Source of the DNA: a virus
Virus record (IMG/VR): IMGVR_UViG_3300023222_000334
Span: 1-33,259 of that record
Length of the DNA stretch: 33,259 nt
Direction: 5' to 3' (one strand)
The first letter of the stretch is position 1. Each line of letters starts with the position of its first letter. Of this stretch, positions 1 through 33,259 are shown one piece after another. A model generated the notes under the pieces. The model made no database searches and had not been told where the DNA came from. It worked only from the letters and a program-made list of their open reading frames with translations. The translations under genes and the position numbers were made by a program.

Positions 1-3000
1 AGCCTCGCTATCGAGCTGCAAACCCGTGGCATCTGCGTGAAGCACATTGTTATTGAATTTCAGCTGCGATTGACCACCAGAGAGCGACAGCAGTACGTTG
101 CTGCCTTCCTCAAAAACAAGCGGGTTTCCGTCTAGCTGGTGCACCCGCGACGCATCAAGCGTGAGGTCTGTATTCGCAAGATTGGTATTCGCACCCAGCT
201 CAATCCATGACGTATTGTCCGAACTCGCACCTATGTGGAGGAATATGGCGCTATCAACGCCGTCATCCCTTCGGTATGTGTCTCCCGGTGAAGCGGTCAC
301 TAGCCCTGTTGGATTCCGCGTCCCGACGAAAATGGCGACATTAGCGCCGTTTGTTCCAGTACTTTCCAAACCCAGTACCGCGGCTGTGTCAGCACTACTG
401 CGGATAACGGCCAATAGACTTGATGACTGTATCGTGAGTGCGTTGTTCGTGGTTAGATTTGAGGTGTTTGAGTCAATATCATATTCTAAAGTTAATCGAT
501 CAATCGATGAATCATCTTGGAGGACAAAGCTTCCAGTTCCGGTAGAACCCGTTGCAATCTCAAGTGTGTTCCCTGCTGTGTTTGTGCTTATCGTCCCGGT
601 TGCTGACTGGATAGCGTCGATATCGACACCGCCACCCCCACGCAACAGGACGTTGTTGGTCAACACGTCAGAGGTGGTCACGTTGCCGTCTGAGGTGATG
701 TCGGCCCATGAGGTATTGTCGGCCGATGCGCCCTTGTGAATGAACAGGTCGCTGCTCGTGCCGTTGCTTCGCACGTATGTGTCACCCGGGGATCCCGTCA
801 CTGCTCCGGTCGGGTCTTGGGTGCCGACGAAGGTTTCCGTTCGGGCCCCATTGGTGCCTGTGGTTTCCAAAGCCAATACCGGAACGGTATCTGCTAGCGT
901 GGATAGGACGTCGAGCAGAACTGTGGGTGTGGTATTACCTATCCCGAACATCGCACCGGGGATCGCATTAAAGAAAGTATCAGTCCCACTAGAGGAAATT
1001 TTTGCGTTTTCCGTACTCGAACTAGGTTCGAATAGTCGAATACTTTGATTTCCAGTTGAACCGCTATTAATGCCAAATCTATAAGTTGCTGAGCTGGTCC
1101 CATCGACCGGCAATCCTGTGAAATCCCAATTGATGGGGCCAGCTGTTCGGCTTGATCTCATTAATGAATTACCAACACTGTTGACACTGTGCTGGAAATC
1201 ACCTGCCGATCCTGTGTACCTCACGCTAGGTTCCGCGCTAGCTATCTCTAAATTGTCCGTAGGGCTTGACGTGCCGAGGCCCAGCGATCCACCAGTCGTA
1301 ATGTGAAACGCTGGATCTGCTGCCAATGACAAACCGGGATTTATCGAGAGGCCATCGCTCTCTGAATTGTCAACACCGAGTGTCCAGTCCTGTAGCCCCG
1401 TTAGTGTGAGGTGAATTAAGGCATCGCCCGCGCCGTCTTGCTCGATCGTGACACCGGTCTCTGATCCTGTGGTCGCTGTGTCCTCGAAAACATGAAAAGT
1501 GCTTTCAGCGTCAGCATTCTCCCCAATCCCCACAGCCACAAACCCACTATACCGGATAGACAGACCGCCAACGGCGCCGGCGTCCGTAAAATTCATATGG
1601 AATAGGCGCAGCGTGTCAACGTTATTGTTGCCGTTGAAGAGATGAAATTCAGACTGGTTGAACCCGGCGTCCGCTCGATTGAAAAAGAGGTCGGTTGAAT
1701 TGGTGTTGTCGTTATTGCCCTGCTCTAGGGTGACGTCTTTCGTGTCATAGAGAGCGACAACTGTGTTGAGGGTCGTGTCGATATCAAGACAGTGGTTTGC
1801 GCGAGGGGTTTTGTTTATGCCGACCTCGCCATCGACAGACAGCTGCAGTGTGGACGTCGCGTTCAGTCCAAGACCCACCCCTATGGCGAATTGATCGGCT
1901 ATGGCATTATCTACCCCCATCGTCCAATCTTGAAGCCCTGTCAACCTGAAATGCAGCAACGCATCGCCGGCGCCGTCTTGCTCCACAGTGACACCAGCAG
2001 CTTGGCCGGTTGACGCACTGTCTTCAAATACGTGAAGCGTGCTAAAGGGGGTGCCGGTGTTGACCCCTGTTAGCCCTGTGCTTGGAAGTAGCTCGAGATC
2101 GCCTGAACTGACCAGCCGCAGATCTCCAGAGACCGCAGTGATTGTCAGATCCTGATCGACCTCGGTATAGATGATCGACGCGCGATTAGCGCCTAGGCTG
2201 TCATTGAAGTTGATAGCTGGTGCGCCCGTGGTGTTCGCCGATGTGATGTTCAACAAGGCTTCTATCGCGAGCCCGACGTTGTACTCTTCAACGTCTCGAG
2301 TTGTCACATCGATGATATAGAGCTTCGAGCCATCGGGCTTGAACCGGAGACCTCGAGCCGTGGTCTTGCTCGCATCAAACGTGTTAACAAGTTCATCGGT
2401 AGAGACGAGCCATGGCGTCGCGAGGTTGAATTCTGTAATGATCCCCGTAATGCCCAGCACGTGCATGACCGTCCCGTCAGGCTTAAAACATGCGGCGGTC
2501 GCACTCGATACCGTAATCGTAGACGTCGTAGTGAAAGTGGCGCTCGAGATATCCCAATTCGTGGTCATGTCGTACTGTTCGACATTTTGATTAGAGAAAT
2601 CAGCAATGTAGAACGCTGCACCATCGGCTTTGAAGAACAGGCTATGCGGAAGTGCACCACCCCCGAGGCTCGCAGTGTTCACCGACTGCACGAAAGACGC
2701 CGTCGAGATGTCCCACGCCGTCGTCAGCGCGAACTCTTTCAGGATGTCCGTGGATGCATCGACCGTGAACATGATCAGACCGTTCGCTCTGAAAAACACA
2801 TCGAACACATTCGTCTGAGTGGGATCAAACGACTGCAAGAATACCGCGGTGGAGACATCCCACGAGAGGCCCACGTCGTATTCATAAACCGCGCCACCGG
2901 TCGCTATCCCTGTGACGTACATCTTGAGACCGTCATCTCTAAAGAACAGCCCGGTAGGGTTCCCGTCTTGAGTGGTGACGCTGAAATCTTGCTTGAAAAG

Positions 3001-4794
3001 GGATGCCGCCACGTGCCAATCGTCCGCGCTGCGCGTGGCCCCATGAGACTGCGTCGAGAGGTCGCTGAACTCGAGGAGCCCACTGACCGTGAGGCTATCT
3101 GCCGAGGCGCTATGCAGCTCCACGTCGGGGCCGTCGTGGACCTCGGCGACGAGGTAGGGTGTCCCTCCAATGTTCCCGAGCAGATCCATACTATCCGCTT
3201 GAAAACGGAAATCGATCGTTTGCCCAGGTCCCACGACGAAGGGTACGAATCCGAGAAAGAACTCCGTTGTGGTGTCGGTCCCCTTGGCGGAGAAGAAAAA
3301 AGTAGAGTCGCCGGCGAGGAGATCGAAGCCAGGGAGGGTGCCGTCAAAGGCCGCTTTGGACGGGACGTATCGAAGCACAATTCCCGTCGCCTGGTCCGTG
3401 ATCCGAGCGGTGAAATTCGTCATCGCACCATTCGCGCGAATCGTGATCTCGTCCAGCAAACGGAAATTGGGTGCGACGACGGTGGAGCTCAGCGAGAAGT
3501 CCAACGGGTTGGCGGTCAGTACTTGGGTATCATCTGTATTGATATTCAAAACTTCCGCGGCGCCGAAGTCGATGAACGTCGGCGTAGCGGATCCGACCGT
3601 ATCGTCGAAATCCGAATTGACAGAGAACGCCATCCCGTCCGCCACAAGATCGCCTACGACGAGATCGCTACCGCCTTCGGAGATTGACATCGCGTCGCCA
3701 AGGGTGACGGAGCCCGCCGGGACTACGATCGGGGTGTCAAAGATGATATTGAATCTGCCTGAATTGCCGATCTCTTCGAGAGTAATTCCCGACGCCCCGA
3801 ACACCCCTGCAGCTTCCCGCAATGGGATATCGGTCACCGGAACCGCGCTGAAATCTTCGCCGGTGCCGGGGATCCCGGTCACGGTCCCGAGGAAATCCAC
3901 ATCTCCAAAGGTGTTCGTACACTCCGTGACGGTGTCATAGATGGGGCCGTTGATCGTGCCGTTGTTGGTGACGGAGCCCGTGAGATCGGTGCTTTGAATA
4001 TTCAAAGTCCCGCCGACGTCCACCGTGATGTCGCCTTCAATCTTGCAATCGCTCAAGTTGAGCGTCGCCCCATCTCGCACAATGATATCGCCAAAAATAT
4101 CATTGATCTGCATCGACAGAATGCCGTCCACGACCTCAATCGCGACACTGGTAAGACCGCTCATCTCGATCGATCCCAGTCGGGCGGAGATCGCTCGATC
4201 GGAGATCGCGCTGCTATCACAGAGGAACCCGGTACAGTTCGGTCCCGTCATCGTGATCGAGCTTATCGCATACGTGTGCAAGGCTCCTGCGGGGACGTGG
4301 TTAACTCCGATACTCCCATCACCCGTCGCCGCGATGGCGTTCACATTGATCGCAGTGTTTGAAGACACACCCGTGTTTAATATGCCAACCTCGGAGTCCC
4401 CGTCCAAAGTGATCGTGTTAATCAACGCACTCAAACTCGAATTGGCGTTGGTGGAGTACGCGGTCGCGGAAGCGACACTCACATTGATGTCTGAGAATGA
4501 TGCCGAGCTCTCGGCACCCGCCGCTACCGCGACGCCACCCGTTCCCGAGATCGTGACGTTCGGCATCCCCACGAATACGCTATCGGGGATCGCGAAGTTC
4601 TCGTCGTAGGTGCTATTGCTCGGGTCGAGTATGGATACCGGGTCTGCAGGAATGGGGGTCAACGCGCTGGCTGTCGTGACCGCCTCTGCCAGTGTCAAGA
4701 GAGGGAAAATTAAACTCTCGCCCGTGGAGTCATCGTCCCCCACGTCCGATACGTAAACCTCTCTCGCGCCCGCAGGGATGAGTAGTACTGTCAT
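1..4794 (-). CDS. Giant multidomain tail fibre/spike protein (3' end outside window)
   Basis: The frame opens at ATG 4794 with upstream GTAGGAAAAAATCCC as ribosome site. I checked it codon by codon to base 1: no stop, so at least 1598 residues, C-terminus missing. Residues about 1-340 start with a YVSDVGDDD...PLLTLAEAV motif and then short repetitive beta strands rich in N, G, T and I, as in right-handed beta-helix phage spikes. Residues about 615-860 hold five units of 48-53 residues with F(K/R)xDGxxxY...WDIST, beta-propeller-like. Residues 919 and 1099 begin two near-copies of a xFHVFEDxAxTG...TGLQDWTxGVDN module; a TGTNGA...SPGDTYxR...DNTSW module occurs near 1311 and 1479. It follows baseplate and fibre genes, so a receptor-binding or depolymerising fibre is likely. 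No catalytic residues are assigned. Long plus-strand frames here are its shadows. Confidence 0.88.
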   Translation of the reverse strand, partial: MTVLLIPAGAREVYVSDVGDDDSTGESLIFPLLTLAEAVTTASALTPIPADPVSILDPSNSTYDENFAIPDSVFVGMPNVTISGTGGVAVAAGAESSASFSDINVSVASATAYSTNANSSLSALINTITLDGDSEVGILNTGVSSNTAINVNAIAATGDGSIGVNHVPAGALHTYAISSITMTGPNCTGFLCDSSAISDRAISARLGSIEMSGLTSVAIEVVDGILSMQINDIFGDIIVRDGATLNLSDCKIEGDITVDVGGTLNIQSTDLTGSVTNNGTINGPIYDTVTECTNTFGDVDFLGTVTGIPGTGEDFSAVPVTDIPLREAAGVFGASGITLEEIGNSGRFNIIFDTPIVVPAGSVTLGDAMSISEGGSDLVVGDLVADGMAFSVNSDFDDTVGSATPTFIDFGAAEVLNINTDDTQVLTANPLDFSLSSTVVAPNFRLLDEITIRANGAMTNFTARITDQATGIVLRYVPSKAAFDGTLPGFDLLAGDSTFFFSAKGTDTTTEFFLGFVPFVVGPGQTIDFRFQADSMDLLGNIGGTPYLVAEVHDGPDVELHSASADSLTVSGLLEFSDLSTQSHGATRSADDWHVAASLFKQDFSVTTQDGNPTGLFFRDDGLKMYVTGIATGGAVYEYDVGLSWDVSTAVFLQSFDPTQTNVFDVFFRANGLIMFTVDASTDILKEFALTTAWDISTASFVQSVNTASLGGGALPHSLFFKADGAAFYIADFSNQNVEQYDMTTNWDISSATFTTTSTITVSSATAACFKPDGTVMHVLGITGIITEFNLATPWLVSTDELVNTFDASKTTARGLRFKPDGSKLYIIDVTTRDVEEYNVGLAIEALLNITSANTTGAPAINFNDSLGANRASIIYTEVDQDLTITAVSGDLRLVSSGDLELLPSTGLTGVNTGTPFSTLHVFEDSASTGQAAGVTVEQDGAGDALLHFRLTGLQDWTMGVDNAIADQFAIGVGLGLNATSTLQLSVDGEVGINKTPRANHCLDIDTTLNTVVALYDTKDVTLEQGNNDNTNSTDLFFNRADAGFNQSEFHLFNGNNNVDTLRLFHMNFTDAGAVGGLSIRYSGFVAVGIGENADAESTFHVFEDTATTGSETGVTIEQDGAGDALIHLTLTGLQDWTLGVDNSESDGLSINPGLSLAADPAFHITTGGSLGLGTSSPTDNLEIASAEPSVRYTGSAGDFQHSVNSVGNSLMRSSRTAGPINWDFTGLPVDGTSSATYRFGINSGSTGNQSIRLFEPSSSTENAKISSSGTDTFFNAIPGAMFGIGNTTPTVLLDVLSTLADTVPVLALETTGTNGARTETFVGTQDPTGAVTGSPGDTYVRSNGTSSDLFIHKGASADNTSWADITSDGNVTTSDVLTNNVLLRGGGGVDIDAIQSATGTISTNTAGNTLEIATGSTGTGSFVLQDDSSIDRLTLEYDIDSNTSNLTTNNALTIQSSSLLAVIRSSADTAAVLGLESTGTNGANVAIFVGTRNPTGLVTASPGDTYRRDDGVDSAIFLHIGASSDNTSWIELGANTNLANTDLTLDASRVHQLDGNPLVFEEGSNVLLSLSGGQSQLKFNNNVLHADATGLQLDSEA

Positions 4795-4830
4795 GGGATT
4801 TTTTCCTACAAGTTCTAACCCGGTTTTAGA

Positions 4831-5316
4831 TTAGATGGTGCTCCATTCATCCGAAAATGGGAAAATGGTGCGGGACTGTCCCGCGGTTACATTCAGCGTC
4901 GCAACGCCGTCGATTTCCTCACTCCCGAAAGGATCGATCGTGATGGTACCTGTAAGCCCTGCGAAGACGATTAGTTTCTTATCGAAATCCGCCAACGCAG
5001 GGAGATTGAGCGTAATGGTGCCCGCGCTCGTGTTTTTGATAATATCGAGGTCCGAGCCTGTCACGGTCGCCGCTGAGATATTGGCAGCCGTCTCGAGGAC
5101 GTTCAAGATCGAATCGGCGGCGCTGATTTCTAATTGTTGATCCCCACCCCCAGGAATAACAAAGAGAAAAATATTTGCTCCCGCTACGACTTTCGCATCC
5201 AAAAAACCGACGGTCGTGTCGGAAACTGTGATCGCTACTTCTCCCGTCTCTTCATCGACAGCGAGATCGGGTACACCGAATAGTGCCACATCTCCACGAT
5301 TTTGAAGTTTGGCCAT
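4831..5316 (-). CDS. Small virion-associated protein, paralogue of the gene at 5334-5804
   Basis: A 161-residue protein starting MAKLQN with ribosome site AAGGAC before ATG 5316. It is rich in beta-prone stretches of V, T, I and G and ends in AGQSRTIFPFSDEWSTI. The gene just upstream starts MAKIQN and ends in AGQTREIFPFSDEWNTI with a similar middle (VTVSD...FLDAK, ISAAD/IAAAN), so the two arose by tandem duplication. I do not recognise a named family. Position between the Ig-like protein and the giant fibre suggests a fibre, collar or capsid decoration subunit. There are no signal peptide or membrane segments. Confidence 0.8.
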   Translation of the reverse strand: MAKLQNRGDVALFGVPDLAVDEETGEVAITVSDTTVGFLDAKVVAGANIFLFVIPGGGDQQLEISAADSILNVLETAANISAATVTGSDLDIIKNTSAGTITLNLPALADFDKKLIVFAGLTGTITIDPFGSEEIDGVATLNVTAGQSRTIFPFSDEWSTI

Positions 5317-5333
5317 GGGTTGTCCTTATAAAG

Positions 5334-5804
5334 CTAGATCGTATTCCATTCGTCAGAAAATGGAAATATCTCCCGTGTTTGACCTGCGGCTAAAAGCACC
5401 GAGGGGCTACCGTCAAGCGTACTTAAGTTCACTAGGATAGTGACATTCCCCGATTTATCATTCACAATGGTGAGGGTCTTGCGAGGCACAATGGCCGGTC
5501 TCTGTATCGTAACAAACCCCGAAATCCCCCCTGTAAGACGAACAATATCCTCATTGGTGACTGCATGTACGCCACTGGCTGTTTCGACGACGATAAGATC
5601 TGTCAGATTGGCGGCCGCGATTTCTACAGACTCCACACCCCCCGGATTCAAAACCGTCGTCGTGACGTTTTGGCCTTCTGCAATTTTGGCATCTAAAAAA
5701 TCCGGAGACAAATCGGACACTGTTACGCGCACCATCCCTGTGGCGATATCGCTCTCTAGTCCCTCAGTGAGAATCACTAAACTGTTGTTTTGAATCTTAG
5801 CCAT
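5334..5804 (-). CDS. Small virion-associated protein, paralogue of the gene at 4831-5316
   Basis: A 156-residue beta-rich protein, MAKIQN to FPFSDEWNTI. It shares its first residues, a central VTVSDLSPDFLDAK-type segment and its C-terminal AGQxRxIFPFSDEW motif with the next gene downstream. The start lies three bases after the TAA of the Ig-like gene, so it is probably translationally coupled; the ribosome site is weak. Family unknown to me. Location in the fibre cluster suggests a structural subunit of the distal tail or a trimeric fibre tip, but that is inference from context only. Confidence 0.8.
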   Translation of the reverse strand: MAKIQNNSLVILTEGLESDIATGMVRVTVSDLSPDFLDAKIAEGQNVTTTVLNPGGVESVEIAAANLTDLIVVETASGVHAVTNEDIVRLTGGISGFVTIQRPAIVPRKTLTIVNDKSGNVTILVNLSTLDGSPSVLLAAGQTREIFPFSDEWNTI

Positions 5805-5807
5805 GGG

Positions 5808-6365
5808 TTAACTCGAGGTGTCTATGATGATCTCCCAACCGGGTTCCGTCGCACGTGCAAATGTGTCGGCGATTCCGTTTAGAAGAATTTGTTGTCCAAT
5901 AAACTCGGAGTTGTAATCGGCGGAGGTGCCATCGCGATCGGTTGAGTCCCCCACATCATTGATCAGTAAAAGCCCCGCGTTCCACGTGGACTGACGGCCA
6001 GTCGGAGTGGCTTTCTTGACCGTGAGTACCGAGGAGGTGCCTGAAGAATGAACGAGAAAATATTCTCGGTTGAGGCCATACAGTGTCCGCGCAGTGGTAA
6101 GCCCTGAGGTGACACTCCATTGTAGTGGCTCCCAATCCGCGGGCCCGTCGTCGTTCACGCCGCGAATGAAAATGAAGTACTCCATCAACACCCGATTGAA
6201 CCCGCTGAGACTTGTGCCATCAAAAACAAGCCCGGGCGGAAGCGTGTTCACTTCGAAAGTATCCGCCCCGCTCCATCCGGTAGTGACGTCTGTCACCGGC
6301 GCAGCGATATCGACGACCTGCGCCGTGACTGGGGTATACGGACCTGTAAAAACGGGAACCGCCAT
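5808..6365 (-). CDS. Virion protein with putative Ig-like (He_PIG-type) segment
   Basis: A 185-residue protein with a strong ribosome site (AGGAGAAATAAA before ATG 6365). The N-terminal 55 residues read like a bacterial putative Ig repeat: ...DTFEVNTLPPGLVFDGTSLSG, where LPPGLxFDG...LSG is the hallmark. The remainder (about 60-185) has no family I recognise and contains SSVLTVKKATPTGRQSTWNAG. Such Ig-like modules decorate phage tails and capsids and bind surface carbohydrates. Neighbours are fibre genes on both sides, supporting a tail accessory role. Confidence 0.78.
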   Translation of the reverse strand: MAVPVFTGPYTPVTAQVVDIAAPVTDVTTGWSGADTFEVNTLPPGLVFDGTSLSGFNRVLMEYFIFIRGVNDDGPADWEPLQWSVTSGLTTARTLYGLNREYFLVHSSGTSSVLTVKKATPTGRQSTWNAGLLLINDVGDSTDRDGTSADYNSEFIGQQILLNGIADTFARATEPGWEIIIDTSS

Positions 6366-6397
6366 TTTATTTCTCCTATCCTATCGCGTCTTGAACG

Positions 6398-7435
6398 CTA
6401 GAAATATTCCTCAATCACGACGATCCCGGGCGCGCCCGCACCACCCGCACGATCCGTACTTTCGGTATTATTGGTGACGCCCCCCGCCCCACCCGATCCG
6501 AAAGCAAGGCCATCTTGCCCGCCTACCGAATCTAATGTTCGAGCGCCCCCGCCCCAATACGAAGCACCAGGACTACTGATACACGTAGTGAATCCCCCCG
6601 GAGGTTGCCTGAAGGCTCCGGAGCCACCCCCATCGATATCGATATCCCCAGATGAAGCCGAGCCCCCTACGACGCCGATTGCGGCATTCTCAAGCGACGA
6701 CGCGGTATTTCCCAGCCCACCATTGCCACCCTCGCCCGTCACAGTGCCGAGCGCGGTACTCACCACAGTCGAATCTACACCACTCGATCCGGAGTTCGCT
6801 CCCGCGGCGCCCCCCGACCCGCCTGTACCTACAGTGATGGTATAGACAGTATCAATTGTAGATGTCGTAACGATAGCGGTACCTGCCGCGGACCCTGAAA
6901 CCCCCTGCCCTGCGACGCCCGCACCGACGCCCGCATCGACGCCGCCACCACCACCACCGCCGCCCGTGATCGTGAATTTGAGGCTCTTGACTCCTGCAGG
7001 AGGATTATAGGCTCCCGTCGCGGGAGTCACCGTGTTCACGGTCCCCGCCGCTGTGCCGACAGCGAGTAGCCAGGTTCCGCTCGAGTCACCTACAGGATCG
7101 ACAACGCCCGCCGTAGGACCGTTGGGCATGGTCGCGCGATAAACTTGACCATCACTCCCTTGAGTATACGCGTCCACAAGGTAATTAAACAGTGCGTCGT
7201 AAACGAGGATCCCCGTTTCTTGAACTTCCTTTGCGAACGTCGTGATATCGAACTTGAATTGGTTCTCTTGCTCGCGGTCGATGTCTCGAGCCGACGCCGG
7301 GAACGTCTCTTGATTTAACTCGTAGTCCGAGCCCCAACCCGTGGGATAACTTACAGCCCCGTCCCCAGGGTCGATATCGGGGATCGTGGTTCTGTCACCG
7401 CCGTTCGCGAAAGGGATATCGTAATATCGAGACAT
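6398..7435 (-). CDS. Tail fibre with glycine-rich C-terminal domain
   Basis: 345 residues from ATG 7435 (TAGGTG upstream; a TTG one codon earlier is less likely). The N-terminal 120 residues look like a baseplate-attachment region (ARDIDREQENQFKFDITTFAKEVQETG, then a VYRATMPNGP segment). From about residue 150 to the end the chain is dominated by glycine runs (GGGGGGGGVD, GSGGAAGANSG, GEGGNGGLG, GGGARTLD, GSGGAGG), closing with APGIVVIEEYF. Poly-glycine sandwich adhesin domains with this ending are seen in phage fibres and T-even-like adhesins, where exposed loops contact the receptor. It follows the DUF2612 baseplate gene, as a fibre gene should. Confidence 0.85.
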   Translation of the reverse strand: MSRYYDIPFANGGDRTTIPDIDPGDGAVSYPTGWGSDYELNQETFPASARDIDREQENQFKFDITTFAKEVQETGILVYDALFNYLVDAYTQGSDGQVYRATMPNGPTAGVVDPVGDSSGTWLLAVGTAAGTVNTVTPATGAYNPPAGVKSLKFTITGGGGGGGGVDAGVGAGVAGQGVSGSAAGTAIVTTSTIDTVYTITVGTGGSGGAAGANSGSSGVDSTVVSTALGTVTGEGGNGGLGNTASSLENAAIGVVGGSASSGDIDIDGGGSGAFRQPPGGFTTCISSPGASYWGGGARTLDSVGGQDGLAFGSGGAGGVTNNTESTDRAGGAGAPGIVVIEEYF

Positions 7436-7442
7436 CAAGCAC

Positions 7443-8105
7443 CTACCCTACGGCCGTGAAATTGCCGTTGTTGAAATTTTTCCGGGACGCACCAAAACCG
7501 AAATTTGCGTTGGCTACCTGAACGGCCAAATTGGACTCGACACCGGTCGGGCGCGGGAGCACATCAAACTCCGTCAGCAAAGATTGAAGCCCCGCGTCCA
7601 AACTGAATTCGAAAACATATTGCATCGTCATATCGAGATTATCCTCGACAAAAGACACACCACTATCGCCAAAAAGATCCTCGAGAATGACGTTAATCCC
7701 CGACACATTTCCGTTCGTGGTCAACTGATGATAACGGAGCCGAAGCAGTAATCGCGCATCGTCTTCGCTTAATGAGATGTCGCTCCCCACCTCAGTGAAA
7801 TTGCCGTTGTTGAAATTTTTTCTGAACTCGCCGAAACCAAAGTTGCTATTGGGGGTTGTAGTCTCTGAGGCTATGATTGTGATATTCAAATCGAGAATGA
7901 TTGACCACACATTCAAACCAAAGATATCCGCCGTTCTTAAATCGAATACATTGACGAGCCAATCCGTCCAGAACGCTTCATTGTTCGTATCGATATAATC
8001 TTGCTTGAACTGCATCAAGGCTTCAAGATTCACCGCTTCGTTGTTCCGCCAAAGCAGCGAGCGCAAAATATCGACAGAGAAATCGAAGGTTTGAATCGTA
8101 CTCAT
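7443..8105 (-). CDS. DUF2612-like baseplate protein with internal repeat
   Basis: A 220-residue protein whose ATG overlaps the TGA of the baseplate J-like gene (ATGA). The N-terminus (SLLWRNNEAVNLEALMQFKQDYIDTNNEAFW) and its place immediately after baseplate J fit the DUF2612 family, which follows gp47-like proteins in many contractile-tail phages and is the functional counterpart of Mu gp48/P2 gpI. A segment of about 20 residues (NFGFGEFRKNFNNGNFTEVG, about residues 88-107) recurs almost exactly as the last residues of the protein (NFGFGASRKNFNNGNFTAVG). Family call rests on position and general resemblance; confidence moderate. Confidence 0.8.
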   Translation of the reverse strand: MSTIQTFDFSVDILRSLLWRNNEAVNLEALMQFKQDYIDTNNEAFWTDWLVNVFDLRTADIFGLNVWSIILDLNITIIASETTTPNSNFGFGEFRKNFNNGNFTEVGSDISLSEDDARLLLRLRYHQLTTNGNVSGINVILEDLFGDSGVSFVEDNLDMTMQYVFEFSLDAGLQSLLTEFDVLPRPTGVESNLAVQVANANFGFGASRKNFNNGNFTAVG

Positions 8106-9316
8106 GAGACGATCACCGTGATGGATGAATCAAGCGTCGTCGCTTTTTCAAAAAGTTCAATCTCAATCGTCGTCGGTGCGAAACTCCCCGCGGCGATTCG
8201 GACTTCGACATTGAGAACATTCAGCCCAGGTTCTACAATATTGATCGCACCGGCCGCTTCAAATGGGGATACATCCGCGCCGACCACGAGCCCCGCTTGG
8301 CCGTCGAGCTCCCCATTCGCATACGCCAGAATTGCCGATTTGACCAAAGAGATGGCGTTACTGATCGTGGTCGACGCGATGGTGACCTCATAGAATACCG
8401 CGATTTCATCCGGGCGATCGAAAAGCACTGTGTAGGTTTGACCGCTCGTGGGGTCGAGAACGTCTTCCGAAACAGGGAGCGAGCTGTTTCCGTTGTTCCA
8501 ATTCGACCCTGCACTCTTCGAGCCCAACAGTGCGGAAGCCACTTCCGCATCAGTCCCGCCGTCCACGCAAGCCCAAACGGAGTGCGCGACGAGAGTAATA
8601 TTGTCCGGCGCCGTGGGGGTAATCAGCACATTGGTGAAGTTTTCTCGAAAAGTGAGGGACGTCACCCCCGCCACCTCTCGCACGTTGCTGAAGACTGAGA
8701 CAGCGAGCCCCGAGCCCTGGGCCCCCAAGGTCTCGACCCGCTCCGCGCGCACGCTGATATCGCTCTGCGTCGTAACACCGAGCGTTGCGGCGACCGTATT
8801 GGTGACAGTCTCCCAACCCAGAACGGCGCTTACAGGCGTCGTGAGCGTGCCTATGGCGGCTTCTATGGCCCCTGTCTCAACCGAGGCGAATGCCACAGAC
8901 CCGAGCCCTGCGCCGTCAAGTGTGAGGTCCGCCAGGGTCTCGAACTCATCACCCCCCGCAGTCGCGGCAATCGTCCCAGCCGGGATGAACGTCGATGGGA
9001 CGCCCGTCAGATCGGGTGGGGTCGTAAAGGTGGACGAGGTTGCGGCGCTCCGGGCGCCGCCGAGGAGCGCCCAAATCGCATCGAGAAAAACGCCCCCTGC
9101 GAGATTCGGATTGATCTGATTCGCGAGCTGTGCGTTATTGGTGGCGATCCCGGCCCGTGAGGCCGTCTCTGCGCTGATTAAAATGCCCTCGGGTGTCTCG
9201 GGGTCGAGATCGAGATCGTCGCCGAAAACGGCAGTGTACTCCGCCTCCACCTCCGCTTGGAGAGTACTCGTGTCCGCGATGATGACGCCCGTATCGTCAA
9301 TGAAATCAAAGCTCAC
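8102..9316 (-). CDS. Baseplate wedge protein, J-like (gp47 family)
   Basis: 404 residues, GTG start at 9316 with GGGGGATC upstream, overlapping the gp25-like stop by 11 bases. The N-terminus (DDTGVIIADTSTLQAEVEAEYTAVFG, then DPETPEGILISAETASRAG) is the classic opening of Baseplate_J proteins; the centre has the RAERVETLGAQGSGLAVSVFSNVREVAGV motif (QxG.GxxxAxxxxLxxVxGV in the family), and the C-terminus has the AILAYANGELDGQAGLVV...EAAGAINIVEPGL region. It forms the wedge ring around the hub together with the gp25-like protein encoded just before it. Confidence 0.93.
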   Translation of the reverse strand: MSFDFIDDTGVIIADTSTLQAEVEAEYTAVFGDDLDLDPETPEGILISAETASRAGIATNNAQLANQINPNLAGGVFLDAIWALLGGARSAATSSTFTTPPDLTGVPSTFIPAGTIAATAGGDEFETLADLTLDGAGLGSVAFASVETGAIEAAIGTLTTPVSAVLGWETVTNTVAATLGVTTQSDISVRAERVETLGAQGSGLAVSVFSNVREVAGVTSLTFRENFTNVLITPTAPDNITLVAHSVWACVDGGTDAEVASALLGSKSAGSNWNNGNSSLPVSEDVLDPTSGQTYTVLFDRPDEIAVFYEVTIASTTISNAISLVKSAILAYANGELDGQAGLVVGADVSPFEAAGAINIVEPGLNVLNVEVRIAAGSFAPTTIEIELFEKATTLDSSITVIVS

Positions 9317-9671
9317 TGAAAAGATCCCCCGTACCGATACCCACAGTCCCGAAATCGGTCAGGATAATCGCATCATAGACCAAGGTATTGTCAACAATTT
9401 CTGAGCTAAATTGCTGCACTTCCTGTACTCCCTCGACGCCTCGAAGGGCCTCGATCGCGTAAAACTGAAACCGTTGTTGATTGGGCACGCCATCCCAAAG
9501 TGTCGAACTCGTCGGAACCCCTCGCGTCGTATTGTAGCGCAGCTCTCCCCGTTGAGTCTCGATCGCACTCACGCACGCTTGCTGGACGGCTTCGATATCC
9601 GTCAAGAGCCCCAGCTGGTTATTGGTCCCGATGAACAGATCCTTGTTTGCGTTTTCCTCTAGAATTTTCAT
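9306..9671 (-). CDS. Baseplate wedge protein, gp25/GpW-like
   Basis: 121 residues, ATG 9671 preceded by AAGGTCCC. The sequence NNQLGLLTDIEAVQQACVSAIETQRGELRYN followed by GVPTSSTLWDG and an AIEALRGVEGVQEV segment matches the lysozyme-related gp25/DUF2634 fold used in contractile injection systems, where it nucleates the sheath on the baseplate. Encoded directly before the J-like gene, the usual order. Length is normal for the family. Confidence 0.9.
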   Translation of the reverse strand: MKILEENANKDLFIGTNNQLGLLTDIEAVQQACVSAIETQRGELRYNTTRGVPTSSTLWDGVPNQQRFQFYAIEALRGVEGVQEVQQFSSEIVDNTLVYDAIILTDFGTVGIGTGDLFSEL

Positions 9672-9680
9672 TTTGGGACC

Positions 9681-10226
9681 TTAGTAGCGTGTATGACGGA
9701 TATGATAGAAAGCCGCTATGCCAAGGGCTACGACCAAAGAGACAGAACCGAGCCCAGGAACAGTTTTGGGGGCCCCGCATATATCACAGTCGTATTCAGG
9801 AAAATAGAATATATAGTCTTTTTCAACAAAACCAGATCCCGTGAAACGCTTTGTTGTAAAACTAGCGTAGGGATGACCGGGAGTGGGAAATCTAGGAAAA
9901 TCAACAAACTCGGAGCTGTCATCGTAAGTTACACCTAAAATATCTTCAATCGAAATTACGTCGCTGTCTGCATCGACCCAATAGAATACATGCTTTTCCA
10001 AACCCCAACTTGTGGACCGTGAATATTCAACTCTGATACCTGGGGGATTAGAAAAAGTCGCGGTAGCTGACCAAGGACCTTCGCCGGGAATCCAAAAGTC
10101 ACCATCCCAACTAGGTGCTGAAAGCATTTCAGCCTCTGTGGGATAATTCGGAAAAAATCGCTCCGCTCCATATGCGGGTCCAATCAAACCAGCCGTCATA
10201 ATTAAGGCTATACATATATTTTTCAT
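9681..10226 (-). CDS. Exported protein with signal peptide and C-terminal sorting-like tail (cargo gene)
   Basis: 181 residues if started at ATG 10226, which has AAGGATATTGAAA at ideal spacing; the ATG at 10244 overlaps the spike stop (ATGA) but has a poorer site. Residues 1-21 are a Sec signal peptide (MKNICIALIMTAGLIGPAYG, cleavage near AYG/AE). The mature part has aromatic, beta-rich sequence and a DCDIC cysteine pair. The last 26 residues are VPGLG, a hydrophobic helix, then HIRHTRY: the motif-helix-basic pattern of exosortase/archaeosortase substrates (PEP-CTERM-like or PGF-CTERM-like). It is more AT-rich than its neighbours and sits between spike and wedge genes, so it looks like an acquired cargo gene rather than a tail part. 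Function unknown; an envelope-acting protein is likely. Confidence 0.8.
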   Translation of the reverse strand: MKNICIALIMTAGLIGPAYGAERFFPNYPTEAEMLSAPSWDGDFWIPGEGPWSATATFSNPPGIRVEYSRSTSWGLEKHVFYWVDADSDVISIEDILGVTYDDSSEFVDFPRFPTPGHPYASFTTKRFTGSGFVEKDYIFYFPEYDCDICGAPKTVPGLGSVSLVVALGIAAFYHIRHTRY

Positions 10227-10240
10227 TTTCAATATCCTTT

Positions 10241-10936
10241 TCATGGTGTCGCCGTGGGTGCATCAGTTTCGGCTTCAGTGTTATCGCCGGGGGTGTCATT
10301 GGGCTGTGCGTGCGAATGAGTCGAAACGCCGATCTTGTTTCCGGCACTGTCGGCGACGATTGTTCCTACGGCTTCAAGATCCCCGGTCACCGTGACCAAC
10401 GGCGCGTCTAGAAGAATCTCCGTATCGGAAGTAATCTTAATTCTCGAATCTTGAATCGAGATCCGCTGAGTTCCGTCGAGTGTCTGGAGCACCGCGAACG
10501 CGTCGTCCTCGGCGTTGAGGGTCCACTTCCGAAATTGGTCGGGGATGAATATGGCGTCGCTAAACGAATGCTTTCGAATCGTGTTGGGTCCCGTTTTATT
10601 CAGGTTCTGGAGAAATAGCGAGATGTCCCGGTCGTTTGCTTTAATCCACCCCAAATCCCCGGGCGCGATATTGAAAGATAGCACGGCATTTCCCCCTCCA
10701 ATATTCAAGACGGGGACGCTCGCGATCTCTGCGCGGTCAAGCAAAGTCTCGTCCGTCTTGAGTAATTGAATCATAGCTCGCACCGTAGCACGGTTCGTCG
10801 TTCGATCATAAGCGACGACAACTCCGGGCAACATGTCGTCCACCCCTTGCAGGAACTTCCCCAAGATCTCTTGTAGGGCCCCCGCGAACGAACCGCTATT
10901 CGCTGGGTTTCGTGAGTTTTGAACGTTGTCGACCAT
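10241..10936 (-). CDS. Baseplate central spike, gp138-like
   Basis: 231 residues from ATG 10936 (MVDNVQNSRNP); an upstream in-frame start would overlap the hub gene by about 100 bases and is less likely. The first half (LPGVVVAYDRTTNRATVRAMIQLL...IASVPVLNIGGGNAVLSFNIAPGDLGWI) is an OB-fold like phi92 gp138 N-terminal domain. This is followed by short beta repeats (ISIQDSRIKITSDTEILLDAPLVTVTGDLEAVGTI) as in triple-helical spike stems. The end carries a THSHAQ motif, the His-x-His seen where metal is bound at spike tips. It punctures the outer membrane. Placed between hub and wedge genes, as expected. Confidence 0.9.
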   Translation of the reverse strand: MVDNVQNSRNPANSGSFAGALQEILGKFLQGVDDMLPGVVVAYDRTTNRATVRAMIQLLKTDETLLDRAEIASVPVLNIGGGNAVLSFNIAPGDLGWIKANDRDISLFLQNLNKTGPNTIRKHSFSDAIFIPDQFRKWTLNAEDDAFAVLQTLDGTQRISIQDSRIKITSDTEILLDAPLVTVTGDLEAVGTIVADSAGNKIGVSTHSHAQPNDTPGDNTEAETDAPTATP

Positions 10937-10943
10937 GATCTCG

Positions 10944-11780
10944 TTATACAATCCCGTCTTGTCTCGCGGCTTCAAAAATGTAGTAAAACGGGGTGTCCCG
11001 ATTCGCCAAATTAAAGCCGAGTTTATATATCCTATACACCCCATCGGTCGCCGGGTACGCCTCGCTTGTCAATTCGATCAACTCCCCCAAGCGGAGTTGC
11101 GGGTCAAATAACACTGTGCAGCGCACGCCGACATCGATAAATTCAGGAATCCGAATCAGTCCAGTCTTGATATTCACTTGGGTATTTGCGCTTACCGCGA
11201 CCCCACTTCGCGGCCGAATGACCAAACGATCGTCGTCAATGTACGTGTCTACACCGCTCGCAATCAGACGCAGAGAATCAACTAGCTTTTCCACCGTCCC
11301 CGAAAAAGAAAAATTGGCAACGTCCTTATCTTCCGTATCGAACACCAATTGAACACCGAGTATATCCGCAGTGGTTTGCGCAATCGCGCTGAATTTTGTC
11401 GAGGCATTCTGACTGAGAGCTAGGATCTCCCCCTTCCGAAATTGTCCCGTAAGCGCACGGATCGTGACCCAAATATCCGGGGGCGGGCTGACATCCACTG
11501 TCATGATATCACCCTCAAAAACTTGAACGAGACCGGTACTCTCCCTCCCCGCTTCAACCAGTACACTATTTTTGAGCTGTCTTCTTGCTACTCGATACGG
11601 CGTACCTTCTGTTAACAATCGTTCACGAGTCGGCTTGTCGATATTGGCAATACGAATCTCCGCAAAATTCTGAAGCGCACTCGTATGCTTTGTTCCTATG
11701 GCGCTGATGGCGAGGTTTTCAAAGACCTGTTTTTCGCCGTCAAGATCAATCGTGACCCGGAGTAACCTAGGATCGAGCAC
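10944..11780 (-). CDS. Baseplate hub protein (gp27/gp44-like)
   Basis: 278 residues from GTG 11780, which has GAGGATAT at suitable spacing; a TTG at 11795 is the alternative. It overlaps the preceding gene's stop by 14 bases. It starts with a beta-barrel-like segment (VTIDLDGEKQVFENLAISAIGTKHTS). It then continues through a tail-protein-D-like middle (FEGDIMTVDVSPPPDIWVTI, AIAQTTADILGVQLVFDT, IASGVDTYIDDDRLVIRPR) to ELIELTSEAYPATDGVYRIYKLGFN. These are features of trimeric hub proteins that hold the spike. The position before the spike gene supports this. Confidence 0.85.
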   Translation of the reverse strand: MLDPRLLRVTIDLDGEKQVFENLAISAIGTKHTSALQNFAEIRIANIDKPTRERLLTEGTPYRVARRQLKNSVLVEAGRESTGLVQVFEGDIMTVDVSPPPDIWVTIRALTGQFRKGEILALSQNASTKFSAIAQTTADILGVQLVFDTEDKDVANFSFSGTVEKLVDSLRLIASGVDTYIDDDRLVIRPRSGVAVSANTQVNIKTGLIRIPEFIDVGVRCTVLFDPQLRLGELIELTSEAYPATDGVYRIYKLGFNLANRDTPFYYIFEAARQDGIV

Positions 11781-12084
11781 TAGCGATATCCTCAACAGTG
11801 AGATAAAACAAAAACTGCGTGATTCCGAGAGAGGAAAAAATCGGAATGTTGTCTAGCTCCGTAGTCATAATGAAATTTCCCCCGGCGCCCTCCAAATATT
11901 CGTAGGGAATCAAAGGCGTATCCGCGAAGAAACGAGAGCCCGAAACGACAACGACATCGTTGATTAAGATCGTGACCGACATCACGCCTTGCGTCTCTTT
12001 CAAAGTGATGTCGTAACTCTGATCATCAAGCTGAACGGAGAGAGATTGATTCGCAACCGCTTCAAGTGGAATTCGAACAGGCAT
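11767..12084 (-). CDS. Small baseplate protein (Pam3 gp18-like)
   Basis: 105 residues, ATG 12084 two bases after the TAA of the Dit-like gene. The sequence is all-beta: QLDDQSYDITLKETQGVMSVTILINDVVVVSG, then RFFADTPLIPYEYLEGAGGNFIM. It resembles the short hub-associated protein described in the Pam3 baseplate and found in many DUF3383-type myoviruses between the Dit-like and hub genes. Family assignment is from recall of that pattern. Confidence 0.82.
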   Translation of the reverse strand: MPVRIPLEAVANQSLSVQLDDQSYDITLKETQGVMSVTILINDVVVVSGSRFFADTPLIPYEYLEGAGGNFIMTTELDNIPIFSSLGITQFLFYLTVEDIASARS

Positions 12085-12086
12085 TC

Positions 12087-12692
12087 TTACACCCCAAAAA
12101 TAGACTTGGCCCTATCCAAAATACCCTCCCCCACATCTGTAGCGAGGGCTAAGGCATTTTGTTTTCCTCGCGTCACAGTATCCGTGTCTTCCGTTTCCGC
12201 CGGTGGGGGTGTGGCCAGCGTGGGCGTCTCGAATTGAATTTCACTCGTATTAAAGGACAAAGCGACCCCATCGAACATACTCGACGTTTCTTCATGAGGC
12301 ATCGATTGAAGAATCTGATTTCGATAAGTAGCCGTTCGAGTCTGAATGGATAGAAAGGTCCCATTCTCATACAGCTGGCGAATCTCATCATAGGTATCTC
12401 GCACGCGGGTAATGAAATCCCCTCCCGAGATCAACCCCCGCACCACAGACACACTATCTACCAGGATCACTTGCAACTCAATCGTGACGGGTTCAATGAT
12501 TCGATGATCGACAAGCGTTTGCCCTGTCTCGAGTGGGTGCTTAAAAAACGTCGCGTGTTCGTCCACTGTCGCATTGATCAAATGCGCACTTTCAAGGATA
12601 ACTTCATCGTCTCCGACATCGCTTTGCTTAAAGATCGCGACAACATCTTTCCCCGCGGTCGGAATGAGTGCAGTTATCCCTACCCGCGTCAT
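12087..12692 (-). CDS. Dit-like distal hub/baseplate protein
   Basis: 201 residues; the ATG overlaps the tape measure stop (ATGA). Motif HATFFKHPLETGQTLVDHRIIEPVTIELQVIL is characteristic of the Dit-like N-terminal domain in contractile phages, and the later TRTATYRNQILQSMPHEETSSMFDGVALSFNTSEIQ fits the rest of the domain. The C-terminal 45 residues (PPPAETEDTDTVTRGKQ...) look flexible. It joins tail tube to hub. The order tape measure, Dit-like, small baseplate protein, hub, spike is the conserved one. Confidence 0.87.
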   Translation of the reverse strand: MTRVGITALIPTAGKDVVAIFKQSDVGDDEVILESAHLINATVDEHATFFKHPLETGQTLVDHRIIEPVTIELQVILVDSVSVVRGLISGGDFITRVRDTYDEIRQLYENGTFLSIQTRTATYRNQILQSMPHEETSSMFDGVALSFNTSEIQFETPTLATPPPAETEDTDTVTRGKQNALALATDVGEGILDRAKSIFGV

Positions 12693-13969
12693 CCTGACAC
12701 ACCATCGTCAAAAATGTCGATACCCGTATCCCACACTTCCCTAAGGGCATCTCCTAAACCTTGAGCGACCCCGCCCGCGTCCGTGGCTTGAGTCTCGACA
12801 GTAACTCCCCCTATTGTCATTGTCTTACTTTGACTAGTCACTGCGCTTCTTATCCCTGCAGTCGCTGCGGCCGCGAGTATTTGAATCGGGTTCCCCGATG
12901 CAATAGCGGCTACCTGTTGTACGTCGATATTCCCACTAAGATCGGTGAAGAATCTCTTAGCGGTAACCCCTGCACGACCGACCACAGAATCTTCCCCGGA
13001 CATGAACTTTTCCATATCTTCCACAAGGAGGCCCAAAGCGAAAGCAGCGGCGAGAATGGCCGCCGCAGTGAGAAGAAAGGGAGCGGCCAAAGCTGCGGCC
13101 TTGATCGCGAGAGCGCCTAGAATGACGCCCAAACCCTTAAGGAAAATCATCACTATATCTTCATTGTCTTTAATCACTTCGATGAAATCAAGTAGCCCTT
13201 CCTCCATCTTTTCAAGTCCGGGGATCGCCTCCACAAGCATTTCCGCAGAAGCATCGCTAAGTAAATTCTTAAACTCTCTCCATTTTATATTGAGTTCAGC
13301 AAGCTTCACAAGCTGCTCGTCATTGAGACGATTCATTCCCGCTTGACGTGCAACAAGATTCCCCACTTCTCTCTCGCCGCGGCTCAGAAGAAGAATGGTC
13401 CCTTCGTCGAGACCCAACATTTTGCCGAGTGCTTGTTGATCGACGCGAGTGAGTCCCTCGAATTCTTTCGCGATCTCGGGGAGAAGATCCAAAGGCGATT
13501 TCAATTTACCCGTAGCATCAACAGCCGCGATACCCAAGATACCGAGGGCCTTCGTCGCGTCATTGGGGCCCGACACGAGCGAATCATTGATTAAAGTATT
13601 AAGCCCGCGAAGCGAACCCTGAAACGTTTTGGCGTCGCCCCCAATCGATTCTACGGCACGCCCCCAATTCGTGATCTCGGTAGCGCTCTCGCCAATAATC
13701 TGGCTCAATAACGTAAGCTCTTGCGACTGGGCGGCGATTCCTTTGGCCCCTGAGATCAGTTGGGTGACGGCGAAGACACTGGCAAAAGCGGCGACGGCCC
13801 CTGTGGCCAGGGTGTTGAAACTGGCGCCGAGAGAAAGCGCTTTCTTGTCCGCGCCGCCGATACTTGTTTCTAACTTATCGACGGCATCTTTGGCCTTCTT
13901 CGATCCTTCTTCCACGTCGGAGGCATCGGTTTTGAACAGGATAAAAAATGTGTCGAGAACCGATGGCAT
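12689..13969 (-). CDS. Tail tape measure protein
   Basis: 426 residues from ATG 13969 (TGATG overlap with the chaperone extension; a GTG one codon earlier is possible). It begins LDTFFILFKTDASDVEEGSKKAKDAVDKLE, a coiled coil with an A-rich GAVAAFASVFAVTQLI helix. The middle holds ITNWGRAVESIGGDAKTFQGSLRGLN and LGKMLGLDEGTILLLSRG, both typical of tape measure proteins. The hydrophobic stretch at about residues 285-325 (FLKGLGVILGALAIKAAALAAPFLL...AAAFALGLLV) is the membrane-active segment. It is short, which predicts a short tail. Confidence 0.93.
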   Translation of the reverse strand: MPSVLDTFFILFKTDASDVEEGSKKAKDAVDKLETSIGGADKKALSLGASFNTLATGAVAAFASVFAVTQLISGAKGIAAQSQELTLLSQIIGESATEITNWGRAVESIGGDAKTFQGSLRGLNTLINDSLVSGPNDATKALGILGIAAVDATGKLKSPLDLLPEIAKEFEGLTRVDQQALGKMLGLDEGTILLLSRGEREVGNLVARQAGMNRLNDEQLVKLAELNIKWREFKNLLSDASAEMLVEAIPGLEKMEEGLLDFIEVIKDNEDIVMIFLKGLGVILGALAIKAAALAAPFLLTAAAILAAAFALGLLVEDMEKFMSGEDSVVGRAGVTAKRFFTDLSGNIDVQQVAAIASGNPIQILAAAATAGIRSAVTSQSKTMTIGGVTVETQATDAGGVAQGLGDALREVWDTGIDIFDDGVSG

Positions 13970-14235
13970 CACTTCGCCTTTGACTGAGCATGTTTTATAG
14001 CGAGATATTCATTGTACCGGCTAACCGTGATGGCTTCCCAGATATCGAAAGCGTCTTCTAAGGTGTAAACGGTCTTCAACTCCCGGAGGGTGGCTTTTCC
14101 TTCAGCGATGATTGCTCCAATAACGGGGTCAATATTGACAAAATCCACTCGGGGAGCTTCGCTGTTAAATCCTCCAAGAAATTTGAGACTTTGCCGTTGC
14201 TGAAAAAAGAGCAGTTGTACTCCATCAGCGCCCAT
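13969..14235 (-). CDS. Tail assembly chaperone, -1 frameshift extension (T-like)
   Basis: This frame overlaps the end of the chaperone gene by 160 bases and has no good start of its own. Its useful part, after the overlap, reads LKTVYTLEDAFDIWEAITVSRYNEYLAIKHAQSKAK, a compact helical extension ending next to the tape measure start. Tail chaperones of long-tailed phages are made as a short form and a longer fusion by -1 slippage. Two in-frame slippery heptamers lie in the overlap, T_TTT_TTC at 14202-14208 and A_AAT_TTC at 14178-14184. The fusion would join residues up to about CSFF of the upstream frame to QQRQSLKFLGG in this frame. The frame relation is exactly -1, which I checked codon by codon. 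Confidence 0.8.
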   Translation of the reverse strand: MGADGVQLLFFQQRQSLKFLGGFNSEAPRVDFVNIDPVIGAIIAEGKATLRELKTVYTLEDAFDIWEAITVSRYNEYLAIKHAQSKAK

Positions 14236-14519
14236 TCAAGCCGCGCGAGCGTTTCCCAACTCCGTACATGATTGTTGATCAACTCGCGTGTGGTGAGGTG
14301 TAAAGGATCGCCGGTACCCGTATCGACCGCGGCGAAATTCATCATTTTGAGCATGATTTCCTCGTTGGTCTTGTACTCCCCGAGCTTCGGCATTCCACTG
14401 GTCGGGTACTGCGTCACGATCTCCCGCCCACTCACCGCATCGAATTTTGAAATGATGTATGCTTTTTTACTCCCGTCCGGAAGTTCGATCTCGACTTCTT
14501 TGGGTTCAATCATGTTCAT
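14076..14519 (-). CDS. Tail assembly chaperone, short form (G-like)
   Basis: 147 residues; the ATG overlaps the tail tube stop. It opens EPKEVEIELPDGSKKAYIISKFDAVSGREIVTQYPTSG, a common beginning of phage tail assembly chaperones that sit between tube and tape measure. The middle is helical (TRELINNHVRSWETLARLEWALMEYNCSFF), and its last 40 residues overlap the -1 frame. It should coat the tape measure during assembly and not enter the virion. An alternative ATG two codons in is equally usable. Confidence 0.85.
   Translation of the reverse strand: MNMIEPKEVEIELPDGSKKAYIISKFDAVSGREIVTQYPTSGMPKLGEYKTNEEIMLKMMNFAAVDTGTGDPLHLTTRELINNHVRSWETLARLEWALMEYNCSFFSNGKVSNFLEDLTAKLPEWILSILTPLLEQSSLKEKPPSGS
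14202..14208 (-). promoter_or_regulatory. Programmed -1 ribosomal frameshift site (T_TTT_TTC)
   Basis: On the coding strand the upstream reading frame is TCT TTT TTC AGC. The heptamer T TTT TTC fits X XXY YYZ, and a -1 slip re-pairs both tRNAs as TTT TTT before entering the frame that continues to 13969. A second fitting heptamer, A AAT TTC, lies 24 bases downstream at 14178-14184; the first should be the stronger. No clear downstream pseudoknot was identified by eye. Confidence 0.6.
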
Positions 14520-14965
14520 ACAGTGGCCGTCCGATTTTCAAATGAGAAGATGTACGCCTTCGATTTGAACCGACCCTCACTCGAGATACTTTTCCCGGGC
14601 ATGAACTCATCACAAGACCCACCCGTGAGAGTTTCCAAACTGGCATCGGGATAAGAAATCATACTGGTAACCACATCTTTTTGACTCACTTTTCCTCGCC
14701 CTGCCCGGTTCGCTTCAAACAAAAGACTGAGATTTCGATCGTCTTCTGAATTTGCGATGACATTGAGGGTCATCAGGATCACATTCGCTTGCGTCCAGTT
14801 CACCTTCGTTCCATTGAGGCCCATCGCACTCGCAGTAATGATGAGCGAGGGGATGTCCAACGGGTCCGCGTCATCCGCAAATTCAGTGACTTCAATCCCG
14901 ACAGGGAATGTATTCGAAGCCAGAATTCGAACCGATGTTCCAAATCCCGCAATGTCTTCCGCCAT
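14516..14965 (-). CDS. Tail tube protein
   Basis: 149 residues, ATG 14965, ten bases after the sheath TAG. FGTSVRILASNTFPVGIEVTEFADDADPLDIP followed by LNGTKVNWTQANVILMTLNVIANSEDDRNLS matches the DUF3277-type tube proteins paired with DUF3383 sheaths. The size is that of a single-domain tube subunit. It stacks as hexamers inside the sheath. Immediate downstream overlap with the chaperone gene supports the call. Confidence 0.9.
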   Translation of the reverse strand: MAEDIAGFGTSVRILASNTFPVGIEVTEFADDADPLDIPSLIITASAMGLNGTKVNWTQANVILMTLNVIANSEDDRNLSLLFEANRAGRGKVSQKDVVTSMISYPDASLETLTGGSCDEFMPGKSISSEGRFKSKAYIFSFENRTATV

Positions 14966-14974
14966 GATTTACCC

Positions 14975-16489
14975 CTAAATAAGAACGTGAGAGCCTTCGA
15001 CTTTTCGAACGACGTCGTTTTTGCTGTACAGAAGGAGATAGTTCACAACAAAATTTCCGGATGTAGGCTCTGTAAGGAATCCCGTAATCCAATATCCAAT
15101 ATTTTGAATTTGCAAAAAGGCATTCTCATCACCAGTAAGTGTCGTAATGGTTGCAATTTGATTATCGTTGAGCGTTTTTCCGACACTGATAATCCCACTC
15201 ACAAGCGCGTCGTCAATATTCCCTTGAATCGAAGTGAGTACTTGGGTGATCCCTGAGGCATTCGCCGGAACCGCAGGCTGGGAGACAAGCAAATTGATAA
15301 GCGACACCCCGATGGCATCTTTCAAAAACGCTTCATTGGCGTACACACCCATATCGATCGGATCGCTAGTCCCACCCATCAAAAAACCGCGCTGATAGAA
15401 AGCGATCAATTGCCCCGCTTGCTGCGTCTGACCGTAGTAGTTGACCCGGATCGCGTCGAAGGTATTTGCAAGCACCGTCGTCGTGACACTGGCCGTGAGT
15501 GAGAACTGTTGGAACATATAGTTCTGTACCGAGGCCCGACGGAAATACGGCGTCGAAGCGAACACGGCCGCGGGGGCGAGCCAGGGGTACTCGAGCGGAT
15601 CCAACGTGTCATCATATAGCGTCACACCCGTACCGCTGATATCGTCGATCGCATCAAACAGGGCTTGCGAGTCTGCAGCCAACGTTTTCTCGAGGTACAT
15701 GAACTTGACGTTCTCGCCGTCATTCCACGTCGCCGCTTCCAGAATCTCCGCTTCTGATTGCGTGGTGATGAAGGCAAACGATCCGTAATTGTTCGAGAGC
15801 TGAGTCGATTCCGTGAGAACTTCCGTGACGGTCTGGATATTCGCCCCATCCGAGAATCGCGCCGTGGGCAATTGCCAACCGATCAAAGGCGCGACTTCCG
15901 TACCTCCTTGCTCGCCCGGTCCAATATCCATCGTAGCCGCGCCTGCAGGACCCCCGCCCACCAACTCAAAGCGTTGATCGGTCGCGTTGAATGAAACTAC
16001 CGCACCCGTAAACTGGACACTGGCGGCTGTCGCTACGATTGCGGCTTGAATTGTCGCCGCCACATCGGCCAAACTGGTATCGCCGGTGAAGTCGATCCCG
16101 GTAATAACTTCCACATTAGGACCCATGGTGACCGTCATTTCACCATCGGTAATCGGGTCATCAGTGAAGGTGCCCAGCACATAAGTATCTTCCGCACCGA
16201 AGACGAGCGGGAATGTATCCACGTCCGCCCAGAACGTGTAGCTGATCTTGTTCGCCTGGGTGCTAAGCTTATTGATGAAGCCGAAATAGAACTGCGCTTG
16301 AAGGAACTCCGTCGAAGTCGTTCCAAAGAAAGTGCCGACGTCATCGACATCCGTAAACTCGACGACTGTACCTGTCGGAACCAACGGGTTCGTGGTCACC
16401 AACCGCAAGATGAGTTCGCGATTCGTAGCGACCGCCGCGCCACCGACACTACTGACAATGGCTACATATTGGGCAAAGTCGATAGGCAT
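14975..16489 (-). CDS. Contractile tail sheath protein (DUF3383-like)
   Basis: 504 residues with AGGAGCGC before ATG 16489. The N-terminus MPIDFAQYVAIVSSVGGAA, the FWADVDTFPLVFGA region, the long beta-rich insertion at about 110-210 and the C-terminal NDNQIATITTLTGDENAFLQIQNIGYWI segment fit DUF3383 sheath proteins. Presence of a sheath is the main proof that this is a myovirus. The insertion (GEMTVTMGPNVEVITG...DIGPGEQGG) likely faces outward. It sits between connector genes and the tube gene. Confidence 0.92.
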   Translation of the reverse strand: MPIDFAQYVAIVSSVGGAAVATNRELILRLVTTNPLVPTGTVVEFTDVDDVGTFFGTTSTEFLQAQFYFGFINKLSTQANKISYTFWADVDTFPLVFGAEDTYVLGTFTDDPITDGEMTVTMGPNVEVITGIDFTGDTSLADVAATIQAAIVATAASVQFTGAVVSFNATDQRFELVGGGPAGAATMDIGPGEQGGTEVAPLIGWQLPTARFSDGANIQTVTEVLTESTQLSNNYGSFAFITTQSEAEILEAATWNDGENVKFMYLEKTLAADSQALFDAIDDISGTGVTLYDDTLDPLEYPWLAPAAVFASTPYFRRASVQNYMFQQFSLTASVTTTVLANTFDAIRVNYYGQTQQAGQLIAFYQRGFLMGGTSDPIDMGVYANEAFLKDAIGVSLINLLVSQPAVPANASGITQVLTSIQGNIDDALVSGIISVGKTLNDNQIATITTLTGDENAFLQIQNIGYWITGFLTEPTSGNFVVNYLLLYSKNDVVRKVEGSHVLI

Positions 16490-16503
16490 TTCATGCGCTC
16501 CTG

Positions 16504-17046
16504 TTAAGTCGAAAAGGTCGAAATCACTTCGCCATCGACACCCGCGCCGGGCACCGTCGAAGTCAACGTGTTCTGGTAGGTCAGTACGAAATCGAAGGAT
16601 GCATCCATGTTATAGCGATCACTATCGTCTAAAAACCTCGGAGTTCGAATGTCTGTGACACGTCTTATACCGATGCCTAGGGCGAGTAGCGTGGCTCTCG
16701 TTTCCAAAGTTTGCAAAGTCGCGGCACAAAAATCGATGACATCATAGGCATTTAGGCTCGCGGGGTCCACCGCGTCTTGACGAATCAGCGTGTTCACCTG
16801 ATACGTGGCCTCGAGATACCATCCTTCCGTTTTGGTGAAATCGACGGGCCCTGCATTGAAGGCGTATTTCCGCCCCTGGAAGCCATAACGGCGCGCGGCG
16901 ATCTTCGTAAACAGGACCATAGGCGCCAATGCCGCGCCCTGGGTTGTCGGGTTGAACGACTGCGCCACGACGACCGTAGAAAACGAGGTCACGAGCGCCG
17001 CATCGAGAACCGACTTGATCGCGGTTTCTACGTCCGCGTCGTTCAT
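16504..17046 (-). CDS. Tail terminator/gateway-like protein
   Basis: 180 residues from ATG 17046, whose ATGA overlaps the stop of the gene before; a longer frame to 17109 exists but would overlap that gene by 67 bases. It begins NDADVETAIKSVLDAALVTSF, then FTKIAARRYGFQGRKYAF and YQVNTLIRQDAVDP. This pattern and place, just before the sheath, match the neck protein at the tail-proximal end (gateway/terminator) in PB1- and Bcep781-type phages. Exact family not certain. Confidence 0.8.
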   Translation of the reverse strand: MNDADVETAIKSVLDAALVTSFSTVVVAQSFNPTTQGAALAPMVLFTKIAARRYGFQGRKYAFNAGPVDFTKTEGWYLEATYQVNTLIRQDAVDPASLNAYDVIDFCAATLQTLETRATLLALGIGIRRVTDIRTPRFLDDSDRYNMDASFDFVLTYQNTLTSTVPGAGVDGEVISTFST

Positions 17047-17426
17047 GGGGTTCCCGTCACCAATTGCCGCACCGCCAGGACTCCGCGCCAACCGGATATC
17101 GGATTCCAATCATTGGGGCTCTGGAGCTGATATCGCTCTCCATTGAATTCAATCTGATCGCCTGAGATGTCACGATCTGTAGATACCAGCGAATTGTCGG
17201 TATAAATCATGATGTAGTACTTATCAAGATCAAGACCCAATTGAGAATACAGCGCGCGGGGAACGGCTTGGATCGAGTCGTTTAATGTGACCGCCGTATC
17301 GTAAGTTGTGACCCACATTCCCCGAACGTCTAGCGTTCGCGAGGCCACGAAATACTCGTACTCGGATTTGCCGATGAGCTTACTAGCTATCTTGTATAAG
17401 TTCATGCTGGGAACACTGAAGCTCAT
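17043..17426 (-). CDS. Neck/collar-region protein
   Basis: 127 residues overlapping both neighbours through ATGA. Sequence KLIGKSEYEYFVASRTLDVRGMWVTTYDTAVTLNDSIQAVPRALYSQLGLDLDKYYIMIYT and QIEFNGERYQLQSPNDWNPISGWRGVLAV is typical of small phage head-tail joining proteins lying between the gp10-like and gateway genes. I cannot name the family with confidence; a collar or head-closure function is inferred from order. Confidence 0.78.
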   Translation of the reverse strand: MSFSVPSMNLYKIASKLIGKSEYEYFVASRTLDVRGMWVTTYDTAVTLNDSIQAVPRALYSQLGLDLDKYYIMIYTDNSLVSTDRDISGDQIEFNGERYQLQSPNDWNPISGWRGVLAVRQLVTGTP

Positions 17427-17917
17427 GATTTCTCCACCACATGCGTTACAGACGCCAACATGAGCCCCGTCTCTACCAACGGCTTATCGAGAGAGCCCAC
17501 CGTTACCGCATCCGCAAGCTTGCGTTTCTTCGCCGCGATCGTGGCGGGCTTGAGCGGAGGGGCCATCACTTGTGTGATACTTCGAGCGACCTCGCCCGCG
17601 ATCGATAAACCCAATGCCTCCAGCATATTCTCTACCGTTTGCCGCCCGTCATAGATCTTTTTCGCTTCTTGATCAATGAACTTGCGCCAGAAATTCTCCT
17701 CTCGCACGATCGTGGGGCGCATGAAGGGTCGCGCGGGAATGCCCCCTTCCGGATACCCGAACTCGTGGATCGTGGCGATATAGGCGACTGGAGTGCCATC
17801 GGGATATCGATTCGTTTCGAACCAACCCACCTTCAATTCGGATCCGCTGAGTTGCTTGCTGACCTTCTCGAGGCGCGCGTAGGCGGCTTTATCGGATTTT
17901 CGGATGACTTGGGCCAT
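17423..17917 (-). CDS. HK97 gp10-like neck/head-completion protein
   Basis: 164 residues from ATG 17917 (MAQVIRKSD). An upstream in-frame start at 17986 would overlap the DUF4054 gene by 56 bases and adds unrelated sequence, so it was not used. The core LKVGWFETNRYPDGTPVAYIATIHEFGYPEGGIPARPFMRPTI and the later LKPATIAAKKRK...KPLVETGLMLASVTHVV are the family signature (HEFG...IPARPF, then PLxxTGxMLxSxT). It acts in head-tail joining. Confidence 0.88.
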   Translation of the reverse strand: MAQVIRKSDKAAYARLEKVSKQLSGSELKVGWFETNRYPDGTPVAYIATIHEFGYPEGGIPARPFMRPTIVREENFWRKFIDQEAKKIYDGRQTVENMLEALGLSIAGEVARSITQVMAPPLKPATIAAKKRKLADAVTVGSLDKPLVETGLMLASVTHVVEKS

Positions 17918-17930
17918 GAGAGTCACTCTA

Positions 17931-18383
17931 CTATGATGAGGGGATGAAAGCGCCCCCCGCGCGCCTGAATGCCGCGAGCTCGCCAAACCCGCCGTGATAG
18001 GTCCCCCCAGCCCCTTGAACGTACAACAGCGCGTAGGCCTGCTGGCCGTAGGGGGTCTGATTCAGAAACCACTGGAACTGAGTCTGGCTATCGAAAGACT
18101 GCATCGTGACCGATATCTTGTCTTCCGTAGCGCTCTCGACGAATCCGGATTGCAGGCCGAGCGTCGCGGCGTCTGCGATCGTGATCAAATGTGCGGTGAC
18201 GAGGTTGATCACATCCTGGCGGCACTCTGCCGAGAGAGGGTCGCAAGAGACCACTTCACACGAGACATAACACGTTGCGGTGTCCCAGTAGAGTTCTAGA
18301 ATCGCGTCCGTATTCGGGGGGTTATCGAACTGATTCGGAAACTGCTCTCGAAAATCATCCGCGTCAAATGTGATCGTCGCCAT
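17931..18383 (-). CDS. Head-tail connector, DUF4054-like
   Basis: 150 residues; ATG 18383 follows directly on the TAA of the gene before it. TITFDADDFREQFPNQFDNP..TDAILELYWDTATCYVS and CRQDVINLVTAHLITI are the helical opening of DUF4054 adaptor proteins that bind under the portal. The C-terminal half has LLYVQGAGGTYHGGFGELAAFRRAGG. Four cysteines cluster at about residues 38-55, unusual for the family and possibly disulfide- or metal-linked; that is inference. Confidence 0.87.
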   Translation of the reverse strand: MATITFDADDFREQFPNQFDNPPNTDAILELYWDTATCYVSCEVVSCDPLSAECRQDVINLVTAHLITIADAATLGLQSGFVESATEDKISVTMQSFDSQTQFQWFLNQTPYGQQAYALLYVQGAGGTYHGGFGELAAFRRAGGAFIPSS

Positions 18384-18821
18384 TTACGGTGCCGGGATCG
18401 AGGACCGCCGGCGACGAGACGTGGGAATCAAGCTATCACCGACCTCGTTTTGCATATCCGGTGCGATAGACCCCACCGTGGGCGGCTTTAGCCCGTCATC
18501 TTCATAGTCCGCCGGCGTCATTGGCGCCGAACCGTCTTTGGGCTCCATATCCTTCGCCACGTCATCCGCGGCGTATTCCTGAGTTTCGACTTTCAGATGA
18601 TTCGCCTTGAGATGCCGCTGGAACGCCTTATTCTGTTGCAGGCGGTCGTACTGCTCATCCGTAATCGTCGTGAGTACACCCTTTGGTGTTACCAATTGCT
18701 TTGACGGCAAGTTGGCGCCCCCCTGAATGGTCACAGACGAAGCGATTTTGGGCACATTATTGTGCATCAACCATATCGGATATTTGTAGGAGTGCGTGAG
18801 GGTCGAGTAAACAAAAACCAT
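18384..18821 (-). CDS. Hypothetical protein after the capsid gene
   Basis: 145 residues, start three bases after the capsid stop. The first 75 residues look folded (YKYPIWLMHNNVPKIASSVTIQGG, then VLTTITDEQYDRLQQNKAFQRHLKANHLKVE). The rest is charged and proline-rich (MEPKDGSAPMTPADYEDDGLKPP, ending SRRRRSSIPAP) and probably disordered. It is positioned like the small protein between capsid and connector genes in related myoviruses. No function is assigned. Confidence 0.75.
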   Translation of the reverse strand: MVFVYSTLTHSYKYPIWLMHNNVPKIASSVTIQGGANLPSKQLVTPKGVLTTITDEQYDRLQQNKAFQRHLKANHLKVETQEYAADDVAKDMEPKDGSAPMTPADYEDDGLKPPTVGSIAPDMQNEVGDSLIPTSRRRRSSIPAP

Positions 18822-18824
18822 AAA

Positions 18825-19976
18825 TTACATTTCCGATGCGATGAAGACAGCGTAAGGTCGTTTCAACATGACTCCTGCAGTCGCGTTGCTGTATCCTTCG
18901 CGGTAAAGCTTGACTTCCTGTTGCACGCCGAGAGACTGAAATCGACTAGGGACAAGCTGCAGCCACGTGCGGCGATCGTCCGTCGATTCATCCACGACGC
19001 CTTCGGCATAGAGATACGCGAGATTCTCGCTACTCGCACCGGCACCCACAAACTCGGGAACCGACATCACCCGAGTATTCGGATAGGTCTCTTTCAGCCA
19101 CTGCATGACGGAATTGCCGAAGTCTGAGGTGACCCCCAAGGAATCATAGACTGAGAGCGGTAGCGCCAACGTGACCGGATCCTTTCCGGGATCAATTCGC
19201 CCTGCCGCGCTATCCCGCAAACCCTGATACCACGAGCGAATGTCGCCGGTGATCTCGAGGAACGTTTTCGTGCTCCAGAGCGGGGAAACCGCGCCGCCAT
19301 CGGGCACGGGGACCACCGCTGGGAGATTGGGATCGTTCAGAATTCCAAACGTCCGATTGTTGCCATCATTGAAACCGAAGAATCCCGTGAAATTGCGGGT
19401 GATCTCGAGCGATTCGGCTGCGGCCGATCGCTTGCTTTCGGCCGAACTCACGCGCATCGCGGAGGCGCGCACCTCTTCGAGACGCCCGACAAACAATCCC
19501 TCTTCGAAGCGAATCACCGTTCGGGTTTCAAAGTTGGTGTTCCAACTCGATTGAGGACTGTTCGTCGTATCCTGATAGACCGCGGTATTGCCGGTGCGCT
19601 CCAAAAGGCCCTGCACGATCTCTTCGTCTTCCCATCGCCCCTGAGTCGTGATTCCGATCAACTCATCGATCACACGCGCCTGGGTCACGATAAAGACGAA
19701 GCCCGGCAGCCAGTACTGCAAGAACTGAATCGGAGTCGTGACGCTGAGTTCCGTCAACGCAGGGGTCAGCGCAGCGTCCATGCCCGCTCCGGCGTTCAAC
19801 ATGGGTGCGCCGCCGGTCCGATACTCCTGGAACATCTTCTCGATATGGCGAGCGTCAAAACCAATCCCGAACCGATGAAGATTCGCGAAGACTTCCGCCG
19901 TATCTTCCGCCTTAGAACTGAACGACCCTACCTGTCGGGGCCCCAGATGAGAAACTTCATTCGCTTGTCGCTGCAT
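18825..19976 (-). CDS. Major capsid protein (DUF2184 type)
   Basis: 383 residues, ATG 19976. Motifs AALTPALTELSVTTPIQFLQYWLPGFVFIVTQARVIDELIG and the SWYQGLRDSAAGRIDPGKDPVTLALPLSVYDSLG...NSVMQWLKETYPNTRVMSVPEF stretch are those of DUF2184 capsid proteins (HK97 fold, E-loop near residues 125-160, P- and A-domains after). It ends in the typical GVMLKRPYAVFIASEM. The preceding gene is the cement protein. Confidence 0.92.
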   Translation of the reverse strand: MQRQANEVSHLGPRQVGSFSSKAEDTAEVFANLHRFGIGFDARHIEKMFQEYRTGGAPMLNAGAGMDAALTPALTELSVTTPIQFLQYWLPGFVFIVTQARVIDELIGITTQGRWEDEEIVQGLLERTGNTAVYQDTTNSPQSSWNTNFETRTVIRFEEGLFVGRLEEVRASAMRVSSAESKRSAAAESLEITRNFTGFFGFNDGNNRTFGILNDPNLPAVVPVPDGGAVSPLWSTKTFLEITGDIRSWYQGLRDSAAGRIDPGKDPVTLALPLSVYDSLGVTSDFGNSVMQWLKETYPNTRVMSVPEFVGAGASSENLAYLYAEGVVDESTDDRRTWLQLVPSRFQSLGVQQEVKLYREGYSNATAGVMLKRPYAVFIASEM

Positions 19977-19987
19977 GAGGGAGCCCT

Positions 19988-20476
19988 TTAATCTTGGAGT
20001 TGAATGATGGCCAAGCCGACGGCCAAGATATCTGTGACCGCCACCGTAGCTCCGGGGATCGCTAGTTCCCCACCGCCCGGCGCGCCGATCACAATGGCCC
20101 CGGTAGTCGTATTATAGGCCACGGCCGTTCCGACCTCGCCATCGTTATTGATCGCCGAGATGGTCACAAAGACAAACGCCGTAGTGGCCAACGTCCCCAC
20201 GATGTCATCCGCGATAATATCCGAGGGCAAAAGCGCAGAACTGCCGTCGCCAATCAACGCATGTTCCTTGGGACTCATGAGAATACCGAGAAAGACGCCC
20301 GTGCCCCCTGTCGTGGCGATGCCGTCGGAACTGTACGTGAAGGCGTTGCCGATCACTTGATCCGTGCCGCTTGAATTCAAGATCCAGGGCAACGCGATGC
20401 GCGGAGAATCTCGAGCATACTCACCCGGGAGGCCAGTCGTTTGGAATTGTCGGACAACGCTCTGAAAAGCCACCAT
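19988..20476 (-). CDS. Head decoration/cement protein
   Basis: 162 residues, ATG 20476. GLPGEYARDSPRIALPWILNSSGTDQVIGNAFTYS and a following GVFLGILMSPKEHAL segment match structural cement proteins that bind at capsid three-fold sites. The rest is beta-rich (VGTAVAYNTTTGAIVIGAPGGGELAIPGA). The location between the DUF2213 gene and the capsid gene is the standard one. Confidence 0.85.
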   Translation of the reverse strand: MVAFQSVVRQFQTTGLPGEYARDSPRIALPWILNSSGTDQVIGNAFTYSSDGIATTGGTGVFLGILMSPKEHALIGDGSSALLPSDIIADDIVGTLATTAFVFVTISAINNDGEVGTAVAYNTTTGAIVIGAPGGGELAIPGATVAVTDILAVGLAIIQLQD

Positions 20477-20478
20477 AA

Positions 20479-21744
20479 CTAGTTAGCCTCGGGGTTGAAG
20501 TATGAATTCACTTTCTTTGAACCGACCTGGGGGGTGCCGAGGGTACCGGGGATGCGCGCGTCGAAGGCCATTTGAGGTCGGCGATTGGTGAAGTACGAAT
20601 CGATCGCTGTCACCTCATGGCCCTTCGGAGGATCCAAATCGAGTTTGTCGCAGGCATAGACCGCGAGTTCTTCCGCCGTCATCTTACTGTGATCGAAGGC
20701 GCCAATCGCGGGGGATACTTTCTCGTAAAGCGCGTCGCGGCTTTGCATCTCGCGAAAAAGGCTCTTGATGCCCGCCTTCTTGTGCGCGGCGAACTCCGTT
20801 TTGAGCTTACCCATGTCGCTGCGGATGGTCTTCAAAGCGGCGTCGGAGCCGGAAGACTTCTCTTTTTCCTCTTCCTCGTCTTCGCCCTTCTTCTCTTCTT
20901 TCTCTTCTTTCTCTTCGTCTTCGCCAATATTGCGATACTTGTGCTCGCCGTCCTCGCCCTTCTTTTCCTTCTCTTCTTCTTCGTCTTCGCCCTTCTTTTC
21001 CTCTTCCTCTTCGTCCTCGGATTTCTCCATCATGGTGTCCATCGCCGTTTGCATGGAAGACATGCTGTTCGCGAGGGCCAACACGATCTTGGGGAGTTCG
21101 AGCGAATCCTCACCCACCGCCAATAGTTCCTTGAGACTCGGAGCTTTCTTGTCTTTCTTCGCTTTGGCTTTAGGCATACGCTTGAAATCCTTACTGTCAA
21201 TCGTAAAGGTAAGATGATCTAGAACAGCGACTTCGGGACCCATCCGGCCCTCGTCCACACTCGCCAGATGATTACCGCGGATTTTGGTTTGCACAACCTG
21301 ATATTTTTGATCGCCAAAAATTCCCTCTTCGAGATGATACGCGCATTTGTACCCGCAACTCAACTCTGATTTGCCCGCTTCAATCGCATTGGCCAGATCC
21401 TCCGAGAAAAGTTTGATGTTCCCACGCAAAAAACCATCTTGGAAGTAGACATCTTGGCCAACGACACCCTTAACTCCCTTCTCATCGGCCGGTGTTAACC
21501 CCGCGTCCTCATTGCCTAAAAGCTCGTGGTCATCAATCCAAGGAAGGAGTTTGAACGACTCGATCGTCTCAGGGTCCGACAGTTCTTTCGCCGGACGATA
21601 GACCGAATAAATGCCTTTCGGGTCGAGACCCATTTCACCATTCGAATCGATCGAGGCGCCGGAGTACGAGAAGACACCCACCTTCGAAAGCGGGTTATCT
21701 TTGATCTCGTACCAATCATTTGAGTCGGGGACTCGTGCTGTCAT
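20479..21744 (-). CDS. DUF2213-like prohead protein with acidic repeats
   Basis: 421 residues from ATG 21744, in an ATGA overlap with the gene before and after AGAAGAGG; an upstream start at 21798 is less likely. The N-terminal 190 residues are the DUF2213 domain (YRPAKELSDPETIESFKLLPWIDDHELL, SELSCGYKCAYH), which may be a prohead-protease-like fold with His and Ser in catalytic positions; activity is inferred. Residues about 230-310 are a low-complexity E/K/D tract with KKGEDEEEEKEK repeated, then a coiled coil (DAALKTIRSDMGKLKTEFAAHKK), as in a scaffold. The C-terminus ends SKKVNSYFNPEAN. Confidence 0.87.
   Translation of the reverse strand: MTARVPDSNDWYEIKDNPLSKVGVFSYSGASIDSNGEMGLDPKGIYSVYRPAKELSDPETIESFKLLPWIDDHELLGNEDAGLTPADEKGVKGVVGQDVYFQDGFLRGNIKLFSEDLANAIEAGKSELSCGYKCAYHLEEGIFGDQKYQVVQTKIRGNHLASVDEGRMGPEVAVLDHLTFTIDSKDFKRMPKAKAKKDKKAPSLKELLAVGEDSLELPKIVLALANSMSSMQTAMDTMMEKSEDEEEEEKKGEDEEEEKEKKGEDGEHKYRNIGEDEEKEEKEEKKGEDEEEEKEKSSGSDAALKTIRSDMGKLKTEFAAHKKAGIKSLFREMQSRDALYEKVSPAIGAFDHSKMTAEELAVYACDKLDLDPPKGHEVTAIDSYFTNRRPQMAFDARIPGTLGTPQVGSKKVNSYFNPEAN
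20862..21029 (-). repeat. Polypurine low-complexity tract inside the DUF2213 gene
   Basis: On the coding strand about 170 bases are almost only G and A, made of degenerate GAAGAGAAAGAA and AAGGGCGAAGACGAAGAA units. They encode an E/K/D-rich tract interrupted once by HKYRNIG. Slippage-prone and capable of triplex formation. Confidence 0.8.
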
Positions 21745-22631
21745 GGCACCTCTTCTCCCTCGTCCAAGGAAATTACGGGAATCATTCGACATTTGCAATT
21801 CGGAAGTTGTGATGGCAACCCGGTCTCGCCTGTCTTCTCGTCAATGATCGGAGGATCTTTCAATTCGTAAATGCCCCCATTGAGGCCTGCGGGAAACTTA
21901 TCGATATGGAACTTTCTCGGCTTCTGCCCCCCGCCCGAATGCAACCACTCGAATTTAGATAGTCCCGCGCTTTCCATCCTCACTACGTTCAGTTTGTTGT
22001 ACGCTTTTCTCGTTTGATCGAGCGCCATGTTCTTTGCGTGGCGTTCGCCAACCCCTCTCTCTTTCATAAAAAACGGAACGAGATCTTGCATCCCATTGCC
22101 TGTGAAAATCGAATCAAATACGGCTTGACTGATTTTCGATAGTTGAGTGTCTGTCAGTTTCGTGATCAATCTGACGTTTTCGATAATCTCTACGTTTAGT
22201 TTATTTTGGATATCCTTACTGATCAAACTCGGCTTGAGGGTGACACCGCCGGATAGCTCCTTGAGAGACGTGGCGACATTGGCCTGACTGCTTTTGTTGG
22301 CGCCCGAGACCATTTTCTTCGCTGCCGTTTTGACACTTTTCTCCGCCGTCATAGTCAATTGCTTAGACAGACGGTCCAGTACCCCGCCAGCCTCTTCCGC
22401 AATTTCATACTTTTTCGCTAGCAGTTGTTCCTCACTGTACTGAGAAAGAAATTTCGTTACCTCTCGCTCCGTTCTCGTCATGTTCTTTTTAAGAATCTTC
22501 TTGACGTCGCGAGTGTACTTACGCTCTACAGTGACAGGGAAATTCAAAGCGCCCCCGCGCATTGTCGCAGTGGGCTTGGTCTGCTTAATCCACTTTTTCT
22601 TTTTCTTTGAAAGCTTGAGCCGTTTAGCCAT
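21741..22631 (-). CDS. Mu F-like minor head protein
   Basis: 296 residues, overlapping the portal stop by 8 bases. A very basic N-terminus (MAKRLKLSKKKKKWIKQ) and a long helical middle precede the signature region at about 190-285: GVGERHAKNMALDQTRKAYNKLNVVRME, then FEWLHSGGGQKPRKFH..D, a GG and PNCKCRMIPVI. This R...H...D...CxCR pattern defines the Phage_Mu_F family. It sits on or near the portal and is injected or cleaved in some phages. Confidence 0.92.
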   Translation of the reverse strand: MAKRLKLSKKKKKWIKQTKPTATMRGGALNFPVTVERKYTRDVKKILKKNMTRTEREVTKFLSQYSEEQLLAKKYEIAEEAGGVLDRLSKQLTMTAEKSVKTAAKKMVSGANKSSQANVATSLKELSGGVTLKPSLISKDIQNKLNVEIIENVRLITKLTDTQLSKISQAVFDSIFTGNGMQDLVPFFMKERGVGERHAKNMALDQTRKAYNKLNVVRMESAGLSKFEWLHSGGGQKPRKFHIDKFPAGLNGGIYELKDPPIIDEKTGETGLPSQLPNCKCRMIPVISLDEGEEVP

Positions 22632-24669
22632 GGGTGATTTGGCGTGATTCGTTACTCATGATCATGGTCGTGAGCGGGGTGTCCTTAAAAGCCTTTCGCG
22701 CTTTGCCCGGATCGTCCCGCAGAGGATCGTACTTGATTGTGATGTGAGGTTTGAATTCATCATAGGTGGACCTAGCCCCCATGGCTTCAAGTACCTTAAA
22801 CCGCTCGCGAAGCTTCGGGGACTCGACGAACATCACAAGCGCCGGCTTATCGTCCGGGCCCAATAGCCCGATCTCTCCTGTGAACTCGAGTTCATACTCT
22901 TCTCGGTCAGACACATATTCGGGTATCCCCTCTTCTGAATAGGCCAGCGTCACGTGCACATCGTCATAAGGGATTGCGTCTTCAATGCCGGCATCCATGA
23001 TCCATCGACAGAATTCGGCAGCGATAGCGCCACTCGGGGTGATGGAGACATAGCCGAGCATCCCCGCATCCGCTCCGGTATCGGGCTCTTCGTTGCCTTT
23101 CTCGAGCGCCGCGAGCTTCTCCAAACCTTCTAGCTCGTCGTCATCGTCCTCGAGATCTTCCTCAGAGTATTCATCAATGCCGGTGTAGCCCGATCCTGCA
23201 TCTTCGATAATCCGATTCCGCACGTCATTGCCATCAATGGCGCCCGAGGCCATCAAGGTTTGATCGGTCTGAGATTTCATCAAACCAATTTCGGCCGCTT
23301 CTTTCGCGGAGGGGGAGTCTGCAGGATTCCATACCGTCACTACTTTGAAAGGGGTCTCGGGTGCGATCTCGGATTTGATCACGAGCTCGTGGTGACGATC
23401 TACGACGAGACTCAAATCCGTTTGGATGCCCTCGAGCAAACCGATATATGTTTTCAGCTCGTGTTCTCCTGTGGCATTGAAACCCTTGGGGCTTGTGCCC
23501 AGGAGCTTTGTCGCCGGAATCTCGGACACCGCCGCGACGAGTTGATACTGAGACATGATCACGTCATCGAGATCGGCCAAAGAGGTATCAATCTGAGTCA
23601 ACTCGTCATCGAGGCCCTGAACGTACACACCGTAGTTATTTCGAAATTGAATCAGTTGATCGAGACGAGCCTGAAAACCCCCGGGCTGGGCTGTGACGGC
23701 TGCAATATCCACCTTGACGACGTTCAATCGTTTCGTTTCCGTGAGCATGGGCGCTTCATTGGCTACACGCTCCGCCGCATAGACGCGCTCATAGATCAAT
23801 TGGGTGAGCGGGATCCCGCCATACTGATAGGTCGGCTTCAAAATGTCTGGGGGATTGACGTAGCGACAGAGCACCAAATGAGATTTGTGATAGAGCTGCC
23901 CGCTAATGGTCCACCACGTGGGCTCGTAGAAGTCCATCGCCGCCGGGTTCGCGACCGATTGCTCGTCCAGAATCGGCGCCACCCAACTCGGATCGACTTG
24001 CGTCATGCCCTTATAGGAATCTTTGGTGATGCCATCGATATTGAACGGTTTCCGGTAGTACTCGGGATCGTCAGACTCGACGACAAAGAGGATAAAACGA
24101 AATCCGAAACGACGCTTATTGGTCTCGAACTCGATGAGATTTTCTTCGAGTTTATATTCCTTATCCGCTTCTCGCAGGGCAGACATGTACTTGAGGTCGA
24201 GTTCTTCCCCATCATCGGTGGCGATCTCAAAACCGTTTCGAACGGCATCTTTTGCCGGAATGGTCAACGTCTTATTGATCAACCAATGCTGGCTGATGAT
24301 CGCGCACGCCTGATAGCCGATGAAGCTTTGCGTCATGTACCAGTTGAATACTGCGTCAGGAATGATCCCTTGATTGAGACTAAACGCGCTTTTCAACTGC
24401 GTCGAATCCATACCGTAACTTTGGATGGCTTCATCTACTGTAAGCGTTTCGCCCTCGCCTTTTTTCGTGGGGATTTGGGTAAAAGCCTCCGGGCCCGGGA
24501 GTGCGATCGGCGCAGAGGAGTGACCCCCGGGCAACACATTATTGCGATGCGTCGAGAACAGTACGGGGCCGTTCTCATCGAAAAAGCTTTGCCGCTCGGG
24601 CTCCTGTGAACTGGAGTCCACAACCTCGGGCACCTTCTTTTTCCAAAACTTCAACCATTCAAGCGACAT
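22624..24669 (-). CDS. Portal protein (DUF1073-type) with C-terminal Acb1-like 2H phosphoesterase domain
   Basis: 681 residues from ATG 24669 (GTG at 24672 is possible), right after the terminase stop. Residues about 95-490 are the portal: WYMTQSFIGYQACAIISQHWLINKTLTIPAKDAVRNGFEI, LLGTSPKGFNATGEHELKTYI and the C-terminal helical crown. An acidic linker (EEDLEDDDDELEGLE) follows. Residues about 542-681 (bases 22627-23046) form a separate domain with two HxTx motifs, HVTLAY at about 572 and HITIKY at about 642, 70 residues apart. This is the catalytic layout of 2H phosphoesterases and of the T4 anti-CBASS nuclease Acb1, whose histidines are spaced alike. Portal-Acb1 fusions are known in this family. 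The enzyme would destroy cyclic nucleotide signals of CBASS. Other 2H activities cannot be excluded. Confidence 0.9.
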   Translation of the reverse strand: MSLEWLKFWKKKVPEVVDSSSQEPERQSFFDENGPVLFSTHRNNVLPGGHSSAPIALPGPEAFTQIPTKKGEGETLTVDEAIQSYGMDSTQLKSAFSLNQGIIPDAVFNWYMTQSFIGYQACAIISQHWLINKTLTIPAKDAVRNGFEIATDDGEELDLKYMSALREADKEYKLEENLIEFETNKRRFGFRFILFVVESDDPEYYRKPFNIDGITKDSYKGMTQVDPSWVAPILDEQSVANPAAMDFYEPTWWTISGQLYHKSHLVLCRYVNPPDILKPTYQYGGIPLTQLIYERVYAAERVANEAPMLTETKRLNVVKVDIAAVTAQPGGFQARLDQLIQFRNNYGVYVQGLDDELTQIDTSLADLDDVIMSQYQLVAAVSEIPATKLLGTSPKGFNATGEHELKTYIGLLEGIQTDLSLVVDRHHELVIKSEIAPETPFKVVTVWNPADSPSAKEAAEIGLMKSQTDQTLMASGAIDGNDVRNRIIEDAGSGYTGIDEYSEEDLEDDDDELEGLEKLAALEKGNEEPDTGADAGMLGYVSITPSGAIAAEFCRWIMDAGIEDAIPYDDVHVTLAYSEEGIPEYVSDREEYELEFTGEIGLLGPDDKPALVMFVESPKLRERFKVLEAMGARSTYDEFKPHITIKYDPLRDDPGKARKAFKDTPLTTMIMSNESRQITHG

Positions 24670-24674
24670 CACAT

Positions 24675-25892
24675 CTAGTCCCAGAAGCTCACTGGACGCT
24701 TCTTAGTAAGAGGTTCAATTGCGTAGCGGATCGCGTCGACACAGTGATTATGCTTATCCACGATATCCGACAAAATATCCTGTGTGAGCCGATCTCGTTT
24801 GTATTTATATAACTTAGCCTCTTCCGCCGTCTTCGGACAATCCGTATGGATCACGATCTGCCTGAACGAACGCAGTTTTGTGATGCCATCCTCGATACTC
24901 CCGGGCCACTTCTCTGCCGAGATGATCCGGGGAAACCCATGCCGCTTCACATGACTGACCAATTCCGGCCGCGCATTGTCGGCACGAATAGGATACCGAT
25001 TCGCGCCTTCCATCTTGGCTAAAAATGCAGTGGTGTCATCAATCTCGACGTGAAGCCCCCACAGCTCCCGGCGAATGTAGATCTTATTGGCCTCGAGATC
25101 GACATAACATTCTATCATCGTCATGGGATCGGTCGAGAACCCCCAATCCACGCCGTAGTAGGGGCCATCCCAGGAGCTCTCGACCTCAAATTCTTCAACA
25201 CACCATTTCCCGCCCAAGACTTGATCGTCTGATTTGGTGTTGTAGTCGCCGAGCCAGACATGGCCATAGGTATCGGCATCGTGTTTTTGCCAAATGCGCG
25301 CCTCTTCTTTCACCACCTCCGGACAAAACGGATTCTCTTCGAAAGTAAGATGCGTGACGATCGCATTGTGCGGGGGATCCTTCACGAGAAATTCTTCGAT
25401 CGGATCCGTTTCTTGATCGGGGTTCCAGCTAAACCAAATCTCAGAGCCGGGCTCTCGAATCGTGGGGCGCAAGAGCTCGAGCGAGCGCTTACTCATCTTG
25501 CTCGCTTCCTCGAACCATGCGCGGTTGAACCCCTCTAAGGATTTGATCGCGTCGGCCGTATGATCCTGCATCCCCTGGAAAATGATCCGACCACAAGGGG
25601 CGCCCATCACACCGGTGCGACGTATCTCTGTGTCGAGTACCTTAAATAAATGGCCGACACCGAAGTTATGGATCTTGAGTTCAATCAGTTTTTTCGCTGA
25701 GAACTTGAGGCTTTGCTGCACTTCGCGCAGGCATACAAAATCGGTGTAGGGGTCGATCATCATGGCTTCGACAGCCAGCTCTGCGAAGAAATGGGATTTT
25801 GCCGAGGCGCGACCGCCTTTCAGTCCCTTGTATCTTTTCGGTTCCAGATAGGGGAGGGCCCATTTCGGCGTGGGGAGTTCGAGCGTCGTCAT
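24675..25892 (-). CDS. terL: Terminase large subunit
   Basis: 405 residues, ATG 25892. The ATPase has a Walker A variant GGRASAKSH at about residues 26-34 (the usual form is GGRGSGKS) and Walker B RAWFEEAS near 126-132. The nuclease has GVDWGFSTDP near 248, RADNARPELVSHVKRHGF near 304 and NHCVDAIRYA near 383, the three acidic sites of a PBSX/Terminase_3-type enzyme. It cuts and pumps the genome through the portal encoded next. The two glycine-to-alanine changes in Walker A are mild oddities. Confidence 0.95.
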   Translation of the reverse strand: MTTLELPTPKWALPYLEPKRYKGLKGGRASAKSHFFAELAVEAMMIDPYTDFVCLREVQQSLKFSAKKLIELKIHNFGVGHLFKVLDTEIRRTGVMGAPCGRIIFQGMQDHTADAIKSLEGFNRAWFEEASKMSKRSLELLRPTIREPGSEIWFSWNPDQETDPIEEFLVKDPPHNAIVTHLTFEENPFCPEVVKEEARIWQKHDADTYGHVWLGDYNTKSDDQVLGGKWCVEEFEVESSWDGPYYGVDWGFSTDPMTMIECYVDLEANKIYIRRELWGLHVEIDDTTAFLAKMEGANRYPIRADNARPELVSHVKRHGFPRIISAEKWPGSIEDGITKLRSFRQIVIHTDCPKTAEEAKLYKYKRDRLTQDILSDIVDKHNHCVDAIRYAIEPLTKKRPVSFWD

Positions 25893-25901
25893 AATGCGGG
25901 G

Positions 25902-26165
25902 CTAGTCCAGCGTTAACCTAGACTCGTCATAATCCCTAATTTGCTGCGGGTCTTTAAAACCATCTATCCGACCCAATTCATACGTCAAATTATCGGAGTA
26001 CCGAACCATCTCTAAAGGCGCTGTATCCCCTAATGGAGTATCAAGATCTTTCATTCCCTCAATACGCTTGACAAGGCGAGCCCATTGCTCCTGTGTCGGC
26101 GCACCGTCCACCGATTCTTTAAAACCTCGTAGCCAGTGTTTGAGAAATCGTATATTCATCTGCAT
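25902..26165 (-). CDS. Small hypothetical protein, tandem paralogue (copy 2)
   Basis: 87 residues starting at the first ATG, 9 bases after GGAG in the repeated leader. The core FLKHWLRGFKESVDGAPTQEQWARLVKRIEGM has the pattern FxxWLxGFxExVxGxPTxxQW shared with the gene upstream; both belong to a small phage family often found near terminase genes, function unknown to me. It ends with SRLTLD just before the large terminase. A gene-plus-leader duplication made the pair. Confidence 0.8.
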   Translation of the reverse strand: MQMNIRFLKHWLRGFKESVDGAPTQEQWARLVKRIEGMKDLDTPLGDTAPLEMVRYSDNLTYELGRIDGFKDPQQIRDYDESRLTLD

Positions 26166-26168
26166 AAT

Positions 26169-26205
26169 TTCTATCTCCTATGTGTTTCCCAGCGTACTCA
26201 TGCGG
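26169..26205 (-). repeat. Leader repeat, copy 2
   Basis: 37 bases nearly identical (34 of 37) to 26424-26460. On the coding strand it reads ATG AGT ACG CTG GGA AAC ACA TAG and then GGAGATAG, the ribosome site of the following gene. The seven-codon frame MSTLGNT resembles the first residues of the large terminase (MTTLEL), and both are preceded by TAGCCCCGCAT. Confidence 0.75.
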
Positions 26206-26207
26206 GG

Positions 26208-26420
26208 CTAGGCCGTTTCACTCGCTTCTTCTCGTCCCACTTCGTAAGGAACATCGGCAAAATATTTAGAATTCCGCAATTCCTTCTTATCCCCGAAAGG
26301 CATATGATCATTCACCGTTTTCAAACGAAGATTGATTTGCTGCCACTGGGTCAATGTAGGAACGCCGTTAACCTCCTCACTAAAGCCGTCCAGCCATACC
26401 TTGAACTCGCTACATTTCAT
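26208..26420 (-). CDS. Small hypothetical protein, tandem paralogue (copy 1)
   Basis: 70 residues: MKCSEFKVWLDGFSEEVNGVPTLTQWQQINLRLKTVND, then a shorter, diverged C-terminus. It shares FxxWLxGFxExVxGxPTxxQW with the next gene and an almost identical 37-base leader including the GGAG ribosome site 9 bases before ATG. The function is unknown; being between the two terminase subunits suggests a packaging accessory or inert cargo. No membrane or export signals. Confidence 0.78.
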   Translation of the reverse strand: MKCSEFKVWLDGFSEEVNGVPTLTQWQQINLRLKTVNDHMPFGDKKELRNSKYFADVPYEVGREEASETA

Positions 26421-26423
26421 TCT

Positions 26424-26460
26424 TTCTATCTCCTATACGTTTCCCAGCGTACTCATGTGG
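26424..26460 (-). repeat. Leader repeat, copy 1
   Basis: Matches 26169-26205 at 34 of 37 bases. It encodes the mini-frame MSTLGNV stop, whose TAG leads into GGAGATAG, the ribosome site of the 70-residue gene. Between here and 26560 the remaining 99 bases hold no gene I can support, only a small AACCCC/GGGGTT hairpin at about 26477-26498. Confidence 0.75.
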
Positions 26461-26559
26461 TGAGGTCCCGAGAGCCATAACCCCAGCGCCAAACGGGGTT
26501 GGAATCCGTTGACCGTGTGTGGGATGGGTTCCTCGGATAAAAGCTTACGCTACCCCCAG

Positions 26560-26733
26560 TTATTTATCTTCCCTATCCTTCGAGTCGCCAATGATGAATT
26601 TCTCGAATTCCTTCGCCAGACGCTCAATGGTGTCATCCGAAATTATAGCGGAGTCGGCCGAGAGCACTGTGGCCGCGCACTTTGCCGCTTCGATTCGAAT
26701 CACAATCTCAAGGTCTGGTATACCATTAATCAT
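26560..26733 (-). CDS. Small hypothetical protein after terS
   Basis: 57 residues from ATG 26733, which has GGAGG nine bases upstream and overlaps the terminase small subunit stop by 8 bases; a longer frame to 26805 is less likely. Sequence MINGIPDLEIVIRIEAAKCAATVLSADSA, then a helical ISDDTIERLAKEFEKFIIGDS, ending in charged residues. Small acidic helical proteins with LEIVIRIEAAKC-like starts occur beside phage terminases; function unknown. Confidence 0.7.
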   Translation of the reverse strand: MINGIPDLEIVIRIEAAKCAATVLSADSAIISDDTIERLAKEFEKFIIGDSKDREDK

Positions 26734-27385
26734 CTTTTCGTTCCTCCGCGTCTCCAATGATCGTTCTAATAATCCCTGTGACAGGTTCATCCCCTGAAGT
26801 GACATCGGTGCGCTCCTTGAGCCCGACCTCGCGAATCACCAAATTCGAATTCATCATGTCCGCCGCCGCGGCTTCAATCTTTTGAGTGTACATCACACCC
26901 TCGATTCGTTCGATCACGAAACTAAATTCTTTTCTCGCCTTGTAGGCGTACCACGTAGTCGAAGAGATCCCCAAATAAATGTGTAAACTAGTGAGTGTCA
27001 TCATGCGCATTTTCGTTTGCTTGAGATCGACCTGCTCGCCCTGATAATGCGTGGCCTTCACTTCGTATAGGGGATTATCCTCCATCCACTCGAAATAGCC
27101 TGTCGCATCTTCCCAGAGTTGCTTCGCGCTCGCGTACAGGCGCTCGCCGCCCACTGTCAAGTGATATTTGCGCCAAACGCTCTGATTCTTGAGCAGCGGT
27201 GGATCGCCGCGCACACGCATTTCGGGCTCATCGGGCTCGTACTCGTGCTGCGCGACGCGATCCGCTTCCTCGTCCTTCTCGACGTCGGATAGCTCAGGAG
27301 GCGGCGGTAGCGTCTTCTTGAAGTATTTGGCCAGATGCGCGGCTTTGCGTCGGGCTCTTCGAGTCTTTTTGTCGTCGTCGCTCAC
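26726..27385 (-). CDS. terS: Terminase small subunit
   Basis: 219 residues from GTG 27385 (AAGGTCC upstream). A basic N-terminus (KKTRRARRKAAHLAKYFKK) and proline-acidic linker precede the conserved part: AKQLWEDATGYFEWMEDNPLYEVK, then KMRMMTLTSLHIYLGISSTTWYAYKARKEFSFVIERIEGVMYTQKIEAAAADMMNSNLVIREVGL. This is the gp3-type DNA packaging protein pattern (helix-turn-helix, oligomerising helices, NxxIxRxxGL end). It recognises the packaging site and hands DNA to TerL. It overlaps the membrane protein gene by 92 bases. Confidence 0.9.
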   Translation of the reverse strand: MSDDDKKTRRARRKAAHLAKYFKKTLPPPPELSDVEKDEEADRVAQHEYEPDEPEMRVRGDPPLLKNQSVWRKYHLTVGGERLYASAKQLWEDATGYFEWMEDNPLYEVKATHYQGEQVDLKQTKMRMMTLTSLHIYLGISSTTWYAYKARKEFSFVIERIEGVMYTQKIEAAAADMMNSNLVIREVGLKERTDVTSGDEPVTGIIRTIIGDAEERKDD

Positions 27386-27860
27386 TGTGGGGGACCTTTT
27401 TAGCTTGGGGGATGACTACAAGAGGGTCTGAGAGTCCCTCCAGTATGCCTAGGATGCGATTTACGGCGTCATTCGTATGCCCACGCTCGGTATTGGCGAT
27501 TCCGAGCGCTGTGTGGATTTTACCTAGCTCTCTGACGGTTCCGGTTTCAGTGACCCGGAATGCCTCAATCGCGCCCGAATTGACATTGATTTTGTCCGAG
27601 TTATTAGCGATCTGACCCCAGAGCACACCCACGGCGATGCTCCCCGTCACCACACCCGCCAGCATAATTATAGCTTGCCATACCGGCATGTGAAGGCGAT
27701 CCAGAAATATCGCGTGATTTGCCCCACCCTGCTCTGATCCCTCGCTCACCTCGCGACTCCGTTCGATGCCCCACATTTCGACCCCACTCCCGTAGGTCCT
27801 AAAAATCCATCCATAGCGCGGGGGCTCGAGCCTCGCATCGGGATAGCTGAAACAAGTCAT
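27294..27860 (-). CDS. Single-helix membrane protein
   Basis: 188 residues from ATG 27860, 22 bases after the previous stop; ATG 27776 (MWGIER, with GGGAGTGGGG upstream) has the better ribosome site and may be the true start. One clear transmembrane helix lies at about residues 60-83 (WQAIIMLAGVVTGSIAVGVLWGQI). It is followed by a helical stretch (ANNSDKINVNSGAIEAF...VRELGKIHTALGIANTERGHTNDAVNRILGILEGL) that could form a coiled coil, then a basic tail. Layout resembles holin-associated or XhlA-like membrane proteins, but no lysis enzyme is nearby. Its last 92 bases overlap terS. Confidence 0.7.
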   Translation of the reverse strand: MTCFSYPDARLEPPRYGWIFRTYGSGVEMWGIERSREVSEGSEQGGANHAIFLDRLHMPVWQAIIMLAGVVTGSIAVGVLWGQIANNSDKINVNSGAIEAFRVTETGTVRELGKIHTALGIANTERGHTNDAVNRILGILEGLSDPLVVIPQAKKVPHSERRRQKDSKSPTQSRASGQILQEDATAAS

Positions 27861-27882
27861 GACGGATTCGGGGGCGCGCTCG

Positions 27883-28248
27883 CTAATCCTCCGCGTTTTG
27901 AGCCATCTCGCGAAGATAATCTTCCATCTGGAGAGTGACCCGGACGCCTTCCCAATCCTCGAGACCCTCCAAAAGCTTGAGCACGCAAGCCACCGAGACG
28001 TAATTCTGGCCGTCGAGATCGAGAATCAATTCCCCGCGAAACTCGGCACTCAACAACGCCCACTTCCCCTCGTGAGGCAAACGGGCTGCGGAAAGAAAAA
28101 CCTCGTCCCACTCGGGAGAGTAGACGCCGAGGATCTGACTCTCACGGGTCATACAAATCCCCCAACCCCCGGGCGCGACATCGTGCGCCCCTCGCACCGT
28201 TCGATATCCGCGCACCTTCAATTTCTCTCTCGCTTCCTGTTGATCCAT
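27883..28248 (-). CDS. Hypothetical protein, first gene after the palindrome region
   Basis: 121 residues; AGAGGAGAACGG immediately before ATG 28248 is a strong ribosome site. The sequence (DQQEAREKLKVRGYRTVRG, GGWGICMTRESQILGVYSPEWDEVFLSAARLP, GELILDLDGQNYVSVACVLKLLEGLEDWEGVRVTLQMEDYLREM) looks like a compact alpha/beta protein with no export signal. I do not recognise the family. As the first gene below the gene-free region, it may lead the packaging and structural operon. Confidence 0.8.
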   Translation of the reverse strand: MDQQEAREKLKVRGYRTVRGAHDVAPGGWGICMTRESQILGVYSPEWDEVFLSAARLPHEGKWALLSAEFRGELILDLDGQNYVSVACVLKLLEGLEDWEGVRVTLQMEDYLREMAQNAED

Positions 28249-28319
28249 CCGTTCTCCTCTCTTGAATTCCCGCTAAATTGCGGGGGTACGCCGGCGCCTA
28301 AAACTTCCCGCGGGTGGTC

Positions 28320-28329
28320 TGTGCCAAAA
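28320..28329 (+). repeat. Element TGTGCCAAAA, single copy
   Basis: Perfect copy of the 10-base element, followed by G and TTTTCCCC. It is in inverted orientation to the copy at 28432-28441; the bases between include a TATA-rich stretch. Confidence 0.75.
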
Positions 28330-28431
28330 GTTTTCCCCAAACCTCCTATACAATTTCAAAAAACACGACTATGTTATAAAAATTTATATTTCCAGTTTTT
28401 TTACTATAGTCTTTGGAGAGAATAATCAAAG

Positions 28432-28441
28432 TTTTGGCACA
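28432..28441 (-). repeat. Element TTTTGGCACA, single inverted copy
   Basis: Perfect reverse copy of TGTGCCAAAA, preceded by CAAAG, which mirrors the copy at 28320. Confidence 0.75.
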
Positions 28442-28477
28442 GTGACCTATAAAGTATTGATTTTAAACAGGTTATTG

Positions 28478-28507
28478 TGTGCCAAAAGTGAAATCACTTT
28501 TGGCACA
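28478..28507. repeat. Long palindrome, arms TGTGCCAAAAGTGA
   Basis: Two perfect 14-base arms separated by AA: TGTGCCAAAAGTGA at 28478-28491 and TCACTTTTGGCACA at 28494-28507. No T-run follows on either strand, so a simple terminator is unlikely; a dimeric protein site or a cruciform is more plausible. Confidence 0.85.
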
Positions 28508-28604
28508 ATTATGCAACTTTCTCCCATAACTATTGGTGTTCTATCTGTGTCGGTTTGAAATCCACTCTGGTACACTTTTGACTCAGTCGCAAACCGCAGC
28601 TGTT

Positions 28605-28613
28605 TTTTGGCAC
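28605..28613 (-). repeat. Element TTTTGGCAC, partial copy
   Basis: Nine of ten bases of the element, followed by G in place of the last A. It lies roughly midway between the two palindromes. Confidence 0.65.
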
Positions 28614-28731
28614 GTTTTCGCCTTACTTCCGGGACTATTTGGTGTAGGTTATATGACGTAGAGTAATCCTCGTTACTCCAGCCTATAAATATTGTTACAT
28701 AACGGATAATGTTTTGGGTCATTTAGGGCTC

Positions 28732-28763
28732 TGTGCCAAAAGTGAAATATCACTTTTGGCACA
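28732..28763. repeat. Long palindrome next to the primase stop
   Basis: Perfect 14-base arms TGTGCCAAAAGTGA (28732-28745) and TCACTTTTGGCACA (28750-28763) with a four-base centre AATA. It starts one base after the primase TAG. Same arms as 28478-28507. In the primase mRNA it would form a strong 3' hairpin but is followed by GAGCCC, not a U-run. Confidence 0.85.
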
Positions 28764-28764
28764 A

Positions 28765-31182
28765 CTATTCGGCGTCTGCGAGGGCATCCCTCACAAATTG
28801 GATAAAGGACTCTCGCAACCCTGTTAGATTCATGTCGGAGATCGATTCGCACAATTCTTTCTGTGCGGGGGTCTTTCGTTCTGCGCTCCACGCATCCTGA
28901 ATCGCGTCGCCATCAGGGCCACTGATGGCGCGGAGTCGGTATTGCTTGTCGCCAAACCGATGTCTCCATGGCGTACCGTCATGGCCGCGGATCTCTTCAG
29001 CGCGGTTGCGCAGCTCGCGCTTGACGGGTCGCTCCCAATTGCGAATCGTGTCTAGCCCCAAGGGGAGAGCCAATTTCTCGAGACATCCGAGAAACTCATT
29101 GATGAAGACAACGCCGTGAGTTTGCTCCCGGGCAAAAGCGAGACAAAGCCCGATCGCGCCATCGACTCCGCGCCCACTGCCGAGTGCCCACACTGCGTTA
29201 TCTCGCGTGTCCTGAACCTCTTGGCGTGCGAACGGGGCCATGTTGCCGAGATCGCGGGCGAGGAGCCAGCGCCAGACATCCGCTTCCATCCCCGATTCGA
29301 TCCAGCCGTACAACTCCTCGAATTTCTTCGGCGACCAAATGTGAGTCGTGTTGCGCAATCGACGAAATCGTGTATTCGCCGTATCCATCGGCAACACATC
29401 TAAATGTTGACTACACAGAATCGTAGACCCGTAACAGAGAACCAATCGATTGACGAGGTACTTGATTTTGAGTTCAAGAGGAGAGGGAGCAGTATCGACG
29501 AAATTCTTGGAGGACTCGTAGGCCGTGAATTCCATTCGCGCGCTCATGTTGGTTTCTTTCGCTTCGGGAATGAACACCCAATCGGCTAGAATCCAACCGT
29601 TGTAATTGGCTGAGGTACACCCTTCAAGGAAGTTAGAGAGTGAAACCGAGGTCACATTGTGCCAGCTCCATAACCTCGCTAAAATGGTTTGCAATGTCCC
29701 GCGCCCCGACCCTTCGATTGGCGTCGTCATGATGACACCGGGACCCCGATACTTTGGGTTCTGGGCTTTGCTGGCAAGATGATCGAGAAACCATTCTGCG
29801 TCTTCAGGGTCAGGAATCAGATAGCGAATGAACTCGAGAAAGGGTGCGACGCGACCCCGATCAAAGTGCCCTACCCCCCACTTTGGAAGATTCCAACTAT
29901 TGAGAGAAGGATACCCACCCCCGAAATTATGAATCACTTCCGGGCCTCCTACCTCATGTAGCCTTCCCGCAAATCGCATTCGGTCGGGGTCTCTACCCCA
30001 AGCGGTACATTCGTTCACTCCCTTAAATGTGCCGTCCGCTGCGGGAATCCACACCAACCCGGCGAGTTGATTTTTGAATCCGGTAAACGGAAAGGCTTTG
30101 AAATCGGGGGACTTCATATCAATGACCTGATTGTTCTCCATATCGAAGGCATAGCGCGAAACGAATTGTTCAATCTGCCCGTTCTGCCCCGCCTTGGGTC
30201 CATCCTCTTCGACCACCCACAAGAGAAAATCGCGCGTGTTCTTGTCATTGCAGCCATCGTGAAAGCAATGAAAGCCGCGGGTCGTGGGACGCGAGCCCAT
30301 GCCGAGAGGCGTGTACCCCGCGCTATTCTCCCCGGTCGTGTGCGCGCTTGCCCAAGGGCAGAGAATCGTGATCCACTCCCCCGTTTCTGTGATGATCTGA
30401 TCCTCGCGCTGCAGCCACTCGAGAACGGGGTCAATAATCCCGTCGAGGTTCATTTGGTAAGGGATGTGGGTCCGGTACTCGCTGGTCCCCGCGCGTCGGG
30501 ATTTGGGTCGCGCGCCGGCGACGAGAGCATCCCAGGTCGTCTCGATCTCGGCTTGTCTCATGAGGAGTTCCGGGGACCAATGGTGCCCCAACATCTGTTC
30601 GAAACGACATTCGAAAGGATTCCCCTCGGCGTCCTGGTACTTCTCCTTGAGATTCACGCCACAGGGCAACCGCACGAGCTTGTTGGGCATGCACCCCCCG
30701 CGATCGACGCCGAGTTTCTGTATCAGAAGCCTCTGAAAGGCTTTGGCAAGCTCGAGATCGCGAATCGGTTCGTCTAGGCTGTAGCCATATTGAAAGTTGT
30801 CTGGCGACGTCTCTATGATGTAGGAAGGATTTTTGCGATACGCCTCGGGTAGCGCTTCCTTTGCGAGCTTGCTCCCGGGCCCCGACCCCACGTCATCGAG
30901 CACCAACACGTGAAAGCCCGTGAACTGGCTCTGGCGGTTGTAGAGGTTCCCTTTCGGGTCGACCGCCATGGTCGAGCACCCCATGTAACAGGCCTGAGGG
31001 CGCCCCGCACGCAGATACGCTTTCCCCCAACCCTCTTCTTTCGTAGGGAAACCGGGCACTTGGCGTGAGGTCGACCAAAGACAGATCTCTTCGTCGTCCA
31101 GTTGCGCATGGAAGACGAAATCGAGGAACTCTTGGGCTGTTTTGAGTTGATTTTCTTTGGGGGAGGTCTTATGATCGGTCAC
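28765..31182 (-). CDS. Primase-helicase (AEP-like primase, zinc motif, D5/DUF5906-like ATPase)
   Basis: 805 residues, GTG 31182 with AAAAAGGAT upstream. Residues about 88-180 look like an archaeo-eukaryotic-type primase core (FHVLVLDDVG, PSYIIETSPDNFQYGYSLDEP, GVDRGGCMPNKLVRLP). Residues 275-320 hold a Cys/His cluster (CPWASAH...HCFHDGC...RDFLLW) common between primase and helicase parts. Residues 455-620 form the ATPase: GVIMTTPIEGSGRGTLQTIL as Walker A, with arginine where lysine is expected, and ADWVFIPEAKE as Walker B, then VLCYGSTILCSQHLDVLPMD...RFRRL. It would prime and unwind the phage genome. The palindrome array begins right after its stop. Confidence 0.9.
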   Translation of the reverse strand: MTDHKTSPKENQLKTAQEFLDFVFHAQLDDEEICLWSTSRQVPGFPTKEEGWGKAYLRAGRPQACYMGCSTMAVDPKGNLYNRQSQFTGFHVLVLDDVGSGPGSKLAKEALPEAYRKNPSYIIETSPDNFQYGYSLDEPIRDLELAKAFQRLLIQKLGVDRGGCMPNKLVRLPCGVNLKEKYQDAEGNPFECRFEQMLGHHWSPELLMRQAEIETTWDALVAGARPKSRRAGTSEYRTHIPYQMNLDGIIDPVLEWLQREDQIITETGEWITILCPWASAHTTGENSAGYTPLGMGSRPTTRGFHCFHDGCNDKNTRDFLLWVVEEDGPKAGQNGQIEQFVSRYAFDMENNQVIDMKSPDFKAFPFTGFKNQLAGLVWIPAADGTFKGVNECTAWGRDPDRMRFAGRLHEVGGPEVIHNFGGGYPSLNSWNLPKWGVGHFDRGRVAPFLEFIRYLIPDPEDAEWFLDHLASKAQNPKYRGPGVIMTTPIEGSGRGTLQTILARLWSWHNVTSVSLSNFLEGCTSANYNGWILADWVFIPEAKETNMSARMEFTAYESSKNFVDTAPSPLELKIKYLVNRLVLCYGSTILCSQHLDVLPMDTANTRFRRLRNTTHIWSPKKFEELYGWIESGMEADVWRWLLARDLGNMAPFARQEVQDTRDNAVWALGSGRGVDGAIGLCLAFAREQTHGVVFINEFLGCLEKLALPLGLDTIRNWERPVKRELRNRAEEIRGHDGTPWRHRFGDKQYRLRAISGPDGDAIQDAWSAERKTPAQKELCESISDMNLTGLRESFIQFVRDALADAE

Positions 31183-31268
31183 TATACTGGATCCTTTTTG
31201 TTGGTAGCGAATCGGATTTAGGTCATTGAACGAAGACTGCTATCTCAGTGGGTGGTTAGAATACAGAA

Positions 31269-31304
31269 AGCCCCCGGCCCTGCGCTGGGGGCTTTTTCTT
31301 TTTC
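31269..31304. terminator. Rho-independent terminator, T-run stronger on plus strand
   Basis: Stem AGCCCCCGGC/GCTGGGGGCT (10 pairs, one G-T), five-base loop CCTGC. On the plus strand it is followed by TTTTCTTTTTC; on the minus strand by TTTCTGTATTCT. It can act on leftward transcripts, but the better U-tract is on the strand without genes. Confidence 0.8.
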
Positions 31305-31474
31305 ATCACATGATCATTTTTGTGTTGCCTTTGGATACCATGCCGTTTATTGTCAAACATGTGTGGGTCACCCTCCCGGTTTGAAACAGGGGCGATGGGG
31401 TGGGACACATACTGACTGTGGAGCTTTGTTGTTGGCGCTCAAAGTTCCGTCTCCTTCCTGGGATAAGTCAGAGA

Positions 31475-31512
31475 AGCCCCCAGTCGTTTTCACGACTGGG
31501 GGCTTTCTTTTA
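31475..31512. terminator. Rho-independent terminator, 13-bp perfect stem
   Basis: Stem AGCCCCCAGTCGT/ACGACTGGGGGCT with loop TTTC. Plus-strand tail TTCTTTTA, minus-strand tail TCTCTGACTT. It lies downstream of the helicase and 86-residue gene for leftward transcription and may work in both directions. Confidence 0.82.
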
Positions 31513-31537
31513 CCCCCGTCTTGCTTGGTTCCCCTCG

Positions 31538-31577
31538 ATCATCCTTCCGGAAAATCGTCGGCTTGTCCAGCACTTTC
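31538..31577 (-). repeat. Fossil copy of the helicase 3' end
   Basis: 40 bases matching 31892-31931 at 36 positions. In one frame it encodes ESAGQADDFPEG stop, against ESVGQADDFPEG stop in the helicase; that frame is closed by TAG a few codons upstream, so it is not a gene. It begins right at the TGA of the 86-residue gene. Confidence 0.85.
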
Positions 31578-31836
31578 AGAACTCGTTTTCTAGTTTTCTC
31601 TCCCGTCGCACATTGGCCGCACTCCTGTCGCATTCTTTCGCTCGAATAAGCAGTGCTTGCGCTAGGGCACGAGCCAATTCTGGACTAAAACCAATCGAAT
31701 CAATAGGCTGTCTAAAGGCAATGACCACTTGTCCTCCCGCGGCGGTAATCTTGACTAGAATCTCTCCTTCGTCATCGTCTATCAATGACTCTGGGGGGAT
31801 TTTGCCTGTCGCGTCCGGTCCTCGATGGTGTGACAT
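31576..31836 (-). CDS. Small hypothetical protein between two helicase-tail copies
   Basis: 86 residues, AAGAGGTAAAA before ATG 31836, a strong ribosome site. The charged N-terminus (SHHRGPDATGKIPPESLIDDDEGE) is followed by VKITAAGGQVVIAFRQPIDSIGFSPELARALAQALLIRAKEC, a beta-hairpin and helix pattern seen in small phage early proteins. The function is unknown. It is flanked by the helicase end (31892-31931) and a diverged copy of it (31538-31577), as if inserted behind the helicase. Confidence 0.75.
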   Translation of the reverse strand: MSHHRGPDATGKIPPESLIDDDEGEILVKITAAGGQVVIAFRQPIDSIGFSPELARALAQALLIRAKECDRSAANVRRERKLENEF

Positions 31837-31891
31837 TTTTACCTCTTATTTTATTTACCCTGCGTGTTTGATTATTTTTGTGCTGCTTAGA

Positions 31892-31931
31892 ATCATCCTT
31901 CCGGAAAATCATCGGCTTGCCCCACACTTTC
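31892..31931 (-). repeat. Helicase 3' end, original copy of duplicated segment
   Basis: The last 13 codons of the helicase including its TGA. 36 of 40 bases recur at 31538-31577, on the other side of the small gene. Confidence 0.85.
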
Positions 31932-33259
31932 GGGCCCCAGATGCTTCAAAAATAATTCGTGATGATCGCCCTTTCCTTGGCAGACAGCCCACTTCACCTC
32001 ATCGATCGTGCCACGGGTCATCAGCACCTCGATCGTCACCGGGTTCTCTTGTCCGCGCCGCCAGAGGCGTCCTATCGTCTGTTCGTAGCGGTCGCGGCTC
32101 CAGATGGGGTTAATCCAAATTTGCCTCGAGCAGGAGTCCTGTAGCCCGTCGACGCCATGCCCGCCGCTTGCGGGATGGAGCAAGAGAACCTGCGCCCCAC
32201 CCTTGCTTTTCCACTCTTCCATCACGGCATCGACATCGGCGCCGCCCGAGATTTCGAGCGCATCAGGGAACTCTTCGCGTAACCATTCAAGGTCGGCTTG
32301 GAACCAATAAACGACAATGACGGACTCTCTTGCAGCTCTGAGTTCATTGACCCGTGTGACAGTCCAGTCCATTTTGACGCAGTGCAATAATATTGTGGTG
32401 TCGATCGCGGTTTCATTTTCGGTATAAACAGCACCATCGGGGGTCAATTGGTATTTGCCCGATAGATGCCCCGCTTCTTCTCTGAAATAGAGGAAACCAT
32501 TCGCCATTTGTTCGAGTTTCCCTGAGAGCACCGCGCGGTTAGAAGCTTCGATCAATTGATTAGCCATGAGTCTCACCACCGCGTGCCGGCGCATCTCATG
32601 GTAAAGATCCATCGTTCCACGGGGAACGTCGAGGTACACGAGCTCGACATTCAACTCTGGCAACTCGTCCTTGTAGTCGGGCATCACATGCACGAGGTCG
32701 CGAATCTTGTTCGCAATACGGACGTCGCGCCCGGGGAGCAGCGCCCAGTCGTACTGGTTCCAATCGGTCGGATAGAAATATGTCCGTTTGAATTGGTCAA
32801 AGGTCCGGCCAAAGCGTCTTCCAAGGTCGAGCAACTGGACTTGCCCGAAAAGCCCGAGCCAGTCCTCGCCTACGGGCTGCGCCGTCATGCCGACGCGCCA
32901 TTTGAAATGCTGCATCTGGTGGCGGAGCTTCTTAAATCGCGCCCCACCCGTCTCGCTCCATTTGCTCGTCTCGTCGATGCAGATGCCGTCGAAGGATAAC
33001 CCCCCATTGCGAGCCAGATCGCAGAGATTGTAATTTTCGAGCAGCCATGGGACGTTTTCTTCGTTGATCACGACAATATTCGCGGAGGATAGAAGCGCGT
33101 TTTCGCGCTCTTCAGGATCGCCCACAGCAAGCGCAATTTCGAGATGCGCTAAATGGACCCATTTCTCGTGCTCCGTCACCCACGCGGTCTGACAGACCTT
33201 CAAAGGGGCGATCACGAGGATTCGACGGAGAGGATTGGGCCCCAGTTCCCACAGTATAT
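31893..33259 (-). CDS. SNF2-type DNA helicase (5' end outside window)
   Basis: The frame stays open through base 33259, so the N-terminus with Walker A lies beyond the window; 455 codons are visible. ILVIAPLKVCQTAWVTEHEKW is motif Ia. FDGICIDETSKWSE is the DExx box (DETS), RVGMTAQPV is motif III, and VIVVYWFQADLEWL starts the second lobe. LLLHPASGGHGVDGLQDSCSRQIWINPIWSRDRYEQTIGRLWRRGQ holds motifs V and VI with the arginine finger. This is a phage SNF2/DEAD-like helicase used in replication or recombination. GTG 33215 is an internal codon, not the start. The gene ends in ESVGQADDFPEG. Confidence 0.93.
   Translation of the reverse strand, partial: ILWELGPNPLRRILVIAPLKVCQTAWVTEHEKWVHLAHLEIALAVGDPEERENALLSSANIVVINEENVPWLLENYNLCDLARNGGLSFDGICIDETSKWSETGGARFKKLRHQMQHFKWRVGMTAQPVGEDWLGLFGQVQLLDLGRRFGRTFDQFKRTYFYPTDWNQYDWALLPGRDVRIANKIRDLVHVMPDYKDELPELNVELVYLDVPRGTMDLYHEMRRHAVVRLMANQLIEASNRAVLSGKLEQMANGFLYFREEAGHLSGKYQLTPDGAVYTENETAIDTTILLHCVKMDWTVTRVNELRAARESVIVVYWFQADLEWLREEFPDALEISGGADVDAVMEEWKSKGGAQVLLLHPASGGHGVDGLQDSCSRQIWINPIWSRDRYEQTIGRLWRRGQENPVTIEVLMTRGTIDEVKWAVCQGKGDHHELFLKHLGPESVGQADDFPEG

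Follow-up and report, generated by a model that had tools for sequence, protein, structure and literature searches.

Acb1 of phages T4 and FBB1 (gp57B; structures 7t26 and 7t27; PF23474) is a free-standing protein with a 2H fold. In T4 Acb1, H44, T46, H113 and T115 are catalytic, Y12, W74, F107 and W147 provide base stacking, adenine is contacted by E141, and residues 145-152 make up a lid; moreover, Hobbs et al. reported that substituting the nucleotide-coordinating residues disrupts the protein (PMC9117128). Fusions of portal or MuF proteins to 2H domains, a type that the original prediction had rightly held to be known and that is widespread, were put forward in 2022 as packaged, injected anti-immune effectors against SMODS (CBASS) (PMC9503650). 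Both the architecture and the proposed anti-signalling role, packaging and injection included, were stated in that paper, and in both respects its fusions are like the one analysed here. The passages of that paper that deal with these fusions hold no residue-level, mobility or lid analysis; the present work adds a residue-level check, a lid-less clade, a pair of contigs that differ cleanly by gain or loss of the domain, transfer of the module from one portal to another, and a wider partner list. In phage P1, the Dar proteins (DarA, DdrB and others) provide counter-defence via proteins packaged in the head, and counter type I restriction. As for portals, the C-terminal barrel of homologous portals points into the head (E217, PMC10329688); the extension of the E217 portal was not built in the cryo-EM model (PMC10329688) and that of the Pa193 portal gave no density after residue 528 (PMC11042391).

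The sequence studied is an IMG/VR virus record of 33,259 bases, referred to here in its entirety as the window. Profile matches of the minus-strand genes revealed an order like that of myoviruses, i.e. the small and large terminase subunits, portal, MuF-like protein, DUF2213 head protease, cement protein and major capsid protein, followed by neck, DUF3383/sheath, tape measure, baseplate and fibre genes. The features at and next to the portal are:

22624..24672, minus strand: portal-Acb1 fusion gene, starting with GTG at 24672 or, more likely, with ATG at 24669
23260..24315, minus strand: portal core, residues 120-471 (Phage_portal_3, PF06381; E=2.4e-78)
23062..23160, minus strand: acidic linker, residues 505-537, predicted to be disordered (full-length model, pLDDT under 50)
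22627..23064, minus strand: Acb1-family 2H phosphoesterase domain, residues 537-682 (Pfam, phmmer, AF2 and Foldseek)
22939..22956, minus strand: first catalytic motif, HVTLAY, with H573 and T575 (T4 H44 and T46); H invariant in 125/125
22729..22746, minus strand: second catalytic motif, HITIKY, with H643 and T645 (T4 H113 and T115); H invariant in 125/125
21741..22631, minus strand: MuF-like head morphogenesis protein, downstream of the portal (phrog_324, E=4e-55)
20479..21798, minus strand: predicted DUF2213 head maturation protease (phrog_3778, E=5.3e-115; PF09979, E=4.4e-38)

The portal ORF comprises 682 codons from GTG and, with ATG as the second codon, would encode 681 amino acids. Its product belongs to PF06381 (263.8 bits; cut-off 33.8), matches phrog_4660 (E=3.9e-159), and is encoded between the terminase and MuF-like genes. 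The nearest portal cores in the PDB are the E217/Pa193 homologues (E about 1e-130), and, as in gp19 of E217, Pa193 and KPP12 (Pbunavirus), a long extension follows the barrel. Because the homologous portals 9b41, 8fvh and 8hds have 12 chains each, we infer 12 copies for the window portal by analogy. The start of the MuF-like gene overlaps the 3' end of the portal gene by 8 bases; the match of its product to PF04233 (2.8e-5) is under the cut-off. The predicted protease contains a Glu/Lys-rich stretch. The acidic linker (SEEDLEDDDDELEGLEKL...) had a pLDDT below 50 in the full-length model while the Acb1-like domain was mostly near 90 or above; the domain is thus predicted to form a separate unit that is flexibly tethered to the portal.

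The C-terminal domain has a length of about 142 residues. It matches PF23474 (Acb1) over residues 541-654 (22711-23052) and continues to the stop. The match had E=3.8e-20 and 72.5 bits for the whole protein, and E=2.1e-21 and 76.6 bits for the domain alone (cut-off 27); RNA-ligase2/LigT families also match the domain in Pfam, more weakly than Acb1. By phmmer, the domain matched the Acb1 crystal structure 7t26 with E=1.2e-7. An AF2 model of the domain, based on a 64-sequence alignment, adopted the 2H fold with a mean pLDDT of 95.2 and a pTM of 0.88. The five best Foldseek matches in the PDB were all phage Acb1-family enzymes (7t26, 9q2g, 7t27 and both 9q2y chains; E 2e-8 to 1e-7, TM 0.70-0.80) while Usb1, LigT and other 2H enzymes ranked below them (E above 1e-4), and a structure search of a viral library returned many matches named Acb1. 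In total, sequence and predicted structure identify the domain as an Acb1-family (PF23474) 2H domain, and the resemblance goes well beyond a chance occurrence of two motifs. We file the domain under the family rather than as a proven anti-CBASS enzyme. The original prediction had described a portal protein in which an acidic linker precedes an Acb1-like 2H domain at 22624-23046, with two HxTx motifs 70 residues apart at nearly the T4 spacing, and had proposed structure prediction against Acb1 as a check; all of this holds, the coordinates to within a few residues.

The spacing between the two histidines is 70 residues in the window domain and 69 in T4 Acb1 (H44/H113). Among the 125 distinct related domains collected, the positions equivalent to T4 44 and 113 are H throughout, and at the equivalents of 46 and 115 every domain has T or S. 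At the base-stacking positions, the alignment shows that the window domain keeps Y12 and has an aromatic residue (Y) at F107, whereas W74 is replaced by L; position 74 is rarely W in other family members too. Similarly, the adenine-contacting E141 aligns with Q, at a position that also varies in other members. The C-terminal lid with W147 is missing; the window protein ends before it. The lid is likewise missing in L002-L004 and in the Vibrio phage portal L010, while W147 is kept in 61 of 82 Pam3-type portal domains. Thus, the window domain differs from T4 Acb1 in lacking the lid and in these substitutions as well as in sitting on a portal.

The Pam3 portal (8hds) and similar prophage portals, e.g. 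those of L104, L111, Synechococcus phage Yong-M2-251 and Pseudomonas phage psageK9, share the layout of the window protein, i.e. a PF06381-type portal with a C-terminal Acb1-like domain. However, the portal part of Pam3-type proteins is only about 27% identical to that of the window, and their domains belong to another clade that mostly keeps W147. By phmmer, the PDB contains the sequence of a Pam3 portal whose tail is Acb1-like; since 8hds was not among the Foldseek matches in the PDB, the domain may be absent from the structure model.

Because the HxT motifs are intact while the lid and E141 are altered, catalysis is expected and the choice of substrate is less certain. Judged from sequence and model, the domain is very probably enzymatically active. 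By kinship, the foremost candidate substrates are cyclic di- or trinucleotides of the CBASS type, and we give a CBASS-type substrate an even chance; the absence of the lid (W147) from the window clade and its Q in place of E141 leave such substrates plausible rather than proven, the missing lid being the main reason for doubt.

Our preferred, still tentative, reading is a portal with a tethered anti-defence 2H phosphodiesterase that acts chiefly as newly made protein on an alarm nucleotide. A normal portal subunit would bear, on a flexible linker at the end facing the head interior, an Acb1-family 2H phosphodiesterase that is a mobile module with intact catalytic residues. The fusion would be made with the late head genes and be active as portal builds up in the infected cell, where the most likely target of the enzyme would be a cyclic oligonucleotide that serves CBASS, or a system related to it, as alarm signal. 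Degradation would follow the metal-free chemistry of Acb1, in which a 2'-OH attacks the 3'-5' bond. The 12 copies per head would be a by-product or have a second, conjectural role. For newly made portal to act inside the infected cell, no extra step is required, and we consider it somewhat probable that the newly made protein is the acting form; action by injected protein is doubtful.

After loss of the lid, the domain might instead be a 2H phosphodiesterase with another substrate, e.g. a cyclic ADPr phosphate, some other immune nucleotide or, in the repair of RNA or tRNA, RNA 2',3'-cyclic phosphate. This is suggested by the non-conserved lid and E141 of the window clade together with the weaker RNA-ligase2/LigT family and Usb1/LigT fold matches, and the roles listed for 2H domains in PMC9503650 include action on RNA ends and on cyclic phosphates of ADPr. 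Nevertheless, we regard this alternative as rather unlikely: Acb1 is nearest in both sequence and fold, well ahead of LigT and Usb1; no RNA ligase or end-healing partner was found among the window ORFs scanned, and RNA repair alongside a ligase was set aside for that reason; and RNA repair offers no evident reason for a location on the portal.

In a partner survey, which was a sample and not exhaustive, Acb1-family domains were fused to the following proteins:

Portals of family PF06381
Portals of family PF04860: L162 and L216
Portal plus MuF: L210 and L213
MuF: L211, in a frame that ends at the contig edge
XkdF-like Peptidase_S78_2 behind the Acb1 domain, over the cut-off: L207:2887-3795, L212:2641-3828 and L223:3-1268
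XkdF-like Peptidase_S78_2 behind the Acb1 domain, weak match: L204:2716-4134
DarA_N/DarA_C protein, a Dar-like head protein, with a C-terminal Acb1 domain: L190:583-3978
LPD38 polyvalent proteins: L214 and L218
Methyltransferase polyvalent protein: L206
Portal and PBECR3, a predicted nuclease domain, in a portal-Acb1-PBECR3 triple fusion: L102:1603-3996

All identified partners in this sample are head-assembly or presumed head-internal proteins, and no tail, shell or lysis protein was among them. This supports the idea that the domain is a packaged effector, freed from the portal, e.g. when the prohead protease cuts the linker, and then injected together with the DNA so as to pre-arm the cell against cyclic-nucleotide defence before phage gene expression. 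Moreover, the window codes for a predicted head protease, which is only a candidate for cutting the linker, and PMC9503650 proposed this role for portal/MuF-2H fusions. The fusion in L190 joins an Acb1-family domain to DarA; by contrast with the P1 Dar proteins, the window domain is portal-borne and its ejection conjectural. The portal is a virion protein by homology. Because its ring remains with the head, delivery of the domain into the host is unproven and would require a cut in the tether, and cleavage itself is conjectural; furthermore, the linkers of relatives differ in length and sequence, and the partner list comes from a sample. Altogether, we consider a packaged effector unlikely.

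Among the 80 IMG/VR loci closest to the window portal, several of which duplicate one another, 68 end 11-56 residues past the core, nine carry Acb1 and three have another extension of 105-116 residues; because the query contained the domain, this ranking favours Acb1 carriers. The other extension was seen in the window-type portals of L026, L094 and L098, and those of L026 and L094 have in common a motif like NGAQVSSMV.

L007 and L009 are 84% identical in DNA over the portal gene and 86% over the MuF gene; at the domain site, L009 has about 455 extra bases, which encode the domain, and L007 has 4, a clean presence/absence. Conversely, L009, with a window-type core and a lidded domain, and L102, with a Pam3-type core, have domains that are 77% identical on portals that are 26% identical, and in L126 and L127 the domains are 96% identical (dS 0.05) and the portals 59%. 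In the domain tree, which is based on a short domain and has some long branches, window-type portals required four label changes, of which well-supported branches force three, and the hypothesis that their domains have a single origin was rejected (p-AU 6.9e-5). In close pairs of portal-borne domains, dN was well below dS and no usable pair had a ratio above 1; only close pairs were used because saturated dS distorts the all-pair median. We conclude that the Acb1-like domain is a mobile module and not a structural need of the portal, and that related portal-borne domains are under purifying selection.

It is conceivable, but quite unlikely, that a mobile Acb1-family cassette repeatedly docks on head proteins so that virions are pre-loaded, with the enzyme freed by the prohead protease and the lid-less clade shifted to another immune nucleotide. 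Finally, although the domain is borne by an essential virion protein, a structural role, with the domain as a portal extension whose catalysis is of no account and which helps in assembly, packaging or DNA organisation, is highly improbable given the invariant catalytic residues, the disordered linker, the clean indel between the closely related head modules of L007 and L009, the portal-independent transfer, and the portal of Pbunavirus KPP12 (L019:1806-4103), in which an unrelated InPase (PF18823) takes the C-terminal slot held by Acb1 in the window.

Should the tethered phosphodiesterase be active, an enzyme of the anti-CBASS type would sit on a part that no virion can do without. It could then be tested directly whether counter-defence enzymes are loaded into the head in advance, as with the Dar proteins of P1, or are expressed only late; the L007/L009 pair and the lid-less and lidded clades are ready natural controls. 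The survey indicates that viral contigs commonly encode portal-Acb1 fusions; therefore, the family reaches wider than free T4-type genes. In a search of genome contigs, the only free-standing relative was L200, and only 3 of the 199 genomes of the family considered for CBASS co-occurrence passed the Acb1 cut-off, too small a number for such a comparison.

A PADLOC scan gave no match, as expected since the PADLOC library covers defence only. Elsewhere in the window, the plus-strand ORFs at the left end (98-739, 2461-3687 and 4025-4609) had no PHROG match and may or may not be genes. A large protein encoded at 28765-31182 on the minus strand has a RepB-primase-like N-terminal domain (PF16793, E=2.4e-8), and its gene adjoins that of a phrog_62 helicase (31893-33215).

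Many portal-Acb1 fusion proteins are annotated merely as portal or 'RNA ligase'. The PHROG of Acb1 relatives, phrog_755, bears the name 'RNA ligase', and gp129 of phage DSS3P8 (L012:2486-2938), a free Acb1-family protein, is labelled 'prohead protease'; both are probably misannotations.

Follow-up and report, generated by a model that had tools for sequence, protein, structure and literature searches.

What is a short word, repeated seven times in DNA that lacks genes, doing beside the replication gene of an uncultured phage? We addressed this question for the TGTGCCAAAA array at 28320-28763 of a complete IMG/VR virus record of 33,259 bp, analysed over its full length (the window). The array is probably a replication origin to which the phage's own primase-helicase binds. 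This reading is supported by the adjacent gene, by relatives with arrays in the corresponding position, by the phage NrS-1, and by co-variation of word and primase wing in a related clade. For the window itself, we infer it from where the array lies, how the protein is built and what distant relatives show.

The word array and its surroundings in the window

A search of the whole record returned six exact copies and one 9/10 copy of TGTGCCAAAA (Table 1), just as the sequence-only reading had counted in under 450 bases. Outside the array, the sole match with at most one mismatch lies at 18747 on the minus strand, and the genome-wide count proposed as a check thus found the word concentrated in the array. 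At this tolerance we observed 8 matches record-wide against 1.56 expected, a number reached in 0 of 100 shuffles; within the 516-bp gap the top 10-mer occurred seven times, whereas none of 100 dinucleotide shuffles reached seven (mean 2.4, maximum 4). Mechanical open reading frames span the gap (e.g., 28447-28722 on the minus strand, 91 aa), and with the next likely gene start at 28248 its description as gene-free is fair.

Table 1 Features of the array and its neighbourhood in the window
Feature	Position	Strand	Basis or property
Word copy 1, TGTGCCAAAA	28320..28329	+	exact match
Word copy 2	28432..28441	-	exact match
Word copies 3 and 4	start 28478 / 28498	+ / -	exact matches, within palindrome A
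Word copy 5, CGTGCCAAAA	28605..28614	-	9/10 match
Word copies 6 and 7	start 28732 / 28754	+ / -	exact matches, within palindrome B
Palindrome A (copies 3 and 4)	28478..28507		14-bp arms, 2-nt centre, 100% complementary
Palindrome B (copies 6 and 7)	28732..28763		14-bp arms, 4-nt centre, 100% complementary
AT-rich core between inverted copies 1 and 2 (putative melting region)	28330..28431		73% AT
Non-coding gap holding the array (proposed origin region)	28249..28764		40% GC; primase stop to next likely start codon
AEP primase-helicase, 805 aa (proposed initiator)	28765..31182	-	PF16793 E 2.4e-8; PHROG 4861 E 8.3e-16
Predicted winged helix, primase residues 672-753 (putative word reader)	28924..29169	-	model secondary structure
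SNF2-like helicase, upstream gene of replication module	31893..33215	-	PHROG 62 E 2e-86
Terminase small subunit (TerS), first recognised gene of packaging module	26726..27385	-	PF16677 E 1.3e-22
Terminase large subunit (TerL)	24675..25892	-	PF04466 E 3.2e-31

Both palindromes proved to be perfect, with arms of the length first described, and palindrome B is separated from the primase stop codon by a single base. The inverted pair said to surround an AT-rich core was likewise found, as copies 1 and 2 (28319-28333 and 28428-28442; 15 nt, 93% complementary, 94 nt apart), and three of the seven copies fall in neither palindrome. Terminator-like calls were absent at palindromes A and B, where no stem followed by a T-run was detected, in agreement with the earlier view that these are not simple terminators. 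The GC skew, by contrast, did not show the turn at the array that had been suggested as a check. The exact palindrome was absent from the other viral contigs searched, Rfam gave no match, and blastn of 27600-33259 against phages gave none.

On the minus strand, the genes run from the SNF2-like helicase and the AEP primase through the array to two small unknown open reading frames, TerS, TerL, portal and head genes. We also noted a 40-nt direct repeat (90%; 31538-31577 and 31892-31931) that takes in the 3' end of the helicase gene and, between the primase and helicase genes (~31473-31504), a perfect palindrome with 14-bp arms followed by T-rich DNA, which is terminator-like. An Acb1 (anti-CBASS) domain (PF23474) is present in the C-terminal part of the portal protein (22624-24672, minus strand; residues 541-654) and also in the portals of L002 and L003, two loci described below.

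The adjacent primase-helicase and comparable systems

The primase was modelled with AlphaFold2 (19 aligned sequences, mean pLDDT 82.9) and the model compared by VIA-align. Residues ~9-225 resembled the cyanophage S-2L PrimPol (Z 15.9, rmsd 3.2, 177 aligned) and RepB' with initiator DNA (3h25; Z 14.1, rmsd 3.3, 175 aligned), and residues ~335-673 resembled the C-terminal region of the NrS-1 polymerase (Z 21.5, rmsd 3.5, 278 aligned) and the SaPI5 primase-helicase (Z 16.6, rmsd 4.8, 273 aligned). Beyond the helicase, the model places three helices and a hairpin, the pattern of a winged helix. The protein is therefore predicted, at the level of the model, to combine a RepB'/PrimPol-like AEP part, an NrS-1-like SF3 helicase and a C-terminal winged helix. 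When the primase was used as a single query sequence, viral and genome contig collections yielded no relative, and it matched 0 of 30 TerL-related records.

We infer that the array is bound by the primase encoded next to it, with melting of the core and priming at the same site. In this scheme, the TGTGCCAAAA words would serve as iterons to which the winged helix binds pairwise at both palindromes and at either edge of the AT-rich core. Assembly of the SF3 helicase part at the array would open the core, exposing strands on which the AEP part would synthesise primers.

Similar arrangements are known. In phage P4, the alpha protein unites primase, helicase and an origin-binding C-terminus, and ori and crr consist of short repeats in both orientations. 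In the SaPI Rep/ori and SCCmec Cch2 origins, according to the available part of PMC7581432, the initiator helicase gene is followed immediately by short repeats, which the C-terminal domain of the helicase binds. The window likewise has short repeated words directly downstream of its initiator gene and a helicase with a predicted C-terminal DNA-binding domain, and its helicase fold matches that of SaPI5; it differs in that primase and helicase are one protein, in belonging to a tailed phage with its own terminase, and in its different word, set in palindromes.

NrS-1 (L082, AB746912) provided a parallel in layout: directly after the polymerase gene (stop 17051) it has an array, spanning 1.1% of the genome, of 11 AAGTGTAAC words in both orientations, among them two palindromes (17101-17120 and 17167-17190). 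Helicase fold, the order primase, array, TerS, TerL, and words in both orientations with two palindromes are common to NrS-1 and the window, whereas the word differs, and the Pfam head, tail and HBD models (PF22761-PF22763), which match NrS-1 in the same profile test, were absent from the matches of the window protein up to E 10. The published NrS-1 priming sequence, given as TTTGGTTA in the accessible text of PMC8718748, occurs exactly once in AB746912, as the complement at 17198, inside the array; the portion of PMC7102993 available states two genomic copies. We did not find TTTGGTTA in the window, and similarity in sequence between the two arrays was rejected, the longest shared word being within the shuffle range. 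An annotated hypothetical open reading frame, NRS1_29 (17055-17456), overlies the NrS-1 array and may not be a real gene. Our literature search found no report on the NrS-1 array or on a code linking wing and word.

Word arrays in relatives

Across 272 loci, we found no TGTGCCAAAA array elsewhere: apart from six copies in L001, a locus made up of DNA of the window, a single stray copy turned up, in L189. Arrays built from other ~9-bp words, again in both orientations, occupy the corresponding replication/packaging junction in the closest TerL relatives, in NrS-1 and in many relatives of the primase. We then counted clusters of any word, defined as a 9-mer present at least five times in 600 bp with both orientations counted. 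Clusters were detected in 27 of 116 primase-relative loci (14 of 66 groups; L170, mostly tandem repeat, and L185, which begins inside the gene, are doubtful), compared with 3 of 79 TerL-related controls without a primase relative, and in none of five shuffled rounds. L006, with both primase and array, was excluded from both sets. In a further count, which had no shuffle control, 76 of 110 loci had a top both-strand 8-mer with at least five copies inside 700 bp; many of the loci are near copies of one another.

Two of the three control matches are L002 and L003, the closest TerL kin of the window (72% and 71%), with 7 ATCGGGTCC and 9 TGCGTGACA words, respectively, at no more than one mismatch upstream of TerS (0 of 100 shuffles in each case). 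Only one TerL relative, L006, has a primase-type gene (Prim-Pol, PriCT-2, D5_N, DUF5906), and six ATGTTGCGC words lie between that gene and TerL. The sequence-only reading had let its case depend in part on whether close relatives with the same gene order share the array; its place is kept in these three loci, with other words, and the nearest primase relatives are without a clear array. Among the 18 relatives aligned with the window primase (28-38% identity), several of them incomplete at their ends, none had a cluster of at least five words. The TGGTCAAAAA words of L088 were borderline, being reached in 4 of 100 shuffles, and the GGCCTCA repeats of L087 were dropped as not significant. L090 has 11-bp arms 33 nt apart directly after its primase, and some of the nearest primase relatives, such as this one, may use a stem-loop instead of an array. 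Several relatives also have an SNF2-like helicase gene near the primase.

The form of the arrays varied. L003 contains a long inverted repeat of GCGTGACA words at 3603-3747 with a core of ~60 nt. In L139, L141, L145 and L162, and in L083 and L163, one-strand arrays of AAGACTTAG (~20-bp spacings) and of ATGTAAAC/GTTTACAT (8 to 13 copies) lie upstream of TerL.

Co-switching of word and primase wing, and rival readings

We performed an association analysis in 37 non-redundant loci of the L142 clade, whose primase is only ~25% identical to that of the window, comprising ATAGCCTA (19), ATGACGTC (10) and ATGACCCA (8) arrays; the three words came from de novo counts and were chosen before residues were inspected. 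When mapped on a tree built from primase columns 1-650, the word shows 15 changes, close to the 15.8 of shuffled labels. Primase column 754 gave a mutual information (MI) with the word of 1.38 of 1.48 bits, with G in 18 of 19 ATAGCCTA loci, N in all 10 ATGACGTC loci and H or A in 7 of 8 ATGACCCA loci, and column 756 was second-best at 1.09. The best value elsewhere in primase columns 1-700 was 0.52, and the maximum over 500 permutations was 0.71. Nearest neighbours in primase columns 701-798 agreed in word at 0.81. Among independent pairs (L157 and L264 omitted), ATGACGTC/N agreed in 8 of 8 and ATAGCCTA/G in 8 of 9, the remaining one being without a difference. L240 and L242 are probably mislabelled and were retained in these counts. 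In the L142 model (mean pLDDT 77.3), the covarying residues are 745 and 747, in a loop predicted between strands 739-744 and 753-757 after helix 726-735, the position of the wing. These results, from related phages, suggest at the sequence level that the word is recognised by the C-terminal wing of the primase and that the two switch in step.

In this clade, the median distance of the array is 3984 bp to the primase stop and 820 bp to TerL. Neither the DNA 0-1000 bp past the primase nor the TerS-side DNA tracked the word, whereas the last 300 nt of the primase did (0.58 vs shuffled 95% 0.53; L157 alone omitted from the array-flank and primase-flank tests). Because the array is far from the primase and only the 3' end of that gene follows the word, linkage offers no easy explanation. 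On the other flank of the array, ~0.8 kb tracked the word moderately (0.56-0.69), and the array therefore appears to move with some neighbouring DNA.

An operator array, in which the words are sites for a regulator of phage or host origin that controls the late genes downstream, is an unlikely alternative that draws on the palindromic pairs, on the position upstream of the structural operon and on the frequent location of arrays between early and late genes in relatives. The dimeric regulator considered alongside an origin in the sequence-only reading fits poorly, since the palindrome centres differ (2 vs 4 nt) and copies also occur singly, outside the palindromes. Promoter-like calls were at chance level (1 found, mean 1.0), no conserved open reading frame beside the array was seen in 12 relatives inspected, and the covarying residues belong to the primase. 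Both functions can hold at once, since an initiator may also repress.

We consider it improbable that the array is a pac/cos-type packaging site bound by TerS, whose gene follows it. Such a site would suit the arrays of loci with P22-type TerL, mostly 0.6-1.6 kb upstream of TerL, and those of L002 and L003, in whose examined DNA no primase gene was found; in the L142 clade, however, neither terminase subunit follows the word (nearest-neighbour agreement 0.42 for TerS and 0.40 for TerL, best MI 0.38 and 0.33), and, again in relatives, L129 and L142 differ in word while their TerS and TerL are 95% and 98% identical.

There is also little likelihood that structure counts rather than the word, with the hairpins or one large stem-loop serving as single-strand priming sites for the AEP part. 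Sites of this kind are used by RSF1010 RepB', to which the AEP part is similar in fold. As single strands, palindrome A (z -5.37), palindrome B (z -9.87) and the wide inverted pair (z -3.36) fold better than shuffles. According to the available part of PMC4234260, a single pRN1 protein, ORF904, contains an AEP primase, an SF3 helicase and a winged helix; the origin of pRN1, a 100-bp stem-loop, follows the replication gene, and the same arrangement is proposed for some phages. Both pRN1 and the window have structured non-coding DNA directly after an AEP-SF3-winged-helix gene; the pRN1 origin is a single large stem-loop with iterons unreported in that part of the paper, whereas the window has seven words and a wide pair with a 15-bp stem. 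Against structure alone, the copy at 28605 lies in no palindrome, relatives in the L116-L195 range (e.g., L180, 6145-6162) have words head to tail at exactly a 9-bp step as well as inverted, and the C-terminal wing, not the AEP part, tracks the word. The structural reading does not compete fully with the origin reading, since it concerns another step at the same origin.

Beyond an origin bound by its primase-helicase in the window, we give even chances to a wider pattern, in which many scattered tailed phages with AEP primase-helicases mark their origin, where the replication and packaging modules meet, by repeats of a ~9-bp word that face both ways. Such words would jump between phages and be read by the C-terminal wing, and specificity would switch by a few residues plus a new array, possibly as an escape from interference by satellites or by relatives infecting the same cell. 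In NrS-1, the array would be an overlooked origin, and the TGTGCCAAAA array of the window a further and so far unique specificity. This pattern, with its co-switching of wing and word, is more interesting than the window origin itself. If it is true, origins become recognisable in many uncultured phages, and a code of wing residues and words allows origin specificity to be predicted and tested in vitro. There would also be a concrete hypothesis for where the NrS-1 polymerase starts on its own genome, and repeated word switching among nearly identical phages would point to replication-incompatibility pressure.

Wing pair and word were tallied over 72 non-identical loci. The pair NK occurred with at least three ATGACGTC words in 9 of 14 loci, the expected word missing in the other 5; HV occurred with ATGACCCA in 3 of 3, KR with TTGTCCAC in 2 of 3, and G at column 754 with ATAGCCTA in 18 of 21, and other wing pairs were mixed or unmatched. 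L240, L242 and L251 share common wing residues and seemingly a fourth word.
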